A DNA stretch of 64,000 nt from Nitrospira tepida (GTDB lineage: Bacteria; Nitrospirota; Nitrospiria; Nitrospirales; Nitrospiraceae): NCBI RefSeq assembly GCF_947241125.1, contig NZ_OX365700.1, positions 3,070,001 to 3,134,000 of the forward strand, read 5' to 3'. How positions within the stretch are numbered: the first letter of the stretch is position 1; every line of letters starts with the position of its first letter. A program made the translations under genes and the position numbers. Shown piece by piece: positions 1 through 64,000 of this stretch. Below the pieces are notes generated by a model. That model was not told where the DNA came from. It ran no database searches and worked only from the letters and a program-made list of their open reading frames with translations.

Positions 1-247
1 ACAGCATGGTGACATCGCTATTCGCCACTGCGGAATCCAGGTCGGTCGTGGCCGTCAGCATCGCATCCCGGATGACCTGCGACAACAGAAGCTCCAGCCC
101 CGCCTCATAAATAGGCGGTCGGCCACTGTTAATCATTTCTACGATGTTCGCCCGTACATCGACACAGGCCACACGATGGCCGGCAGCGGCCAGACACGTC
201 CCCGTCACAAGCCCCACATACCCTGTCCCGACTATCGAGAGATTCAT
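1..247 (-). CDS. ugd: UDP-glucose 6-dehydrogenase, N-terminal part (cut by window edge)
   Basis: The first 82 residues of a UDP-glucose/GDP-mannose dehydrogenase are present; the gene continues beyond base 1. The start MNLSIVGTGYVGLVTG carries the GxGYVG dinucleotide-binding motif typical of this family, followed by CVDVR at the end of the second Rossmann strand, where an acidic residue binds the NAD ribose. The enzyme oxidises UDP-glucose to UDP-glucuronate in the cytoplasm. It is the last visible gene of the minus-strand exopolysaccharide run, 43 bases after the preceding SDR gene. UDP-glucuronate is the expected substrate of a UXS-like SDR, so the two may work in sequence. The exact substrate (UDP-Glc or GDP-Man) cannot be fixed from the N-terminus alone. 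Confidence 0.88.
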   Translation of the reverse strand, partial: MNLSIVGTGYVGLVTGTCLAAAGHRVACVDVRANIVEMINSGRPPIYEAGLELLLSQVIRDAMLTATTDLDSAVANSDVTML

Positions 248-290
248 TCTGTTTCCATTATCCCGGTCACCGATTGATCAGGTCCCCCTC

Positions 291-1457
291 TCATTGAATA
301 CTTTCCTCAAGAGGAAGGAACCGTCGGTACCACTGCAGCAAGCGGTCGAGCCCATCTTCCAGATACACCTGAGGCTGATATCCCAACAATTGGCGAGCTT
401 TCGACAGATCGGGACATCGGCGCTGAGGATTATCCTTCAGGTAGGCCGCGTCTGTACTCGTGCGACATTCCACACCTCTATCCTCGCCGGCAAGCTTGGC
501 CACAAGGCGGCCCAGGTCCCGCATTGAAATTTCAGGGCCGTCTGTTCCGATGTTAAAGGCTTCCCCGCTACATACAGACAGCAGCGTCAGCAGATATCCG
601 GTGAGGGCATCCGAAGAATAACAGAAGGTCCGAGTCGGGCTTCCGTCAGAATAAATGGCGATATTGCGGCCGGCAAGAACATCTGAACAAAAGTCAGGCA
701 GCACTCGCCGGTCGTTTATTCGGAGACCAGGCCCGTAGTTGTTGAACGGACGGACGATCTTAACCGGTACGTGATACTTTTCAGCATAGATATAGCAAAG
801 CGTCTCCCCTAGCCGCTTTGATTCGTCATAGCACGCACGAGGCCCTGTACAGGCAACATTGCCGCGGTACGACTCCTTTGTCGGAATTTCGTCCGGAGGA
901 GGATCACCGTAGATCTCGCTCGAACTAAAAAAGAGCATACTGTCCACGTGGGCACGCAGTGCCAACTCCAGCATGTTCCTGAGGCCCGTCACATTTGCGT
1001 CGAGCGTTTCCAATGGATATTGCCTGTAGAACGTCGGGCTGGCGACAGAGGCACCATGGATAATGTAGTCGAAACGCGAGTCCTGTTTGAGCCAAGGTTT
1101 CACAATATCCCGTCGGCGGATTTCGATGTTGGCGTCAGCCATGGCCAGTTCCGCAAGCCACCGGGGATATCCACGAAGAAAATTATCGGCCGCCACGACG
1201 CGGATGGCCTTGCTCCTCCCTCTTTCCCCGGACCTCTCAAGCCCGTTTAGATAGGAGAAGAAATGCAGAAAGTTGAAGCCAAGAAAACCCGCCGCACCGG
1301 TCAGCAGGATCCGCTTCCCCTGCAACTGTCTGGCCTGATCGCCCAAGGCTTGCTCGACCCGCATCCAATCGTCAGCCAGCCAGACTCGTGCCTGAGCAGA
1401 CAGCTCCGAGAGATTGTTCGACGACAGATGCCACTTGAAACGCCGCTTTGTCTTCAT
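291..1457 (-). CDS. NAD-dependent epimerase/dehydratase (UXS-like extended SDR)
   Basis: A 388-residue extended short-chain dehydrogenase. The cofactor loop GAAGFLG lies at residues 54-60, after an unusually long 45-residue leader. The catalytic pair is in RACYDESKRLGETL (Tyr210, Lys214). The RxCYDExKRxxETL context is the pattern seen in UDP-glucuronate decarboxylases, which make UDP-xylose, rather than in CDP-glucose dehydratases. The segment VRPFNNYGPG is the usual substrate-binding region. It lies between rfbF and ugd with short gaps of about 42 bases, clearly one operon. UDP-xylose synthesis from the Ugd product is the best guess; another nucleotide-sugar epimerase or dehydratase is possible. 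The leader could mean the true start is further downstream, but no better ATG precedes the Rossmann fold. Confidence 0.82.
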   Translation of the reverse strand: MKTKRRFKWHLSSNNLSELSAQARVWLADDWMRVEQALGDQARQLQGKRILLTGAAGFLGFNFLHFFSYLNGLERSGERGRSKAIRVVAADNFLRGYPRWLAELAMADANIEIRRRDIVKPWLKQDSRFDYIIHGASVASPTFYRQYPLETLDANVTGLRNMLELALRAHVDSMLFFSSSEIYGDPPPDEIPTKESYRGNVACTGPRACYDESKRLGETLCYIYAEKYHVPVKIVRPFNNYGPGLRINDRRVLPDFCSDVLAGRNIAIYSDGSPTRTFCYSSDALTGYLLTLLSVCSGEAFNIGTDGPEISMRDLGRLVAKLAGEDRGVECRTSTDAAYLKDNPQRRCPDLSKARQLLGYQPQVYLEDGLDRLLQWYRRFLPLEESIQ

Positions 1458-1498
1458 GCCTTACTCCGAAAAGGTGTGTGCATCGAGTACCGCGGACG

Positions 1499-2272
1499 CT
1501 ACCAGACCTTCCAGGGAGCCTTTCCAGAGGCCCACAACTCTTCCAAGTAATTCTTCTCCCTCAACGTATCCATGCAGGACCAAAACCGCTCGTGCCGATA
1601 TCCCATCAACTGGCCCGCCTTGGTCAACCGCTCGATGGGCTCACGTTCCCATGCCATTTCATCCCCATCGATGTAATCAATCGCTGCTCTCTGCAGCACA
1701 TAGAATCCCCCGTTGATCCACCCCTCTTCACCATGAGGCTTTTCCTTGAACTCAGTGATTCGATCCTGTTCGTAGAGAAGCCTGCCGAACCGCGCAGGTG
1801 GAAGCACCGTCGTCACCGTCGCCAACTTGCCGTGAGCCTTATGGAACTTGATCGACGCCTGGACATCGAGATCCGACACTCCATCTCCATAGGTAAACAA
1901 AAACGTTTCGTCTTCTCCTAGCCACTTTTTCAAGCGCTTCAGGCGACCACCCGTCTGGGTGTGCAAACCAGTTTCGACCAGATGAACGTTCCAATCCTCT
2001 GCACGTTTGCAATCCTGGATAATTGTCCGGCCAGTCCCCAGGTCGACCGAGATGTCGCTATTGAATGCGTAAAAATTCAGAAAATACTCCTTAATCATTT
2101 CACCCTTGTAGCCGAGTGCAATGATAAATTCCCTCACTCCGTAGGCCGCATAGATCTTCATGATGTGCCAGAGGATCGGCTTCCCGCCAATCTCCACCAT
2201 CGGCTTCGGGCGCAACTGCGTTTCTTCGCTGAGACGTGTCCCCATTCCTCCAGCCAAAATGACGGCTTTCAT
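1499..2272 (-). CDS. rfbF: Glucose-1-phosphate cytidylyltransferase
   Basis: A 257-residue nucleotidyltransferase. It opens with MKAVILAGGMGTRL, the pyrophosphorylase signature that binds the nucleotide triphosphate, followed by RPKPMVEIGGKPILWHIMK. The run YGVREFIIALGYKG and the length match RfbF, which makes CDP-glucose from CTP and glucose 1-phosphate for deoxysugar branches of surface polysaccharides. The usual partner, a CDP-glucose 4,6-dehydratase (RfbG), is not beside it: the next gene is a UXS-like SDR. Either the SDR works on the CDP sugar or the rest of the CDP pathway is encoded elsewhere. Gaps to both neighbours are 33-41 bases, so it is co-transcribed with the polysaccharide genes. 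Confidence 0.9.
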   Translation of the reverse strand: MKAVILAGGMGTRLSEETQLRPKPMVEIGGKPILWHIMKIYAAYGVREFIIALGYKGEMIKEYFLNFYAFNSDISVDLGTGRTIIQDCKRAEDWNVHLVETGLHTQTGGRLKRLKKWLGEDETFLFTYGDGVSDLDVQASIKFHKAHGKLATVTTVLPPARFGRLLYEQDRITEFKEKPHGEEGWINGGFYVLQRAAIDYIDGDEMAWEREPIERLTKAGQLMGYRHERFWSCMDTLREKNYLEELWASGKAPWKVW

Positions 2273-2305
2273 GATCCGCCCCCCTTGTACCGGGCACTAG
2301 CTCGA

Positions 2306-3202
2306 TCAGGACCGTTGAAACACTTCGTTGTCGTTGATATCAATGACGGCAGAAAGCTGATAGGCATCCGGCTCATTGTAGAGCGGATGGTCGAAGACAT
2401 GAAGAGTATACATCTGGTCCGTCCACCACCAACGGTAGTGAGCCGGGACATAATGAGCTAAGCCCTTGATAGCGGAAATCTTGCGCATCGCATGACTTTC
2501 GTTGAACTCTGTAATAGCAAGACCCTCTCCTGAGAATTCACTGAAATCTTTACCAACCGCGCAGCGGAAACTACAGGGCATGCGTGGAATCACATGTTTG
2601 TGCTGTCCATCAAATAATCGTAAGGCATCCCGAGTTGAGGTATACATCCCTAGATCTACCGCAACAAAAGCCATTGGGGCAGGAGAGCCCGTTAAGAATT
2701 CAGGAACCGTAGAACTGAGCAATCCAAATCGGAGTGAGGCCCGCTTTAGTCTCCTAAGCAATTCGTCCTTGTCGCATGGATAGTATCCTTCCCGCCACTT
2801 AAAGGGATTATCTCGATAGTCTTGCGGTTTCGGTAATCCAACCCCTGTATCAAACCCGTACACGTCTATGCTAATTCCCACAATATCTGAACAGAGTTCA
2901 GCCGTTCGTTCCATCGACACCAATCCGGCTCCACCAGCGACCCCGATCTCCAAAATGGAAATCCGCTCGAGCCCAAGAACCTTGCTGAGCGCTGCGCCTT
3001 GCATAATACCCCATATATATGCGGGCCGTTTGCAACACAATGGATCCTTCATAAGCCGATCCATTGTCCCCCAGAGCCATGTATAGCTATTGTCAAATGG
3101 AATCTCGCTGTTTGAGGTGGAAGGCCTGGCCTGAGGCAGTTCTTCAGTAAGCCAGCTTCGTAGACCGCCGATGATCCCCCTTACGATCCGCTTCGCAGAC
3201 AT
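2306..3202 (-). CDS. Putative SAM-dependent methyltransferase of the polysaccharide locus
   Basis: A 298-residue cytoplasmic protein with no signal peptide. Residues 103-112, ILEIGVAGGA, look like motif I of a class I methyltransferase (glycine-rich loop after an acidic strand), and FVAVDLGMYTSTRDALRLFD is reminiscent of the TylF/CmcI-type sugar methyltransferases, where an Asp at this place binds metal. Beyond this I do not recognise the protein. It sits between the ABC exporter ATPase and rfbF in the same orientation, so it probably modifies a sugar of the exported glycan. It could instead be a degenerate or non-catalytic relative. The local base composition is A+T rich like the rest of this locus. 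Confidence 0.65.
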   Translation of the reverse strand: MSAKRIVRGIIGGLRSWLTEELPQARPSTSNSEIPFDNSYTWLWGTMDRLMKDPLCCKRPAYIWGIMQGAALSKVLGLERISILEIGVAGGAGLVSMERTAELCSDIVGISIDVYGFDTGVGLPKPQDYRDNPFKWREGYYPCDKDELLRRLKRASLRFGLLSSTVPEFLTGSPAPMAFVAVDLGMYTSTRDALRLFDGQHKHVIPRMPCSFRCAVGKDFSEFSGEGLAITEFNESHAMRKISAIKGLAHYVPAHYRWWWTDQMYTLHVFDHPLYNEPDAYQLSAVIDINDNEVFQRS

Positions 3203-3312
3203 TTACAGTCTCCTCGCGTAATACTCTTGCTCTGTTGATGGTGGATCACATCCTACGACTGCAGTTTTATCGACGGCGGGTCTCAGATGTTCCATTTCAA
3301 TTTCACACCATT

Positions 3313-4605
3313 TCAACTGTGAATGACAGGAAAGAACTGAGTACTCCACTTCAGCATAGGCCTTATCGCTCCCTCAAGTTCTCCCATGTAATCACCGCGA
3401 GCTGAACCGTCCTCCAGATTATCTATGACTTGGAACGCTATCACCTCTTCTGTCCCGAAGTGAATGACGTATGGGTCCAATGAGAGACACCAAGCGCTGA
3501 CAAAAAACGTTCCCTCACCCAAGAAGTTCCCTGGTACCCACGCGGTACTCACGTATCGACCTTGCGGTCGACTGCGCCGACGCCAGTCTGGGTCTAGGTC
3601 CAGTGCCTCAAACAGTGTTATGCCGTCTTCCCCTATCAGCTTCAACGACGGTGTGAGTGCTGGGCTCTCCTCTAATACCTCAAATTCAATCTCGATCGCA
3701 AATCCCTGCCTTATATCGACTACATCGTCAATTCGTCCGTCACTGAGCCTGACGCGAACCCCTCGAAGGCGAACACGATCATCGCCGGGAGCCGATCGCT
3801 GATCGATCCATTCTCGGCTTGATCGTGCTCCCACTCCTGAATGCAAGTATGAACTAACAACCTGATGAGTCGGACCATCTCCGACAAGCTGCCCTCTCTC
3901 AAGGTATAAGACCCGCCTACACAATCTTGTCACGGCCTGCATATTGTGGGAAACAAAAATCACGGTTCGCCCCTGCTCACCCATATAGTGCATCCTGTCC
4001 AGGCACTTTTTCTGGAATTGCATGTCACCAACCGCGAGTACCTCATCTACAATAAGCACCTCCGGTTCCAGATGCGCGCCGACCGCAAAAGCCAGCCGGA
4101 CATACATGCCAGTGGAATATCGCTTGACCGGCGTATCAATATATTGCTCAATCCCCGCGAATGCGACGATTTCGTCGAATTTCCTCGTGATTTCCGATTT
4201 TCCCATACCAAGAATGCTGCCACTGAGATAAATATTGTCGCGCCCTGTCAGATCCGGATGAAATCCCGTTCCTACCTCCAACAGAGTGCCCACGCGCCCG
4301 AATATTTCAGCTCTCCCAGATGTCGGTTCAGTGATACGGGACAGGATCTTGAGCAGGGTACTCTTGCCGGCTCCGTTGCGGCCGATAATTCCGACCACGT
4401 CGCCCTTGGCAATCTCAAAGGAAACGTCCCTCAACGACCACACATCCTCTCTCTGGTAATGTATCCTCCGGCTGGATCGTTCAAAGGAGATCAGCCGCTG
4501 CACACTGTCTGCGAGACGGCCGGCGAGAGATTGGTCAGCGCGGTGTCCTACTGTAATCGAATACTTCTTGCAGAGGCGTTCGGCCTTGACAGCAATGTTT
4601 CCCAT
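3313..4605 (-). CDS. wzt: Polysaccharide ABC exporter, ATP-binding subunit with C-terminal sugar-recognition domain
   Basis: A 430-residue Wzt-type ATPase. Walker A is GRNGAGKST (75-83), the ABC signature is YSTGMYVRLAFA (about 163-174), Walker B is LIVDE (184-188) and the H-loop His is at 220. The N-terminal 240 residues are the nucleotide-binding domain. The following 180 residues are a beta-rich extension as in Wzt proteins, where it reads the capped non-reducing end of the O-antigen before export. It works with the permease encoded upstream. Between the two lies a 364-base gap holding a 217-bp inverted-repeat element, whereas wzm-wzt pairs are normally nearly contiguous, so expression may now be partly uncoupled. 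Confidence 0.93.
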   Translation of the reverse strand: MGNIAVKAERLCKKYSITVGHRADQSLAGRLADSVQRLISFERSSRRIHYQREDVWSLRDVSFEIAKGDVVGIIGRNGAGKSTLLKILSRITEPTSGRAEIFGRVGTLLEVGTGFHPDLTGRDNIYLSGSILGMGKSEITRKFDEIVAFAGIEQYIDTPVKRYSTGMYVRLAFAVGAHLEPEVLIVDEVLAVGDMQFQKKCLDRMHYMGEQGRTVIFVSHNMQAVTRLCRRVLYLERGQLVGDGPTHQVVSSYLHSGVGARSSREWIDQRSAPGDDRVRLRGVRVRLSDGRIDDVVDIRQGFAIEIEFEVLEESPALTPSLKLIGEDGITLFEALDLDPDWRRRSRPQGRYVSTAWVPGNFLGEGTFFVSAWCLSLDPYVIHFGTEEVIAFQVIDNLEDGSARGDYMGELEGAIRPMLKWSTQFFPVIHS

Positions 4606-4755
4606 TTCAGTCTCTAGCGGCCCATGTTCAAAATCGGTTCATAATGGTATCCAAATTTTCACTTCGTCCGAACTGAGATAGCATTCTCAGCTCTATGCGC
4701 GGCTCGTTCCAAGCTCCGGCAACTTCACGTAGGTTCTCTGCTGCCTTGTCCATCT

Positions 4756-4972
4756 TAGCCCGCATTATTCATGACGGTTCGTGACGAAACCGACAAGACG
4801 CCAGGCGAGACGGGCACGCGGAGCCCCACCGAGGGTGAGGCATACTTGAAACAGTATGTCGAGGCCTTGAGGGGCGAGCCTGCCCGCCAGCATGCGCTGC
4901 AAGCCGCATGCTGGCTCGTCGCAGCGGCATATCGGCGGTTGCAGTAGAAGCGTTCATGAATAATGCGGGCTA
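4756..4972. mobile_element. 217-bp MITE-like element with perfect 19-bp terminal inverted repeats
   Basis: The ends are TAGCCCGCATTATTCATGA (4756-4774) and its exact reverse complement (4954-4972). If the true terminus is CCCGCATTATTCATGA, the outer flanks are TTAG and CTAG, a possible 4-bp target duplication with one change. The element lies in the wzm-wzt gap, and the wzm stop codon (4970-4972) forms its right edge. It carries a 58-codon open frame but no recognisable full transposase. It could be a non-autonomous derivative of an insertion sequence mobilised in trans, or a folded regulatory hairpin. The family was not identified; the terminal sequence is reminiscent of some IS ends but I could not compare it. 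Confidence 0.75.
4771..4947 (+). CDS. Possible 58-residue ORF inside the inverted-repeat element
   Basis: The ATG lies inside the left terminal repeat (TCATGA) and the frame stays open to TAG at 4945-4947, almost spanning the element. The product is rich in charged residues in its first half (TDKTPGETGTRSPTEGEAYL), followed by a plausible amphipathic stretch ending in LVAAAYRRLQ. It matches no family I know. No Shine-Dalgarno sequence was identified, since the region upstream is the repeat itself. It may be a residue of a transposase reading frame, a small element-encoded protein, or chance. Orientation is opposite to the surrounding operon. Confidence 0.3.
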   Translation: MTVRDETDKTPGETGTRSPTEGEAYLKQYVEALRGEPARQHALQAACWLVAAAYRRLQ

Positions 4973-5851
4973 GATGACGTCAGCGAATGTTCGTTCTACG
5001 CGGTTAAAATATGCAGTGGCGCCCAAGAGCACGACAAAGATGGTGCTCACATTGGCCAAGAGCATTCCGATATGGGGCGGATGCGTTCCAAGCAATGCCC
5101 AGCGAAACCCATCGATCACGCCTACCATCGGATTGATCAATGCATACCACGTCCGCCACGTCTCAGGGATGAGACTGGACGGATAAACAACAGGAGACGC
5201 AAACATCCATAATTGAGTGATAAGTGGAACGGCTGCGCCGACATCTCGATATCGCACATACAAGGCAGATAGCCAAAGACTAACGGCCAAAGAGGTCCCG
5301 ACTGTCAGCAGCATAAAAACCGGCACTAGCAACACGCCCCATGTCGGAGTGATACCGAACCACGCCATCAGAATAAGCAACAAAGCAAACGCGATGGCAA
5401 AATCGAGGAGGCCGCCGAGCGTGGCAGAGAGTGGGACCACAATACGAGGAAAATACACTTTGGTGATGAGATTCGATTCTGCCACAACGCTGAAACCGCT
5501 CCTATCTAAGCTCTTCGCAAGATAACTCCAGGGAACCAGCGCCGCATATGCAAAGAGCGGATAGGGCAGCCCATCCGATGGCATATTTGCAAGCCGTCCG
5601 AACACGAGCGTATATACAACCATCATGATGAGCGGTTGGAGAACGGCCCAGGCTAATCCGATTGCCGTCTGGGCATAACGCGCCTTCAAGTCTCGCCAAG
5701 CCAGAAAATAGAGTAGCTCCCGATATTTCCACAGCGACTCAAGTCCGAAGCTTAGAACACGCTTATTGGATTCGATGATTACGGTGGGCACTTGCATTGT
5801 TTCGACCTTCTCCATACGGTAGCCCCTTGAGCCTATTGAGGTTGAAGCCAC
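4970..5851 (-). CDS. wzm: Polysaccharide ABC exporter, permease subunit (ABC-2 type)
   Basis: A 293-residue inner-membrane protein with about six predicted transmembrane segments. It has the ABC-2 polysaccharide exporter motif in YRELLYFLAWRDLKARY (the amphipathic coupling region) and a typical C-terminus, YFNRVERTFADVI. An internal start at Met13 (MEKVETMQ) is also possible. Together with Wzt it exports a completed lipid-linked glycan across the inner membrane. The C-terminus appears natural, so the adjoining repeat element has landed exactly at the stop codon without shortening the protein. The 241 bases upstream, before the deacetylase gene's 3' end, hold no convincing gene; a 30-codon minus-strand frame (5908-5997, GTG start) is the only coding-like remnant. 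Confidence 0.94.
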   Translation of the reverse strand: MASTSIGSRGYRMEKVETMQVPTVIIESNKRVLSFGLESLWKYRELLYFLAWRDLKARYAQTAIGLAWAVLQPLIMMVVYTLVFGRLANMPSDGLPYPLFAYAALVPWSYLAKSLDRSGFSVVAESNLITKVYFPRIVVPLSATLGGLLDFAIAFALLLILMAWFGITPTWGVLLVPVFMLLTVGTSLAVSLWLSALYVRYRDVGAAVPLITQLWMFASPVVYPSSLIPETWRTWYALINPMVGVIDGFRWALLGTHPPHIGMLLANVSTIFVVLLGATAYFNRVERTFADVI

Positions 5852-6092
5852 TCCTCGCAGGAATTACGACACATTATTATGAGGATGAGAGAAGAATTCG
5901 ACAGTAGCTACTTGGCGGTGTGCTGTGGGGTAGCCGGCAACACAGCAGCCCGATATTCGCGCATGAATTGCACCAATTGCATGCCGAGCTGGATCACTTC
6001 ACTCTTGATTTAGGCACCAGACGACTCTGCCAACTCGTTCTAGATGCGTGTCCGTATTGTGGCTTTGAATACGCTATGTGCCCAATTGATGG

Positions 6093-7082
6093 TCACAGAA
6101 TCGCACCCACATTAGACAGAGTATCATTTTCTTGCCGCTCCCCTCGGACCATTCCCTTAGGTTCGTTCCTCTTCGCCATACGCGCATAGATCTCACGTAC
6201 CGGGATGATTATTTCTTTGATCGGAGCAAATGCAAAATCGTCTAGAAGTCTCGTAAGCCGTTCATGTGTCCGATGTAAGTTGGTATAATGTCTGAAGCGC
6301 GACAGGCGTGAACCCTTCATTCGAGGTTGGTCGGGGTCAATTTCCCACGGGTGAAAATATGTGACAAGTGGAGAATTTGTTCCTTCGGCCTTCTGAAAAA
6401 GAGCCTTGAACATCCAATACGGGAAAATCCTAAAATATCCTCCCCCCCCTATTGGGACTCTCATTCCACAGATACTAACGGTTGAAGGTGGAATTTCCCA
6501 GATAATTCCGGATTCCGTCTTAAGCTGGTGCACGACGCTCGGAGCTTCTGGCATGCCATATCGATCATGAATGATCGGGACTATACTGGTGTCATATCCA
6601 TATCCTTCTTCGCAAAGAATGGACAGCGCCCAACTGCTTTTGTTTGTAATGGAGAAACTTGGGGCCCTATATCCACACACATGCTGCCCGGTCAAATCTT
6701 CAAGAATAGCCTTAGTCTTCCTGATATCCTCTCGAAATTTTTGAGGAGCTTGCGAAGTAACCAGCTCATGAGCATACCCATGCGAGGCTATCTCATGACC
6801 ACCTGCACAGATTCGCCTGACAAGCGCAGGACAACGTTCTGCCACCCATCCCAAAATAAAGAAGGTTGCTCTGAGTCCCTTAAACTCTATCAAGTCCAAA
6901 ATCTTATCCGTATTCCTCTCAACGCGGCTCTCAAAAAGATCCCAATTGTGCCTTCGTATCGGCGACTCGAATGCTGACACCTGGAAATGCTCCTCGATGT
7001 CAAACGAAAGACAGTGCACTGGCCTGAATTCCTTCGGCATATAAGTAGGATCTTTATCGTGCCCCTTCACCGAAAATGACAA
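6093..7082 (-). CDS. Polysaccharide deacetylase, XrtA/PEP-CTERM locus type (DUF3473)
   Basis: A 329-residue NodB-fold deacetylase. The first metal-site motif is SFDIEEHFQ and the second is SHGYAHELV, matching the HxxxH site of carbohydrate esterase family 4. The segment YRAPSFSI and the late PLVTYFHPWEID are hallmarks of the deacetylases found in exosortase-associated exopolysaccharide loci. It should remove acetyl groups from N-acetylated sugars of the exported glycan. There is no clear signal peptide. It overlaps the following sugar transferase by 29 bases (7054-7082), implying translational coupling. No exosortase gene is visible in this window, so the link to protein sorting is by family only. 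Confidence 0.9.
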   Translation of the reverse strand: MSFSVKGHDKDPTYMPKEFRPVHCLSFDIEEHFQVSAFESPIRRHNWDLFESRVERNTDKILDLIEFKGLRATFFILGWVAERCPALVRRICAGGHEIASHGYAHELVTSQAPQKFREDIRKTKAILEDLTGQHVCGYRAPSFSITNKSSWALSILCEEGYGYDTSIVPIIHDRYGMPEAPSVVHQLKTESGIIWEIPPSTVSICGMRVPIGGGGYFRIFPYWMFKALFQKAEGTNSPLVTYFHPWEIDPDQPRMKGSRLSRFRHYTNLHRTHERLTRLLDDFAFAPIKEIIIPVREIYARMAKRNEPKGMVRGERQENDTLSNVGAIL

Positions 7083-8121
7083 CCTTCACTGTTCCGGCAA
7101 GTATGCGCAGATCAAGCATCAGGGAAAGATTCTTTACATAGTATAAGTCGTACTGAAGCTTCACATGAGAATCTTCAGCAGAGGCGCCGTAACGAAATTG
7201 GGTTTGCGCCCATCCTGTGATTCCTGGTCGCACAGTATGACGCAAATCATAATAGGGGATCACGTTTCTGAGATCCTGAACAAAAACCGGACGTTCTGGG
7301 CGGGGTCCTACAAGGCTCATCTCTCCCTTCAGAACATTTATGAGCTGCGGCACCTCATCGAGTCTCCATTTCCTCAGAAATCTCCCAACACGCGAGATTC
7401 GAGGATCCATTTCTGACGCCCATCTTGCCCCATGTTTTTCAGCGTCCTGAGACATTGAACGAAACTTCCAAATCATATATGGCTGACCGCGCAGCCCAAC
7501 GCGCATCTGTCTATAAAAAACGGGACCCGGCGAATCTATCCGGATAAGTAGACCTAACAGCACCATGAGTGGAAACAGCACAATGAGTCCCATTATGGCA
7601 ACCATGACATCCAAAGAGCGCTTCAAGGTCATTGTGACAACACGCCTCTTGAAGCCCGTGGAAAAGATCAACGTGCTTGGCTTTAACAGATCGATGGAGA
7701 GACGTCCCGATTCTTCCTCGTACAGATGATGCCCATCAACGATATCCAACCCCATAGCTTTCATATCAAGGAGAGTTTGCACGGGCAATACAGTCCGTCG
7801 ATCTTCAAGACACACGGCGATCGTATCGATCTGATATCGCTCAGTAACCTCAAAGAGTTGGTCAAATGTCCCAATCACCCGGAGATCAACCAAACATTCC
7901 CCCACATGTGTCTGATCTTTAGCGAGAAATCCTACAACCTCAGTGAACCAGGTTCCCCGTGAAACCAGAACTTGACATAGGTCTTTGGCAAGCTGACCAA
8001 CCCCAAGGATCAGCACACGTCGCTTCACAGCCGGCCAGCGAAGAGGGACGGGCAGATACGAGTGCGAAAGATCAGGCGAGACTATTTCTAGCCCTTGATC
8101 CGACTTACTTGAGTTGCTCAT
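7054..8121 (-). CDS. Initiating sugar transferase (polyprenyl-phosphate hexose-1-phosphate transferase)
   Basis: About 355 residues from the chosen ATG at 8121, which overlaps the upstream gene by 17 bases; a start at 8184 would overlap by 80. After a short leader comes a Rossmann-like segment ([13 protein letters not shown]), then one hydrophobic segment near [18 protein letters not shown]. The bacterial sugar transferase core follows, with [46 protein letters not shown] and RPGITGWAQ. These transfer a sugar phosphate to undecaprenyl phosphate and start repeat-unit synthesis at the cytoplasmic membrane face. Most relatives are about 460 residues with four to five N-terminal membrane segments; this one lacks them and is short. 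Confidence 0.9.
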
Positions 8122-10444
8122 GCGGGGCTTCGTGATAGTACATCTGTTGCATGTAATAAGGAGTGTCCTGGACCTCCACGCCATTTAAGACAATCGCCAA
8201 TGGATTCTGCTCTCCAATTGTCTTGAGCGCCTTCTGCACCGCGTCTCGACCGGTAGTTCCCGCTCGAATGACTAAGGTCACGAGATCAGCCATACTGGCG
8301 AGCACATTCATATCTGCCAACGGCAAAATCGGTGGTGCATCAACGATGATGTATTCAAATTGTGACCTCAGGTTGGTCAGAAGATCCGCTAGTTGCTGCA
8401 TTTTTGATAAGGCTGGAGGGCCATCGCCAACTGCACCTGATGGAAGAATCCAAAATCCGAGCCCCTCCTGAAATTTGAGGCACTCCTCCAGCGTACTTTC
8501 GCCATGTAGTAGCTCAACGAGCCCCGGCCGCGATTCCGTCCCGACATAGACATGTTGCATGGGCCGTTTAAGGTCACAGTCAACAAGGACCGTCTTCTTA
8601 TCAAGATCACGTGCAAGAATATAGGCCAAGTTGAGAGACGTACATGATTTCCCTTCTCCCATGAGCGCACTGGTCACCACAATGACGGTCGTTTTCCTCT
8701 CTCCGACCATAAGCTCTAAGCGAGTAGCCGCTACTCGGAACTGCTCTGCGACAAGAGATCTGGGACGCCACATCGTAACCAACTCGAGGCCTGGGGAATT
8801 TCTGCTTGCGGCCAATGGATCTCCTTTTATTTTCCCATTCTTAATCTCTCCCTCAAGTTTATATTGAGTCAATAGTGGCCTAGCTCCGCTCTGATGCAAG
8901 AGAGGTTGATTCTTACGCTGACGAAGCACCCCCCCCACCTGTTGAACGGTTCCGCCCAAAGCGCTCTCATAGGTGGGAATCGAAACAAGAACCGGCAATC
9001 CCAATACCAACTCCACTTCGTCAGCCGAGGAAAATCCTCTTCTCAACAACTCGAGACCAATCGCACCACCTATCCCCAGAGCGCATCCGATCCCAATCCC
9101 TCCTAGCATGATCATAAAAATGTTGGGCTTTTCGGGAAGGACAGGAAGGTTAGCAGGATCAATAACAGTAAACTGAGTGCCCTTATGTCGTTTTTCCAGA
9201 TTGCCCGCAATTCCAGCATGCAACTGCTTTTCCAATAGCGCCTGATAATTCTTCTGCAAATTCTCATAGTCTCGCTCCAGCGCCATTAACTTCTGCTTAT
9301 GAATTGGGGCTCGATCAAGTCTCACCTGATAACGCTGAATCTCCGCTGCGATGCGCGATTCCCTGGTCTTCGCCATTTCGATTTGTTGAAGCAATTCATC
9401 CCGTTGCCGTAACAAGTCGGCATGATGTTGGTCCAAAATCCTGCCCTTGCCTTTTTTCCTGCCGACCGATTCCGGTTTCCCATCATCTCCTTCGGGAAGT
9501 TGCCCGACATATTCTTCGGTCGTCATAGACTTCAACTTTCTAATTTCCTCTTTTATCTGAACAATATCTGGATATGTCTCCTTATAGACGGCAGTCAGCC
9601 CTACAAGGCTTCTCTCTAGTTCCTTGATACGGGCCAAGCGGAGATCGCGAATCCGCCTCGGACCAGCCTCATCACCATCCTGCTCCTCATAATCTCGGAT
9701 GCTCTTTTCCAAGGAGGCCAGCCGGAGCGTAAAACTTTTGACCATTTCACGCTGCGAAACTTGTTCAGCCTCAAGTCTGTCCACGGCACGGAGGTTGCTC
9801 TCAAGTTGTTCGGGCAATTCGCCTAAATTGGCCTTTTTGAATTCCGCTATGGCCTTTTCTCTGGCTTCAAGTTGTATCTTGAGTGCATCGAGTTCTTGCT
9901 GCAGGAATTCGGTGGAAGTTTCCGCGATCTCCTCCTTCGTGCGCGAATTTTCCTCAATAAACAGTTCGGCCAACCGAGCCGTCACATCTCTGGCGATCTT
10001 CGGATTTTCGTCAGCAAAGGAGAGATTCAAAAATGACCGATCTTTGGACAGTTCGATTTTGATCAGCCCTCTCATACCCTTCACGACACCGTCTTCAGCC
10101 ATCGGTGTCGTGAGATTCTTATCATATCCATAAAGGTGAAGCTCATGCGCAACTTGGGCTAGAAACTTACGACTGAGTAGAATTTGACGCATGGCCGTTA
10201 CACGCTCGTGGAGGGCAGCCAGCTTATCTGCGGATGGACCATCAGTAGCTGAATCCACTCCCCGGACATGCAGCACTTTCGGCTCTTCTACCAGCATCAG
10301 AGTAGTGGAGCGATAACTTTTGGGGAGATACAAGCAAAGCAACCATGCGATGCCTGTACACATGATCACCGAGCCGACTATCAGCCATTTATGACTGGCG
10401 AGCGCCCTTATGTAATCTTGAGGAGTCAGCAAGCGGGCATTCAT
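8105..10444 (-). CDS. Fused polysaccharide co-polymerase and tyrosine autokinase (Wzc/BY-kinase type)
   Basis: A 779-residue inner-membrane protein. A membrane segment lies at about 22-40, followed by a Wzz domain, then long coiled coil (about 170-420), a proline motif LPVLPEKPN and a second membrane segment at about 443-463. The C-terminal kinase domain has Walker A in SALMGEGKS (592-600), Walker A' in VLVDCDLKRP (619-628) and Walker B in YIIVDAPP. The tail carries the tyrosine cluster TPYYMQQMYYHE that is autophosphorylated in this family. It controls chain length and export together with the outer-membrane proteins. Stop and start overlap with both neighbours. Many XrtA-type loci split these two domains; here they are one chain. 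Confidence 0.93.
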   Translation of the reverse strand: MNARLLTPQDYIRALASHKWLIVGSVIMCTGIAWLLCLYLPKSYRSTTLMLVEEPKVLHVRGVDSATDGPSADKLAALHERVTAMRQILLSRKFLAQVAHELHLYGYDKNLTTPMAEDGVVKGMRGLIKIELSKDRSFLNLSFADENPKIARDVTARLAELFIEENSRTKEEIAETSTEFLQQELDALKIQLEAREKAIAEFKKANLGELPEQLESNLRAVDRLEAEQVSQREMVKSFTLRLASLEKSIRDYEEQDGDEAGPRRIRDLRLARIKELERSLVGLTAVYKETYPDIVQIKEEIRKLKSMTTEEYVGQLPEGDDGKPESVGRKKGKGRILDQHHADLLRQRDELLQQIEMAKTRESRIAAEIQRYQVRLDRAPIHKQKLMALERDYENLQKNYQALLEKQLHAGIAGNLEKRHKGTQFTVIDPANLPVLPEKPNIFMIMLGGIGIGCALGIGGAIGLELLRRGFSSADEVELVLGLPVLVSIPTYESALGGTVQQVGGVLRQRKNQPLLHQSGARPLLTQYKLEGEIKNGKIKGDPLAASRNSPGLELVTMWRPRSLVAEQFRVAATRLELMVGERKTTVIVVTSALMGEGKSCTSLNLAYILARDLDKKTVLVDCDLKRPMQHVYVGTESRPGLVELLHGESTLEECLKFQEGLGFWILPSGAVGDGPPALSKMQQLADLLTNLRSQFEYIIVDAPPILPLADMNVLASMADLVTLVIRAGTTGRDAVQKALKTIGEQNPLAIVLNGVEVQDTPYYMQQMYYHEAPHEQLK

Positions 10445-12015
10445 TTTTCTCCTCCGCTGCTTCCTCCGGGAGACGATTGAGAGCCATCTCGCTGGGATCC
10501 GCCAGAACTACCGGATCCCACATCCTGAAAAGCCCCGCTTCTGAAAAAACCTCTCGCAGGAGTAAAGGCATAGGAAAGCGAAACCATCACCATATGCTTG
10601 GAGAATGCGAACAATCCTTGCTCCGAAATAACCACGGGACTTTTATCTGCAAATTCAAGCCAGGTGTGCGTAAGAGCCGCTCTAAAGGATGGAGTAATTA
10701 AGTAGTTGAGCGAGGCCGTTGTTCCGTATGTATCGAACGCAAAGGTGGTCGCCTGTTGAGTTCCAACGCTTCTGGCAAAGTTGAGTCCCACTTGTAAGGT
10801 CATTCTGTCCATGACTCCGACTTGAGCCTGGGCGCCCGCCACATGACTGTGCATAGGACCAGCTTGCGCGACAAAGCTTGGGAAGACGGCATAGTTGTAA
10901 CTCAACGAAATTGCGTATTGGCCAGGCCTAAATGATCCCCCTTGTCCGACGTTCCAAGGCACCGGAGGCAAGCCACCGAACAATCCGCTACCAAACGATG
11001 CCCCATAAGGGCCAATGTCGCGGAGGGTGGAAGAGAAGGAACTCCATGTGATCAGCGCAGTGGCCGTCGGACCAATGGTGGCTTTGGTCGTGATAGGACG
11101 GCCGCTACTCACATCGGTAAAACCAGGAATGAGCTGAGCACCGCCACCGACGCTGCTCGTGAGCTGTCTGGTCCAGGTCCGAGACCAGGTGAGACTTGCT
11201 GTGTGAAGGTCAAAATCATCAAGCGGTGGTTGCTGGAAGATGGAGTACGAATAGTTTGTGGTCAGAGAATCCCTTGGAGAGAGCCGCGTATTGATCCCAA
11301 CCTGTCCCATGTGAGTGGTGGTATTGAACAATTGATTCTGGACATCAGGACTGGATACACCGAATTGACCGCCGAAGCTGATCTGCGAATACGAATAGCT
11401 CATCTGAAGGTCGGTTCGAGGAGTCAGGGCATAGGCCGTGTTTGCCGTCCCAGTATATGACGTGATTCTCACTCGATTGGTGACAAGTCCGCTGTCGAAC
11501 GGACCTAAGGTTCCCACGGTTCCGGTTGTACCGAACCCTACCCCTGCAAAACCGACTCCTCCACCTCCGAAAGCAGAGGCGCTCGGTGTGAATTGGTAGC
11601 TTCCGTACACATTCAAGGCTTTCACTCTTGGAGACATCCGCTTTCCCAACTGGAGAAAATCCATCATGGCCGATGCATTAAACCCGGCATAATCGAGTTG
11701 CGAATTGTTTACATACTTCGCAAAGACTCCGGCCAACGTTAAGGATCCGTTAAAGGATCTTCCGGTATGGGCCAACAAGAGCTGAGGATTCGCCAGGGTC
11801 ACGAAATCGTCCAATTTCAAACCAGGGGCAAGCGCTTCCTTGGGCGCGTACCACACATTTGAATCGTAGGTTTCGGTGATTGAAATCAGAGGAATCAGAC
11901 GTGTCTCCGCAGACACGCTTGCTACCTCGATCATTGTCGCCAAGGCCACCGAGCACTGAATGACGATTATCCACCCGGCCCTCCTCCAGGCTGGCCTACG
12001 GAACCACAATGACAT
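10441..12015 (-). CDS. Outer-membrane beta-barrel protein of the exopolysaccharide locus
   Basis: About 524 residues from the ATG at 12015, where MSLWFRRPAWRRAGW leads into a hydrophobic signal sequence ending near ASVSAETR. An upstream ATG at 12204 would run deep into the preceding gene and is unlikely. After the signal the protein is rich in alternating aromatic and polar strands typical of a barrel (for example TETYDSNVWYAP, TASLTWSRTW, ALTHTWLEFAD), with a Ser/Gly-rich C-terminal tail. Proteins of this kind accompany Wza/Wzc-like genes and are thought to help secrete the glycan. It overlaps both neighbouring genes by a few bases to 20 bases, so the whole set is translated in step. Confidence 0.8.
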   Translation of the reverse strand: MSLWFRRPAWRRAGWIIVIQCSVALATMIEVASVSAETRLIPLISITETYDSNVWYAPKEALAPGLKLDDFVTLANPQLLLAHTGRSFNGSLTLAGVFAKYVNNSQLDYAGFNASAMMDFLQLGKRMSPRVKALNVYGSYQFTPSASAFGGGGVGFAGVGFGTTGTVGTLGPFDSGLVTNRVRITSYTGTANTAYALTPRTDLQMSYSYSQISFGGQFGVSSPDVQNQLFNTTTHMGQVGINTRLSPRDSLTTNYSYSIFQQPPLDDFDLHTASLTWSRTWTRQLTSSVGGGAQLIPGFTDVSSGRPITTKATIGPTATALITWSSFSSTLRDIGPYGASFGSGLFGGLPPVPWNVGQGGSFRPGQYAISLSYNYAVFPSFVAQAGPMHSHVAGAQAQVGVMDRMTLQVGLNFARSVGTQQATTFAFDTYGTTASLNYLITPSFRAALTHTWLEFADKSPVVISEQGLFAFSKHMVMVSLSYAFTPARGFFRSGAFQDVGSGSSGGSQRDGSQSSPGGSSGGEK

Positions 12016-12661
12016 CACCAGCCTTGAGTATGAAGTTCGCCTCCAAGTTTTTCCCGAGCACGATATCCTCATATGGAACAGGAAATTGAATCTGCTTCGG
12101 CTCTCCATGACCATTGGTGACCATCCGGAGCACATGCATCTTGTTTCTCGATGCAAATGTGGTAAATCCTCCGGCATAGGAGATACCCTGCAGGACGGTG
12201 GCAAAAGACTTCAGGGTGTATTTTCCCGGCTTAGATACTTCTCCAAGCACATAGATATAGTAGCTATTGATTTCCTTCACTTGAACGGAAACTGTTGGGC
12301 TCGCTATATATTCGGCAAGACCGTCTGCAATGCGTTTTGATAGCGCTTGTGCGGTCATTCCTGCCGCTTGGACATCTCCAATCAACGGCAACGAAATTTT
12401 CCCATCGGGCCGGACAATAACTTCCTTGGATAACTCCTGATTGCGCCACACATTCACGATCAGGACGTCTTCAGGTCCAATGAGGAATTCTGTTGGGGTA
12501 GCCCCTTTCACCGGGTACTCAACCTGGGTCCCCGAGCACCCACTGAGCACAAGCATCCATACCAGCAGACTCACCTGGGCAATACACCACCGGTCTCTCC
12601 CATCGAGCCTGGATGACGCTCGAAAACCACCACATAGGCGCATCATAGCTACGACTCGCAT
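11996..12661 (-). CDS. Polysaccharide export lipoprotein (Wza-like), copy 1
   Basis: A 221-residue protein starting at the ATG at 12661, with AAGGAG and AAGGTG just upstream. The long N-terminus ends in VWMLVLSGC, a lipobox with Cys42 as the lipidated residue. The mature part has the polysaccharide export (PES) motif FLIGPEDVLIVNVWRNQEL and RPDGKISLPLIGDV, followed by a single SLBB domain (YYIYVLGEVSKPGKY). It should form part of the outer-membrane export channel. Escherichia coli Wza is about 380 residues with several ring domains and a C-terminal helix; this is much shorter. It is about 45-50% identical by eye to the adjacent second copy. Confidence 0.87.
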   Translation of the reverse strand: MRVVAMMRLCGGFRASSRLDGRDRWCIAQVSLLVWMLVLSGCSGTQVEYPVKGATPTEFLIGPEDVLIVNVWRNQELSKEVIVRPDGKISLPLIGDVQAAGMTAQALSKRIADGLAEYIASPTVSVQVKEINSYYIYVLGEVSKPGKYTLKSFATVLQGISYAGGFTTFASRNKMHVLRMVTNGHGEPKQIQFPVPYEDIVLGKNLEANFILKAGDVIVVP

Positions 12662-12719
12662 CACCTTATTTCTTGCTCCTTGACGATTGCTGGCACAGGA
12701 TCTCAACAAAAACAGTGGA

Positions 12720-13400
12720 TCAGCGGCTTGGGAGCACGACCATGGTTTCCGAAGGCACGACAATCAAATCACCAGGCCTTAGCTCGATATTCTGATTCGA
12801 CCCGTCGCGAATCACCATATCATCGTAGCTGGCCTTTATTTTAGTAAGCGCTTCGGTATCCTTACCGTATCTGAAGACTACAATTTTATTGCGAGCCGCT
12901 ACCTGTGTGAATCCACCGGCAACGGTAATTGCTTGCAACAGAGTCAATTTACTCGTCAGGGGATATTTTCCCGGTTTATTCACTTCGCCCAGGACATAGA
13001 TTTGATAACTCTTAACTTCCTTTACCAATATCGATACGGTGGGATTCTCCATGTAGGCCTTGAGCCGGGACGAGATTTCATCGGTTAGCTGGGAAGGAGT
13101 CTTCCCCACAGCCGAAACATCGCCGACGAGAGGTAATGATATTCTGCCGTCAGGCCTCACTTGGACTTGTTTCGACAGATCATTGTTCTTCCACACGGCG
13201 ATTTCCAAAACATCTTCAGGTCCCAAGATATAGTCAGGGGTCACAATCAATTGTGAATTCTCGGCCGTAGCATTCACATGCCGCGTTTTAGCATCTGCTT
13301 GGCTTGTTGAAGCCGCTGCGGTTCCTCCGGTTTCAGAATGCGCCACTCCGCAGAATGCGGCAAGGGATAAGAAAATCAAACCGCTTGTCAAAAGCCTCAT
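12720..13400 (-). CDS. Polysaccharide export protein (Wza-like), copy 2, without lipobox
   Basis: A 226-residue protein from the ATG at 13400, where MRLLTSGLIFLSLAAFCGV forms a standard signal peptide with likely cleavage after AHS. No cysteine follows at a lipobox position, unlike the downstream paralogue. It shares the PES motif YILGPEDVLEIAVWKNNDL, RPDGRISLPLVGDV and one SLBB domain with YQIYVLGEVNKPGKYPL. An upstream ATG at 13550 would add 50 unlikely residues. It is the first gene of the export set. The pair may form a hetero-oligomeric channel, or one copy may serve a periplasmic role; this is inference. Confidence 0.86.
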   Translation of the reverse strand: MRLLTSGLIFLSLAAFCGVAHSETGGTAAASTSQADAKTRHVNATAENSQLIVTPDYILGPEDVLEIAVWKNNDLSKQVQVRPDGRISLPLVGDVSAVGKTPSQLTDEISSRLKAYMENPTVSILVKEVKSYQIYVLGEVNKPGKYPLTSKLTLLQAITVAGGFTQVAARNKIVVFRYGKDTEALTKIKASYDDMVIRDGSNQNIELRPGDLIVVPSETMVVLPSR

Positions 13401-13589
13401 TGCATCCCCCACGTCATGCCTTCCTACTAATTTTCTGCCCATCTTTCGATTGCAGGAAAGCATTCCTTCACAGATGATCTGCTCAGTCCTTAAGCCTAAA
13501 ACCATGACCAGTGAAGCGCCCTTGTTCGTAAAGCCATCCGGACTCACCAAGACCGTAAATTTTCTTCAGCACGTGAACCTTACGATCGA

Positions 13590-13976
13590 TCAAAAAATAA
13601 ATTTCAGCCCCACGAAGAAAGCCCCATTGCCGGTTGACTTACTAAAAGGCATCCGTCGCGTCCAACGCACTTCTGCCAGCGTGGGTGTTTCTGCCTGAGT
13701 AATAGGAGTAGGCACATATACTTTGAGGACCTGGTCCAGGAGAGGTTCTCGATCCATGAGAACGAGCATGCCCCCGGAGCTGATATTCAGTGAGAGGGCC
13801 TTCCCCTGAAGCACCAGACCTTCATGAGAAACGTTGAGGGGCGCCGTGATCTCATAAGAAATGGGCCTCAGAAGGGCGACTCGCTCGCTGTGGTCTCTAT
13901 TGTTATCCTGTATTGTCCAATCCCAATCACCAGCAGCCACGCCTATAACTCCCTCTAATTTCTCTTGGTTCCCCAA
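13590..13976 (-). CDS. PilZ-domain protein (probable c-di-GMP receptor)
   Basis: A 128-residue soluble protein with a TTG start as read here; the true start is uncertain because no ATG fits. It has the PilZ pattern: an Arg-rich first motif in ERVALLRPISYE, the second motif ALSLNISSGGMLV (equivalent to DxSxxG, with Asn in the Asp position), and a closing strand GAFFVGLKF. PilZ domains bind cyclic di-GMP and often control exopolysaccharide output. Being the first minus-strand gene before the Wza-like pair, it is well placed to couple c-di-GMP to secretion. The Asn substitution could weaken ligand binding. Confidence 0.72.
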   Translation of the reverse strand: MGNQEKLEGVIGVAAGDWDWTIQDNNRDHSERVALLRPISYEITAPLNVSHEGLVLQGKALSLNISSGGMLVLMDREPLLDQVLKVYVPTPITQAETPTLAEVRWTRRMPFSKSTGNGAFFVGLKFIF

Positions 13977-14385
13977 ATGAATAAACTCTAAACTCTACTA
14001 AATGGCTAAAAACTTGATTAATGTGCAAGAAGCGTGCGACAAATAACATCGAACGACAAGGCGACGCGATTGAAGCTTTATGAATACGGTTTGTGGAAAC
14101 GCCTTTCAAGTTATTGAATATAAAAAGTAAATTCGCACAATACCACAGATCGGTTAATGATCTGTGGTTTCTAGGTAGTGTGAGTCAAGCGGCAACAAAC
14201 ATTGGAGACACTATGATCTGGGGCAATCCTGCACAATAACCTATATGTATACCGTTCTATACGAAAGTAGCAAGTTGACTACCTCGAAAGTGTTAGATAC
14301 TATTTCCATTGGCACTGCAGATGCTTGATGTTCGGCATAGAGTCGAACTTACCCATTTCAACAACGAATGTAAACAAATATCCCC
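13977..14385. other. Divergent intergenic region between the exopolysaccharide genes and a LuxR-type regulator
   Basis: This stretch of 409 bases is A+T rich and holds no credible gene in either direction. It must contain the promoters for the minus-strand polysaccharide genes and the plus-strand regulator. The only strong structure is a perfect 10-bp inverted repeat (listed separately). Several A+T blocks such as TTGAATATAAAAAGTAAATT could act as promoter elements, but I cannot assign start sites. Confidence 0.7.
14142..14168. promoter_or_regulatory. Perfect 10-bp inverted repeat, candidate operator
   Basis: ACCACAGATC and GATCTGTGGT flank the 7-base spacer GGTTAAT. There is no run of T residues after either arm, so a terminator is less likely than a binding site for a dimeric regulator. 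It lies about 220 bases before the LuxR-type gene and about 165 bases before the PilZ gene. The LuxR protein beside it is the natural candidate to bind it, which is inference. Confidence 0.5.
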
Positions 14386-15009
14386 ATGGCCCCTGAGGAT
14401 TATCCAGGCAACGCTACATCGCAGCCCCAGATTGATGCGATCACAGAACAGCGAGCCGGTCCCGGAATAATTGTATTGTCCTCATCAATGCAATTACTCC
14501 ACATGAACCGTCAAGCATCGGAGCTGTGCCGGAAGATTAACGAAGCAGAACATGGCAAACAGAACAGCAAGCAAGCACAAGGCGTCCTTCCTTCAGCGCT
14601 CACCGAGCTGTCTTCCGAGATCATTAAGGCACTGACGGTTCGCACCGAAGCCAAAGACTGGGAACAGTTTGAAGTGAAGCGTGTAGCCGGAAACTCCGAG
14701 CAACCAATTCTCCTCCGGGGTTTTGGGCTCCCGGATCGAGGCGGCATTACTAGCGCCCGCCTTGTTATCACGATGGAAGAAATTGGGCGCCGTCAACAAT
14801 TTAATACGGAGCAAGCCAAGGAACGGTTTCAATTAACCAACCGGGAGCACGCCGTAGTTGAGCATTTGGCAAAGGGCTGGACCAACAAAGAGATTGCCAA
14901 TGCCCTGAATATTACGGAGCAAACTGTTAAAGAACACATCAAACATATTATGCGCAAAACAAATTCCACCACCCGTACCGGTATCCTCGCCCAAGTTTTC
15001 CGCTCGTAA
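14386..15009 (+). CDS. LuxR-family transcriptional regulator
   Basis: A 207-residue protein. The C-terminal third (about 144-205) is a LuxR/GerE helix-turn-helix: FQLTNREHAVVEHLAKGWTN, then KEIANALNITEQTVKEHIKH, then IMRKTNSTTRTGI. The N-terminal part may be a divergent PAS-like sensor (GIIVLSSSMQLLHMNRQASEL resembles the opening of a PAS fold). No phosphorylatable receiver domain is present, so it is not a classical two-component regulator. It is transcribed away from the exopolysaccharide genes with a 409-base shared upstream region, and probably controls them. The ligand is unknown. Confidence 0.85.
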   Translation: MAPEDYPGNATSQPQIDAITEQRAGPGIIVLSSSMQLLHMNRQASELCRKINEAEHGKQNSKQAQGVLPSALTELSSEIIKALTVRTEAKDWEQFEVKRVAGNSEQPILLRGFGLPDRGGITSARLVITMEEIGRRQQFNTEQAKERFQLTNREHAVVEHLAKGWTNKEIANALNITEQTVKEHIKHIMRKTNSTTRTGILAQVFRS

Positions 15010-15156
15010 CTCGTTCCCCGTCTCCGATAAACCACACCTGTTGTTCAAACGCACCACCTTTATTGCTAATCCAGCGCCAGTTGTATTTATTGTCATTTAA
15101 TTTCAATGGCTTGTGAATGATCCACCATGGCCTGAACCTTGCTCACTTCTTCCCTC

Positions 15157-15681
15157 ATGATCCCGAATTCCAAATGGATGTGGATACAGTGCATCGTTTT
15201 AGCGTCGCTCGTAGGCGTCATTGCCGGCTGTCAGTCCGACCCAAGCTTCCTCCATCGATCAAGCTTTGCGGAGATGTGGAGAACCTATCAGGCATGCCGG
15301 TCGGCTGAAAGGCTAGATGAGCTTGTCGGGCATGCTCGGACGGTGGAAGAGATGATCCTTCACAGGGACCGCGGTGTACTAACTGGCGATCACGATTCAG
15401 TTTCACAGGGGACGTTGACGAAATTCATCCAGCCACTCAAAACCAGGCTGGCTGTCGATCCCCACGCTATGAATGCAGATTGCCTCCTCCACACCGGACA
15501 AATTGCCTATCGGCAAGGACACATTATCCTCGCGCAGGACATGTTTGGCCGAGTCTTAAGAGACCTTCAGAACTCTGAGTTGCGTTATTATGTCGACGCG
15601 GCACGATTCGGACTTCTTCGGATCGATCAGGATTTGCAGGCAACAGCAGACCAGTCGCGTCCCTCATCTTTTCCCAACTAA
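15157..15681 (+). CDS. Putative lipoprotein, unknown function
   Basis: About 174 residues from the ATG at 15157; an in-frame ATG at 15139 is an alternative. The start MIPNSKWMWIQCIVLASLVG leads to the lipobox VIAGC, so a lipoprotein is expected. The mature part is helical and may hold TPR-like helices near GQIAYRQGHIILAQDMFGRV. I do not recognise the family. It lies 148 bases after the LuxR gene and converges with glgA with a 36-base gap lacking an obvious terminator. Confidence 0.65.
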   Translation: MIPNSKWMWIQCIVLASLVGVIAGCQSDPSFLHRSSFAEMWRTYQACRSAERLDELVGHARTVEEMILHRDRGVLTGDHDSVSQGTLTKFIQPLKTRLAVDPHAMNADCLLHTGQIAYRQGHIILAQDMFGRVLRDLQNSELRYYVDAARFGLLRIDQDLQATADQSRPSSFPN

Positions 15682-15717
15682 CCCATTTACGGGCTGTCTC
15701 CCATTGCCCATTGTACG

Positions 15718-17193
15718 TTAGATAGCGCACAACTTCCTGTAAAGCTCCTCATACTGCCGAGCTGGTTCTTCCCATCCGACCTGCACTTTCATGCCCGATT
15801 CGATTAATCTCTTCCAGTCCGATTCTCTGTAAACCTGTAGGGCCTGACCCAACGCTCGAGCAAACGCATCAGGAGTCGGCTCGTCAAATACAAAACCCGT
15901 CGGGGTTTGAGAGTCGTCACCCGGATATCCGGCCACAGTATCAGCCAACCCTCCTGTTTTCCTGACGACCGGAACAGTTCCGTATCGTAAACTGCACAAT
16001 TGGGTCAACCCGCAAGGTTCATACCGAGAAGGAACCAAGGCGATATCGGCGCCGGCCTGGATACGATGAGCCAATTCCTCATTGAATCCAAGCCGGACAC
16101 GTACGCGGGTCGGACGCGCTTCCTCCAAGTTTCTTAGCCGTCGCTCCAAGAGAGGGTCGCCCGTCCCCAGCACGACCAACTGAAAATCAATGGACGGCAT
16201 GTCCTCTAGAGCATCGACAACGAGGTCGATCCCCTTTTGTTCCACAAGTCTCGATACGACTCCAATCAAGGGGTGGTCGCCAACCGGCAACTGCATCTCC
16301 TGTTGCAGCGCGGTCTTGCACAATCGCTTCCCTGAATGGTCCTGGGCGGAGTATCGGGACGGCAACCACGGATCACGTGACGGATCCCACAGATCGATAT
16401 CGATTCCGTTCGTGATCCCGAGAAGGCGATCGTGTCGTTCACGTAACACGCCATCCAACCCAAAACCCAGTTCCGGCAGTTGAATCTCTCGGGCATAGGT
16501 CGGGCTGACCGTGGTAAGCCAATCGGATGCCACGATGCCGCCCTTCAGCAGATTGACGGATCCAAAAAATTCCAGCCACGCCGGGCTGAACCACTTCGGA
16601 GGCAATCCTAGCTCCGCATATTCCGAGGCAGGGAAAATCCCCTGATAGCCAAGATTGTGAATGGTGAGAATATTCCGGATCTCCGTTAGCCCGGCCCGCT
16701 GCTTCCTGTCTGCACGCAGGTACAAGGGAACCAATGCCGCCTGCCAATCATGCGCATGAATAATATCCGGCACCCATCCGGAAGATTCCGCGGAGGCTCG
16801 CACCCATTCAACCGCGGCCCGGGAAAAAAAGGCGAAACGAGCGAGATTATCGGGATAGTCTCGATTGCCCTCCTGATACAACCCTCGGCGATTGAAGAAC
16901 CCGTCGTGACCAACCACCACATAATCGGGGCTGAGGACTCCGCCCGCCCGTTCTCGCCGAACCAGGAGACGCTCAATGGTCGCGGATTGGGTCTTGCCGA
17001 GAATGGGAATGTCGACCGTGCGGAGCGGCTCTTTCGAAACCGCATGGTCGTCCACCGAGGCATAGCCCGGGAGCATGATCTTGACATCGTGTCCCCGACG
17101 AGCCAGTTCGTTCGAAAGACCGGTGACCATGTCCCCTAACCCTCCGGTTTTGGCAAGGGGTACCGCCTCCGATGTCACCATAAGAATATTCAT
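15718..17193 (-). CDS. glgA: Glycogen/starch synthase (ADP-glucose type)
   Basis: A 491-residue GT5 glycosyltransferase. KTGGLGD (15-21) is the ADP-glucose binding signature at the N-terminus. The segment IIHAHDWQAALVP and the C-terminal PSRYEPCGLTQLCSLRYGTV with KTGGLADTV are also diagnostic. It extends alpha-1,4-glucan chains in the cytoplasm using ADP-glucose. No other glycogen gene is in the window. It begins 39 bases after a lipoprotein gene and ends a long minus-strand run of unrelated housekeeping genes. Confidence 0.96.
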   Translation of the reverse strand: MNILMVTSEAVPLAKTGGLGDMVTGLSNELARRGHDVKIMLPGYASVDDHAVSKEPLRTVDIPILGKTQSATIERLLVRRERAGGVLSPDYVVVGHDGFFNRRGLYQEGNRDYPDNLARFAFFSRAAVEWVRASAESSGWVPDIIHAHDWQAALVPLYLRADRKQRAGLTEIRNILTIHNLGYQGIFPASEYAELGLPPKWFSPAWLEFFGSVNLLKGGIVASDWLTTVSPTYAREIQLPELGFGLDGVLRERHDRLLGITNGIDIDLWDPSRDPWLPSRYSAQDHSGKRLCKTALQQEMQLPVGDHPLIGVVSRLVEQKGIDLVVDALEDMPSIDFQLVVLGTGDPLLERRLRNLEEARPTRVRVRLGFNEELAHRIQAGADIALVPSRYEPCGLTQLCSLRYGTVPVVRKTGGLADTVAGYPGDDSQTPTGFVFDEPTPDAFARALGQALQVYRESDWKRLIESGMKVQVGWEEPARQYEELYRKLCAI

Positions 17194-17232
17194 TGGGTTT
17201 GGGTCGGCCTGTCCGCCTGCAGAAATGGATGG

Positions 17233-17703
17233 TTAGGGCGCGGAGGATTCCAAACGAGTTTTGAACAAGGCCTCTCGCTGCCAAATTTTTCCCATTGCTC
17301 GGATGTGATCCCTCCCCAGTGACTCACGATACACCAGGCGCTCCTGATAAAACCCGAGCACTGTCTCCCGCTCCTCATAAGCCAAAAAGATGGCGTCCCC
17401 GTACACCGTCGAGAGGTCCCAATTGGGGGGAGACTCGCCGACCTTCACACGAAAATGAGGCATCCAACTCGCATCGGACAACACGAAGAACTGAGTCGGC
17501 TGGACAGATTGATAGGTCGGCGGCCCCCACTCGAAGAGCACCGCCTGTCGCGACACTTTGTGCACCGGTAGCCCACCTTCGACGATGAGACGCCGCTGCT
17601 CGCTCATTGACGGCAGACCGCTGCAGCCCAGACAACCGACGCTCAAGACCATGACCCAACATATCGGATGGAGTCGCAGACCATGGAGCCTCTGACGTGT
17701 CAT
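17233..17703 (-). CDS. Putative lipoprotein, unknown function
   Basis: A 156-residue protein with a signal sequence MTRQRLHGLRLHPICWVMVL followed by SVGCLGCSG, two cysteines (24 and 27) that could each fit a lipobox. The mature part has no motif I know; WGPPTYQSVQP and YGDAIFLAYEERETVLGFYQ suggest a small globular envelope protein, in the general style of SmpA/BamE-like lipoproteins, but I would not assign it. It sits between DUF971 and glgA genes with short gaps. Confidence 0.6.
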   Translation of the reverse strand: MTRQRLHGLRLHPICWVMVLSVGCLGCSGLPSMSEQRRLIVEGGLPVHKVSRQAVLFEWGPPTYQSVQPTQFFVLSDASWMPHFRVKVGESPPNWDLSTVYGDAIFLAYEERETVLGFYQERLVYRESLGRDHIRAMGKIWQREALFKTRLESSAP

Positions 17704-17730
17704 TCCTTCGTCCTTGCGCGATCGAGTCGT

Positions 17731-18087
17731 TTACAGCAGTCGGCGACTTTTTGGTTCTCCGGGCTTCACCGGCTGGCAAATATCGCACTGGCATAATCGA
17801 CGCAACAGCGAAAACGAATAGATCCCGCTCTCGTGACCGTCGCTAAAGGTGAATTTCAACGCATAGCGCCCGATCGGCTCCGCATCCTGCAACATGATGA
17901 GGAGAGGGACATCATCCGGCTGGAGTCGCCGTTCACCGGTCCACTCGTCGACACAGGCCGCACATGGGCAGTGTTGCCGCAGGAAACGAACGGGATAGAC
18001 ACCGTGATGGCCGTCGGTCCACTCGATCCCGAGCACGCCCTTTTCCAGCCACTGCATGTCTCGCGGTTCCAGAGCCAGCGCGCTCAT
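17731..18087 (-). CDS. DUF971 domain protein
   Basis: A 118-residue cytoplasmic protein of the DUF971 family (the gamma-butyrobetaine hydroxylase N-terminal-like fold). The core is GVLGIEWTDGHHGVYPVRFL followed by CPCAACVDEWTG, and a later YALKFTFSDGHESGIYSFSLL and RRLCQCDIC. The four N-terminal cysteine positions and the CQCDIC motif could bind zinc or an iron-sulfur cluster; the family has been linked to Fe-S protein assembly (ApbC-fused in some bacteria). The role here is unproven. It lies 71 bases after recO. Confidence 0.82.
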   Translation of the reverse strand: MSALALEPRDMQWLEKGVLGIEWTDGHHGVYPVRFLRQHCPCAACVDEWTGERRLQPDDVPLLIMLQDAEPIGRYALKFTFSDGHESGIYSFSLLRRLCQCDICQPVKPGEPKSRRLL

Positions 18088-18158
18088 AGCCTGATTCCTA
18101 TTTACTCCGCGACGATTCGACGCACGGTGATGAGCGTGAAGTTTCTCTCACAACGCAT

Positions 18159-18911
18159 TCACACACGAGGCCTCCATGCATCGAGCGCCGGCAATCTTTT
18201 CCCCGCGACCACGGTGGCAAACGTGTCGATCGCGGCTTCCAACTCGGCGCGGACTCCTCCTTCCGCTCGCAAGCGGGACATGAGCGGAATCGGCAGCCTG
18301 ACCGCCTGTTGCAGCAAGGCGAGCGTACCCGCAGAAAGGAGCAGGCACGGGGCCGATTGACGAGCGAGACAGACCGCGCAGACCATCCCTCCCGACCGGG
18401 CGGAAAAGTGGCGGCTGACTTGCTCCAACCGCCTGCCACAACCGGCACAGAGATCGATCTGGGGGCGAAATCCTGTTTGCCCGAGGATCCGGATTTGAAA
18501 GAGGACCGCCATCATCATCGGATCCCGGCTCAACTGGACGGCTTGAAGCCCGGCCTTCAGCGCTTCGAAAATTCTCGCATCCGCGTCTCCTTCCGCCGTC
18601 ACCGCCGCCACGATATTCACCAGACGCGCCGCCGCGGCCATCCGATCGAGGCTCTCCCGCAGGGCGAGAAACGGCTCTTCGATATCGACGTGCCGAATGC
18701 GATACAGCGCGTCGTTCGGTTTTTCGAACAGCGACAGGCGGGACAAGACGAACGGCTCAAGCCCGCCTCCGAACTGGCTCTTTTGACGGCGGGCTCCGCG
18801 GGCCACGCCGCGAATTTTCCCCACCCGAAGGGTAAAGAACGTGACGATTCGGTCCGCCTCACCCCACTTTCGACTCTTGAGCGCGATGGCCAGGGTATCA
18901 ACAAGCGGCAT
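18159..18911 (-). CDS. recO: DNA repair protein RecO
   Basis: A 250-residue RecO. The N-terminal OB-fold opens with DTLAIALKSRKWGEADRIVT and GKIRGVARGARR. The central LCAGCGRRLEQ and MVCAVC form the four-cysteine zinc site of the family. RecO loads RecA on SSB-coated single strands in the RecFOR pathway. In this gene order recO lies after era and mgtE, and an era-recO link is common in bacteria. Length is normal. Confidence 0.93.
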   Translation of the reverse strand: MPLVDTLAIALKSRKWGEADRIVTFFTLRVGKIRGVARGARRQKSQFGGGLEPFVLSRLSLFEKPNDALYRIRHVDIEEPFLALRESLDRMAAAARLVNIVAAVTAEGDADARIFEALKAGLQAVQLSRDPMMMAVLFQIRILGQTGFRPQIDLCAGCGRRLEQVSRHFSARSGGMVCAVCLARQSAPCLLLSAGTLALLQQAVRLPIPLMSRLRAEGGVRAELEAAIDTFATVVAGKRLPALDAWRPRV

Positions 18912-18955
18912 GGGTCAGGCACAAGTCGCCGGACGGTGCAAGCACATGGGCGGAC

Positions 18956-20413
18956 TTAGCGCAGGTAATCGATCAGGAGCGTCGCCAAGGTCAAATAGAT
19001 GGTGATCCCCGTAATGTCGTTGGCAGTCGTCACAAACGGGCCGGCCGCCACCGCCGGGTCGACGCCGCTCCGCTTGAGAAGAATCGGCATGAACGTCGCC
19101 ATGCTGGTGGAGACCAGGAACGCGACGATCAACGACATCCCCACGACCATTCCGAGATATCCCTGTCCATGCCAAGCCCACCCGACAAACGTCAAAAGGA
19201 GGCCGCAGGCCAATCCCAACAGAATTGCGACACGGATCTCGCGAAAAAACACCTTCCAGGCGTCGGCCTGCTCGATTAAGCCGGTCGCCAACCCCCGAAT
19301 AATCAGCGTGGATGACTGAAGACCGACATTGCCACCCATCGCCGCAATGACGGGGATGAAGCTGACCACCGCAACCACTTCCTGAATGGTGTAGCGAAAA
19401 TACCAGAGGATCGCGCCGGACAAGAGACTACCGAACAGATTGGTAAACAGCCACGGAAACCGGAGCTTCGCCGCCGCCAGGCTGGATGATTTGGACAACA
19501 CGTCCTCTTCCAACGCCCCGGCCATTTTCAACATATCCTCCGTCGCCTCTTCCCGGATCACGTCCACCACGTCATCCACCGTAATAATCCCGACGAGCAC
19601 ATGTTCCCGATCGACCACGGGGATCGCCAGGAGGTTATAACTCGCGACTTGCCGCGCCACCTCCTCCTGGTCCATATCGACCATCACGCTCATGACATCC
19701 CGCGTCATAATGTTCTTGAGCGGGGTCCCGGGCGGGACCGTCAAGAGTTGCCGCAGTGACAAGACTCCGACCAGATGATCGTCCTTGTCGGTTACATAAA
19801 TATAGAACACGTTCTCGGCGTCGCTGGCCTGCTGGAGCCGACGGATGGCTTCCTGAGCCGTCGCGTCCTCCGGCAAGGAGAAGAACTCCGTGGTCATGAT
19901 GCCGCCGGCCGTATCCTTGGGATACTGAAGAATGCCGGCGACCTCGGTCGACACGTCAGCTTTCATCAACGCCAAGGCATCTTGGGCCCGCTCCGGCGGC
20001 AGAACGCCCAAGATATAGGCGACGTCGTCCGATTCTTGATCTTTCAACAACCAGGCAAGATCCGGGGCCTGCAAGTCCGCCACGACTGCGTTGATGCTAT
20101 CGGCGTCGAGTTCGCTCAGGACAAGCCCGCGCTGCTTCTCTCCTCGCACCAATTCGAAGATCGTTCGCTTGTCCTTGGGCGAAGACAGATGGCCGATCAC
20201 CCGGGCAATGTCCGCCGAGTGCATGCGCCCCAACATCCGGGTGAGATTCGTGATCGCCCCGCGCCGCAGCAATTTCTGTACGCTGGCCAGCAGCAGGTCA
20301 AACTTCGATGGCCCTCGCTCCCCGCCCTCCCGAGCGGGAGACGATCCGGGGCCCTGCCCGGACTGCGCGGGCGTGTCTCGAACCGTGTCTTTCTCGGTCG
20401 GGAGTGTGGACAT
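18956..20413 (-). CDS. mgtE: Magnesium transporter MgtE
   Basis: About 485 residues from the ATG at 20413, just 4 bases after the era stop; an ATG at 20449 would overlap era. The N-terminal superhelical domain (LDADSINAVVADLQAPDLAWLL) is followed by two CBS domains (FYIYVTDKDDHLVGVLSLRQ and LAIPVVDREHVLVGIITVDD). The C-terminal membrane part has five segments. CBS domains sense cytosolic Mg and close the channel. It is a complete, ordinary member of the family. Confidence 0.95.
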   Translation of the reverse strand: MSTLPTEKDTVRDTPAQSGQGPGSSPAREGGERGPSKFDLLLASVQKLLRRGAITNLTRMLGRMHSADIARVIGHLSSPKDKRTIFELVRGEKQRGLVLSELDADSINAVVADLQAPDLAWLLKDQESDDVAYILGVLPPERAQDALALMKADVSTEVAGILQYPKDTAGGIMTTEFFSLPEDATAQEAIRRLQQASDAENVFYIYVTDKDDHLVGVLSLRQLLTVPPGTPLKNIMTRDVMSVMVDMDQEEVARQVASYNLLAIPVVDREHVLVGIITVDDVVDVIREEATEDMLKMAGALEEDVLSKSSSLAAAKLRFPWLFTNLFGSLLSGAILWYFRYTIQEVVAVVSFIPVIAAMGGNVGLQSSTLIIRGLATGLIEQADAWKVFFREIRVAILLGLACGLLLTFVGWAWHGQGYLGMVVGMSLIVAFLVSTSMATFMPILLKRSGVDPAVAAGPFVTTANDITGITIYLTLATLLIDYLR

Positions 20414-20417
20414 GATG

Positions 20418-21302
20418 CTAATAACCCAGTTCGGCCAGCAGGCGCTCATCCTGCCGCCATTCCTCGCGCACCTTCACCCAAAGTTGAAGAAAGACCTTCA
20501 TTCCAAACAACCGTTCCATCCCCAGGCGGGCATTCGTGCCGACCCGTTTCAGGCGGGCTCCATGCTGGCCGATCAAAATACCCTTATGGGAGTCCTTCTC
20601 GACCAACACCGTCGCTCCGATTCGCGCGAGCCCCCCTTCTTCCTTGAATTCCTCGATGTCCACCGCCACCGAATGAGGCACTTCCTCCTCGGTCTCGTGC
20701 AAGATCTGCTCGCGAATCAGCTCGGCGGCGAGCATCCGCATGGTTTGATCCGTCAACATGTCGGCCTCATAGCGAGGCTCGCCTTCCGGCAACGCCTCGA
20801 CAGTGGCGGCCAGCAGCCGGTCCACCCCGTCGCCAGTCTTAGCCGAAATGGGAATCAAGGCCGTCCAGGGATACAACCGATTGTAGGCATCCAGCAACGG
20901 CAGCAGCAGCGGCTTGCGCACCATATCGATCTTGTTGAGCACGAGCAGGACCTGGCGCTCATGGTTCTTCAGCGCCCGGCGGACTTCCTGCACCACCGCC
21001 TGGTCAAGGTGGGCGGTTCGTCGAGCCGCATCCGCGACCACGTACACGACGTCACCGGCATCGACCGTGTCCAGCGTCGTCTGCACCATGCGGGTGTTCA
21101 ACCGATCCTGCGGCCGGTGCAGGCCTGGCGTATCCAGAAAGGCAATTTGCGCCTCCGGCAAATGCGCCACGCCCAAGATTCTGGTTCGCGTCGTCTGCGG
21201 CTTGTTCGAGACGATCGCCACCTTCTCGCCGAGCAGCCGGTTCAGCAGCGTCGACTTGCCGACATTCGGCCGCCCGATGATGACGACGGTGCCCGACTTC
21301 AT
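20418..21302 (-). CDS. era: GTPase Era
   Basis: A 294-residue GTPase with G1 GRPNVGKST, G3 DTPG (in FLDTPGLHRPQD) and G4 NKID. The C-terminal KH domain ends with VWVKVREEWRQDERLLAELGY, typical of Era. It binds the 3' end of 16S rRNA and helps assemble the small ribosomal subunit. Its start overlaps the ftsB stop by ATGA, and mgtE starts 4 bases after its stop, so the genes are translationally linked. Confidence 0.96.
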   Translation of the reverse strand: MKSGTVVIIGRPNVGKSTLLNRLLGEKVAIVSNKPQTTRTRILGVAHLPEAQIAFLDTPGLHRPQDRLNTRMVQTTLDTVDAGDVVYVVADAARRTAHLDQAVVQEVRRALKNHERQVLLVLNKIDMVRKPLLLPLLDAYNRLYPWTALIPISAKTGDGVDRLLAATVEALPEGEPRYEADMLTDQTMRMLAAELIREQILHETEEEVPHSVAVDIEEFKEEGGLARIGATVLVEKDSHKGILIGQHGARLKRVGTNARLGMERLFGMKVFLQLWVKVREEWRQDERLLAELGY

Positions 21303-21664
21303 CGCGGTACGACGCTTCCGGCGCCAACCGAAGGAACGGACGGCGCCAATTGATAGACCGTTTCTCCCTTGCGCACGAACCCCAGTTGCTCGCGCGCCAG
21401 TTCCTCCAGCCGCTCGGGATCATAGCGAAGCCGGTCGACCTCCAGGTGCAGCTCCGCATTCTTGACCTTCAACTCACGGATCTCCCGCTCCAGTTGCTGT
21501 TCCTGGTTGCGCATGGCCCAATATTGCGGAATGCCCATGTCATCGAAGAAAAACGACATCACGAGCAACAGCCCCACCGCCACCGCAATGAGTTTGCCCC
21601 ACTCCGACGCGCGTTGTTGGCGGTCGAGATCCGACCGCCCGCGGTTGCGCTTAATCACGTGCAT
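21299..21664 (-). CDS. ftsB: FtsB/DivIC-type septum formation initiator
   Basis: A 121-residue bitopic protein: a basic N-terminal tail (MHVIKRNRGRSD), one membrane segment (LIAVAVGLLLVMSFFF), then a coiled coil (NQEQQLEREIRELKVKNAEL) and the family motif YDPERLEELAREQLGFVRKGE. FtsB forms a complex with FtsL and FtsQ at the division site. A location directly downstream of eno is the classic position of ftsB in many bacteria. The C-terminal QLAPSVPSVGAGS tail is not conserved. The gap after eno is only 3 bases. Confidence 0.9.
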   Translation of the reverse strand: MHVIKRNRGRSDLDRQQRASEWGKLIAVAVGLLLVMSFFFDDMGIPQYWAMRNQEQQLEREIRELKVKNAELHLEVDRLRYDPERLEELAREQLGFVRKGETVYQLAPSVPSVGAGSVVPR

Positions 21665-21667
21665 GCG

Positions 21668-22993
<1,326 letters not shown>

Positions 22994-23030
22994 CTATTCT
23001 CTCTTGAAGTTGGCGTCCTTCGAATCCTTT

Positions 23031-23130
23031 TTGGGGGATGCCTGAACTCGCGTCTACTGCGCGCCTGGAGCGAGCACCTTCTGAGCGTGCGGGCTCTGCG
23101 AGCACACACGCGAGTTCAGGCATCCCCCAA
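23031..23130. repeat. 100-bp palindromic element with perfect 23-bp arms
   Basis: The arms 23031-23053 and 23108-23130 are exact reverse complements (outer sequence TTGGGGGATGCC), separated by a 54-base spacer that itself holds the direct repeat GCGAGCAC twice. On neither strand does a T-rich run follow the second arm, so it is not a standard intrinsic terminator. It lies between gatB and eno and may be a REP/BIME-like or MITE-like dispersed repeat, or a processing hairpin in a shared mRNA. Confidence 0.75.
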
Positions 23131-23141
23131 TCTCATACCTC

Positions 23142-24572
23142 TCATCCCGCCAGCTTCTCCCGCAACAATTCGTTCACCTTGCCGGGATTCGCCTTCCCCC
23201 CCGACGCCTTCATCACCTGCCCGACGAGAAAACCCAACACCTGGGTCTTGCCGCTCTTGTATTGTCCGACTTGGGCAGGATTCTTCACCAACACCTCGTC
23301 AATGATCAGCCCGAGCGCCCCTTCATCGGACACCTGCATGAGCCCCTTTTCCTGCACGAACCGTTCCGGCGATGCTCCCGAACGATAGAGATCGGGAAAA
23401 ATATCTCTGGCCACCTTCAAGCTGATCGTCCCTCGCTCCACCAGTTGCAGCAGAGCGGCCAGGCGATCCGGGGTGACCGGCGAACGGTCGGCGGACAGCC
23501 CGGACTGGTTCAGTTCCCGCAGCAGCTCTCCCATGACGAAGTTGCTGACCGTCTTGGACTGGGGGAACAATCTGACGCAGGCCTCGAAATAATCGGCCAG
23601 GGCCTTGGACCCGGTCAGCACCTGAGCATCGTACTCGGGAAGGCCGTAGTCCGACACGAACCGCATCTGTTTGGCCTCCGGCAGCTCCGGCAGGGTGGCG
23701 CGAAGGGCTTCGATCCAGGCCGGATCGATCGTCAGGGGCAGCAGATCGGGGTCCGGAAAATAACGATAGTCGTGGGCCTCTTCTTTGCTCCGCATGACCG
23801 CTGTTTGGCCCCGTTCCAGATCCCAGAGCCGCGTTTCCTGTTGGATCGTTCCTCCCTCGTCGAGCACCTTGGCCTGCCGCTTGATCTCATATTCCATCGC
23901 ATCCTTCGCAAACTTGAAGGAATTGATGTTCTTGAGTTCCACCTTTGTTCCGTAGGCCGCTTGTCCGACCGGCCGCAGGGAGAGATTCGGCTCGCAGCGA
24001 AAGCTGCCCTCTTCCATATTTCCATCGCACACCTCGAGGTACACCAACAGGTCGCGCAGCGCCTTGAGGTAGGCCACGACTTCGTCGGGCGACCGGAGAT
24101 CCGGCTCGGTGACGATTTCCAAAAGCGGCGTGCCGGCTCGATTCAGGTCAATCCGGCTGGATACGGTGCCGGTCTCGTGCACGTTCTTTCCGGCATCCTC
24201 TTCCAGATGCGCCCGCCGGATGCGCACCCGCTTAGTCGCCGTCCCGGTCTGGATGTCGAGCCAGCCGTTGGCGCAAATGGGCGACTCATACTGCGAGATT
24301 TGATACCCCTTGGGCAGGTCTGGATAAAAATAGTTCTTGCGGGCAAATCGGCTGGCCGTCTCAATCGTGCAATTCAGCGCGAGGCCGGCCCGGATCGCCA
24401 TTTCGACCGCGGTTCGGTTGACGACCGGCAAGGAGCCGGGCAACCCGAGGCAGACCGGACAGACCAATGTATTGGGAGCGGCGCCGAACGTGGTGCCGCA
24501 CCCGCAAAACATCTTGGAGCGGGTCCGCAACTGCGCATGGACCTCGACCCCGACGACCACTTCGTAGGTCAC
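23142..24572 (-). CDS. gatB: Aspartyl/glutamyl-tRNA amidotransferase subunit B
   Basis: A 476-residue GatB. The N-terminal kinase-like core shows [28 protein letters not shown]-like [13 protein letters not shown] and [10 protein letters not shown], and the C-terminal part is the YqeY-like helical tail. It phosphorylates Glu or Asp carried on tRNA(Gln) or tRNA(Asn) and passes it to ammonia from GatA. The start overlaps the YtxH gene stop by ATGA. In this window gatA and gatC lie nearby but are split by small membrane-linked genes and panD. Confidence 0.96.
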
Positions 24573-24892
24573 GCGCTCCCTTTCCCTCCCTCGACCCGCT
24601 CGCGTTCACGCCGCATCGCATCCCGTCCCGCTTGGAAGGCCTCCGTCAAGAGCGATTTCTGCGACTCCACGAAATGCCGGCCCTTCTCGGCCACTTCCTC
24701 CAGAGCCTCGCCGGCCTTTCCCGCCAGGTCCCGCAGCTCCCCTTCCGTCCGGCGGGCATAGGTGCGCAACTGATCCCGCGTCTCCTGTCCCGAACGAGGG
24801 GCCAGGAGCAAGGCCGCCACCGCCCCCATCGTCGCGCCGGTCAAAAACGCCAACAACACCGCCCCTGCTGTCGGTCCACGATCATCCGCCAT
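24569..24892 (-). CDS. YtxH-domain protein
   Basis: A 107-residue protein. The YtxH pattern is an N-terminal hydrophobic stretch [20 protein letters not shown] followed by [12 protein letters not shown], then a long charged helix ([20 protein letters not shown]). Such proteins are small membrane-anchored or membrane-associated proteins linked to stress in other bacteria; the function is not known. It overlaps both the DUF948 gene (11 bases) and gatB (4 bases). Confidence 0.82.
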
Positions 24893-25289
24893 TGGGATTC
24901 CCTCCTTGTGAATGCAACCGCTCTTTCACCACCGATGTTGCCGCCCGAAACCCGGCGACCAGACTGGCCACGTTGGAAAGCAGCGATCCGCCGGAGCCCC
25001 GCACCAGATTATGAACCTGCTGCACTGATTCACCGACTTCGCCCATGGCATGCAACAGGGTCGAGGCATGGGAGACGCCGCTTTGCGCCTGTTCCGTCAG
25101 TTGGTTGATGTTTTCCGTCATCTTCCGCAATTCGCTCAGCAGCGTCGGCAATTCCGTGTTGAGTCGAACCAACACTTGCGAGAGTTCCCGCACCGTCTCC
25201 CGGAGTTGCAGCAGCGTCGGCACGAGAAACGCCACGAACCCGGCGAACGCCACGGCTGCGATGATGGCTGCCACTTCAACTCCGCTCAT
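24882..25289 (-). CDS. DUF948 domain protein
   Basis: A 135-residue protein with one N-terminal membrane segment (AAIIAAVAFAGFVAFLVPTL), then a helical domain (LRETVRELSQVLVRLNTELP) and a Gly/Ser-rich hinge before RATSVVKERLHSQ. This is the DUF948 layout. DUF948 and YtxH genes are commonly paired, as here, suggesting a shared envelope role. Function unknown. It is 34 bases after gatA. Confidence 0.8.
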   Translation of the reverse strand: MSGVEVAAIIAAVAFAGFVAFLVPTLLQLRETVRELSQVLVRLNTELPTLLSELRKMTENINQLTEQAQSGVSHASTLLHAMGEVGESVQQVHNLVRGSGGSLLSNVASLVAGFRAATSVVKERLHSQGGNPNGG

Positions 25290-25323
25290 AATCTGATCCT
25301 CCCTGCCGGCCAGCCTGGTCTGG

Positions 25324-26796
25324 TCACCGCACGTTCGCCCGCTTGGTATGCCACGGAGTCGCCTGCTCGTACACGTAGCCGGCGCGGAAAATGGTTTCCT
25401 CTTCGAACGGCCGTCCGATGATCTGCATGCCGATCGGCAACCCCGTGGAACTCAAACCGCAGGGCAGCGCCAAGGCCGGCAGTCCGGCCAGGTTGACCGA
25501 GATCGTATAGATGTCCGACAGGTACATCTGCAGTGGATCGGCGGTCTTTTCCCCCAGTTTGAAGGCGGGCGTCGGCGTGACCGGCGTGACGATCAGGTCC
25601 ACCTCCTTGAAGGCGGCCTGAAAATCCTGCTTGATCAGCGTGCGAACCGCCTGGGCCTTGCCATAGTAGGCCTCGTAATAGCCGGCGCTGAGGGCATAGG
25701 TGCCGAGCATGATGCGGCGCTTGACCTCCGGACCGAATCCTTCCTGGCGCGTGGTCAGGTAGAGGTCGAGCAGGTCCTTGCTCGATGAGCCGCGCAGGCC
25801 GAACCGCACACCGTCATACCGGGCCAGGTTCGAGCTGGCTTCGGCCGTCGCGATAAGATAATACGTTGCCACGGCCGCGCCCGTCATCGGGAGTTTGATC
25901 TCCTTGATCTCCGCCCCCAGTTCTTGTAATTCGCCGAGCGCGACACCGACCGCCTGCTCGATCTGAGGATCGAGCCCCTCCGCAAAATACTCCATCGGCA
26001 CGCCGATGCGGACCTTCCGCAAATCCTTGCGCTTGAACACCCGCGTATAGTCGGGAACGGGCACCGCGGCGGAGGTGGAATCCAACGGGTCATGCCCGGC
26101 GATCACGTTGAGCAGAATGGCGGCGTCCGCCACGTCCTTGGTGATCGGACCGATCTGATCCAGCGAGGAGGCGAACGCGACCAGCCCGTACCGCGACACG
26201 CGCCCATAGGTCGGCTTGAGCCCCACCACGCCGCAGAGCGCCGCCGGCTGGCGGATCGACCCGCCCGTGTCGGACCCCAAGGCCGCCACGCATTCGTCGG
26301 CCGCGACGGCCGCCGCGGACCCACCGCTCGACCCGCCCGGAACGCATTTCGGGTTCCAGGGGTTGCGCGTGGGGCCAAAGGCCGAATTTTCGGTTGACGA
26401 CCCCATGGCAAATTCATCCAGGTTCGTTTTGCCGATCAACAGAAATCCCTGCGCCCTCAGCTTGGCCACGACCGTGGCATCGTAGGGAGGCACGAAGTTC
26501 TCAAGCATCCTCGAGGCGCAGGTCGTCTTCATCCCTTCGGTGCAGATATTGTCCTTGATCGCTATGGGCATCGCCATCATCGGCTGGGTCTTGCGCCAGC
26601 CTTTGAGGCTCTCATCCAACGCCTCGGCTGCCGCCGCCAGAAACTCCTTGCCGGCGCGGGTGATATAGGCGTGGACCCTCGGCTCGACGTGATTGATCCG
26701 GAGGTCATACGCGCGGACGATCTCCCGGGCCTTCACGTCGCCACCCGTGAACTTGGCCTGGAGCTGTTGGAGGGTCAACTTGTGGAGGGGCGTCAT
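25324..26796 (-). CDS. gatA: Aspartyl/glutamyl-tRNA amidotransferase subunit A
   Basis: A 490-residue amidase-signature enzyme. The Lys of the Ser-cisSer-Lys triad is in [13 protein letters not shown]. The glycine-serine block [16 protein letters not shown] carries the cis-Ser, and [20 protein letters not shown] carries the nucleophile Ser. It releases ammonia from glutamine or asparagine for GatB. The start overlaps the panD stop by ATGA (26793-26796). Length is normal. Confidence 0.97.
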
Positions 26797-27158
26797 GACG
26801 GTTTCGTCTTGTGCACGATGCGATTCTTCTCATCCACGAGAATGATCCGTGGATGGTGCCGCTTGGCTTCTTCCTCGCCGTAATACTCGTAGCAGAAAAT
26901 GATGATCTTATCGCCCACTACGGCCTTGCGGGCGGTCGGACCGTTGAGCACCACCTCGCCGCTCCCCCGTTTTCCCGCCATGGCGTAGGTGGAGAACCGC
27001 TCCCCGTTGTTCAGGTTGGAGATCATGATGAACTCATAGGGCAGAATGCCGGCCGCTTCGAGCAGGTCTTCGTCCACCGTCAAGCTGCCCTCGTATTCGA
27101 GGTTGGCATCGGTGACCAGCACGCGATGAATCTTGGACCGCAGCATTTGTCGAAACAT
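26793..27158 (-). CDS. panD: Aspartate 1-decarboxylase
   Basis: A 121-residue pyruvoyl enzyme from the ATG at 27158 ([20 protein letters not shown]). The self-cleavage site Gly24-Ser25 in YEGSLT is intact; Ser25 becomes the pyruvoyl group. The segment [20 protein letters not shown] is typical. It makes beta-alanine for pantothenate and coenzyme A. An earlier ATG at 27191 would extend the start into less conserved sequence and seems unlikely. It is placed between gatC and gatA, an unusual but stable-looking operon arrangement. Confidence 0.95.
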
Positions 27159-27218
27159 GCGTCTATCCTTTTTTTCGCGGCCGGTTCCCAAACAGCCCCG
27201 GCCGGCGCTTCGGTTTCC

Positions 27219-27512
27219 CTATCGCTCCTGAATGACCTTGGGGACGAGAAACGTCCCCCCCTCCGCCTCCGGTGCATTCGCCGTCGCCGCTTCGGCGCCC
27301 AACGACGGCCGAACCTCGTCCTCGCGCAACAGTCCGGGTTGGTCGAGCCCCGAGGCCGTGTGGTCCACGCCCTCCGTGCCGATGGCCTTGAGCTGCTCGA
27401 CATATTCCAAAATCTTGCTCAACTGCCCCGCGAACAAGGCCTTCTCCTCTTCGCTCAGGCGAAGGCGAGCGAGCTTCGCCACATGCTCGACCTGTTCCGT
27501 CGTGATTGACAC
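27219..27512 (-). CDS. gatC: Aspartyl/glutamyl-tRNA amidotransferase subunit C
   Basis: A 97-residue GatC with the usual start ITTEQVEHVAKLARLRLSEE, then FAGQLSKILEYVEQLKAI and the extended belt region ending in GGTFLVPKVI. GatC wraps and stabilises the GatA-GatB complex. It is the first gat gene of the block and precedes panD by 60 bases. Confidence 0.93.
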   Translation of the reverse strand: MSITTEQVEHVAKLARLRLSEEEKALFAGQLSKILEYVEQLKAIGTEGVDHTASGLDQPGLLREDEVRPSLGAEAATANAPEAEGGTFLVPKVIQER

Positions 27513-27549
27513 CGTCCGGCCTCCCTCCGTTCCTTTCGTTCCTTGCGGA

Positions 27550-29379
27550 TTATTCCACCGTCACGCTCTTCGCCAGATTCCGCGGCTGGTCCACGTCGGC
27601 CCCGCGCAGGATCGCCACATGATAGGCCAACAACTGCAACGGAATCGCGAACAAAATCGGAGACAGCAACGGATGCGTATCCGGGACCGTAAAGACGGCA
27701 TCGGCCGTCATCCCTAATTCTCGCTCGCCTTCGGCCACTAACGCAATGACCGGGGCCCGCCGAGCCTTGACTTCCATGAGATTGCTCACGGTCTTCTCGT
27801 ACAGCCGGTCCCTTGGAGCCAGCACCACCACGGGCATGTCCCGATCGATCAAGGCGATGGGGCCGTGTTTCATCTCTCCGGCCGCGTATCCTTCAGCGTG
27901 GATGTAGGAAATTTCTTTCAGCTTGAGCGCGCCTTCCAACGCGATGGGATAGTTGATGCCCCGCCCGAGATAGAGAAAGTTGCGTTTCTTGTAAAACCGC
28001 TTGGCGATCGCCACCACCTCGGCTTCCCGCGCCAGAATGCGCTTGACCAGAGTCGGTAACGTCACCAGCCGTTCCAGCCAGGCCTTCCCGTCGGCCTTGG
28101 ATAGGACCCCCCGGACACGGCCCAGGTGCAGGGCCAGCATGTAAAGCGCGGTCAACTGTCCCGTGAAGGCCTTGGTGGAGGCCACCCCGATTTCAGGCCC
28201 GCAATGGGTGTAGAGGATACCGTCCGATTCGCGCGCCAACGTGCTGCCGACCACATTGACGATGGACACGACTCGGGCACCCTTCTGCTTGGCTTCGCGC
28301 GCCGCCGCCAACGTATCGGCGGTCTCACCGGATTGCGAGATCGTGATAAACAGATCGTTCTTCTCGACCAGCGGATTCCGATACCGGAACTCCGAGGCGA
28401 TATCCACCTGCACCGGCGTCCGGACCATTTCCTCCAACAGATATTTCCCCACCAGCCCCGCATGCCAGGACGTGCCGCAGGCGACGATCCAAATCCGGCC
28501 GACGGCGGCGAATTGCTCGTTCGTCAAGCCGATATCGGGCAGATCCGCCTCGCCCTCTTCGAACGAATAGCGCCCGCGCATCGTGTCGAGAATGGTCTGG
28601 GGCTGCTCGTAAATTTCTTTGAGCATGAAGTGGGGGAACCCGCTCTTCTCCGCCGCCGCCGCGTCCCAGGTCACCTTCATGGTCTGGCGGGACACAGCCC
28701 GCCCCTCGCAGTCGGTCAGCATGATGCCGGAGGGACCGACCTCCGCAACGTCGCCTTCCTCCAGGTACAACACGTCGCGAGTATGGTCGAGCATGGCCAT
28801 GACGTCGGAGGCGACGAACGCGGCGCCCTCGGATTTCCCGACGACCAGCGGACAGCCGGAGCGGGCGGCGACGATCGTGTCGGGCTCCCGCTCCGAGATC
28901 ACGGCGATCGCGTAACTGCCTCGGATCTCCTTGGTCGCGGCCCGGACTGCCTCACCCAAGCGCATCCCCTTCTTCACGAACTTGTTGATGAGGTGCGCGA
29001 CCACTTCGGTGTCGGTCTCCGATTCGAATTTGTATCCGTCCCGTTCCAACTGCTGGCGGAGCGGCACATAATTTTCAATGATCCCGTTATGTACCAGCAC
29101 GCAGCCTTCCGAACGATGCGGATGCGCGTTCTGTTCCGACGGCTTGCCGTGGGTGGCCCACCTGGTATGGCCGATGCCGATGTGCCCGTGCAGTTCTTTG
29201 CCGAGCAGCGCCTGCTCGAGCTTCATCAGTTTGCCGACGCTGCGGCGCACCTCAATCCGTTCGCCCTGGTGCACCGCCACTCCCGCCGAATCGTATCCCC
29301 GGTACTCCAGCCGCTTGAGCCCGCCCAACAGAATCGGGACCGCGTCCTTGTCACCGACATATCCGACGATTCCGCACAT
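27550..29379 (-). CDS. glmS: Glutamine-fructose-6-phosphate aminotransferase
   Basis: A 609-residue GlmS. MCGIVGYVG supplies the N-terminal catalytic Cys2 after Met removal; the glutaminase domain is followed by two SIS sugar-isomerase domains (ITISQSGETADTLAA, NVVGSTLAR) and the C-terminal DQPRNLAKSVTVE tail, which closes the active site. It makes glucosamine 6-phosphate for peptidoglycan and lipopolysaccharide. It lies just 6 bases downstream of glmU's stop, so the two UDP-GlcNAc enzymes are co-expressed. Confidence 0.97.
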   Translation of the reverse strand: MCGIVGYVGDKDAVPILLGGLKRLEYRGYDSAGVAVHQGERIEVRRSVGKLMKLEQALLGKELHGHIGIGHTRWATHGKPSEQNAHPHRSEGCVLVHNGIIENYVPLRQQLERDGYKFESETDTEVVAHLINKFVKKGMRLGEAVRAATKEIRGSYAIAVISEREPDTIVAARSGCPLVVGKSEGAAFVASDVMAMLDHTRDVLYLEEGDVAEVGPSGIMLTDCEGRAVSRQTMKVTWDAAAAEKSGFPHFMLKEIYEQPQTILDTMRGRYSFEEGEADLPDIGLTNEQFAAVGRIWIVACGTSWHAGLVGKYLLEEMVRTPVQVDIASEFRYRNPLVEKNDLFITISQSGETADTLAAAREAKQKGARVVSIVNVVGSTLARESDGILYTHCGPEIGVASTKAFTGQLTALYMLALHLGRVRGVLSKADGKAWLERLVTLPTLVKRILAREAEVVAIAKRFYKKRNFLYLGRGINYPIALEGALKLKEISYIHAEGYAAGEMKHGPIALIDRDMPVVVLAPRDRLYEKTVSNLMEVKARRAPVIALVAEGERELGMTADAVFTVPDTHPLLSPILFAIPLQLLAYHVAILRGADVDQPRNLAKSVTVE

Positions 29380-29385
29380 GATGGG

Positions 29386-31011
29386 CTACCTCCTCTTGAC
29401 GGATTTCGAGGCTTGGGACTTTGAGGCATGAGACTTCGCGCGATGAGGCGTTGAACCGGATCCGGAGAGGGATGGCCCTGCGCCGTTCACTGCCTTGCCC
29501 TCCGCGAGCATGCGACGCTTGACGGCCCATTCAGGGCGGTTGACCTGGGAGGCCCGCCCGATGGCCAGCGCATTCGGCGGCACATCCTGTGTCACTGTCG
29601 TGCCGGCGGCGATCAAGGCGCCGCGACCGATTTTCACGGGCGCGACCAGTTGCGTATCGCTGCCCACAAACACACCGTCTTCGATGACGGTCCGGTATTT
29701 CTTGACCCCATCGTAATTGCAGGTGATGGTGCCCGCGCCGATATTGACGCCTTTTCCGATCACCGCATCGCCGAGGTAGCTGAGGTGGTTGGCCTTCGAT
29801 CCCTCTCCCAATTCAGCCTTCTTCATTTCAACAAAGTTCCCGACTTTGGCCTGCCGGCCCACCACCGTGCCGGGCCGCAAATGTGCGAACGGTCCGAGGT
29901 GGGCCCCGTCCTCGACCTGGGACTCGCGCAGCACACAGTGATCCAGAATCTCCACTCCACTGCCGATCGTGCAATCTGTGATGCGGGTTCCCGAGTGAAT
30001 GACCGTGTCCTCGCCGACGGTGGTGCCGCCCTCCAGTGTCACGTGCGGATAGAGCACGGTGTCGCGCCCCAGCTTCACATCGGTGTCGATCCAGGTCGTG
30101 GCGGGATCCTTCATCGTCACGCCCGCAGCCAGCCACTTGTCTCGAATCCGCTCACGAATCGTCCGTTCAGCCTCAGCCAATTGCGCCCGCGTGTTGACGC
30201 CGAGTCCTTCGACAGCCTGTTGCAGTGGCACCGCGGCCACGGGACGGCCCTGCGCGACCGCCAAGCCGACGATGTCGGTCAGGTAATATTCGCCTTGCGC
30301 ATTCTGCGGGCGAAGCTGATCCAGCGCGTCGAACAGAAACGAGCCGTCGACGACATAGGTCCCGACGTTGATCTCCCGCAACGCGGCTTCCTCCGGCGTC
30401 GCATCCCGATCCTCGACAATGCGCAACACCGCCTGGTTCCGCAAATGCGTGGCGCCTCGCTCGAACAAGGCCCGGACCACCCGCCCATATCCAGTCGGAT
30501 CATCAAGTACGGCGGTCAAAAGGGTCACGGTCGCCCCGTCCTGGCGGTGCACGCGGAGCAGTTCCTCGACCGTCTCCTCCGTCAAGAGCGGCGTGTCGCC
30601 ATTCAAAATCAAGAAGGTCGAAGGTGTATTCGCTCGATCGGAGACGAAGACCGGACGCGCCTGCCGGACGGCGTCCCCCGTGCCCAGTTGCTTTTCCTGC
30701 GCCACAATGTGCAGCCGCGGTTGGCCCAGGCTTCCCTTCGCTTGCGTCTCCAACAGGGCCCGCACCTGATCGCCCTGATGCCCGATCACCACGGCCACGC
30801 CCTGGTCTCCGAACCGCCGCCCGAGATCCAAGGCGTACAAGACCATCGGCCGCCCGGCAACGGGATGGAGCACCTTGACGACCTTCGACTGCATGCGTTT
30901 CCCCAAGCCGGCCGCCATGATGATGACCCCGACGCCGCCTGGGCCCGTCGGCCGGTCCCGCATCTCAGCGGAACCTGCATCGCGATAAGAGGAAAGGGAT
31001 GCTCGCTTCAT
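29386..31011 (-). CDS. glmU: Bifunctional GlcNAc-1-P uridyltransferase / GlcN-1-P acetyltransferase
   Basis: A 541-residue GlmU from the ATG at 31011, which overlaps the upstream DUF502 stop by ATGA. The N-terminal pyrophosphorylase starts at VIIMAAGLGKRMQSKVVKVL; the left-handed beta-helix holds LRPGTVVGRQAKVGNFVEMK and KANHLSYLGDAVIGKGVNIG. It carries out the last two steps to UDP-GlcNAc. Oddly, the C-terminus ends in a low-complexity tail (SHASKSQASKSVKRR) coded by a short, roughly 7-base repeat in the DNA, well past the conserved domain. The upstream part of this reading frame up to 31290 is not GlmU. Confidence 0.95.
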   Translation of the reverse strand: MKRASLSSYRDAGSAEMRDRPTGPGGVGVIIMAAGLGKRMQSKVVKVLHPVAGRPMVLYALDLGRRFGDQGVAVVIGHQGDQVRALLETQAKGSLGQPRLHIVAQEKQLGTGDAVRQARPVFVSDRANTPSTFLILNGDTPLLTEETVEELLRVHRQDGATVTLLTAVLDDPTGYGRVVRALFERGATHLRNQAVLRIVEDRDATPEEAALREINVGTYVVDGSFLFDALDQLRPQNAQGEYYLTDIVGLAVAQGRPVAAVPLQQAVEGLGVNTRAQLAEAERTIRERIRDKWLAAGVTMKDPATTWIDTDVKLGRDTVLYPHVTLEGGTTVGEDTVIHSGTRITDCTIGSGVEILDHCVLRESQVEDGAHLGPFAHLRPGTVVGRQAKVGNFVEMKKAELGEGSKANHLSYLGDAVIGKGVNIGAGTITCNYDGVKKYRTVIEDGVFVGSDTQLVAPVKIGRGALIAAGTTVTQDVPPNALAIGRASQVNRPEWAVKRRMLAEGKAVNGAGPSLSGSGSTPHRAKSHASKSQASKSVKRR

Positions 31012-31682
31012 CCGATGGGCACTCCGATCTCGGGCTGTCGCACCTTCGACCAGGCGCCATCGGTTCCCGCCCGCCCGCCGGGCTGTTCCGGCGAATAGAG
31101 TCCACCGGAGACGATCAACTTCATCGCCTCCTCCACCGAGATATCGACCGACGTCACATCCTTCTCCGGCACCAACAGGAAATAGCCCGACGTCGGATTG
31201 GGCGAGGTGGGCACATAGACGTTCAACAGCGGCTCCGCGGTCACGGACTGAGCTTCTCCCTGGGTCGTGCCCGTGACGAAGGCAAAACAATACTGGCCGT
31301 TCTTGGGAAATTGGATCAGCACCACCCGGTTATATCGCCCCCGTTCGCTCACGGACAGGACATCCATCATGGATTTGATCGTCGAATAGATCCCGCGCAC
31401 GACGGGCACGCGGTTCAGCAGGCCCTCCCACCACTTCACCACCTGCCGCCCGATAACGTTGGTCGTAAAGAGCCCGACGGCGAGAATGAGCAGCACCAAC
31501 GTGATGATCCCCAAGCCCGGGACATAGGACTGGGGCATGACCAACCGCGCGAGCACATCGCCCAAAATCCCATCCACGGTGACGAACAGGGTCTTGAGGA
31601 TGAGGATCGTCCCCCAGATCGGCGTAATGACGAGGAGACCGGTCAAAAAGTAGCGTTTGATCGCGGCCTTAACTGGTTTCAT
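31008..31682 (-). CDS. DUF502 family membrane protein
   Basis: A 224-residue inner-membrane protein with two N-terminal membrane segments (YFLTGLLVITPIWGTILILK and GLGIITLVLLILAVGLFTTN). The conserved soluble part follows: LNRVPVVRGIYSTIKSMMD and PTSPNPTSGYFLLVPEKDV. DUF502 proteins have no firm function; they resemble small membrane regulators. It is divergent from tmk across a 106-base gap, so a minus-strand promoter for glmU-glmS probably lies there. Confidence 0.88.
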   Translation of the reverse strand: MKPVKAAIKRYFLTGLLVITPIWGTILILKTLFVTVDGILGDVLARLVMPQSYVPGLGIITLVLLILAVGLFTTNVIGRQVVKWWEGLLNRVPVVRGIYSTIKSMMDVLSVSERGRYNRVVLIQFPKNGQYCFAFVTGTTQGEAQSVTAEPLLNVYVPTSPNPTSGYFLLVPEKDVTSVDISVEEAMKLIVSGGLYSPEQPGGRAGTDGAWSKVRQPEIGVPIG

Positions 31683-31788
31683 CGGGGATCAGCGGGATGA
31701 CTGGTCATCATACCCAGATCGAAAGAGCCGTCGCAAGCCTTTTCTTGCTAATTTCAACGACTTGGACTAGGATGCCGGCCACTCTTCC

Positions 31789-32556
31789 GTGGCTAAATCC
31801 AGGCGCACATCATCGTCCGGTTCCGGCCTCAGGCCTCGTCGCCGAAGCGGCCTCTTCATCTCCATGGAGGGGATCGAAGGAAGCGGCAAGACGACCCAGT
31901 CCGTCAGGCTGGCTGAATGGCTCACCAAGCAAGGCTATGAGGTCGTCCGGACCCGTGAGCCGGGCGGGACCCCGCTCGCAGAAGCGTTGCGTCGTTCGTT
32001 GTTGAACGCAACAGATGAACCAGTGACCCCTTGGACTGAAGTGCTGCTGGTGTTGGCCGCGCGCGCGCAGCATGTCGCGCAGGTGATCCGTCCAGCGCTC
32101 GAACGAGGCGCCATTGTCCTGTGCGATCGGTATCTCGATTCCACCTTGGCCTACCAGGCTTACGGCCGGGGGCTGCCGGCTTCCGTGCTGTTGCGATGGC
32201 ACCGGCAGGTGACCGACAATCTGATGCCGGATTTGACGTTGCTGTTCGACGTCCCGGTCGCAGTGGGGCTGCGCCGCCGCCGGGAAGAGGGGACGAAGAC
32301 GAACCGTTTGGACGAAGAAACCAAGCTGTTTCATAATCGCGTCCGAGGAGGCTTTCGTGACCTGGCGCGAAAGTATCGCTCCCGCATCCAGGTGATCCCC
32401 TCCGGGAAGACTCCGGAAAAGATCCATGCCGACGTGAGAGACCTGGTGACCGAAGTACTGGCTCGTAGGCCGCTTGATAGGAAGAACAGGCTGATGAAAC
32501 GGCCAACAGCCTCCACCAACACGCCGCACATCGGGAAGCTCCATGCCGTTTGCTGA
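31789..32556 (+). CDS. tmk: Thymidylate kinase
   Basis: A 255-residue dTMP kinase. P-loop GIEGSGKTT, the DRX motif in VLCDRYLDSTLAYQ, and REPGGTPLAEALR (the dTMP-binding segment) are clear. The GTG at 31789 gives a 25-residue Arg/Ser-rich leader; an ATG at 31864 directly before the P-loop strand (MEGIEGSG) is an alternative start. The C-terminus has an extra 25-30 residue basic tail. It makes dTDP from dTMP. Overlaps holB by 14 bases, a common pairing. Confidence 0.94.
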   Translation: MAKSRRTSSSGSGLRPRRRSGLFISMEGIEGSGKTTQSVRLAEWLTKQGYEVVRTREPGGTPLAEALRRSLLNATDEPVTPWTEVLLVLAARAQHVAQVIRPALERGAIVLCDRYLDSTLAYQAYGRGLPASVLLRWHRQVTDNLMPDLTLLFDVPVAVGLRRRREEGTKTNRLDEETKLFHNRVRGGFRDLARKYRSRIQVIPSGKTPEKIHADVRDLVTEVLARRPLDRKNRLMKRPTASTNTPHIGKLHAVC

Positions 32557-33598
32557 CGTCATCGGACATGAGCGGGCCAAGGGCTTATTGCGCTCGGCCA
32601 TTCTTAACGAGCGAGTGGCCCATGCCTATCTGTTCCACGGTCCGGACCGCATCGGAAAGCGGCTGTTGGCGCTGCGATTCATGCAGGCCATGGCTTGTGA
32701 GGCCTCCCCGCCGTCCGGTGAACCGGACTCCTGCGGCCGATGTCGATCCTGCCATCAATTCGACCAGGGTACCCATCCGGACCTGTCGCTGATCCGGCCC
32801 GATCCTGAGCAAGCCAGCCCGCAAATTAAGATTGAGGACATCCGGGAGTTGGAAAGCCGGCTGATCTATCGCCCGTTGATCGCCCCGCGGAAGTTTTGCC
32901 TGATCGACGACGCGGACGCAATGAACCTGTCCGCCGCCAACGCGCTGTTGAAGACGCTGGAAGAGCCGCCCGGCTATGGCCTGCTCATTCTGGTGTCGAG
33001 CCGGCCCTACTCGATGCCGGTGACGATCCGCTCCCGTTGCCAGAGCCTTCGGCTGACCCCGCCGCCCTTCGATCAGAGCGTGCGCCATTTGATGAGCCTG
33101 CGCGGCTGGTCGGAGCAGGACGCCACCCTCATGACGACCCTCACCGAGGGCCGTTTGGGAGAAGCGCTCATGACCGACCTCGCGTCGATTCAGGAGCGGC
33201 ACGATGGTCTCGCAACATTGCTTGCCCCCCAAGCCCTGCGCTCCGCCACAACGATCCTGACCGCCGCGGAAGCCCTCTCCAAGGAGGAACGGTTGAGCGA
33301 CAGCCTGGACCGGCTGTCCAGGTGGGTGCGCGATCTCGTCCTGGTGGGGATCGGCGGCCGCGCCGAATCTCTGACCTATGCCTCCCATCGGCCTCTGCTA
33401 GAGACCATCGCCAAACGAGCGGACAGTCATCGGCTCTTGGACCTGCTACAAGAGATCGATTCCTTCCAACGGAACAGCAACCGCAACTTGAATGCGCAAC
33501 TGGTGCTCGAACACCTCTTGCTCTGTCTCCGGGAGGCCGTTGCCCCTGCGCCGTCCGGCCCTGCTGCGATTCCCCCTCGGACGCCGGCCAAACGATAA
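32543..33598 (+). CDS. holB: DNA polymerase III delta-prime subunit
   Basis: A 351-residue clamp-loader subunit. The AAA+ fold begins at RAKGLLRSAILNERVAHAYL, with FHGPDRIGKRLLA in place of a full P-loop, the zinc module CGRCRSCHQFDQGTHPDL, and the sensor DDADAMNLSAANALLKTLEE. The Cys positions bind zinc in HolB. It loads the beta clamp as part of the tau/gamma complex. It overlaps tmk by 14 bases and is followed by metG after 54 bases; the order tmk-holB-metG is common. Confidence 0.92.
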   Translation: MPFADVIGHERAKGLLRSAILNERVAHAYLFHGPDRIGKRLLALRFMQAMACEASPPSGEPDSCGRCRSCHQFDQGTHPDLSLIRPDPEQASPQIKIEDIRELESRLIYRPLIAPRKFCLIDDADAMNLSAANALLKTLEEPPGYGLLILVSSRPYSMPVTIRSRCQSLRLTPPPFDQSVRHLMSLRGWSEQDATLMTTLTEGRLGEALMTDLASIQERHDGLATLLAPQALRSATTILTAAEALSKEERLSDSLDRLSRWVRDLVLVGIGGRAESLTYASHRPLLETIAKRADSHRLLDLLQEIDSFQRNSNRNLNAQLVLEHLLLCLREAVAPAPSGPAAIPPRTPAKR

Positions 33599-33652
33599 AC
33601 CAGCGTGCTAGCTTTCGCGAGGACGGTCCTGCTATCTTGGGCCATCCATCAC

Positions 33653-35647
33653 ATGGACCGCCCGTTTTACATCACGACGCCGATCTATTACGTGAACGAT
33701 GTGCCGCACATCGGGCACGCCTACACGACCATTGCCGCCGACGTGCTGGCGCGGTATCACCGGTTGCGTGGCAGACAGGTCTTTTTCCTCACCGGCGTCG
33801 ATGAACATGGGCAAAAGGTCCAGCAGGCTGCCGCCAAGGCCGGGATCGATCCGCAGGCCTACTGCGACAAGCTCGCGCCGCAATTCGAGCGACTCTGGCA
33901 GCGCCTCAACATTTCGAACGACGCCTTCATCCGCACAACCGACAAACAGCACCAAGAGATCGTTCAACGATATCTCCGCGAATTGTTCGAGAGGAAATTG
34001 ATTTACAGCGATCAATACACCGGTTGGTACTGCACCTTCGACGAGCGGTTCTGGACGGAGAAGGACGTGGTGGACGGACTCTGCCCGGACTGCAAGCGGC
34101 CCGTTGAACAACTGAGCGAACGCAATTATTTCTTCAAGATGGGCCAGTATCAGGATCGACTCATCACGCACATCAAGCAACATCCTGACTTCATTCTTCC
34201 AACATCCCGACGCAATGAAGTGCTCGGTTTCCTCGAATCCCAGAAGCTCGGCGACCTCTCCATCTCGCGCCCCAAGTCACGGCTCTCCTGGGGCATCGAG
34301 CTGCCCTTTGACCCCGACTATGTCACCTATGTCTGGTTCGACGCGTTGGTGAATTATGTTTCGGCGCTGGAGTATCTCCCGGAGGAGAAACCGGCCGGCA
34401 ACCACTTCTGGCCGGCCGATGTACACCTGGTCGGCAAGGACATCCTCACAACCCATGCGGTCTATTGGTCCACGATCCTCATGGCGCTCGGCCTCGACCT
34501 GCCCAAGACCATTTTCGCGCACGGTTGGTGGACCGTGGACGGCGAAAAAATGTCGAAGAGCCGCGGCAACGTCGTCGACCCGAATGTCATGATCGAACGG
34601 TTCGGCACGGATGCCTTCCGCTATTTCCTGCTTCGCGAGGTGCCATTCGGGCAGGATGGCGATTTCTCTGAAGCGGCCATGGTTGGGCGCATCAATAGCG
34701 ATTTGGCGAACGGCCTCGGCAATCTCCTAAGCCGTACATTGACTCTTATTGAGCGCTTTTCCGAAGGACAAGTCCCAGAATGCCGTTTCCCAGATGACCA
34801 ATTCACCGAAGACCTCAACTTAGCAGGCCACGACGCACATGCTTATTCGGATAACCATTTCTCTTCTCTGGAGTTCAACCGCGTTCTCGAACTCATATGG
34901 AAAATTGTGCAAGCCTGCGATCAATATATAGAAAAGACTGCTCCTTGGGTTCTCGCTAAGGATCAAAACAAGAAGGTCCAACTCAATCGAGTACTCTACC
35001 GAGCAGCTGATACGCTTCGGCTTCTCTGCATTCATATCTATCCTTTCATGCCACAGACAGCGGAGGAAATGGCGCGCCAACTCGGACTCAGTATTAGCTT
35101 CGAGGACAAGTTTAAGAAGACTCCGGTCACCGAGCTATTCTGGAATCGTTTCCCTGCCAACACAAAAGTGAACAAAGGCAACCCTCTGTTCCCGCGCATC
35201 GAACCGAACAAACTCACAGGAGCCAAGCCCGTGACCGACTCATCGACACCAGCAGCCGCCACGACCCAACCGACGACGCCCGCCGCGACACCGGTTGCAG
35301 CGCCCGTGGCTCCCGCAGCGCCGGCCCAGATCACCATCGAGGAATTCCAGAAGATTCAGCTCAAGACCGCCAAGGTGCTCACGGCCGAGCGGGTGCCACG
35401 CTCCGAGAAGCTCATCAAGCTCCAGGTGGATCTCGGCGCGGAGCAGCGGCAGATCGTCGCGGGCATCGGCAAGAAGTACGAGCCGGAACAACTGGTCGGC
35501 CGCACGATCGTGATCGTCGCCAACCTCAAGCCGGCCAAGCTCATGGGCATCGAGTCACAGGGCATGGTCTTGGCGGCGGGCGATGCGGAGGTGAAGGGAC
35601 TCGTCGGGATCGCCGAAGACGTGGACCCCGGCACGAAGGTCAAATGA
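33653..35647 (+). CDS. metG: Methionyl-tRNA synthetase with C-terminal tRNA-binding domain
   Basis: A 664-residue enzyme from the ATG at 33653 (MDRPFYITTPIYYVNDVPHI). HIGH motif PHIGHAY near residue 20, zinc knuckle CTFDERF to CPDC, and GEKMSKSRGN for KMSKS. After the anticodon-binding domain comes a Pro/Thr/Ala-rich linker, then an EMAP/tRBD domain (IVAGIGKKYEPEQLVGRTI). The middle part, roughly 34,720-35,230, has lower G+C and different codon preference from the two ends. The last four bases overlap the next start (ATGA). Confidence 0.97.
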   Translation: MDRPFYITTPIYYVNDVPHIGHAYTTIAADVLARYHRLRGRQVFFLTGVDEHGQKVQQAAAKAGIDPQAYCDKLAPQFERLWQRLNISNDAFIRTTDKQHQEIVQRYLRELFERKLIYSDQYTGWYCTFDERFWTEKDVVDGLCPDCKRPVEQLSERNYFFKMGQYQDRLITHIKQHPDFILPTSRRNEVLGFLESQKLGDLSISRPKSRLSWGIELPFDPDYVTYVWFDALVNYVSALEYLPEEKPAGNHFWPADVHLVGKDILTTHAVYWSTILMALGLDLPKTIFAHGWWTVDGEKMSKSRGNVVDPNVMIERFGTDAFRYFLLREVPFGQDGDFSEAAMVGRINSDLANGLGNLLSRTLTLIERFSEGQVPECRFPDDQFTEDLNLAGHDAHAYSDNHFSSLEFNRVLELIWKIVQACDQYIEKTAPWVLAKDQNKKVQLNRVLYRAADTLRLLCIHIYPFMPQTAEEMARQLGLSISFEDKFKKTPVTELFWNRFPANTKVNKGNPLFPRIEPNKLTGAKPVTDSSTPAAATTQPTTPAATPVAAPVAPAAPAQITIEEFQKIQLKTAKVLTAERVPRSEKLIKLQVDLGAEQRQIVAGIGKKYEPEQLVGRTIVIVANLKPAKLMGIESQGMVLAAGDAEVKGLVGIAEDVDPGTKVK

Positions 35648-36501
35648 ACGCCGGCCGCTATTGGATCGTCTGGTTCTGGAGCGCGCTCGTTCTCTGGCTT
35701 GTTCATCCCCCGCAGGCGTTCTCCCAAGGGACTCCCCCCACCGATCAGCCCCTGAACGAAGCGCTCGCCACGAATGTGACCGTCCGGGTGGTCGGGCACG
35801 GATCGCTCGTGCTCGGACGGGAGGTCGGGGGCGCGCGAGTCACCATCACCGACCTTGCCACCGGTCGGATTCTCGCGTCCGGACTGCAACAGGGCGAGGC
35901 AGGGGATCAAAACCAGATCATGCACACGCCGCACTACATGCGCGAGCCGCTCTATAGCACCAGCCCCTCCGCCTCCTACTCGACAACCCTGTACCTGACC
36001 CACCCCACGCAGGTCGAGATCACGGCGCAGGGCCCGCTCTCCTATCCGGCCGCTTCGCAACGGGCATCCAAGACGGTCTGGCTGATTCCCGGCCAACATA
36101 TGACGGGCGACGGGATCGTCTTGCACCTCTACGGCTACATCGTGCAGATCGTGGAACCCAAGGCGGGGGACTCGTTGATCGCGAAGGAGGATCAGCCGCT
36201 GCGCGTATCGGTCCGTACGCTCGCCGGCACTCCGGTGCGGCCCCATGGAGACTGGGACGCTCGCCAGGTGCACATTTACGGGGAAGTGGTGGTCGGCGAC
36301 CAGGTGACCGAACGGCTCCAGATGTTTTATTCCGGCGAGAAGGGACTCTTCGAGTCATCCTTCTTCGTCCCCACTCCCAAGGACGCGCCGGACGGCCTGA
36401 CGCTGCGGGTCGTGGCCGTCCATGCGACCGATGGGAACATGGCCGTGGGCGAAGCCAAGTTCCCGGTGCTGTCGGAACGGCTTCGCCCGCAACGCCGGTA
36501 A
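35644..36501 (+). CDS. Secreted protein of unknown function
   Basis: A 285-residue exported protein. The signal peptide MNAGRYWIVWFWSALVLWLV ends near AFSQG. The mature chain is beta-rich: NVTVRVVGHGSLVLGREVGG, ARVTITDLATGRILASGLQQ, and PTQVEITAQGPLSYPAASQR, suggesting one or two immunoglobulin-like folds. I do not recognise the family. It is translationally coupled to metG by ATGA and precedes ftsH by 37 bases, so it is made together with unrelated housekeeping proteins. Confidence 0.7.
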   Translation: MNAGRYWIVWFWSALVLWLVHPPQAFSQGTPPTDQPLNEALATNVTVRVVGHGSLVLGREVGGARVTITDLATGRILASGLQQGEAGDQNQIMHTPHYMREPLYSTSPSASYSTTLYLTHPTQVEITAQGPLSYPAASQRASKTVWLIPGQHMTGDGIVLHLYGYIVQIVEPKAGDSLIAKEDQPLRVSVRTLAGTPVRPHGDWDARQVHIYGEVVVGDQVTERLQMFYSGEKGLFESSFFVPTPKDAPDGLTLRVVAVHATDGNMAVGEAKFPVLSERLRPQRR

Positions 36502-36538
36502 GCCGCCTCCTCCGCATCGAGCAAGGAAGGGAACCCCG

Positions 36539-38365
36539 ATGGATCCCAAACAACGGCAATTCTCGATCTGGTACGTCTTCATCGCCATCTGGCTGATGCT
36601 GCTGATTCAAACCTTCGTGACCCCGCTCATCGGCCCCAAGGAGCTGCCCTACACCGAGTTCAAGAAGGCGGTGGCGGAGGACAAGATTCTTGAAGTCGCC
36701 ATCTCCCAGACGCTCATCCATGGCAGGGCCAAAGAGGGAGCGCTCGGCGACGGCGGCGATCTCTTCAAGACCATCCGGGTGGAAGACCCGCGGCTCTTGG
36801 AGGATTTGGAGCAGCGCCATGTGACGGTCACGGGCGTGATCGAGAGCACCTTCTGGCGAGACGTGCTCTCTTGGGTCATTCCCGCGCTCGTGTTCGTCGG
36901 GCTCTGGTGGCTGATTCTCCGCCGGATGGGACAGGGCCAGGGCACGTTCATGACTGTCGGCCAGAGCAAGGCCAAGATCTACATGGAGCGGGAGGTCAAG
37001 GTCAGCTTCGCCGACGTGGCCGGCGTGGACGAAGCCAAACAGGAATTGCAGGAGGTCATCGAGTTCCTGAAAACGCCGGAAAAATTCCAGCGCCTCGGCG
37101 GCAAGATCCCTAAAGGCATTCTGCTCGTCGGGCCGCCGGGAACCGGCAAGACGTTGCTCGCGAAGGCCGTGGCGGGCGAGGCAGCCGTGCCGTTCTTTTC
37201 CATCAGCGGCTCGGAGTTCGTCGAGATGTTCGTCGGCGTGGGAGCCGCCCGCGTGCGGGATCTGTTCGAGCAGGCCAAGAAACGGGCCCCCTGCATTATT
37301 TTCATCGACGAATTGGACGCCCTCGGCAAGGCGCGCGGCATCGGCCCGATGGCGCACGAGGAGCGAGAGCAGACCCTGAATCAACTGCTGGTCGAGATGG
37401 ACGGCTTCGACCCTCGGGTCGGCGTCATCCTGATGGCCGCCACCAACCGGCCGGAGATTCTGGACCCAGCGCTGCTCCGGGCCGGCCGCTTCGACCGACA
37501 AGTGCTGGTGGACCGGCCGGACAAGGTTGGGAGGCTCGCGATCTTGAAGGTGCACGCGCGCAACATCCGTCTCAAGTCGGAGCAGGACCTGGAGGTCATC
37601 GCCGCCATGACCCCCGGATTCGTCGGGGCGGACTTGGCCAACATCCTCAACGAGGCGGCCCTGCTGGCCGTGCGCCGCAACAAGGATGTCGTCGAGCTGG
37701 CCGAACTGCAGGAGGCGGTCGAGCGGGTCATCGCCGGTCTTGAAAAGAAGAACCGCGTGTTGAACAAGATGGAAAAGGAGCGGGTGGCGCACCATGAGGT
37801 CGGCCATGCGCTGGTGGCGCTGTCGATTCCCGGCGCCGACAGCGTCCACAAGATCTCGATCATCCCGCGCGGCATCGCCGCCCTCGGCTATACGATGCAA
37901 CTGCCGACCGAGGACCGCTTTTTGATGACGAAAAGCGAGCTCAAGAATAAGATCGCCGTGCTCTTGGGAGGCCGCGCCGCCGAAGAACTCATCTATCAGG
38001 AAGTCTCCACGGGAGCGCAGGACGATCTGCTGAAGGCCACCGACATCGCGAAGAGCATGGTGAAGTCCTACGGGATGAGCGACAAGCTGGGTCAGGTCAG
38101 TTTCGAGAGGGATCGGCAGCCCTTGTTCCTTCAGACCGGCCAAACGTCCCAGGGCGATTACAGCGAAGAAACCTCGCGCGAGATCGATTGCGAGGTGCGG
38201 GAAATCATCGACGCCGAATTCGAGCGGGCCCGCGCCGTGCTCCGCCGGCACGAGCCCACGCTGCGGAAGGCCGCGCAGGTGCTGCTGTCCAAAGAAGTCA
38301 TCTCCGGCGACGAGTTGAAAGCCATTCTCAGCGAATCCCATTCAGGTCAAGGCGCGCCCGCATGA
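36539..38365 (+). CDS. ftsH: ATP-dependent zinc metalloprotease FtsH
   Basis: A 608-residue membrane protease from the ATG at 36539, preceded by GGAAGG. Two membrane segments ([17 protein letters not shown] and [20 protein letters not shown]) flank a small periplasmic domain. Walker A GPPGTGKT, Walker [11 protein letters not shown], the [23 protein letters not shown], and the zinc motif HHEVGHA (Val where Ala is usual) follow. It degrades membrane and regulatory proteins, including LpxC in enteric bacteria. The HAD gene overlaps its stop by ATGA. Confidence 0.96.
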
Positions 38366-39054
38366 TTACCTCTGTCCTGTTCGATCTCGACGGCACGTTG
38401 ATCGACTCCTGGCGCCTTTATATGGAGGCCTACACACGGACCTTCGAGGAATGCTACGGCCGACCATTTGACCGGTCAGAAACACTGGAACTGCTCGGTC
38501 GCAGACCTCGCTCCGAGACCTGGTTGCTGCGCAACCTCCTGGGTGCGGAAGCCCAGCTCGATGCCTTTGAGTTGTTCCTGTCGCAGTACCGCTCGCTGCA
38601 CCAATCGCATTTCGATGGTCCCTATGACGGCATCCTGGACATGTTGCGTGAGTTGCGGACACACCGTTATGTCTTGGGGATCGTGACCGGAAAGAGCCGG
38701 GAAGCCTGGGCCATTACCGAGACTCAAGCCGGACTTGTGCCGTTTGACGCGGTCGTGACCGAGAGCGACATCGCCACCCCCAAGCCGGACCCGGAAGGTC
38801 TGTTGAAGGCCGTGAGTCTGCTCGGACGAGAAATCGGCGAAACCCTTTACATCGGAGATTCCCTGCTCGACGCCGAGGCCGCGCGGGCGATCGGCATGAC
38901 CTTCTGGGCCGCGGTTTGGCCCAAGGGACCGGAAGAAAAGGCGTCGTTCGCTGCATCGGTCCTGGCGATGGGCGCGGCTCGCCTGTTGGACTCACCGAGC
39001 GAGATCGTCCAGGCCTTGCGCCTGGGCTCCGCCGATGCCGTGACCAACCGATGA
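38362..39054 (+). CDS. HAD-superfamily phosphatase (phosphoglycolate phosphatase-like)
   Basis: A 230-residue HAD enzyme from the ATG at 38362. Motif I is VLFDLDGTLIDSW with the nucleophile Asp; motif II lies in GIVTGKSREA; motif III and IV are KPDPEGLLKAV and LYIGDSLLDAEAA. A four-helix cap (residues about 20-90) matches the Gph/beta-phosphoglucomutase class. The substrate is not known; phosphoglycolate or a similar small phosphate is likely. Start and stop are joined to ftsH and the next gene by ATGA overlaps. Confidence 0.9.
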   Translation: MITSVLFDLDGTLIDSWRLYMEAYTRTFEECYGRPFDRSETLELLGRRPRSETWLLRNLLGAEAQLDAFELFLSQYRSLHQSHFDGPYDGILDMLRELRTHRYVLGIVTGKSREAWAITETQAGLVPFDAVVTESDIATPKPDPEGLLKAVSLLGREIGETLYIGDSLLDAEAARAIGMTFWAAVWPKGPEEKASFAASVLAMGAARLLDSPSEIVQALRLGSADAVTNR

Positions 39055-40055
39055 AGATCCACGCAATGGCCGCATTGAGCCGCGGCGCCGACCTGACCCC
39101 TTGGATCATGGAATGCTCGCCATTGGGGCCCTTCGACTGTCTCGTCAAGGTGGAGAGCTGCGGGCTCTGCTACAGCGACGTGCACATGATCGACAACGAC
39201 TGGCGCAGTTCCCGCTATCCGTTGGTCCCGGGCCATGAAGTGATCGGGGCGATCGCCGACTGCGGCCCACAGGTCACGAGGTTCAAGCCGGGAGACCGGG
39301 TGGGCATCGGCTGGCAACAGAGCGCCTGTCTGGCCTGCCGGGATTGTCTCCGCGGGAACGAGAACCTCTGTTCGCAGTCCGGCGCACTGATCGCCGACGG
39401 CTACGGGGGGTTCGCCGACCATCTGGTGATCGACAGCCGGTTCTGTTTTTCTCTGCCGAGAGAGTTGGATATGGAACGGGCCGGCCCCTTGCTCTGCGGC
39501 GGGATTACGGTCTACGCGGCGCTGCGCTATGCCGGCATGACCTCCGGGCAGAACATCGGCGTGATCGGGCTCGGCGGGCTTGGGCATCTGGCCATTCAAT
39601 TCGCCGCCAGGTTGGGCAATCGCGTCACTTCGTTCACGACCAGCGGGAGCAAGGAGGCCGATGCCTTGTCGCTCGGAGCGGCGGAGGTGGTCCTGATGAA
39701 GGAAGGCCGCCCGACGACCAGGCCGTCGGAGCCGCTGGATCTCATCATCGTGACCGTCCCCTATTCGTTCGCCTGGGACAAGCTGCTCGGGCTGTTGGCC
39801 ACGGACGGGACCCTGACCTTCGCCGCCACCCCTGCCGAGAATGTCTCCATCAACGTCGACCGGCTCCTGTCGCACCGCCGACGGATCATGGCCAGCCCCA
39901 CGGCCGGCCGGGCCATGATCGAGGAGACGCTTTCTCTGGCGGCGCGCCATCGGATTCTGCCGGTCATCCAGCCCTTTCCCTTGAACCAGGTCAACGAGGC
40001 CATCCGGCAACTGCGGGCGAATCGCATCCGCTATCGCGCTGTGATCCGCCTGTAG
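39051..40055 (+). CDS. Zinc-dependent alcohol dehydrogenase (CAD/YahK-like)
   Basis: A 334-residue MDR-family enzyme from the ATG at 39051. Catalytic zinc ligands are in VESCGLCYSDVHMI (Cys) and VPGHEVIGAI (His, Glu); the structural zinc Cys are in CLACRDCLRGNENLC. The cofactor loop is VIGLGGLGHLAIQFAARLG; SFTTSGSKEADAL suggests NADP. It resembles cinnamyl-alcohol or aldehyde reductases of the YahK type that reduce aldehydes. The exact substrate is unclear. It is coupled to the HAD gene by ATGA. Confidence 0.9.
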   Translation: MKIHAMAALSRGADLTPWIMECSPLGPFDCLVKVESCGLCYSDVHMIDNDWRSSRYPLVPGHEVIGAIADCGPQVTRFKPGDRVGIGWQQSACLACRDCLRGNENLCSQSGALIADGYGGFADHLVIDSRFCFSLPRELDMERAGPLLCGGITVYAALRYAGMTSGQNIGVIGLGGLGHLAIQFAARLGNRVTSFTTSGSKEADALSLGAAEVVLMKEGRPTTRPSEPLDLIIVTVPYSFAWDKLLGLLATDGTLTFAATPAENVSINVDRLLSHRRRIMASPTAGRAMIEETLSLAARHRILPVIQPFPLNQVNEAIRQLRANRIRYRAVIRL

Positions 40056-40088
40056 CATGGATGGCGGCACCGACAGAGGAGGCGTTCC

Positions 40089-40784
40089 ATGAACAGCGTC
40101 TGCTTCACGCGTCGCGGTTTTCTTGCAGGGTTGTTGGCTGCCGCCTGTCTTCTGGCGTCCGGCGCGCTGGCCCAAGAGGGACATCAGCATCGCCAGCCGC
40201 GCGACATCAAGGACTACCTCGAACACCTGGAGCGGCCCGAACGCGACGCCTATCAGAAGCCTGCGCAGGTGGTTGAGGCGCTGGGACTCAAGCCCGGCAT
40301 GGCGGTCGCGGATCTTGGGTCCGGCTCCGGCTACTTCACCAGACGGTTCGTCGAAGCGGTCACGGAAACCGGAAAACTCTATGCGGTGGATGTCGAGCCG
40401 GAGATGCTGGAGTACGCCAAACAGAGCGTCGAGCACATGCACGTCGCGTTCAACGCGGAGTTCATTCTGGCCAGGCCGGACAACCCCAAACTGCCGGTCG
40501 AATCCGTGGATCTGATCTTCGTCTGCAACACCTTTCACCACCTGGAGGACCGAGTTGTCTATTTCGCCAACCTGAAATCGGCGCTGAAACCGGGAGGCCG
40601 CATCGCGATCGTGGATTTTTACCACGACGAACGTTCAGGCGACCTGGGTTTCCCCAAACGGCATCTGGTCCCCCGCGAGACGACGATCGAGGAGATGACC
40701 AAGGCCGGCTACCGACTGATCAAGGAACACTCGTTCCTGCCCAAGCAGTACTTCTTGGAATTCGTGCCGACCGCCGCTCCTTGA
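40089..40784 (+). CDS. Exported class I SAM-dependent methyltransferase-like protein
   Basis: A 231-residue protein. The N-terminus MNSVCFTRRGFLAGLLAAAC is a Tat-like twin-Arg signal (TRRGFLAG) ending near ALAQEG. The rest is a full class I methyltransferase fold: VADLGSGSGYFTRRFVEAV (motif I), LYAVDVEPEMLEYAKQ (motif II), and VDLIFVCNTFHHLED (motif IV). SAM is not normally available in the periplasm, so export of an active enzyme would be odd; it may be bound before Tat export or have another role. RBS GAGGAG lies just upstream. Confidence 0.8.
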   Translation: MNSVCFTRRGFLAGLLAAACLLASGALAQEGHQHRQPRDIKDYLEHLERPERDAYQKPAQVVEALGLKPGMAVADLGSGSGYFTRRFVEAVTETGKLYAVDVEPEMLEYAKQSVEHMHVAFNAEFILARPDNPKLPVESVDLIFVCNTFHHLEDRVVYFANLKSALKPGGRIAIVDFYHDERSGDLGFPKRHLVPRETTIEEMTKAGYRLIKEHSFLPKQYFLEFVPTAAP

Positions 40785-40788
40785 CCGG

Positions 40789-41817
40789 ATGCCGACTCTT
40801 ACTATTGGCACAGTGGAGACAAGAGACTCCCGTTTCTTGCTCCGCAACGCTGCTCATGCGACACTACAAGCGATGACGATTGCACATCCTCAATATTCGG
40901 AGCTCAGGCAACGCCTCTATCTCTCGCTCGGCCTCAACGCCGTCGTGATTCTGGCCGAGTTTGGGGCCGGCTGGTGGCTCAACAGCATCGGGCTCATGAG
41001 CGATGCCGGCCACAACCTCATCGACCAGGGCTCGCTCTTTCTTGCGCTCTACGCGCACCTCTTGGCCGCGCGACCGGCGACCGAAGCCCGCACATTCGGC
41101 TATCACCGGGCCGGCATCATCTCGGCATTCGTGAGCTCGGCCGTGCTGCTGCTGACGGCGCTGGCGATCGCGGCCTTGGCCGTCAAGCGCATCCTTGTCC
41201 CCGTGCCGGTCCCAGGCGGCTGGGTGATGGGGGTCGCCTTCCTCTCGTTCATCGCCAACTTGACCATCGCCCTGCTCCTGCAGCGCGGCGCGGAAGAAGA
41301 CCTGAACATTCGGGGCGCCTTCTGGCACATGTTGGGAGACGCCTGGGTTTCGCTTGGCGTCGTGGCGAGCGGCGGGGCTATTTTGCTGACGGGCTGGACC
41401 GTGCTCGATCCGATGGTGAGCCTGCTGGTGGTCGTGGTGATCGTGCGGGGTGCCTGGCCGATCTTGCGGGAATCGATGGAGGTGCTGCTGGAGTCAACGC
41501 CGCCCGGCATCAAGACCGCGCACGTGGTGGAAGCGATTGAAAAGGTTCCAGGCGTGAAGAACGTGCACGATTTGCATATCTGGGCCGTCGAACCGCGCCT
41601 GGTGATGCTGACCTGTCATGTCATGGTCGAAGGCGACGATTCCACCCTCACCAACGAACTCTTGCATACTATTCGCCGAAAAGTGGCCTCTGAATTCGGC
41701 ATCCAGCACCTGACGATCCAAATGGAAACCCAGTGCTGCCATGGGACGGAGGTCCACTGCAACCTCCACCACCTCACCACCGACCACGCCACCGAGCCGC
41801 TGCACGTGCATCGGTGA
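40789..41817 (+). CDS. Cation diffusion facilitator metal exporter (CzcD/ZitB-like)
   Basis: A 342-residue CDF protein with about six membrane segments. The zinc-site motifs are SDAGHNLID in segment 2 and HMLGDAWVSLGV in segment 5. The cytoplasmic C-terminal domain shows VKNVHDLHIWAVEPRLVMLT, the CDF dimer domain, ending in a His/Cys-rich tail (CCHGTEVHCNLHHL). It likely exports Zn, Cd or Co by proton exchange. An in-frame ATG at 40873 is an alternative start. This fits the metal theme of the later part of the window. Confidence 0.92.
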   Translation: MPTLTIGTVETRDSRFLLRNAAHATLQAMTIAHPQYSELRQRLYLSLGLNAVVILAEFGAGWWLNSIGLMSDAGHNLIDQGSLFLALYAHLLAARPATEARTFGYHRAGIISAFVSSAVLLLTALAIAALAVKRILVPVPVPGGWVMGVAFLSFIANLTIALLLQRGAEEDLNIRGAFWHMLGDAWVSLGVVASGGAILLTGWTVLDPMVSLLVVVVIVRGAWPILRESMEVLLESTPPGIKTAHVVEAIEKVPGVKNVHDLHIWAVEPRLVMLTCHVMVEGDDSTLTNELLHTIRRKVASEFGIQHLTIQMETQCCHGTEVHCNLHHLTTDHATEPLHVHR

Positions 41818-42844
41818 TGTGCGTCGCATAAAAACACGAATCGTAGGTAGCGGAGTGTTTCGCGACGGCCATCCCCATTTCTTTCTCCGAATAACGTGCG
41901 CTCGGCTTCCACTCATTCAGTCTGTTCGTGGCAGCGCGTGATGCAGGTGAAAAGTTCTAGCACTAAACTTTGACGTTCGAGTATTACCCGACCTTGTGAA
42001 TCTCATAAGTTAGCGTACTCGATGGGTTTGGTACAGACTATAGGAAAGGGAGAACTTCTAGCATTCCTGGTGTGGTAGAAACGGCCAATGCTGATGTGCC
42101 AATCGGTCGCACCGGCCGCGCGGATGTGTGCAAGAAGTGGTTCAAAGGTATGAACAACATGCCTGATCCTGTCGGCGTTGGGAACCGACGGTGGAACGAC
42201 ATAACTCGCTCGCCCATAAGGAAAGGGCTGCCCTCGGTAACGCCCACTCGTTGCGATGATGCCTGGATCGTGCTGGTCCGTAAATTGGAATGGGACTCGA
42301 CTCGGTCGAAACTCGTCGCCCCAAATCTCGAATGATACGCACCAAGGCATAAGGAGTAGCTAACTATAAGTCGGCATGGGGCCTTCCCACGCAACAGTAC
42401 CCAGTAACCTGAAATCGCATCGTGGGCAAGTCTACTCAAGCACCCTGTACTTATTCAATATTTTTCCTGTTTGACTGACTGGAGTACTTCCCTGAAATCA
42501 AACCACCGCGTTGAGTGTTGTTCACGACACTGGGGCGGGACTCCGATATCCCAGTGTCTAATTTAGTCGCGCTCCCGGTTATATCTCTGGAATCAAACCT
42601 AAATGGTTTGCCACACCTGCCCAAACCTTTGGAATGCGTGTTGCGAGACGTATCCTTCTTTAATACTTCAACAGAACGGTTCCATGATCCCGTTCTGTTG
42701 CAACCTATACGACGTAACAGCTCCTGCCGCAACTGATAGTTCCGACAGGTCGGTGAAAGCGCCTGTTCTGAAAAATGAGACCATTGAGACTCTTGTCGCC
42801 GGCAAGAGCAGGGCACCAAGAGGCAATAGTTGCGCGAACATGCA
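41818..42844. other. Poorly coding region between CDF gene and the DUF2130 remnant
   Basis: About 1 kb, more A+T rich than the flanks and with few long open frames. One 115-codon minus-strand frame (42003-42350) looks protein-like and is listed separately. The rest, about 42,440-42,840, shows short frames in all directions with no motif I can name. No tRNA, terminator or repeat was seen. It probably represents decayed or inserted DNA at a rearrangement site. Confidence 0.6.
42003..42350 (-). CDS. Hypothetical protein, possibly DUF4279-like
   Basis: A 115-residue frame beginning MPWCVSFEIWGDEFRPSRV. The central part, FEPLLAHIRAAGATDWHISI and GRFYHTRN, is reminiscent of DUF4279 proteins, in which an N-terminal strand of the type FxIxGDxFxP and a C-terminal GRFY-like strand occur. 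The C-terminus then departs into PFPIVCTKPIEYANL, so the gene may be cut short or frameshifted. No Shine-Dalgarno site was found. The family match is from memory of the pattern only. Confidence 0.4.
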   Translation of the reverse strand: MPWCVSFEIWGDEFRPSRVPFQFTDQHDPGIIATSGRYRGQPFPYGRASYVVPPSVPNADRIRHVVHTFEPLLAHIRAAGATDWHISIGRFYHTRNARSSPFPIVCTKPIEYANL

Positions 42845-42985
42845 TTACCCTAAGCGTAGCGGGTCTTGCTCTTCCTCTGTGGGCGGATTCAAGGCCGTCA
42901 GTTCCAGCCCCTCGATCTCCTTGAGCGATTTGCCCGCGATGCCCTGCAGATCGCCGTACATGCCGACCCAGCCTGCATGATGCAT
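42845..42985 (-). pseudogene. 3' remnant of a second DUF2130 gene
   Basis: The minus-strand frame reads GMYGDLQGIAGKSLKEIEGL and then ELTALNPPTEEEQDPLRLG before its stop. This is the C-terminal end of the DUF2130 family, nearly identical to the intact gene at 44115-45410 but with a different last 16 residues. Only about 40 codons are recognisable; sequence upstream (above about 42,985) no longer matches. It overlaps the first copy of the 74-bp direct repeat. It is best read as the stump of an older or allelic gene. Confidence 0.72.
42894..42967. repeat. 74-bp direct repeat, copy A
   Basis: This segment is identical base for base to 44167-44240, in the same orientation. It encodes the DUF2130 C-terminus on the minus strand. 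The copies flank 1.2 kb that contains a truncated ATPase gene, so the repeat marks a recombination or insertion boundary. Confidence 0.85.
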
Positions 42986-43052
42986 CCGATCTTTCCCACC
43001 GATCATCGCACTGAGATTGATGACGCAGGCCGCCACGCCTGCACGGGCACCC

Positions 43053-44036
43053 TCAGAGACAGCACCATGGAAGAGCCATGATCTTGTCATGCAGGCGCAG
43101 AGGACGGGGACACCGGCAGATCAGATAGCCTTGTCTTGCTTGCCGGGGATGCTCATCAAGAAAGGTCAGCAGGTGCCGCGTGTCCGAGAGCGACGGCTGC
43201 TCCGTCCATTTCACCTCGATGGGAGTGAGGCACCCCTTGTACTCGAAAATGTAATCCACCTCGGCCCCGCCACGCGTCCGCTGGTAGAAGAGTCCCCCCT
43301 TGCCGAGATACTGAAGACGAATCCACAGTTCAATGCCCACCCATTGCTCAAACAGCGGGCCAGGGTTGGCTCGGGCGAGGTCCAGGGAAGGAGACAATCC
43401 GGCCGCCGTGTGCCGAACCCCCAGGTCGAAGAACAGGAATTTAGGTGTGGACACCAGATTCTTACGTGGGCTCTTGCCGAAGGCCCGAATCTGGAACCCC
43501 ACGAACATATCCTCCAGGAGCTGATAGTAACTCTTCACCGTCGGCTGAGAGATGCCCGTCTCCTGCGAGATCGCGGCATAGTTCAAGATCTGTCCTGATT
43601 CCCGCGCGGCCAACTGTAGAAAGCGAACGAACGCGCCCCAGTCCCGAACCAACGCCTCACGCCGGATTTCTTCCTCCAGGTGAATGTGCGAGTAGGCGCG
43701 GAGCAACTCGATTCGATCCGGCTCGTCGCTCGCCACTATGCCCGGCAAGGCACCGTGAGCCAGGCGAGACTCCAGATCCCAGGCCGGGAAGAGCGGCTCG
43801 GATGGGAAGGCGCCCGGCCATGGGAGCGGTGAATCGGCATGAGCAGGAGGGCGATTCAGAGGAGGATGTTCGACCAAGGTCAAAGGATAAAGCCGATGCA
43901 GGAAACTGCGGCCCGGCAAGAGATTCGCGCCCGTCTGACGCAGCTTACGAGCGGAACTTCTGCATAAGACAAACCGCCAGCCCCGCTTGTCCTGATCATA
44001 CAGAGCACCTCCGATGAAACTAATATAAAGTGCACT
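43053..44036 (-). pseudogene. Truncated DUF4143-type AAA ATPase
   Basis: The frame is open from a TAA at 44037-44039 to 43053, about 327 codons. From about 43,980 it matches the family: GWRFVLCRSSARKLRQTGAN (normally RFILTGSSARKLR), then LRAYSHIHLEEEIRREALVR and the DUF4143 domain ISQETGISQPTVKSYYQLLE with FFDLGVRHTAAG. The N-terminal P-loop domain is missing, so it cannot act as an ATPase. A TTG at 43919 could start a 288-residue DUF4143 product. The family is thought to include toxin-antitoxin-like or mobile-associated ATPases; its role is unknown. Confidence 0.75.
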
Positions 44037-44114
44037 TTATTTTTGTCGATCAAATATAAATCTTTCTTATCCCTCATGGAAAGGTCTAACAGCAGAATCA
44101 AGTCGGGCCGTCAT

Positions 44115-45410
44115 TTATTGCCTGTCTTCAGGTGGACCTACTCCCTCGCTTGCCGGCCCCTCGATCGCCGTCAGTTCCAGCCCCTCGATCTCCTTGAGCG
44201 ATTTGCCCGCGATGCCCTGCAGATCGCCGTACATGCCGACGGTGGCTTGCATCACTCGTTCGATCTGCTCTTCGCGCTTGGCCCATTGTTTGGTGATGGC
44301 CTTCTTCTCCTTATCCAGATCTTCCCGCATGGTGGAGAAGGCCTCCACGATCGCCTCGACCCGATGGCGGAACCTCGGTCCGGTCAGGTACTCGTAGATC
44401 ATTTCCATCTTGGTCTGCTGGCCTTCGGTGGCCTGCCGGGCCGACGCCACTTCGATGAGCATCTGCCGGAGCGCCACCGCCACCGGCAGCACGACCTTGG
44501 GATGGACTACCCAGACGCCGTCCACGAGTTCGAAGATCTCCACTCCCTTCGGCAGGACCTGGCTGACGATCACCGACAGCTCCGCCTTGGCCGCCCGCTG
44601 ATCCTCGCGCAGCTTGGTCAGCCACCCGTCGCTCCAATTCTTGGTCCGTTTGGACTCCCAGAGGATCGTCCCGCAGGACTGGCCGAGCGGGCCTGTCACG
44701 ATCTGAAGCACATCGCCGCCATGTTCGCCCTTCGGCACCGGCTGGATCGTATCGCGCGGGAACGTGGCGCCGAGCAGGGCTTCGATCTCCAGTTCCTGCA
44801 CCTCCCCCTGGAGTTGTTGAGAACCCTGTTCGGCCTTGCGCTTGAGTTCTTCGATCTGTTTCTGCATCGCGGCGATGGTCTGTTCCTTTTCCAACACCTT
44901 CAGCTTCAGTCCCTCTTCTACCTCCCGCTTGGCCTGTTCGCGCGTGGCCGCCAACCCCTCTTGCACACGCTTTTCGACCGTCAGGTCCAGCTCACGTTTA
45001 GCGTCGTCCAACTCTCGCTGTTTCCTGATCAGCTCCGCCTGTTCATGCTGGGCTTCCGCCAACTTGGCATCACGCTGTTGAATCAACACTTGAAGATCAG
45101 ACAAATCCCTCGTCTTCTGGTCCAGATCCGTCTGCAAGGCCAGCTTGGCCTTCTTCGCTTCCTCAGCCGCGATCCTGGTTCGTTCGAGGCGCATCTTTTC
45201 CGCCACCTGCTCCTCGATCGCCTGCTGTGCCTTCGAAACGGCCTCTTCCCGTTCGCGCAAGGCCGCTTCTCGTTTCGCCGCATCCGCATCTTTCTGGGCG
45301 AGCCGTTTCTCATATTCCCGCTTGGTGGATTCTAGCAGCGGGGCGGCGAGGGATTCCGTGAGTTTGATTTCCGTCTTGCAGGTGGGACAGATGATGGTCG
45401 GTTCGCTCAT
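44115..45410 (-). CDS. DUF2130 protein: zinc finger, coiled coil and nuclease-like domain
   Basis: A 431-residue cytoplasmic protein. MSEPTIICPTCKTEIKLTES gives a CxxC pair, followed by a long coiled coil (about 25-195). The DUF2130 domain follows: LEIEALLGATFPRDTIQPVP, GEHGGDVLQIV, and ILWESKRTKNWSDGWLTKL. The D in GGDVLQ and the ExK of WESKRTK resemble a PD-(D/E)xK nuclease core. Function is not established. Its 3' end is duplicated as a stump 1.2 kb away. Confidence 0.85.
   Translation of the reverse strand: MSEPTIICPTCKTEIKLTESLAAPLLESTKREYEKRLAQKDADAAKREAALREREEAVSKAQQAIEEQVAEKMRLERTRIAAEEAKKAKLALQTDLDQKTRDLSDLQVLIQQRDAKLAEAQHEQAELIRKQRELDDAKRELDLTVEKRVQEGLAATREQAKREVEEGLKLKVLEKEQTIAAMQKQIEELKRKAEQGSQQLQGEVQELEIEALLGATFPRDTIQPVPKGEHGGDVLQIVTGPLGQSCGTILWESKRTKNWSDGWLTKLREDQRAAKAELSVIVSQVLPKGVEIFELVDGVWVVHPKVVLPVAVALRQMLIEVASARQATEGQQTKMEMIYEYLTGPRFRHRVEAIVEAFSTMREDLDKEKKAITKQWAKREEQIERVMQATVGMYGDLQGIAGKSLKEIEGLELTAIEGPASEGVGPPEDRQ
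44167..44240. repeat. 74-bp direct repeat, copy B (inside intact DUF2130 gene)
   Basis: Identical to 42894-42967. Here it lies inside the intact DUF2130 reading frame near its C-terminus. Past each copy on the 5' side of the plus strand the sequences differ, as do the last codons of the two genes, so the shared tract was probably kept identical by recent recombination. Confidence 0.85.
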
Positions 45411-45596
45411 CGAAGTCTCCGTCGGTGTTCCCCCGGGAGTCTGAACAAGTCTACGGTCGGCTATCTCCCGGAGACGGCCAGCATATCAACTCCTGCCGGA
45501 GCCGTGCCAGCGTTACACTTAAGCCCATCGATTGTGTAGACTGTCGCCACGGCAGGTCACAGATCACCTGTCGCGTTCTGTGCCAGCGAGGATCAC

Positions 45597-46586
45597 ATGC
45601 ACCAGATCTCGCCCGTTCCGTTTTACATGCTGGCCGGCCCCTTGGGGACCGGCAAGACCACGCTGCTGCTGCGCCTGCTGGAATATTGGAAGAAGCAGGG
45701 CCGCACCGTCGGGGTCGTCATGAACGAGTCCGGCCAGGTCAGCATCGATGGGCCGAGGGCCGGCGCCGTCGCCGGCCAGGTGGTGAATCTCGCCGGCGGT
45801 TGCGTCTGTTGCGACACGAAGGACGATCTGGCCTGGGGCATCGGACAACTGATCACCGACTTCCGTTCCGACCTGATCGTGCTCGAATGTTCCGGCATGG
45901 CCAACCCGGCGGAAGTCATCGATGCGGTGACGGACGCGTTCGTTTCCCGCATGGTGACCCTGCGCCAAACCATCGCGCTGGTCCAACCGACAGCGGACCC
46001 GGAACAGGCCTACAGCGATCCGGTGATCGCCCATTCGCTTCGGTGTGCCGACGACATCATCTTGAACAAGCGCGATCTGTTTCTCAGCACGATGTGGGAC
46101 GCGTCGGCCAAGGCCATCGTGGCCCGCAATCCCTATGCCCGGCTCTGGGAGGCCAGCCATGCCCGCCTCGACCCGGACGAGCTGCTTCGAACGCGCGAAC
46201 GGTCGCCATTGCACCAACCGTCACCGAACGTGACAGTCGACGCCCATCCGCCCTCGACCCAATCCAAAACACGCGCCGCCTATCATCCGCTAGTCATGAC
46301 CGTACGGCTGCCCGGTCCGGTGAACCGGCGCAAGTTTCTCGATTGGATGGACCGGCTTCCGATCGGCTTGGAACGGGCCAAGGGGTTCTTGCGGTTCACA
46401 GATGATCCGTCGCTCCAGGAGTTTCAATATGCGCCGCCAGGGGTCAGCCAGGTGGAGCCGCTTCATCTGTTGGACGAGCCTCCCCATGCGGTTGTCCTCA
46501 TCGGCCGGAACTACGACCAAGAGGCCTGCCGGACCGCCTTGCTGGGTTGTGCGGAATCCCCCGCGCCCGAACGGGCTGCGGATTGA
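45597..46586 (+). CDS. G3E-family GTPase (COG0523/CobW-like), divergent
   Basis: A 329-residue P-loop GTPase. Walker A is GPLGTGKTT, the metal-binding motif is GGCVCC (CxCC type), and the G4 motif is ILNKRDL. The usual NEFGE segment is replaced by MNESGQVSID. A CobW C-terminal-like domain with FLRFTDDPSLQEFQYAPPG follows. Members of this family move zinc, cobalt or nickel into target proteins. It has an RBS (GAGGATCAC) but no obvious partner gene; it is followed by an SGNH hydrolase 10 bases later. It is clearly a different subfamily from the enzyme at 58243. Confidence 0.85.
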   Translation: MHQISPVPFYMLAGPLGTGKTTLLLRLLEYWKKQGRTVGVVMNESGQVSIDGPRAGAVAGQVVNLAGGCVCCDTKDDLAWGIGQLITDFRSDLIVLECSGMANPAEVIDAVTDAFVSRMVTLRQTIALVQPTADPEQAYSDPVIAHSLRCADDIILNKRDLFLSTMWDASAKAIVARNPYARLWEASHARLDPDELLRTRERSPLHQPSPNVTVDAHPPSTQSKTRAAYHPLVMTVRLPGPVNRRKFLDWMDRLPIGLERAKGFLRFTDDPSLQEFQYAPPGVSQVEPLHLLDEPPHAVVLIGRNYDQEACRTALLGCAESPAPERAAD

Positions 46587-46596
46587 AGGCCTCACC

Positions 46597-47391
46597 ATGC
46601 ACCTACGCGCTGGTCACGCTGCCGGCGTCTGTTTGTCCGTTCTCCTCGGCTTCCAGATCGGGATGCCGGCCTCAGAGGTCAGTCCCATCGAGCGGCTGAA
46701 CGAACATTCTTCCCCGGCGACGACGCCCCTGATGCCGGTCGCGTCCGCTCCATCTGTCGCGATTCGCATCATGCCGCTCGGCGATTCGATTACCGAGGCC
46801 TCCAGCGGTTTCGGCAGCTATCGCTATTACTTGTGGCAGGAGTTGACGCGAGAAGGATTCGCCGTGGACTTCGTTGGATCGATGACCGGCATCGGAGGAG
46901 CGGTGTCCAACCCAGAGGAGTTCGACTCGGACCACGAAGGCCATCCCGGATGGCGAGCCGATGAAGTGGCAGCCAACATCGAGCGCTGGGCCGGATCAGC
47001 ACGGCCCGACCTCGTGCTCATCCATCTCGGCACCAATGACCTGGCTCAAGGCCAACCCCCGTCGGACGTGGTTCAGGATTTGACGACCATCATCGACCGG
47101 CTCCGCATCGTCAACCCGCACATCCATATCCTACTCGCCCAGATTATTCCGATGAGGGCGGACGGCCCGCCGGATGTTTTGGAACTCAATAGGGCCATCT
47201 CGGCCCTGGCCGCCACCGCGCGCACCGTGGCATCTCCCGTTGAAGCTGTGGATCACTTCACCGGCTTCGACCATGCCGGCATGACGTGGGATGGCATCCA
47301 TCCCAACGGGGAAGGCAATCGGAGGATCGCCTTAGTCTGGCGCCAGGCCCTGCTCCCGCACCTACGGGCCATCCAGCAAGCGGCACAGTAA
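46597..47391 (+). CDS. Secreted SGNH/GDSL hydrolase
   Basis: A 264-residue protein from the ATG at 46597, with a signal sequence (AGVCLSVLLGFQIGMPAS). The SGNH blocks are all present: block I MPLGDSITEASSG with the catalytic Ser, block II with Gly in GFGSY/GHPGWRAD, block III HLGTNDLAQG with Asn, and block V WDGIHPNGEGN with Asp and His. It probably acts on acyl or acetyl groups of cell-surface or secreted glycans. The substrate is unknown. It is 10 bases after the G3E GTPase gene, perhaps co-transcribed. Confidence 0.88.
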   Translation: MHLRAGHAAGVCLSVLLGFQIGMPASEVSPIERLNEHSSPATTPLMPVASAPSVAIRIMPLGDSITEASSGFGSYRYYLWQELTREGFAVDFVGSMTGIGGAVSNPEEFDSDHEGHPGWRADEVAANIERWAGSARPDLVLIHLGTNDLAQGQPPSDVVQDLTTIIDRLRIVNPHIHILLAQIIPMRADGPPDVLELNRAISALAATARTVASPVEAVDHFTGFDHAGMTWDGIHPNGEGNRRIALVWRQALLPHLRAIQQAAQ

Positions 47392-47400
47392 GCCAATCGA

Positions 47401-48015
47401 TCAGCGGACAGGCCCAGACAGGGCCTCGTCCTTTTGTTCGTTGGAATGTGGGTGGGATGCGTCCGGCGCGGTCCGGGCTGACACCATCGGTCGGAAGCGA
47501 TGCCAGCGCAGTAGCAAGAACGCAGCCCCGGCTCCCATGATCGTTCCAACCAGCCAGCCTCCCATCACATCGCCCGGATAATGGACGCCGGTATAGACCC
47601 GGGCCAGCCCCACCAGCGCGACGATCGGCCAACTGATCCAGCCGGTCCTGGGGTAGAGCGCATGGAGAAAGGCCGCCATGGCGGCCGTGTTGATCGCATG
47701 GTTGGACGGAAAACCGAAGAGCCGTCCGCAATCGCCGAGGAGGTGCACATCAGACAGGGTCACGCAGGGCCGCAACCGTTCGACCCAATGCTTGAGCTGT
47801 GCGCCGATCGCATCGGCGATCCCCACGGCCGATGCGACGGTCGGCACGGCGAACATCGCCTCCCACCAGGACCACCAGACCCAGCACACCACCGCGACGG
47901 CAATGCCGAGATAGCCAGGGCTGGGATGCGCGAAGAACCGCATGGCGGCATCGAGCCATTCGAAGCGGCCGGCAAGGCCGTTGATCGCATAGAACAGTGC
48001 GGCGTCCCAGTTCAT
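47401..48015 (-). CDS. PAP2-family membrane phosphatase
   Basis: A 204-residue inner-membrane protein with about five membrane segments. The three phosphatase signatures are KHWVERLRP, FPSNHAIN and ARVYTGVHYPGDV. These give the Lys/Arg, Ser/His and His nucleophile residues of the acid phosphatase/PAP2 superfamily. Likely substrates are undecaprenyl diphosphate or phosphatidic-acid-like lipids. A polar C-terminal tail is not conserved. It converges with the SGNH hydrolase gene. Confidence 0.88.
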   Translation of the reverse strand: MNWDAALFYAINGLAGRFEWLDAAMRFFAHPSPGYLGIAVAVVCWVWWSWWEAMFAVPTVASAVGIADAIGAQLKHWVERLRPCVTLSDVHLLGDCGRLFGFPSNHAINTAAMAAFLHALYPRTGWISWPIVALVGLARVYTGVHYPGDVMGGWLVGTIMGAGAAFLLLRWHRFRPMVSARTAPDASHPHSNEQKDEALSGPVR

Positions 48016-48016
48016 T

Positions 48017-48138
48017 CGTCAGTCGTCAGTCGTCATGCGTCAAGCGTCAAACGTCGGATGCAATCCATCGCGGACCTCGGCATCCCCCTTGAGGGCTGGG
48101 AGAGGAGGCGATTGACGGTTGACCAATGACGAATGACG
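48017..48138. repeat. Inverted arrays of a 7-bp repeat (CGTCANN)
   Basis: From 48017 the sequence reads CGTCAGT twice, CGTCATG, CGTCAAG, CGTCAAA and CGTCGG, a run of six consecutive heptamers. From 48111 to 48138 four heptamers of the reverse complement (ATTGACG, GTTGACC, AATGACG, AATGACG) follow. About 53 bases separate the two arms. The array begins two bases after the PAP2 start codon and ends before the TonB-C gene stop. It could be a stem-forming repeat element or a simple-sequence expansion. Confidence 0.65.
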
Positions 48139-48148
48139 TGTATTTGGT

Positions 48149-48619
48149 TCACTGCGTCCGGAAATGAATACGAACCGTGATCTCCCCGTCCACCGGCTCA
48201 TCACCCTTCATTTGCGGATCGAAGGTCCACCGGTTCAGGGCTTGGAGGCCCGCTTGCGTCAGCTCGCGGTGCTTGCAGGGTTCCAGCACCACGACGGTGG
48301 CCGTAGCATCCTTGCTGACCAGAAACCGCGCCTTCATCCAGTCGTCGATCACTTTCCCGTCGAGCTGGGGTGGAATCTTCGGCCAAGGGGTCAACTTCGG
48401 GACCGGCCCGAGCTGCTGATCCTTGTTCAGCGGCAGGCCATGGACATGCACCTCCTGGAGTTCAAGCACTTCCATGTCCTCGGCATGGTCGGTCTCGTGC
48501 GTGGCCTCGGCGCCGGTCGCCGCCACCGCGGCGACCGGCCACAGACAGACGCACGCCACACAGCAAAGGACGAGCTTCCCAATCGTCGCTGCCAACAAGG
48601 TGAGATCCTTTTCTCCCAT
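48149..48619 (-). CDS. TonB C-terminal domain protein (short)
   Basis: A 156-residue protein with an N-terminal hydrophobic signal or anchor (LVLCCVACVCLWPVAAVAAT), then a short linker (ATHETDHAEDMEVLELQEVH) and a TonB C-terminal fold ending VVVLEPCKHRELTQAGLQAL, WTFDPQMKGDEPVDGEITVR. The linker lacks the long Pro-rich region of true TonB. If the N-terminus is cleaved it is periplasmic, if not it is a bitopic energiser. It lies 94 bases downstream of the TonB-dependent receptor, so it is likely its partner. Confidence 0.72.
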   Translation of the reverse strand: MGEKDLTLLAATIGKLVLCCVACVCLWPVAAVAATGAEATHETDHAEDMEVLELQEVHVHGLPLNKDQQLGPVPKLTPWPKIPPQLDGKVIDDWMKARFLVSKDATATVVVLEPCKHRELTQAGLQALNRWTFDPQMKGDEPVDGEITVRIHFRTQ

Positions 48620-48713
48620 GACCTCCTACGCTCCTTTATCCGGAGGGAATCTTGGTCTCTGGCCTCTCGTCTGAACTGAGCGTTCCGCGGTCCCCTCAGC
48701 CATCAGCACTGTA

Positions 48714-51161
48714 CTAAAAGAACCATTGCGCGCGGAAGAAAAATGATCGCGGCATCCCGGCATGGGACACGCCCAAGCCGATGCTCCCTTCTCCCTGGTT
48801 GATGAAATATTTCTGATCCAACAGATTGATCACGTCGAACCCCAACAATAACTTCTGGCGATCCCAGGGCAACGGAATCGTGTGGGTCAGGGACAGATTG
48901 TAGATTGTATAGGAGGGCACATGAGTTGAATTGGTCTTGGCCTCCTCGTTCTCCGCGGTGCGCAGGCCGGACCCGTACAACATTTGCCCTGTGATAGTCG
49001 TCCGCTGCAAAAAGCGATAGCTCAGCACCGCCGAACTGGTGACCATCTGCGTGTGATCGCAGAAGACCCCGCCCTTCGAGTTGATGTCGTCGATCTCCTT
49101 CTGCTCCAACAGGAAATGGCCCGAGTGGAGCCCGTAGCCCTTGCATTGTCCCCAGGCCACGTTGCCGCGGCCGGTGAGGTTGTCGGTGAACTTGACCTTG
49201 AGGGCCCCGTCGATCCCCCGTTGCCAGCCCCGCTCGAAGGCAAAAAAGTTCAGCATCGGGGTCGTCCCAAATTGTCCTGCATCAGAGAGATAGCGTGCTA
49301 ACTTATAGTATCCGGTTAACTCTAACGTGGCCCACTTGGTCAACGCATGGTAACTGCCGATTTCGAAATAATGAGCCCGCTCCGCCCGCACGTTGTTGTT
49401 CGTCAGGTTCTCCGGCTCAGCCGTCGTACCCAACACTCCCAGTCTTGCGAAGGAGATCGCCTCAAGATTTGGAGGCGTGAACTGCCGGCCGTAAAAGGCA
49501 TGGAAGACATTGGCCTGATTGGCCTTATAGGTGACCCCGATCCTCGGACTGACCTGGCCTTCGCTGACCAGGTATTGGACCGCATCGCCGCGGACGCCGA
49601 TATTGAAGGTCCAGTGATCATCCGGCGACCACTGGTCCTGAATCCAGACTTCCTGCCTCCAGCCGATCAGCCGGTTGTCGGAGCGGATGTTCCGGAGATC
49701 GCCGATCGGCTCGCCGGTGGCGGGATCGCGATCGAACGCATAGATCCCGGTCTTGTTGACCGCCTGCGTCCGATCGATCTGAAAACCCACCTTGATCAAG
49801 TGGTGCTTATTCGGAATGTAGGTATGGTCGAACCGTACACCGGCTGAATAGGCCATCCGATCCTGATCGGCCGCCGAAAAGGGCTCCTCCGGATCGGCCG
49901 TGTAGGCCAACAGATTGAACGGATCGGTCTTGAACGTGGCTCTGGTATGGCGGAAATAGGTCGAGAGGCTGAAAAAATTGCTCGCGTTGACGTCATGCCG
50001 CCAGACCAGATGGCTGTATTGATTGTTTTCCTTCTGGTTCTCGTCGATGGCTTGCGACGGCACAGGCACGAATCCTGGACGGCTGGCCTCTAGTAAGGGA
50101 AGGATCTCACCGCTCGGATCGACCTCCTGGCCCGGCAAGGTGGGAATCTGGTATTTGGCGATGGAGTTCAAGAACACCAGGCTGAGGTTGTTCTTGTTAT
50201 CCATCTGATAGTCGCCGCGAAAGAAGGTTTGGTTGCGCTCGCTCTGGCCATGAAAAATCGAATGGCCCAACGTGGGAGGCTCGATGCCGCGATTGGTCGC
50301 TGTATGGCTGTTGAGAATGTAATAGCGGAACTTCTCGCCGACCGTGCCCCCATACTCGAACGACGGATTGATCGTCTGGTTGGAACCGCCGAACATCTGG
50401 AGGGACCCAAATCCCGGCTTGGTGCCGCTCTTCGTCGTAATGTCGATCACCGCCGCCGTCTTGTTCCCGTACTGGGCCTCCATACCCCCAAGGATGATGT
50501 CCGCCCGCTCCCAGGCCCGCGGCGTGATCACATCGGAAAACGTCGAGGAGACCGTATCAGGGATCGGCACGCCGTCAATCCGGAATTGGAGATTGGCATG
50601 GTCCTGCCGGATGTGCACCTGTTTCAGTGCGCCGTAGGCCGCGCTGGGAATGGTCAGGAGTACGTCGTGCAACTCGTTATTGTTGCCGCGCGGCAGTTCC
50701 TCGATCTCCCGCCGGCTGACGGCATAGGTCTCGCTGGAAGCCTTGTACTGAATCGGGGCCAGGGGAGACACGATCTCCAGCGCAATTTCCTTGGTCTGCG
50801 CGAGCGTGAGTACGACCGGTTGAGGAGAGGCCGTCCCCATCTTCACCACAACGTACTCGCTCCGATAGGTATCGAGTACCGCGTTGACCGAAAAGGTGCC
50901 TTCCTCGGGGATCTCCGCTTGAAACTCCCCCGCATCATTGGTCACCGCACTGGATACGGTATTGCCCTCCTGGTCTCTCACCTGCACGATCGCTTGCGGC
51001 ACTCGGCGCAGATCCTGGTTTTGGACGACTCCGTTGATCTGACTCATCTGCGGACCGGTCGCCTGCTCTTGGGCGTGAACAGGCAACAGCGGAATGACGG
51101 CCCCGGCCAGCAGGCAACAGACGGTGACCATCCCGAACGAACGTCTGGCAGCACGATGCAT
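48714..51161 (-). CDS. TonB-dependent outer-membrane receptor
   Basis: An 815-residue receptor from the ATG at 51161, preceded by GAGGAGGA. The signal peptide (FGMVTVCCLLAGAVIPLLP) ends at VHAQEQ. A carboxypeptidase-like beta-sandwich follows (INGVVQNQDLRRVPQAIVQV), then a plug (AVSRREIEELPRGNNNELHD), and a 22-strand barrel ending in aromatic Phe (FFFRAQWFF). It takes up siderophores, metal complexes or other large ligands. Neighbours include a TonB-C protein and a His-rich small protein, so a metal ligand is possible. Confidence 0.92.
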   Translation of the reverse strand: MHRAARRSFGMVTVCCLLAGAVIPLLPVHAQEQATGPQMSQINGVVQNQDLRRVPQAIVQVRDQEGNTVSSAVTNDAGEFQAEIPEEGTFSVNAVLDTYRSEYVVVKMGTASPQPVVLTLAQTKEIALEIVSPLAPIQYKASSETYAVSRREIEELPRGNNNELHDVLLTIPSAAYGALKQVHIRQDHANLQFRIDGVPIPDTVSSTFSDVITPRAWERADIILGGMEAQYGNKTAAVIDITTKSGTKPGFGSLQMFGGSNQTINPSFEYGGTVGEKFRYYILNSHTATNRGIEPPTLGHSIFHGQSERNQTFFRGDYQMDNKNNLSLVFLNSIAKYQIPTLPGQEVDPSGEILPLLEASRPGFVPVPSQAIDENQKENNQYSHLVWRHDVNASNFFSLSTYFRHTRATFKTDPFNLLAYTADPEEPFSAADQDRMAYSAGVRFDHTYIPNKHHLIKVGFQIDRTQAVNKTGIYAFDRDPATGEPIGDLRNIRSDNRLIGWRQEVWIQDQWSPDDHWTFNIGVRGDAVQYLVSEGQVSPRIGVTYKANQANVFHAFYGRQFTPPNLEAISFARLGVLGTTAEPENLTNNNVRAERAHYFEIGSYHALTKWATLELTGYYKLARYLSDAGQFGTTPMLNFFAFERGWQRGIDGALKVKFTDNLTGRGNVAWGQCKGYGLHSGHFLLEQKEIDDINSKGGVFCDHTQMVTSSAVLSYRFLQRTTITGQMLYGSGLRTAENEEAKTNSTHVPSYTIYNLSLTHTIPLPWDRQKLLLGFDVINLLDQKYFINQGEGSIGLGVSHAGMPRSFFFRAQWFF

Positions 51162-51267
51162 GATGTCCTCCTCATCACCGACCACAACGGACGACTGCGA
51201 GTCAGGGTCGATCGCGACGCGATCCGGCCTGAATTCGACAGCATGGACTGGGTTGTGTTGACGGGAA

Positions 51268-51636
51268 TCAGAGGACCGGAGGAGCTCTGGGAGAAGCGGT
51301 GACAATTAGCGCCGACTCGACATGGACGGCGATGGAAGAGACGACTGCCTCGCACGGAACCAGAAACCGTTGAACGGGGGAGACGACAGCGAGGACCGAT
51401 TGTCCAGTATGGTGCTGAACCCACTGGCAGAGGTCCGAATCGGAATGTTCATGCCCATCGTGATCTGCCGCGGCCAGCTCATGGTGCACGCCCAGCGCCG
51501 CTGCAAAGGGCATGATCGCCAGCAGCAGCAGAATGAGGGCATGCGCGGTGACGCCCGCAGCCAGACGACCCAAGGGACGGGGACGAGACGTGATCGAGGG
51601 AATCATCGAGGGGCCGGACCGTAACCTAGTCGCCAT
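51268..51636 (-). CDS. Small membrane protein with HSDxDxCxW motif, copy 1
   Basis: A 122-residue protein with a membrane or signal segment (GVTAHALILLLLAIMPFAAA) followed by HELAAADHDGHEHSDSDLCQ and WVQHHTGQSV. The core HxHSDxDxCxW is shared with the protein at 59418-59735 in the zinc cluster. The His and Cys residues could bind a metal in the periplasm. I know no name for the family, although DUF2946 has a loosely similar layout. It lies upstream of the TonB receptor, 106 bases before its start codon. Confidence 0.65.
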   Translation of the reverse strand: MATRLRSGPSMIPSITSRPRPLGRLAAGVTAHALILLLLAIMPFAAALGVHHELAAADHDGHEHSDSDLCQWVQHHTGQSVLAVVSPVQRFLVPCEAVVSSIAVHVESALIVTASPRAPPVL

Positions 51637-51643
51637 GGGTCTG

Positions 51644-51967
51644 TCAATGTCCGCATCCGGAGATGCCGAGTCCGCCGCCGAAGATATTCTTCATGGTCGG
51701 GGGAGGAGCCGCCTCTCCCTTCGAGGTAGCCGAGCCTGCCGGGCTTGTGGGTCCCGGCTGGCTTGACCGCTGGGTCCCGCCGCCCTCCGCCCGTTGGTCA
51801 CGACGCTCGCCACCCGTCGCGAATGAAGAAAGCACCCGCTTCAGCGGCGCGCCGCATTCGGGGCAGGCCTGTTTGGGGGCGTCGTTGATCCCCTGCAAAA
51901 ACGCCCGGCGCCCGGCGCAAGGGGGGGCCAGCCGGCATTCTTCCGTTATGTATTCATAGATCGGCAT
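51644..51967 (-). CDS. FmdB-type zinc-ribbon protein
   Basis: A 107-residue protein from the ATG at 51967 (MPIYEYITEECRLAPPC), the typical MPxYEYxCxxC start of FmdB proteins, with the second Cys pair in ACPECGAPLKRVL. Here the first pair is spread (CRLAPPC), so zinc binding may be altered. The C-terminal half is a Gly/Ser/Pro-rich tail ending with MKNIFGGGLGISGCGH, also seen in this family. The function is uncertain; relatives are called regulatory proteins. Confidence 0.8.
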   Translation of the reverse strand: MPIYEYITEECRLAPPCAGRRAFLQGINDAPKQACPECGAPLKRVLSSFATGGERRDQRAEGGGTQRSSQPGPTSPAGSATSKGEAAPPPTMKNIFGGGLGISGCGH

Positions 51968-52082
51968 GAACGACAAGGATCGCCGTGCACAGGGTTAGAG
52001 GAAGTCAAAGGCCCACCGTTGTTGGACTTCTTTGAAAAGTTTCGCTATCCTAACCCGTTCATTGAGGGTCTCGGCCTTCATA

Positions 52083-52129
52083 TACGGGCGCCGCATCATA
52101 CACCATACACCGAATGTCCGGCGCCCGTA
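52083..52129. promoter_or_regulatory. 11-bp inverted repeat before the DAHP synthase gene
   Basis: TACGGGCGCCG (52083-52093) pairs perfectly with CGGCGCCCGTA (52119-52129) across a 25-base loop. It lies about 85 bases before the DAHP synthase start. It could be a hairpin in the leader transcript or an operator; no T run follows the second arm. Confidence 0.4.
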
Positions 52130-52213
52130 GAGTCATGACGCTATCTTTGTTCTTCTGCGCCTGGTTCGGCACGTTGCACGGGTGCCTTCATGAACGAGAA
52201 AGGACTGTGAGCC

Positions 52214-53272
52214 ATGTTCAGGCCGGTTGATAACCAGCACGTCATCGAAATCAAACCCCTTCCCTCGCCGAGGCAAGTCAAAACCAAGCTGCCGTTGACC
52301 GAGCAGGCCTCGTCGCTGGTATATGAAACCCGCCAGGCCATCAGGAACATCCTGCACGGCATCGACCGGGAGCGGCTGCTTGTCATCGTCGGCCCCTGCT
52401 CCATCCATGATCCGGACGCGGCCTACGAATACGCCGACCGGCTGAAGACTGTCGCCGACGCCCTGCGCGAGCGGGTCCTCATCGTCATGCGCACCTACTT
52501 CGAGAAACCCCGCACCACGGTCGGATGGAAAGGCCTCATCAACGATCCGCACCTCGACGGCACCTGCGACATCGCGCTGGGCATCGAGCTGGCGCGGACG
52601 ATTTTGCTGAACATCAACCACCGCGGCATGCCCTGCGCCAGCGAACTGCTCGACCCAGTCGTGCCGCAATACATTGCCGACCTGGTGAGTTGGGCCGCCA
52701 TCGGCGCCAGGACCACGGAAAGCCAGACCCACCGCGAGATGGCGAGCGGCTTGTCCATGCCCATCGGTTTCAAGAACGGGACGGAAGGCAGCTTCCAGGT
52801 GGCGATTAACGCGATGGTGGCGGCCCGCACACCGCATCATTTTGTCGGCATCAACGCCGACGGCGCCACGTCCATCATCAAGACCACCGGCAATCCCGAC
52901 CGTCATATCGTCCTCCGCGGAGGGGGCGGCCGGACGAATTACAGCGCCGAGGACATCGCGCGCGCCGAGGCGGCCGTCGCCGGGGAGGGACTGGCCCGGC
53001 CGATCATGGTCGATTGCTCCCACGACAATTCCGGCAAGAACCATCAACGCCAGGTCGAAGTGGCCCGTGAGGTCGTCGCACAGTTCGAGCAGGGCCGGCG
53101 GTCCATCATGGGCCTCATGTTGGAAAGTCATCTTCAGCCTGGCCGCCAGACTTGGGAACCCAACAAGCCGCTGACGTATGGGATGTCGATCACCGATCCC
53201 TGCCTCTCCTGGAGCGATACCGAAGCGCTGCTGCATGATCTGGCAGCCAGCCCGGCCGTCCGCCCAGTGTAG
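52214..53272 (+). CDS. 3-deoxy-7-phosphoheptulonate synthase (class I, DAHP synthase)
   Basis: A 352-residue AroFGH-type enzyme. VIVGPCSIHDPDAA and MRTYFEKPRTTVGWKGLIND bind phosphoenolpyruvate and the metal; GARTTESQTHREMASGL and GFKNGTEGSF are active-site loops; MVDCSHDNSGKNH carries metal ligands. It catalyses the first step of the shikimate pathway. The regulatory N-terminus suggests feedback control by an aromatic amino acid; which one cannot be read. It is transcribed alone. Confidence 0.95.
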   Translation: MFRPVDNQHVIEIKPLPSPRQVKTKLPLTEQASSLVYETRQAIRNILHGIDRERLLVIVGPCSIHDPDAAYEYADRLKTVADALRERVLIVMRTYFEKPRTTVGWKGLINDPHLDGTCDIALGIELARTILLNINHRGMPCASELLDPVVPQYIADLVSWAAIGARTTESQTHREMASGLSMPIGFKNGTEGSFQVAINAMVAARTPHHFVGINADGATSIIKTTGNPDRHIVLRGGGGRTNYSAEDIARAEAAVAGEGLARPIMVDCSHDNSGKNHQRQVEVAREVVAQFEQGRRSIMGLMLESHLQPGRQTWEPNKPLTYGMSITDPCLSWSDTEALLHDLAASPAVRPV

Positions 53273-53465
53273 CTGGTTGCCTTGACAATGTGGTGATCGG
53301 CCATCCATCAGCCGCCCGCAAACCGCCGTTGGCCGCATCGAACGCTGCCTTCCGTCTTCGTGCCAACGCATCCTGCCACGCCGGCCGATGATTTGTAATT
53401 GATTCCCAGCCCTCGACCGCCCTACAATTTTTTCATGTTTTTGACCTTTCACCCCGGAGGCTTGC

Positions 53466-53813
53466 ATGGCGACTCATCACGTGCATGACGCCCATACGCA
53501 CCGGCACGGACCCAATTGCGGCCACCGCGCCATCCACCATGATGACCATCAGGATTACCTGCACGATGGTCATCTGCACCACCTGCACGAAGACCATGTG
53601 GACGAGCACGTGCTGTCCGTCGGGCCGGAAAACCCCGCCGACTGCACGCCGACCCACGCCTGTCGCGGCCATGAAGCCGGACATCGTCACGGGTCCGGCT
53701 GCGGCCATGAGGCAGTGCCGCACGGAGACCATGTCGATTATCTCGTCAACGGTCACCTGCATTTTGCACATGGTGCGCATTGCGACGACCATGGCGCCGT
53801 TCGACTCGCGTAG
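53466..53813 (+). CDS. His-rich metal-binding protein with internal duplication
   Basis: A 115-residue protein with 29 His and 5 Cys. Two repeats of the pattern HxHGxxCGHxA, a His/Asp turn, HxDYLxxGHLH and a His-rich end are at about 12-48 and 73-109. They read RHGPNCGHRAIHHDDHQDYL and RHGSGCGHEAVPHGDHVDYL. No signal peptide is present, so it is likely a cytosolic zinc or nickel reservoir. RBS GGAGG lies ahead of the ATG. It converges with the last gene of the Zur-linked run (a redoxin), so it may share its regulation. Confidence 0.78.
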   Translation: MATHHVHDAHTHRHGPNCGHRAIHHDDHQDYLHDGHLHHLHEDHVDEHVLSVGPENPADCTPTHACRGHEAGHRHGSGCGHEAVPHGDHVDYLVNGHLHFAHGAHCDDHGAVRLA

Positions 53814-53816
53814 CAC

Positions 53817-54407
53817 TTACCGCTCAGGATCGTGACGGGGCGTCCCGGACGGAGACGCCCCAATTCGCTGCATGAACACCGTGAGAAAGTCCTGCACTCC
53901 GACCGGCCGCATCTGATCGTCTGGAATCTCCGCCGCTAGAAAGACGCCTTCCTGCAACCCGAACAGACCGTGGGCGATTCGCCGCTGAGACGCCACCCCC
54001 ACGCCAAAGGCCTGCACAAATGCCTCCCGACTGATCGGATCCGCACGATCGAGCGAATACCCCGCCGCACGGATGCTTGGATGGAACTGATCGACTTCGT
54101 GCCAATACTCCGCTGGATCGGCCGAGACGTGCATGATCCGGAGCGCCGGCCGCTGTTCATGCACCTGTTCTTCCAGATCAACGATCTGTGCGATGCAAGC
54201 CTGCTTCTGAATATTGGGGAGTGTTGACACGACGACGAGGCCTTGTCGAAGACATGAGGCCGTCAAGGGCTCCTGTGCAAGGCGGGCGGGCGGGATCACG
54301 AAGTCGGCCACAAGCCGATCGCCGGGGCGCGGCATCCGTCCCAAGAGGGATATCCGCTCCTCTCCCAACCGTGCGCTCCGTCCTACAGACTCATCCCTTG
54401 GCGTCAT
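53817..54407 (-). CDS. Redoxin-like (thiol peroxidase family) protein
   Basis: A 196-residue protein. The fold shows LVADFVIPPARLAQEPLTAS and then GLVVVSTLPNIQKQACIAQI, where the Cys sits in the position of the peroxidatic cysteine of Tpx (usually TPVCDxQ). The later PISREAFVQAFGVGV and FGLQEGVFLAAEIPDD resemble a Tpx/peroxiredoxin core. No second resolving cysteine is evident near the C-terminus. It is the last gene of the zinc-linked run, 8 bases after the ZIP gene; a role in protecting metal-thiol sites is a guess. Confidence 0.65.
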   Translation of the reverse strand: MTPRDESVGRSARLGEERISLLGRMPRPGDRLVADFVIPPARLAQEPLTASCLRQGLVVVSTLPNIQKQACIAQIVDLEEQVHEQRPALRIMHVSADPAEYWHEVDQFHPSIRAAGYSLDRADPISREAFVQAFGVGVASQRRIAHGLFGLQEGVFLAAEIPDDQMRPVGVQDFLTVFMQRIGASPSGTPRHDPER

Positions 54408-54415
54408 CGCGCATC

Positions 54416-55249
54416 CTAGTGAGGCAACATGGTGAGGGCGCCGATGGTCACCATACCGGCGATCATCATGGCAAACTGCCAGACCCCCTTGGCAGCCCCC
54501 ATTCGTCCGTGCAGTCCAGGCACCAGATCGGCCAATCCGATATAGAGAAAGCTGGCCGCTGCGACGCTCAACGCATAGGGCACAATCGACTCTGCGAAGG
54601 CCAATCCCCCGAAGGACGCCACAACACCGACCAACGTTCCGAGACCGGACAGGGTGTTCCAGAACAACGCCTGGCCGCGAGAGAATCCGCTCGACAGCAG
54701 GATAGTGAAGTCGCTGAGTTCCTGCGGCACTTCGTGCCCTAGCACGGCCAGGGTCGTCACCAATCCAAGCGCCGGCGAGGCCACGCAGGCCGTGCCAATG
54801 GCAATCCCGTCGGCGCAGTTGTGGACCGCATCCCCGATCAACACGAGCATGCCGGCCTTGTTCTCCATGCCATGATCACCTCCATGCCCGTGGGGGCAGC
54901 CCGATTCATCATGGTGCGCATGCCGCCAGATCACCGTCCATTCGAGGACGAAAAACAGGACCAGACCGGCCAGCATGGCGATCCCGACTTCGTGAACCGG
55001 GGCTCGTTCCAGCGCTTCGGGGATGAGCCCGATCATCGCGGTGGCCAACATCGTCCCGGTCGCATAGCTCAGGAGATAGGGCATGACCCGATGGCGCCAG
55101 CCGTCCGGGATGAAGAGAACCAGACAGGCGGGCAACAGGGCTCCGAGGCTGCCCAGCAGGCCCATCCAGAACACAAACCACCAAGTCGATTCGCCGGGCA
55201 GACTCACTGTGGCGGACCTTGCATCGCGCCGCCATGCGTAAGACCCCAC
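54416..55249 (-). CDS. ZIP-family metal transporter
   Basis: A 277-residue membrane protein with about eight segments. The conserved metal sites are DAVHNCADGIAIG and GHEVPQELSDFTILLSSGFS. A His-rich loop (HAHHDESGCPHGHGGDHG) lies between segments 3 and 4, typical of zinc-handling members. It imports Zn or similar ions. The start is a GTG at 55249 (an internal ATG is possible). It lies in the run of genes led by a Fur/Zur regulator. Confidence 0.92.
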   Translation of the reverse strand: MGSYAWRRDARSATVSLPGESTWWFVFWMGLLGSLGALLPACLVLFIPDGWRHRVMPYLLSYATGTMLATAMIGLIPEALERAPVHEVGIAMLAGLVLFFVLEWTVIWRHAHHDESGCPHGHGGDHGMENKAGMLVLIGDAVHNCADGIAIGTACVASPALGLVTTLAVLGHEVPQELSDFTILLSSGFSRGQALFWNTLSGLGTLVGVVASFGGLAFAESIVPYALSVAAASFLYIGLADLVPGLHGRMGAAKGVWQFAMMIAGMVTIGALTMLPH

Positions 55250-55253
55250 CCAC

Positions 55254-55841
55254 TCATGGCCGTTTCATCTCCTCGCTCACGGACCCGCCTCCCCCTCCCT
55301 CATCTCGGCGAGGCGGGTGCTCCTGCTTAATCCGCGGCAGGAGTTCAGCGAGGTTGCAGGGCCGATGGTTGAGATCGAGCTGCGGCAGGATGATCTTGTC
55401 CATCCCAAGCCGGCAGGCGCCGGTGCTGCCGGGCAGAAGGAATACGACCGTATCGCCGCATACCCCGGCATCGGCCCTGGATTGAATCGTGGACGAGCCG
55501 ATCTCGCCGTAGCTCAACCAACGGAACAGCTCGCCGAAACCGGGAATCGGCCTCGTGAACAGCGACCGGACGGCGTCCGGGGTCACGTCCCGTTGCGTGA
55601 GACCGGTCCCGCCCGTGACGATCACGAACTCCACGGCCGGGTCGCCCACCCAGTCGGAGATGATCCGCCGAATCTGCTGGTACTCGTCTCGGCAGAGTTT
55701 ACGATCGACCACGCGATGCCCCGCCTGCAGCAATCGATCGACAATCGCGGCTCCACTGGTATCCGTCTCCCGGGTGCGGGTATCGGACACCGTGAGGACG
55801 GCCACCCCCACCGCCGTCCCCCCTGCGTGAACGCCGGTCAT
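55254..55841 (-). CDS. Molybdopterin adenylyltransferase-type protein (MoaB/MogA-like)
   Basis: A 195-residue protein from the ATG at 55841, overlapping the upstream gene by ATGA. It has [38 protein letters not shown] (the MPT-binding TGGTG), and [20 protein letters not shown]. MoaB/MogA adenylates molybdopterin. No other molybdenum gene is close by, so its role within a zinc-type cluster is unusual. The C-terminal tail is Gly/Arg-rich. Confidence 0.85.
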
Positions 55842-56191
55842 GGGCCTGTCCCTTCCGATTGCGTCAATGCGTCTCGAATCACGGCCATCAGATGCCCGGC
55901 TTCGGAGCTTCGGACCGCCCAACGGGTCTGCTCGACCGGATCTCCAACCTCTGCAAGCAGACAGCTCACGGCCCGGGCCAAGGCGGAAGCTTCCGCCGCA
56001 TGTTCGAGCTGTTCAAGCGAGACCTCGCCTTGCTGCGCCAAGTTCCACGCCTGCTGATAGAGCACCAACAAAGGCACGATGGACGCCGAGCGAGGGCAAT
56101 CCGGTTCGGCATCCTCCATCGCCGAATGTTCTATCGGCGCGATGCCCAGCTCGCGCAACGGCTCGTCCGGCCGGTTCTCCTCGGCATTCAT
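55838..56191 (-). CDS. Conserved small protein, unknown function
   Basis: A 117-residue soluble, mainly helical protein ([35 protein letters not shown]). No motif or cofactor site is recognisable. It overlaps its neighbours on both sides by ATGA, which argues that it is a real gene and translated with them. Its function may be linked to the DUF3386-like or MoaB-like neighbour. Confidence 0.6.
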
Positions 56192-56898
56192 GCCAGCACC
56201 TCATGGTTTGAGAGCTCGATCACGCGCGTCCTCACCAATCCCCGTTCGCCGAACGACACGCGTCGGCACAGCGGCAACCAGACTCCTTGCACATCCTTGT
56301 ATTCATTCACGTAGCTTTCCATCCCGACGACCGACGCCCCATCCAGCGTGAAATAGGTCATCACGTAATGGCTTGAGTATTGCCTGCCGTCCGGAGCCTG
56401 ACCGTATCGTTCGATCGTGTTCACACGGCGTTCGGTCATGGGGGTGATCCGCCCGATCTGCGTATACTGACAATGCTTGATGCGATACCAGGAATCGAGC
56501 CGGCCTCCGGTCAACAGGACCCGTCGACCGCGAGGATGGAGACCAGCCGGATCTTCTTCCGGATCGAACGACAGGACATAGCGTCCATCGCCCTCCTCGA
56601 AGGTCGTATGGGCCAGATGCATGCCTTGCGTCCAGAGGCGCTCCCGGACCCATTCCTGGTTGGCGGGATCGGCGCCCGGGAGCTCAACCGTCGTGTCTTT
56701 CCGCGGGATCAACTGGACCGCTCCTTTCAGAATCCGGCCCTCGTCATTGAGGGTCAGGTCGGCTCGATAACCGGCAAATCCAGCCGGCCACCTGTACATG
56801 CGGTGATGGGCGTCTCGCACCAATGCCCGAGCTACCGGGTGGTCCATCAAGGCCGGACAATCCTTGAGGCCAGCCTTGTCGGCAATAGCTTTGGTCAT
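56188..56898 (-). CDS. DUF3386-like protein
   Basis: A 236-residue protein. The region YRWPAGFAGYRADLTLNDEG and the later strand-rich ERRVNTIERYGQAPDGRQYS and YFTLDGASVVGMESYVNEYK resemble DUF3386 family proteins known mostly from cyanobacteria. No catalytic motif is known. It could bind a lipid or other small ligand in a lipocalin-like cup (inference). It is transcribed between the 91-aa Cys-motif gene and the 117-aa gene, with close spacing. Confidence 0.6.
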   Translation of the reverse strand: MTKAIADKAGLKDCPALMDHPVARALVRDAHHRMYRWPAGFAGYRADLTLNDEGRILKGAVQLIPRKDTTVELPGADPANQEWVRERLWTQGMHLAHTTFEEGDGRYVLSFDPEEDPAGLHPRGRRVLLTGGRLDSWYRIKHCQYTQIGRITPMTERRVNTIERYGQAPDGRQYSSHYVMTYFTLDGASVVGMESYVNEYKDVQGVWLPLCRRVSFGERGLVRTRVIELSNHEVLA

Positions 56899-56924
56899 TC
56901 TTTCCTCCTTCCGGCCGCCGCCTC

Positions 56925-57200
56925 TCAGTGCCGGTCGGCGTGACTTTCATCTGTGAGTCCCTCAACGTCCTGTCCAGTGACCTCGGCGGCAGCCTTATGA
57001 ATCTTGTATCGTTTGGTCCTCCCCGGCCCTTCGAGCACGACGATGATGGTTTCGATGGGAGGACAGCCGGGCTCGCGGCAATCCAATTCCGTCACCATAA
57101 TCGTCGTGTCTTCGGACAAGCCCCAGCGGGCTCGTACCCAGGCCTTGATGCTGGCGGCATGATCCAGATCGAGACGTGGGCGGTCCTTGAAGAGACTCAT
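56925..57200 (-). CDS. Small protein with ELDCREPGCPPIET motif
   Basis: A 91-residue protein from the ATG at 57200, overlapping the WD40 gene by ATGA. Cys41 and Cys46 lie in TELDCREPGCPPIETIIVVL, a conserved-looking CxxxxC loop ending in a beta strand. Small proteins with this kind of ExxCxEPGCPP pattern often neighbour G3E GTPases in other bacteria, as I recall, and could be a metal acceptor or target. The exact role is unknown. A longer frame upstream (to 57512) is antisense to the WD40 gene's own coding. Confidence 0.65.
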   Translation of the reverse strand: MSLFKDRPRLDLDHAASIKAWVRARWGLSEDTTIMVTELDCREPGCPPIETIIVVLEGPGRTKRYKIHKAAAEVTGQDVEGLTDESHADRH

Positions 57201-58255
57201 GGCAGACCCTCGACCTGAAAAAGGGAGAGAGTCCCCTCCATCGTTCCGGTGACCAGCCACGTTCCGTCCGGACTCCAGGCGACACAGGAGAGGCCCCCGG
57301 TCTTGTTCACCTCTTGCAACAGACGCGGTTTGGTCGTTTCCGCCGCCCACAGGCACAACAACCCGTCTTCCCCCACCGTCGCAACGGTCGGCAGCGTCGG
57401 ATGGCAAGCCAGATCTTGAATCCAGCCCAGATGCCCCTTGAACAGGCGGCCGCTGTTCCCTTCGAACCGCTTCATGTTCCAAGCGATCAGCGAAGGGCCG
57501 GAGACCGTCCACAGGTTCAACCCGGTGCGGTCAAACGCGACCGCCCTGACTTTCACGGGATAGCCGGACATGTGCCAGTTGCGGTCGTCGGCGATCTTGA
57601 AGAGGTGCGCCGACGCATCCAGGTTTCCTGATGCGAGGTACTGCCCGTCCGGCGTGACGGCGATCGAGAGCACTGCGCCTGCATAGGGAAACGTGCGCAG
57701 TGGCTGCTCCTCTCCAATCCGCCACAGCCAGGCGCCTCCATAACAGGCGGAAACGAGTCCGTCTCCCTGCGGCATCCAGGCCAGCGCGGACACCGTCGTC
57801 TTATGGCTCGGAATCTCTGTCTGGGGCAGGAAGCATCCGCCCTCCCCCTGCGACCAGACCTGGACCGCCTTGCCTGCAGAGGCGGCGAGGCGATCCGTCC
57901 TGCTGTCCCAAGACAGGTGTTCGACCCAGTTTCCTTGAGCGCCGACCGGCAGCACAGCCCGTTCCGCTCCGGTGGCCACGTCCCAGATCCGAACCGTTCC
58001 ATCCTGTCCACCGGAGGCGAGCAGGCTGCTCCGGCGATCCCACGCGAACGTCAAGGCCGGACCGTCGTGCCCCTTGAAACCGCAGGCGCGCGCCCGCCCC
58101 GGCATGTGCCAAGCCACAACCTGCCCGGAGGCCGAACAGGCCGCGAGGTGGCGCCCATCCGGCGAAAACGCCGCCCGGTGAACATAGTCCTGAAGGCGAA
58201 GGATGCCCTGCGCCTTCAACTGCACCTTCGGTGCCGAGCGGATCAGGCGAGGCAT
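57197..58255 (-). CDS. WD40-repeat protein
   Basis: A 352-residue beta-propeller with about seven WD-type blades; clear ones include [20 protein letters not shown] with [19 protein letters not shown], and [18 protein letters not shown]. It has no signal peptide, so it is cytosolic. It overlaps the G3E GTPase gene by 13 bases and the 91-aa gene by ATGA. WD40 proteins next to COG0523 GTPases have been noted in other bacteria; a scaffold for a metal-insertion complex is plausible but unproven. Confidence 0.9.
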
Positions 58256-59214
58256 GAACGGAACCCCTTGGCGAGTTGTTCCCGATCCAGATCCCGGCCG
58301 ATGAAGACCAGTTCGTTACGCCGCCGTTCACCGGTCTTCCAAGGGCGGTCAGGCCGTCCGTCGAACAGCATATGCACGCCCTGAAAAACGAAGCGATGGT
58401 TGCGGCCTTTGACGTTGAGAATGCCCTTCATGCGATAGATCTTCGTCCCCATCGTGGACAGCACCTCGCGGAACCACTCGTTCATCCTGTCCTCGTCGAC
58501 CGGGTCGTCCTCGACGAGGGCCACGGAGAACACGCTGGGGTCGTGCTGATGCGTCGCTTCGCCGAGGAAATTCGGATCGATCTCCAGCTTCCGGCTCAGG
58601 TCAAACGCCCCGATGTTCAAGAGGCGGGTGATCTCCATCTGGGCATCCTTGGTCCGGTGGATCGTGGCCACCGCGTTGATTGCCCGGATGCGTGCCTCCA
58701 ACCGGTCCACGTCGGCCGGAGGCACGAGGTCGATCTTGTTCAAGAGGATCACGTCGGCGAAGGCGATCTGCTCCTTGGCCTCCGGACTCTGGTCCAGATG
58801 TCCCCGGATATGTTTTGAATCCACGACGGTCACGATCCCGTCCAACGCCAACCGCCGCTTCATGTCGTCATCGACAAAGAAGGTCTGCGCGACCGGGGCC
58901 GGGTCGGCCAAGCCCGTCGTTTCGATCACCAGATAATCGAACCGATCTTTGCGCTTGAGCAGGTTCCCGATGATGCGGATCAAATCGCCCCGGACCGTGC
59001 AGCAGATGCAGCCGTTGTTCATCTCAAAAATCTCTTCATCGGCGCCGATCACGAGTTGATGGTCGATGCCCACCTCGCCGAACTCATTGACGATCACCGC
59101 CACGCGCTTGCCATGCTCGGTGGTTAGAATGCGATTGAGCAAGGTCGTCTTGCCCGCTCCCAAAAATCCGGTTAAGACCGTCACCGGAACCGGCGTCATG
59201 ACATCTGTGCCCAT
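58243..59214 (-). CDS. G3E-family GTPase (COG0523), zinc metallochaperone-type
   Basis: A 323-residue GTPase from the ATG at 59214, preceded by GGGAGGAAG. Motifs: Walker [25 protein letters not shown], the metal site [14 protein letters not shown]3 ETTGLADP and G4 LNKIDLV. The C-terminal domain carries [20 protein letters not shown] and [20 protein letters not shown], as in zinc-linked members (ZigA/ZagA/YeiR-like). It would deliver zinc to client proteins under zinc limitation. It follows the regulator and the small HSDxDxCxW gene. Confidence 0.92.
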
Positions 59215-59417
59215 AGCTTCCTCCCTGTTCTGCTCGGATACTGACCTGGTGCCAGGCCGGCAATGTCCACAGAAATAGATCAGGACGGCTGCCGCCATGA
59301 CCAACGGGTGATGACCCTGGACGCCTGCGCCATGAATGCGGCAAGCAGGCAACAGCCTGATCCTTCTGAACAAAGGCCGCAAACGCGGCAGAGGCCGGAG
59401 ATTGCGTGTGTGCTTAT

Positions 59418-59735
59418 CTAGTCAAGGTGGGGCGGACCGCGGACTGGGTCGTGGGATCGATCAACCGGCCGGACAAACGAGGCAGACACGTTGATGGCGC
59501 AGGCGCCTTCCTGGCAAAGGGCGACAGGTGGGGTCAAGGAATGGACGCCGGCACTGGCCGCATGGTCCAACCAGGCACAGACATCCTGATCGGAGTGCGT
59601 GTGGGATGAGCCGGTTGCGAAGACGTGATCCAGGAGCAACGGCTGGAGGGTCAGTACCAAGAGCACGTAGGAAGCCGCCAGGACTAACCGGCTTCCCGAA
59701 GCGGCGCGGCGCGCTAGCGACATTGGGGGCACCAT
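59418..59735 (-). CDS. Small exported protein with HSDxDxCxW motif, copy 2
   Basis: About 105 residues from the ATG at 59735, which has GGAG 8 bases ahead; it overlaps the regulator stop by 22 bases. A membrane or signal segment ([20 protein letters not shown]) is followed by [18 protein letters not shown], sharing HxHSDxDxCxW with the protein at 51268-51636. Cys also occurs in [11 protein letters not shown] know no family name. Co-location with a Zur-type regulator and a G3E GTPase suggests a periplasmic zinc or metal role. Confidence 0.65.
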
Positions 59736-60139
59736 CCGAAGAACTCCAAGACATGGTCGTCCACGGCAAACTTCGTCTGCCGTTCGACGAGATCCGTCAG
59801 TTTTCTCAGCGGGCACAACATCACATCGACGATCCGCCCGCAGCCACGGCATTGAATGTGGTGGTGGTGCGCTCGGCCATGCCGAACTTCGTAGCGCATC
59901 TGCCCATCAGGCGAGGCCACCGGACTGACCAGGCCAAGCTCTTGCAGCATGGACAGGTTCCGATAGACCGTGACGAGGTCAACCGGCGCCCGGGCTTTCA
60001 TCAGCCGTTCATGGACCTCGGCCGCCGTGATCGGAAGCGTGCTCTGATCCAGAATGTTCAGAATGGCCCTCCTCGGCTTCGTGAGTTTCTTGCCGCCGGA
60101 CTTGAGCCTGTCAAGAATTGAGATCGCCATCGCCGACAA
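59714..60139 (-). CDS. zur: Fur-family regulator, likely Zur
   Basis: A 141-residue Fur-type repressor. The winged helix reads LTKPRRAILNILDQSTLPIT and VTVYRNLSMLQELGLVS. The metal region has HGRAHHHHIQCRGCGRIVDV and the C-terminal CPQC, giving the structural Zn(Cys)4 site, and His residues for sensing. It could be Zur, Fur or PerR; the neighbouring ZIP, G3E and His-rich genes favour Zur. It heads a ten-gene minus-strand run with gaps from overlap to about 200 bases, and has an inverted repeat just upstream. Confidence 0.85.
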   Translation of the reverse strand: MSAMAISILDRLKSGGKKLTKPRRAILNILDQSTLPITAAEVHERLMKARAPVDLVTVYRNLSMLQELGLVSPVASPDGQMRYEVRHGRAHHHHIQCRGCGRIVDVMLCPLRKLTDLVERQTKFAVDDHVLEFFGWCPQCR

Positions 60140-60148
60140 AGATCTAAT

Positions 60149-60163
60149 TGCAATTCACTTGCA
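60149..60163. promoter_or_regulatory. Candidate Zur/Fur operator
   Basis: TGCAATTCACTTGCA is a perfect TGCAA/TTGCA inverted repeat with a 5-base spacer. Extending outwards, one mismatch and then two further matching pairs give AATTGCAATTCACTTGCATTT. It lies 10 bases before the regulator's first codon, in the 115-base gap shared with tatD. This fits autoregulation; no second copy was found in a quick look at other promoters. Confidence 0.5.
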
Positions 60164-60254
60164 TTTAACATTTCAGACAAAGACCTGTCAAGCAGCCCTC
60201 GGGTCTGAAACGCCCTCGTCACCGCCGTTATGCGCGTGCTAGGATGCGGCCCTC

Positions 60255-61034
60255 ATGCTGATCGACACCCACACCCATCTGGACGACGAGCGATACGACG
60301 ACGACCGGGACGCGATGATCGCCCGGGCACGCGAGGCCGGCGTCGAGGCCATGATCACGATCGGCTGCGACCTGGAGACCAGCCGGGCCGCCCTGGATCT
60401 GGCCGGCCGTTATGAGTTCGTCTATGCATCCGTGGGCGTTCACCCCCATGAGGTCAAGCATATCGAGGACCACTGGTATGACGAGTTCCGAAAGCTGGCC
60501 GGCAACAAGAAGATTGTGGCCTATGGAGAAATCGGGCTCGACTATCACTACAACAACTCACCGCTGGAGGAGCAGCGGCGTCGGTTCCGTGAACAGGTGA
60601 ACCTGGCCAAGGAACTCCGCCTTCCGTTGGTGATTCACACAAGAGAAGCCCAGGAAGACACGATTCGGATTCTCAGGGAGGAACAGGCCTCAGTCGTCGG
60701 GGGAGTCTTGCACTGTTTTTCGGGGGACGCCTGGCTGGCGAAGGACGCCTTGGACCTTGGATTCTACCTGTCGTTTTCCGGCATCCTGACTTTTCAGAAC
60801 GCGACGATGCTCCGCGACATCGCCAAAACCGTGCCGGCCGATCGTCTGCTCATCGAGACCGATTGCCCCTATCTCACCCCTGTCCCCCATCGAGGCAAGC
60901 GCAATGAACCGGCCTTCGTGAGATACGTCGCCGACCAACTGGCGTCGCTTCTACCCAGTGATGCCCAGCGGTCGATAGAAGACGTGGCTCGCCTAACCTC
61001 GGACAACGCCCGGCGCCTGTTCAAAATCCCCTGA
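60255..61034 (+). CDS. tatD: TatD-family metal-dependent hydrolase
   Basis: A 259-residue TIM-barrel hydrolase. The metal ligands are IDTHTHLDDERY (His-x-His), YGEIGLDYHY (Glu), VIHTREAQED (His), GVLHCFSGDAWL (His) and ETDCPYLTPVP (Asp). Relatives act as 3'-5' DNA exonucleases or D-tyrosyl-tRNA-type repair enzymes; the actual substrate here is not known. It is divergent from the zur-like gene and converges with the NYN gene, whose end it overlaps by 14 bases. Confidence 0.93.
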   Translation: MLIDTHTHLDDERYDDDRDAMIARAREAGVEAMITIGCDLETSRAALDLAGRYEFVYASVGVHPHEVKHIEDHWYDEFRKLAGNKKIVAYGEIGLDYHYNNSPLEEQRRRFREQVNLAKELRLPLVIHTREAQEDTIRILREEQASVVGGVLHCFSGDAWLAKDALDLGFYLSFSGILTFQNATMLRDIAKTVPADRLLIETDCPYLTPVPHRGKRNEPAFVRYVADQLASLLPSDAQRSIEDVARLTSDNARRLFKIP

Positions 61035-61557
61035 GCTTTCTTTGTCTGACCCGAACCGCCTTAGGCAACTTGCGCGGGTTCCCCTTCTTCTCGTTGGGGC
61101 GCCGCCGCCGATCGTCTTGATCTCCATCGCCATCCTTTTGCCAAGCTGAAAACGCCGGGGTCGGCTTTCCGGTCCGGAGCCTCGCGGCAAACTCCGCCGC
61201 CCCCATGACAAAGGCTCCGGCCTGCCTCGCGCAATCCGATACTTCCCGATCGGAGGAGACCACGGCGCAGTCCCGCCTGTACTGCATCGCCAGCCGCTGA
61301 ATGACCTGGTCAGCTCGCTCGCCTCGGCGGGAGTAGACGATTTCCACGCCGCTTCGGAACTCCCGCCGCTCGACCGGCATGCCCTCCTTCCATCCGTCGA
61401 AGACGACCGTGAGCGGATGGCCTTTCCGAGCGTGATAGGCGCTCAGGTCTCCTACCAATTCCTCACGGACCGCGTCGCCGGCAAATGCCGGCTTCGCGGC
61501 TCCCGCGTACAGAAACCCGAGCAGATTGTACCCGTCCACGATCACATGTTGCGCCAT
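61021..61557 (-). CDS. NYN-domain RNase (YacP/Rae1-like)
   Basis: A 178-residue protein. The PIN-like core starts VIVDGYNLLGFLYAGAAKPA with a catalytic Asp, and further acidic residues lie in TVVFDGWKEGMPVE, GERADQVIQRLA and VVSSDREVSDCARQ. This matches the YacP family, ribosome-associated endoribonucleases in Bacillus. The C-terminal 45 residues are very basic (RRRRPNEKKGNPRKLPKAVR), perhaps for RNA or ribosome binding. It is convergent with tatD. Confidence 0.85.
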   Translation of the reverse strand: MAQHVIVDGYNLLGFLYAGAAKPAFAGDAVREELVGDLSAYHARKGHPLTVVFDGWKEGMPVERREFRSGVEIVYSRRGERADQVIQRLAMQYRRDCAVVSSDREVSDCARQAGAFVMGAAEFAARLRTGKPTPAFSAWQKDGDGDQDDRRRRPNEKKGNPRKLPKAVRVRQRKLRGF

Positions 61558-61713
61558 GATGAGGTGAGCCTATCGAACGGGCACAGGCGAGTCAAACCGG
61601 CGGCAGAAGGCCCCATCCCGAGCCGCTTTCCCTTGACAAGCCTCGTTTTCTGGGACTAAATGACAGGCAGCAACCGCCAGACTCCCCTTTTCTCGACCAT
61701 CAACGGTCACTGT

Positions 61714-63033
61714 ATGCGACGCTTTATGGTTCACGTCTCAGCCTGGCTGGCCGTCGGACTGCTGGCGGTCGGAGCCTCCGCCATCCCCTGTTCTGCGGAA
61801 TCGGATTCGGCCACGCGCCAGACCCGCCCGGCCTCCCATCACACCATCCCGGCCAAGCGTCTGCCAACCTATGCGTCGACTTCCGCGATTGTCCAGGATT
61901 TGCGGGTTAGCCAGGAGAACGAGTCGTTTCGCCTCGTCTTCGATCTGGATCGCAAGATTCGGGTGACGCAAAGCCGCGAGAAGAGTTCCGGACGGCTCAT
62001 CATCGACCTCCTCAACACCAAACTGACCAAGACCGCGGCGGAGAAGCTTGTCCAGGCGACCATGATTCCCCAGACCGTGCGGATCACGCTGCAGCAGCAG
62101 CCGTCGCTCCTCCGACTGTCCCTGAATCGCAAGGCGGTCAGCCGGTTCAATTACTTCGTTCTCGGCACGCCGAATCGGTTCGTGCTGGATTTCACCCCGG
62201 TTCAAGTGGCCTCACCGGCGTCGAAAGATTCGTCCCCCTCTGCATCGACCGATCATGCCAAAACGCCGCCGCCGGTCTCGTCTCCGGCTGTTTCGCCGCA
62301 GGCTGCGGACGCTCCCGCCGCTCCATCCACTCCACGTCGGACGGCCAACCAAATCCGGACGATCGTGATCGATCCCGGCCACGGCGGCAAAGATGCAGGC
62401 ACGATCAGCCGGCGCGGGTTGGAAGAGAAGGCCATTACGCTGAAAGTGAGCCTCCGGCTGCGCGACCTCATTAAAGCCAGGCTCGGCGCCAGGGTCTTGA
62501 TGACGCGGGACCGGGATGACTTCATCGAACTCGGAGAGCGGGCCAAATTTGCCAATGCGAACGCGGCCGACCTCTTTATTTCCGTGCATGTCAACTCGCA
62601 CCCCCAACCCTCGGTCAAGGGCATCGAGATCTATCATTTTGGAGAGGCCAAGGATCAACGGGCCCTGGAGGTGGCGGCTCGGGAAAACGGCACTCCGATC
62701 AACGGCAACGGCGTGGGGTGGGAATATCTGGTCGCCGACCTCCTCACGACAAAACGCATCGAGGAGTCGCTGGAACTGGCCTGGCAAACCAAGGAGGCGA
62801 TGGTCAAGCACCTCAACGGGCAATACCAAACGGTCGATCACGGGGTGAAGACCGCGCCGTTTTATGTGCTGCGCTATACCGCCATGCCGAGCATCCTGGC
62901 GGAGATCGCGTTCATGTCCAATGCGTCGGAGGAACAGTTGATGCGCCAAAGTTCCTTTATCGACGACGTGGCAGAAGCCCTCTTCCAGGGCATCAAGTCC
63001 TATCTCGATCCCGTCCTGCCAACCTCCCGATAG
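61714..63033 (+). CDS. N-acetylmuramoyl-L-alanine amidase with AMIN domain
   Basis: A 439-residue exported enzyme from the ATG at 61714 (MRRFMVHVSAWLAVGLLAVG, signal ending CSAES); 61660 would add 18 residues. An AMIN domain (about 65-160) is followed by a Ser/Pro/Ala-rich linker and an Amidase_3 domain. The zinc ligands are in VIDPGHGGKDAGTIS (His), GLEEKAITLKVSLRL (Glu) and ISVHVNSHPQPS (His), with the catalytic Glu in LAEIAFMSN. AmiC-type enzymes split septal peptidoglycan. Domain order is the AmiB/AmiC type. Confidence 0.94.
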   Translation: MRRFMVHVSAWLAVGLLAVGASAIPCSAESDSATRQTRPASHHTIPAKRLPTYASTSAIVQDLRVSQENESFRLVFDLDRKIRVTQSREKSSGRLIIDLLNTKLTKTAAEKLVQATMIPQTVRITLQQQPSLLRLSLNRKAVSRFNYFVLGTPNRFVLDFTPVQVASPASKDSSPSASTDHAKTPPPVSSPAVSPQAADAPAAPSTPRRTANQIRTIVIDPGHGGKDAGTISRRGLEEKAITLKVSLRLRDLIKARLGARVLMTRDRDDFIELGERAKFANANAADLFISVHVNSHPQPSVKGIEIYHFGEAKDQRALEVAARENGTPINGNGVGWEYLVADLLTTKRIEESLELAWQTKEAMVKHLNGQYQTVDHGVKTAPFYVLRYTAMPSILAEIAFMSNASEEQLMRQSSFIDDVAEALFQGIKSYLDPVLPTSR

Positions 63034-63115
63034 CGGGCGCGGCCCCGATCCATGGCCCGCCATTCAATCGACGCAGGCCTGTCTTCCCACCACGTCATGC
63101 GCGCAAGAGCCGCCC

Positions 63116-63850
63116 ATGCAGACGATCAAACTGACGCTGGAATATGACGGCACGCATTACGCCGGATGGCAACGGCAGGCCGATCAACCGACCATTCAGG
63201 CGGCCCTGGAGCTGGTGATCGGACAAGTGGCTCAGGCCACCCTGGCAGTCGTGGGGGCCGGGCGCACCGATTCAGGCGTCCACGCGCTGGGACAAGTGGC
63301 TAGTTTTCGGACAGAGCGACAGCTCTCGTCCGAGGAGTGGTCGCGAGCCTTGAATGGCCTCCTACCCGACGATATCTGCGTCCGCTCCGTAGAGTTCGTG
63401 CCGGACGAGTTTCATGCCCGGTACTCCGCCGTCGGCAAACTCTACGAATACCGCATTCTCAACCGGCCCCATCGGTCCGCGCTGGATCGCGACCGGGCCT
63501 GGCACGTGAGAAAACAACTCGACCAGGATGCGATGCGGAAGGCGGCGGAGTGTTTGATCGGCCGGCAGGACTTTTCGTCCTTTCAAGGCTCGCCGACCGA
63601 CAACCAGAACCCCGTCTGCCACCTGCGGCAATTGTCGATCCGAGCGGAATCGGACCTGATCCGGATCGAAGCTTACGCCGACCGGTTTCTCAAGCAAATG
63701 GTTCGGGCCATGGTCGGAACGTTGGTGGAAGTCGGGCTCGGGAAACGGACAGAGGCAAGCCTTCAGAACAGCCTCGCGGCCCGCGATCGGTCCGCGGCAG
63801 GCAAAACCGCTCCGGCACACGGATTGTACCTGGTCCGCGTGGACTACTAA
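63116..63850 (+). CDS. truA: tRNA pseudouridine(38-40) synthase
   Basis: A 244-residue TruA. KLTLEYDGTHYAGWQRQ is the N-terminal signature and VVGAGRTDSGVHALGQVASF holds the catalytic Asp. Also typical are NGLLPDDICVRS and DRFLKQMVRAMVGTLVEVG. It makes pseudouridine at positions 38-40 of the tRNA anticodon arm. It starts 82 bases after the amidase. Confidence 0.96.
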   Translation: MQTIKLTLEYDGTHYAGWQRQADQPTIQAALELVIGQVAQATLAVVGAGRTDSGVHALGQVASFRTERQLSSEEWSRALNGLLPDDICVRSVEFVPDEFHARYSAVGKLYEYRILNRPHRSALDRDRAWHVRKQLDQDAMRKAAECLIGRQDFSSFQGSPTDNQNPVCHLRQLSIRAESDLIRIEAYADRFLKQMVRAMVGTLVEVGLGKRTEASLQNSLAARDRSAAGKTAPAHGLYLVRVDY

Positions 63851-63861
63851 AAAAGGTCTGA

Positions 63862-64000
63862 TCAGGACCGCGGGTTGGTCGGGTTCTCCAGCTTCTTGCG
63901 CAACTCGATCAGCTCCTGTTCGAGCGCCTCGAAGCGGTCGATGACGGGATCGGGGATGTTGGTGTGGTCCATGGTGGCTTCGGGCACCCGTTCGCCCTCC
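63862..64000 (-). CDS. 3' end of an unidentified gene (cut by window edge)
   Basis: The minus-strand frame runs from the window edge to a TGA at 63862-63864, giving a C-terminus with MDHTNIPDPVIDRFEALEQE and a charged helix (LIELRKKLENPTNPRS). Codon use looks real. The function cannot be told from 45 residues. It converges with truA with an 11-base gap. Confidence 0.6.
   Translation of the reverse strand, partial: EGERVPEATMDHTNIPDPVIDRFEALEQELIELRKKLENPTNPRS

What the first reader, a model, noticed from the sequence alone, without database searches (positions are those of the whole stretch)
4756..4972. 217-bp inverted-repeat element inserted exactly at the wzm stop codon
Perfect 19-bp terminal repeats, a possible 4-bp YTAG target duplication and an internal 58-codon frame. 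It splits the normally tight wzm-wzt pair. Only the stop codon of wzm is shared with its edge. If it is a mobile unit it may alter coupling between permease and ATPase.
Basis: seen in the sequence. Interest (0 to 1): 0.58.

Follow-up and report, generated by a model that had tools for sequence, protein, structure and literature searches.

The report
Nitrospira-family mini-transposon at stop codon
A 211-base mobile DNA element without genes of its own sits exactly at the end of a sugar-export gene; the same element is scattered dozens of times in this genome and through its bacterial family, borrows the ends of a known jumping gene, and folds into a shape that evolution has preserved.

Summary
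The element proper is 4759-4969 (211 bp). Its true terminal repeat is 16 bp (CCCGCATTATTCATGA); the other 3 bp of the "19-bp repeat" belong to a 4-bp YTAR target duplication (TTAG/CTAG here). The genome holds about 84 copies. Related copies occur in 149 of 175 genomes of the family. An empty site with a single CTAG in a sister species shows the family is mobile. Complete IS1380-family elements in relatives carry the same ends, 16/16 or 20/20 bp; the window's own genome has no transposase of that subgroup. The 58-codon frame is an accident of a 1-bp insertion. An effect on wzm-wzt coupling is untested.

The parts
4755..4758 (.). left copy of the 4-bp target duplication (TTAG)
   Evidence: Sequence. 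YTAR at both edges in 44 of 65 own-genome copies, identical edges in 35 of 65.
4759..4774 (+). left terminal inverted repeat, CCCGCATTATTCATGA
   Evidence: Same 16 bp at one end of IS1380-family elements L197 and L198.
4759..4969 (+). the MITE; structured strand is + (antisense to wzm and wzt)
   Evidence: Covariance model hit G000:C1:3074759-3074969 (+), 224.7 bits; covariation.
4954..4969 (-). right terminal inverted repeat
4970..4973 (.). right copy of the target duplication (CTAG); contains the wzm stop codon TAG on the - strand (4970-4972)
   Evidence: wzm ORF is complement(4970-5851).
4771..4947 (+). 58-codon frame, rejected as a gene
   Evidence: Not conserved among 39 copies; no Pfam match.
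4970..5851 (-). wzm-like ABC-2 permease (host gene, intact)
   Evidence: PF01061 E 2.8e-22.
4628..4753 (-). 41-codon ORF between MITE and wzt, starting 1 base after the duplication
   Evidence: function not tested.
3313..4605 (-). wzt-like ABC ATPase (host gene, intact)
   Evidence: PF00005 E 1.4e-20.

Best explanation
A MITE of a family spread through the whole bacterial family (Nitrospira and relatives). It carries IS1380-type terminal repeats and was moved by an IS1380-family transposase acting in trans, inserting at YTAR and duplicating 4 bp. Shown: multicopy, shared ends with complete IS1380 elements in relatives, 4-bp duplication, and an empty site for one copy in a sister species. Because YTAR contains TAG/TAA, insertion into a stop codon rebuilds it, so the element lands harmlessly at gene ends; that is what happened at wzm. 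Inferred: trans-mobilisation itself, and that the interior, a covarying multi-helix fold, is kept because the single strand or transcript folds (for example as a nuclease-processed or transcript-stabilising hairpin).
For: 44 blastn pieces in the own genome at 72-100% identity and 101 model matches, about 84 distinct elements. Three pairs of copies are 100% identical at different loci. 149 of 175 family genomes match. Empty site: G109 has ...GCGACTAGCCTTG..., G108 has CTAG-MITE-CTAG, flanks 94% identical. IS1380 transposase (NF033539, E 2.7e-122) in viral contig L190 with CTAG + CCCGAATTATTCATGA ends; relatives in 27 of 175 family genomes. 10 of the 30 fetched loci have the terminal repeats (up to 4 mismatches) at both ends of a 1.68-1.74 kb unit, up to 20/20 bp identical to MITE ends. 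Stop codons: 26 of 65 copies vs 24 of 217 non-coding YTAR sites, p=1e-6. Structure: 97.6% of cells paired vs 88.7% in shuffles, 220 vs 71 double-changed cells, 0 of 500 shuffles.
Against: No IS1380 element with these ends is in the own genome: the L190 transposase finds 0 matches at E<=1e-3, and the six IS1380-type hits there have other ends. Outside the 20-28 terminal bases no MITE/IS similarity was found, so the MITE is not a plain deletion derivative. No empty site is available for the window's own copy (genus of one genome). Strand evidence for RNA is modest: on 39 pairs common to both strands' folds, 64 changes to G.T vs 35 to A.C, p=0.005; on the first 39-copy set 41 vs 24 cells but 24 vs 20 columns. 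No transcription data. Copies at stop codons lie 12 sense and 14 antisense, so no single mRNA role is indicated.
Confidence: 0.88

Rival explanations
1. The fold is kept at the DNA level only: palindromic arms are repeatedly rewritten by template switching at replication, or the hairpin matters for transposition, and no functional RNA exists.
For: 136 double Watson-Crick changes against 64 G.T and 35 A.C intermediates on the tree; the terminal repeats covary as well; no orientation preference relative to host genes.
Against: G.T changes exceed A.C changes on pairs common to both strands, p=0.005; the + strand consensus is far more stable (-78.6 vs -43.5); hairpin loop TTGAAAC is nearly invariant.
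Confidence: 0.4
2. A small gene: the 58-codon frame encodes a peptide.
For: ATG-stop frame of 58 codons in the window copy.
Against: Of 39 aligned copies nearly all have a stop at about codon 26; the window copy escapes it by a 1-bp insertion. No Pfam match.
Confidence: 0.01
3. A fixed regulatory or terminator structure of the wzm-wzt operon, not a mobile element.
For: Strong hairpin on either strand.
Against: Dozens of copies at unrelated loci, target duplications, empty site for a family member; absent between wzm and wzt in two Nitrospira contigs.
Confidence: 0.02
4. Mobilised by an IS5-like element, which also uses CTAG targets in this genome.
For: Other IS in the genome have CTAG-type edges.
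Against: None of the 21 PF01609 loci has the MITE ends as its own ends (nearby MITE copies excepted), whereas IS1380 elements in relatives do.
Confidence: 0.04

Closest known systems
Correia/NEMIS elements of Neisseria and other bacterial MITEs (reviewed in PMC2229807, passages seen)
   Same: 100-200 bp class, terminal inverted repeats, no transposase, transcripts predicted to fold into long stem-loops, many copies.
   Different: TA-type termini there, 4-bp YTAR here; different repeats; here the parent type is IS1380 and the fold is backed by covariation.
bcr1 of the Bacillus cereus group (listed in PMC2267715, passages seen; details recalled)
   Same: About 150-bp mobile repeat with a conserved predicted fold and no genes.
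   Different: Unrelated sequence; a different host group.
RUP elements moved by IS630-Spn1 in pneumococcus (PMC2229807 passages for RUP; IS630-Spn1 recalled)
   Same: MITE whose terminal repeats match those of a full IS thought to move it.
   Different: IS630/TA there, IS1380/YTAR here; here the IS is missing from the host genome.
REP elements as targets of IS110-family IS621 in E. coli (recalled; PMC11208160 listing and abstract start only)
   Same: A dispersed palindromic repeat serves as landing site of an RNA-guided IS110 element.
   Different: The target here is itself a mobile MITE.

Membership tests
MITE | short, non-coding, multicopy | tested here: met
   Own-genome sizes mostly 176-450 bp, one 76 bp; about 84 copies; frame not conserved.
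MITE | terminal inverted repeats | tested here: met
   16-bp perfect repeats.
MITE | target-site duplication on insertion | tested here: met
   Empty site with one CTAG, filled site with two; 35 of 65 identical duplications.
MITE | repeats shared with a transposase-bearing element | tested here: met
   IS1380 elements in relatives; none in the own genome.
IS1380-mobilised element | moved by an IS1380 transposase | not testable with these tools
   Needs a transposition assay.
IS1380 family (IS) | encodes DDE transposase PF13701 / NF033539 | tested here: not met
   No conserved coding frame; it is not itself an IS1380.
Rfam families | match to a described structured RNA | tested here: not met
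   0 matches at E<=1 in window 3000-7000.
structured non-coding RNA | covarying base pairs beyond chance | tested here: met
   33 of 62 pairs, 0 of 500 shuffles; slid structures 30-46% paired.
structured non-coding RNA | is transcribed and folds in the cell | not testable with these tools
   No expression data.

The most novel reading that the evidence does not exclude
The MITE is a vehicle for a functional structured RNA: a roughly 210-nt, three-way-junction RNA with a conserved TTGAAAC hairpin loop, carried by IS1380 transposases through a whole bacterial family, placed preferentially on stop codons so that it rides on host transcripts without harming genes, and used in turn as a landing pad by an RNA-guided IS110 element.
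Probability: 0.25. Interest if true: 0.65.

Novelty: new member of a known kind. Interest (0 to 1): 0.42.

Why it matters
It explains a family-wide repeat in nitrifying bacteria that my four literature searches did not find described. It shows how a YTAR-targeting mobile element can spread through compact genomes by settling on stop codons that its own target duplication rebuilds. The covarying interior and the IS110 landing site make two questions directly testable: whether MITE folds act as RNA, and how an RNA-guided IS picks a mobile repeat as its home.

Tried and rejected
IS5-type and own IS1380 elements as parents: ends do not match. IS-sized pairs of the exact ends (CCCRCATTATTCATGA) among the listed places of nine family genomes: none seen (read by eye). 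In the own genome the pairs of about 1.34-1.36 kb turned out to be MITEs carrying an IS110 insert. Plasmid and phage collections: no match. Exact-end scans of viral contigs: 3, 6 and 1 stretches; one gave the IS1380 lead, L190. Rfam: nothing. Coding frame: rejected. Replication-strand bias: only read by eye, assuming an origin near base 1; none seen, not a test. A large first estimate of G.T over A.C (121 vs 28) was mostly due to pairs chosen by the + strand fold; on pairs shared by both strands' folds it shrank to 41 vs 24 and, with more copies, 69 vs 37; I rely on the latter.

Rows dropped: alignment A1 used 39 of 48 elements extracted (left out: four 191-bp copies of the short class, one 191-bp copy with a different interior, three near-duplicates, and L181, a deletion copy). 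Context counts used 65 of 70 loci (two IS110-split, one duplicate, two without both ends). The large alignment dropped 1 of 79 added loci (L342), then 117 copies were thinned to 95 at 95% identity. wzm-wzt spacing was measured for 34 of the 80 loci: 14 of 34 have an ABC ORF starting within -200 to +10 bp of the wzm end, 3 within 43-110 bp, 1 at 437 bp, 4 at 1.4-2.3 kb, and 12 have none found, several of them at a contig end.

Full report
What is there. The inverted repeat is perfect and unique in the window. Genome-wide, its end pattern occurs 159 times with up to 2 mismatches against 0 for the reversed control. The whole element returns 44 blastn pieces in the 4.73-Mb genome. A covariance model gives 101 matches; setting aside 11 counted on both strands and 6 second halves of IS110-split copies, about 84 elements remain. 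Only 150 of 2771 first-look candidates were scored, so this may be an undercount. Sizes of 65 measured copies run from 76 to 450 bp, mostly 190-211 and 239 bp.

Borders. Edges read YTA|...|TAR in most copies: the element is CCCGC...GCGGG (4759-4969) and the duplication is the 4-bp YTAR. Both edges are YTAR in 44 of 65 copies and identical in 35 of 65. In the window copy they are TTAG and CTAG. An empty site was found for a copy in genome G108: its relative G109 has a single CTAG where G108 has CTAG-element-CTAG, with flanks 94% identical. A second relative, G107, also lacks the element and in addition lacks 6 bp next to the site.

Source of the ends. None of the DDE_Tnp_1 (21) or IS1380-type (6) hits in the own genome has these ends as its own. 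An end-pattern scan of viral contigs led to L190, which carries a 468-aa IS1380 transposase between CTAG + CCCGAATTATTCATGA and CTAG + CCGGGATTATTCACGA. Its relatives occur in 27 of 175 family genomes, not in the own genome. Of 30 loci fetched there, 10 show the repeats (up to 4 mismatches) at both ends of a 1.68-1.74 kb unit, two of them starting at a contig edge. The match to MITE ends reaches 16/16 bp (L197, L198) and 20/20 bp (L199), and stops within 20-28 bp. The MITE therefore shares ends, not interior, with the IS.

Distribution. 149 of 175 genomes of the family match the DNA, 21 of 22 genera. A scan of 395 genomes of the phylum with the model finds it in 107, of which 10 lie outside the family, at weaker scores. 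Recent activity: three pairs of copies in the own genome are 100% identical; in G128 six copies have perfect ends and perfect duplications.

Stop codons. In 26 of 65 copies the duplication contains the stop codon of an ORF of at least 100 aa, against 24 of 217 non-coding YTAR sites in the same flanks (odds ratio 5.4, p=1e-6). With ORF limits of 70 and 150 aa the counts are 28 and 23 of 65 (p=2e-4 and 1e-8). The gene finder is a simple one written for this purpose. The reading: a YTAR in frame as TAR is by definition a stop, and duplicating it leaves the gene whole. The wzm case is one of these.

The wzm-wzt site. In two Nitrospira contigs the wzm stop TAG is followed at once by the wzt ATG. 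In the window the MITE lies between the wzm stop and a 41-codon ORF whose ATG comes one base after the duplication; wzt starts 22 bases beyond that ORF. About 150 bp of the 364-bp gap is thus not due to the MITE. No effect on coupling was tested.

Interior. The 58-codon frame is not conserved. An alignment of 39 copies (21 own, 18 from other genomes) gives a consensus fold of 62 pairs, 33 with compensatory changes. 97.6% of cells pair, against 88.7% in shuffles and 30-46% when partners are slid; double-changed cells are 220 against 71; 0 of 500 shuffles reach either. Single-copy folding of the window element gives z = -8.6 (+) and -7.6 (-), much of it due to the terminal stem. With 95 non-redundant copies the + strand consensus is -78.6 and the - strand -43.5 kcal/mol; on the 39 pairs common to both folds, changes to G.T number 64 and to A.C 35 (p=0.005). 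This favours a folded + strand (RNA or single-stranded DNA) but does not prove a transcript.

IS110. A 1144-bp IS110-family element (NF033542, E 4.9e-63) has 10 copies identical over the 1131 bases searched. Seven of 10 lie in the MITE, at one site next to the conserved hairpin and in one orientation; the other three lie at sites sharing GAG|GGC (for L388 one MITE end is too diverged for the end pattern, its MITE match is). That IS110 elements use a bridge RNA is published (PMC11208160, abstract start seen); that this one does so here is inferred.

Literature. Searches for Nitrospira with MITE, IS1380 with MITE, Nitrospira with repeats and MITE with stop codons gave no paper that, from its listing, describes this family; only listings were seen for these. 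Bacterial MITEs with folded transcripts are well known (PMC2229807, passages; PMC2267715, passages).

Verdict. A new MITE family of a known kind, well supported. The conserved fold, the stop-codon preference and the IS110 landing site are the parts that deserve follow-up.

Noticed in passing
L380-L389 (own genome); within-MITE copies L380, L382, L383, L384, L385, L388, L389: A 1144-bp IS110-family element in 10 identical copies; 7 of 10 are inserted at one site and orientation in the MITE core, the other 3 at sites sharing GAG|GGC.
   Followed up: partly
L188:801-1044 (viral contig IMGVR_UViG_3300015264_000082): An element with the same terminal repeats and CTAG edges but an unrelated, largely palindromic interior.
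   Followed up: no
L190:8571-10200 (viral contig IMGVR_UViG_3300037855_000041): A complete IS1380-family element with CTAG edges in a viral contig.
   Followed up: partly
window 4628-4753 (-): A 41-codon ORF between the MITE and wzt that is absent in the Nitrospira contigs L091 and L092.
   Followed up: no
own genome, 450-bp class, e.g. L269, L270, L274: A larger size class shares the ends and, by the model, only the core hairpin (model positions 61-119) with the 210-bp class: the interiors look modular.
   Followed up: no
L296 (G107): At the empty site of the G108 copy, G107 lacks 6 further bp beside the target.
   Followed up: no
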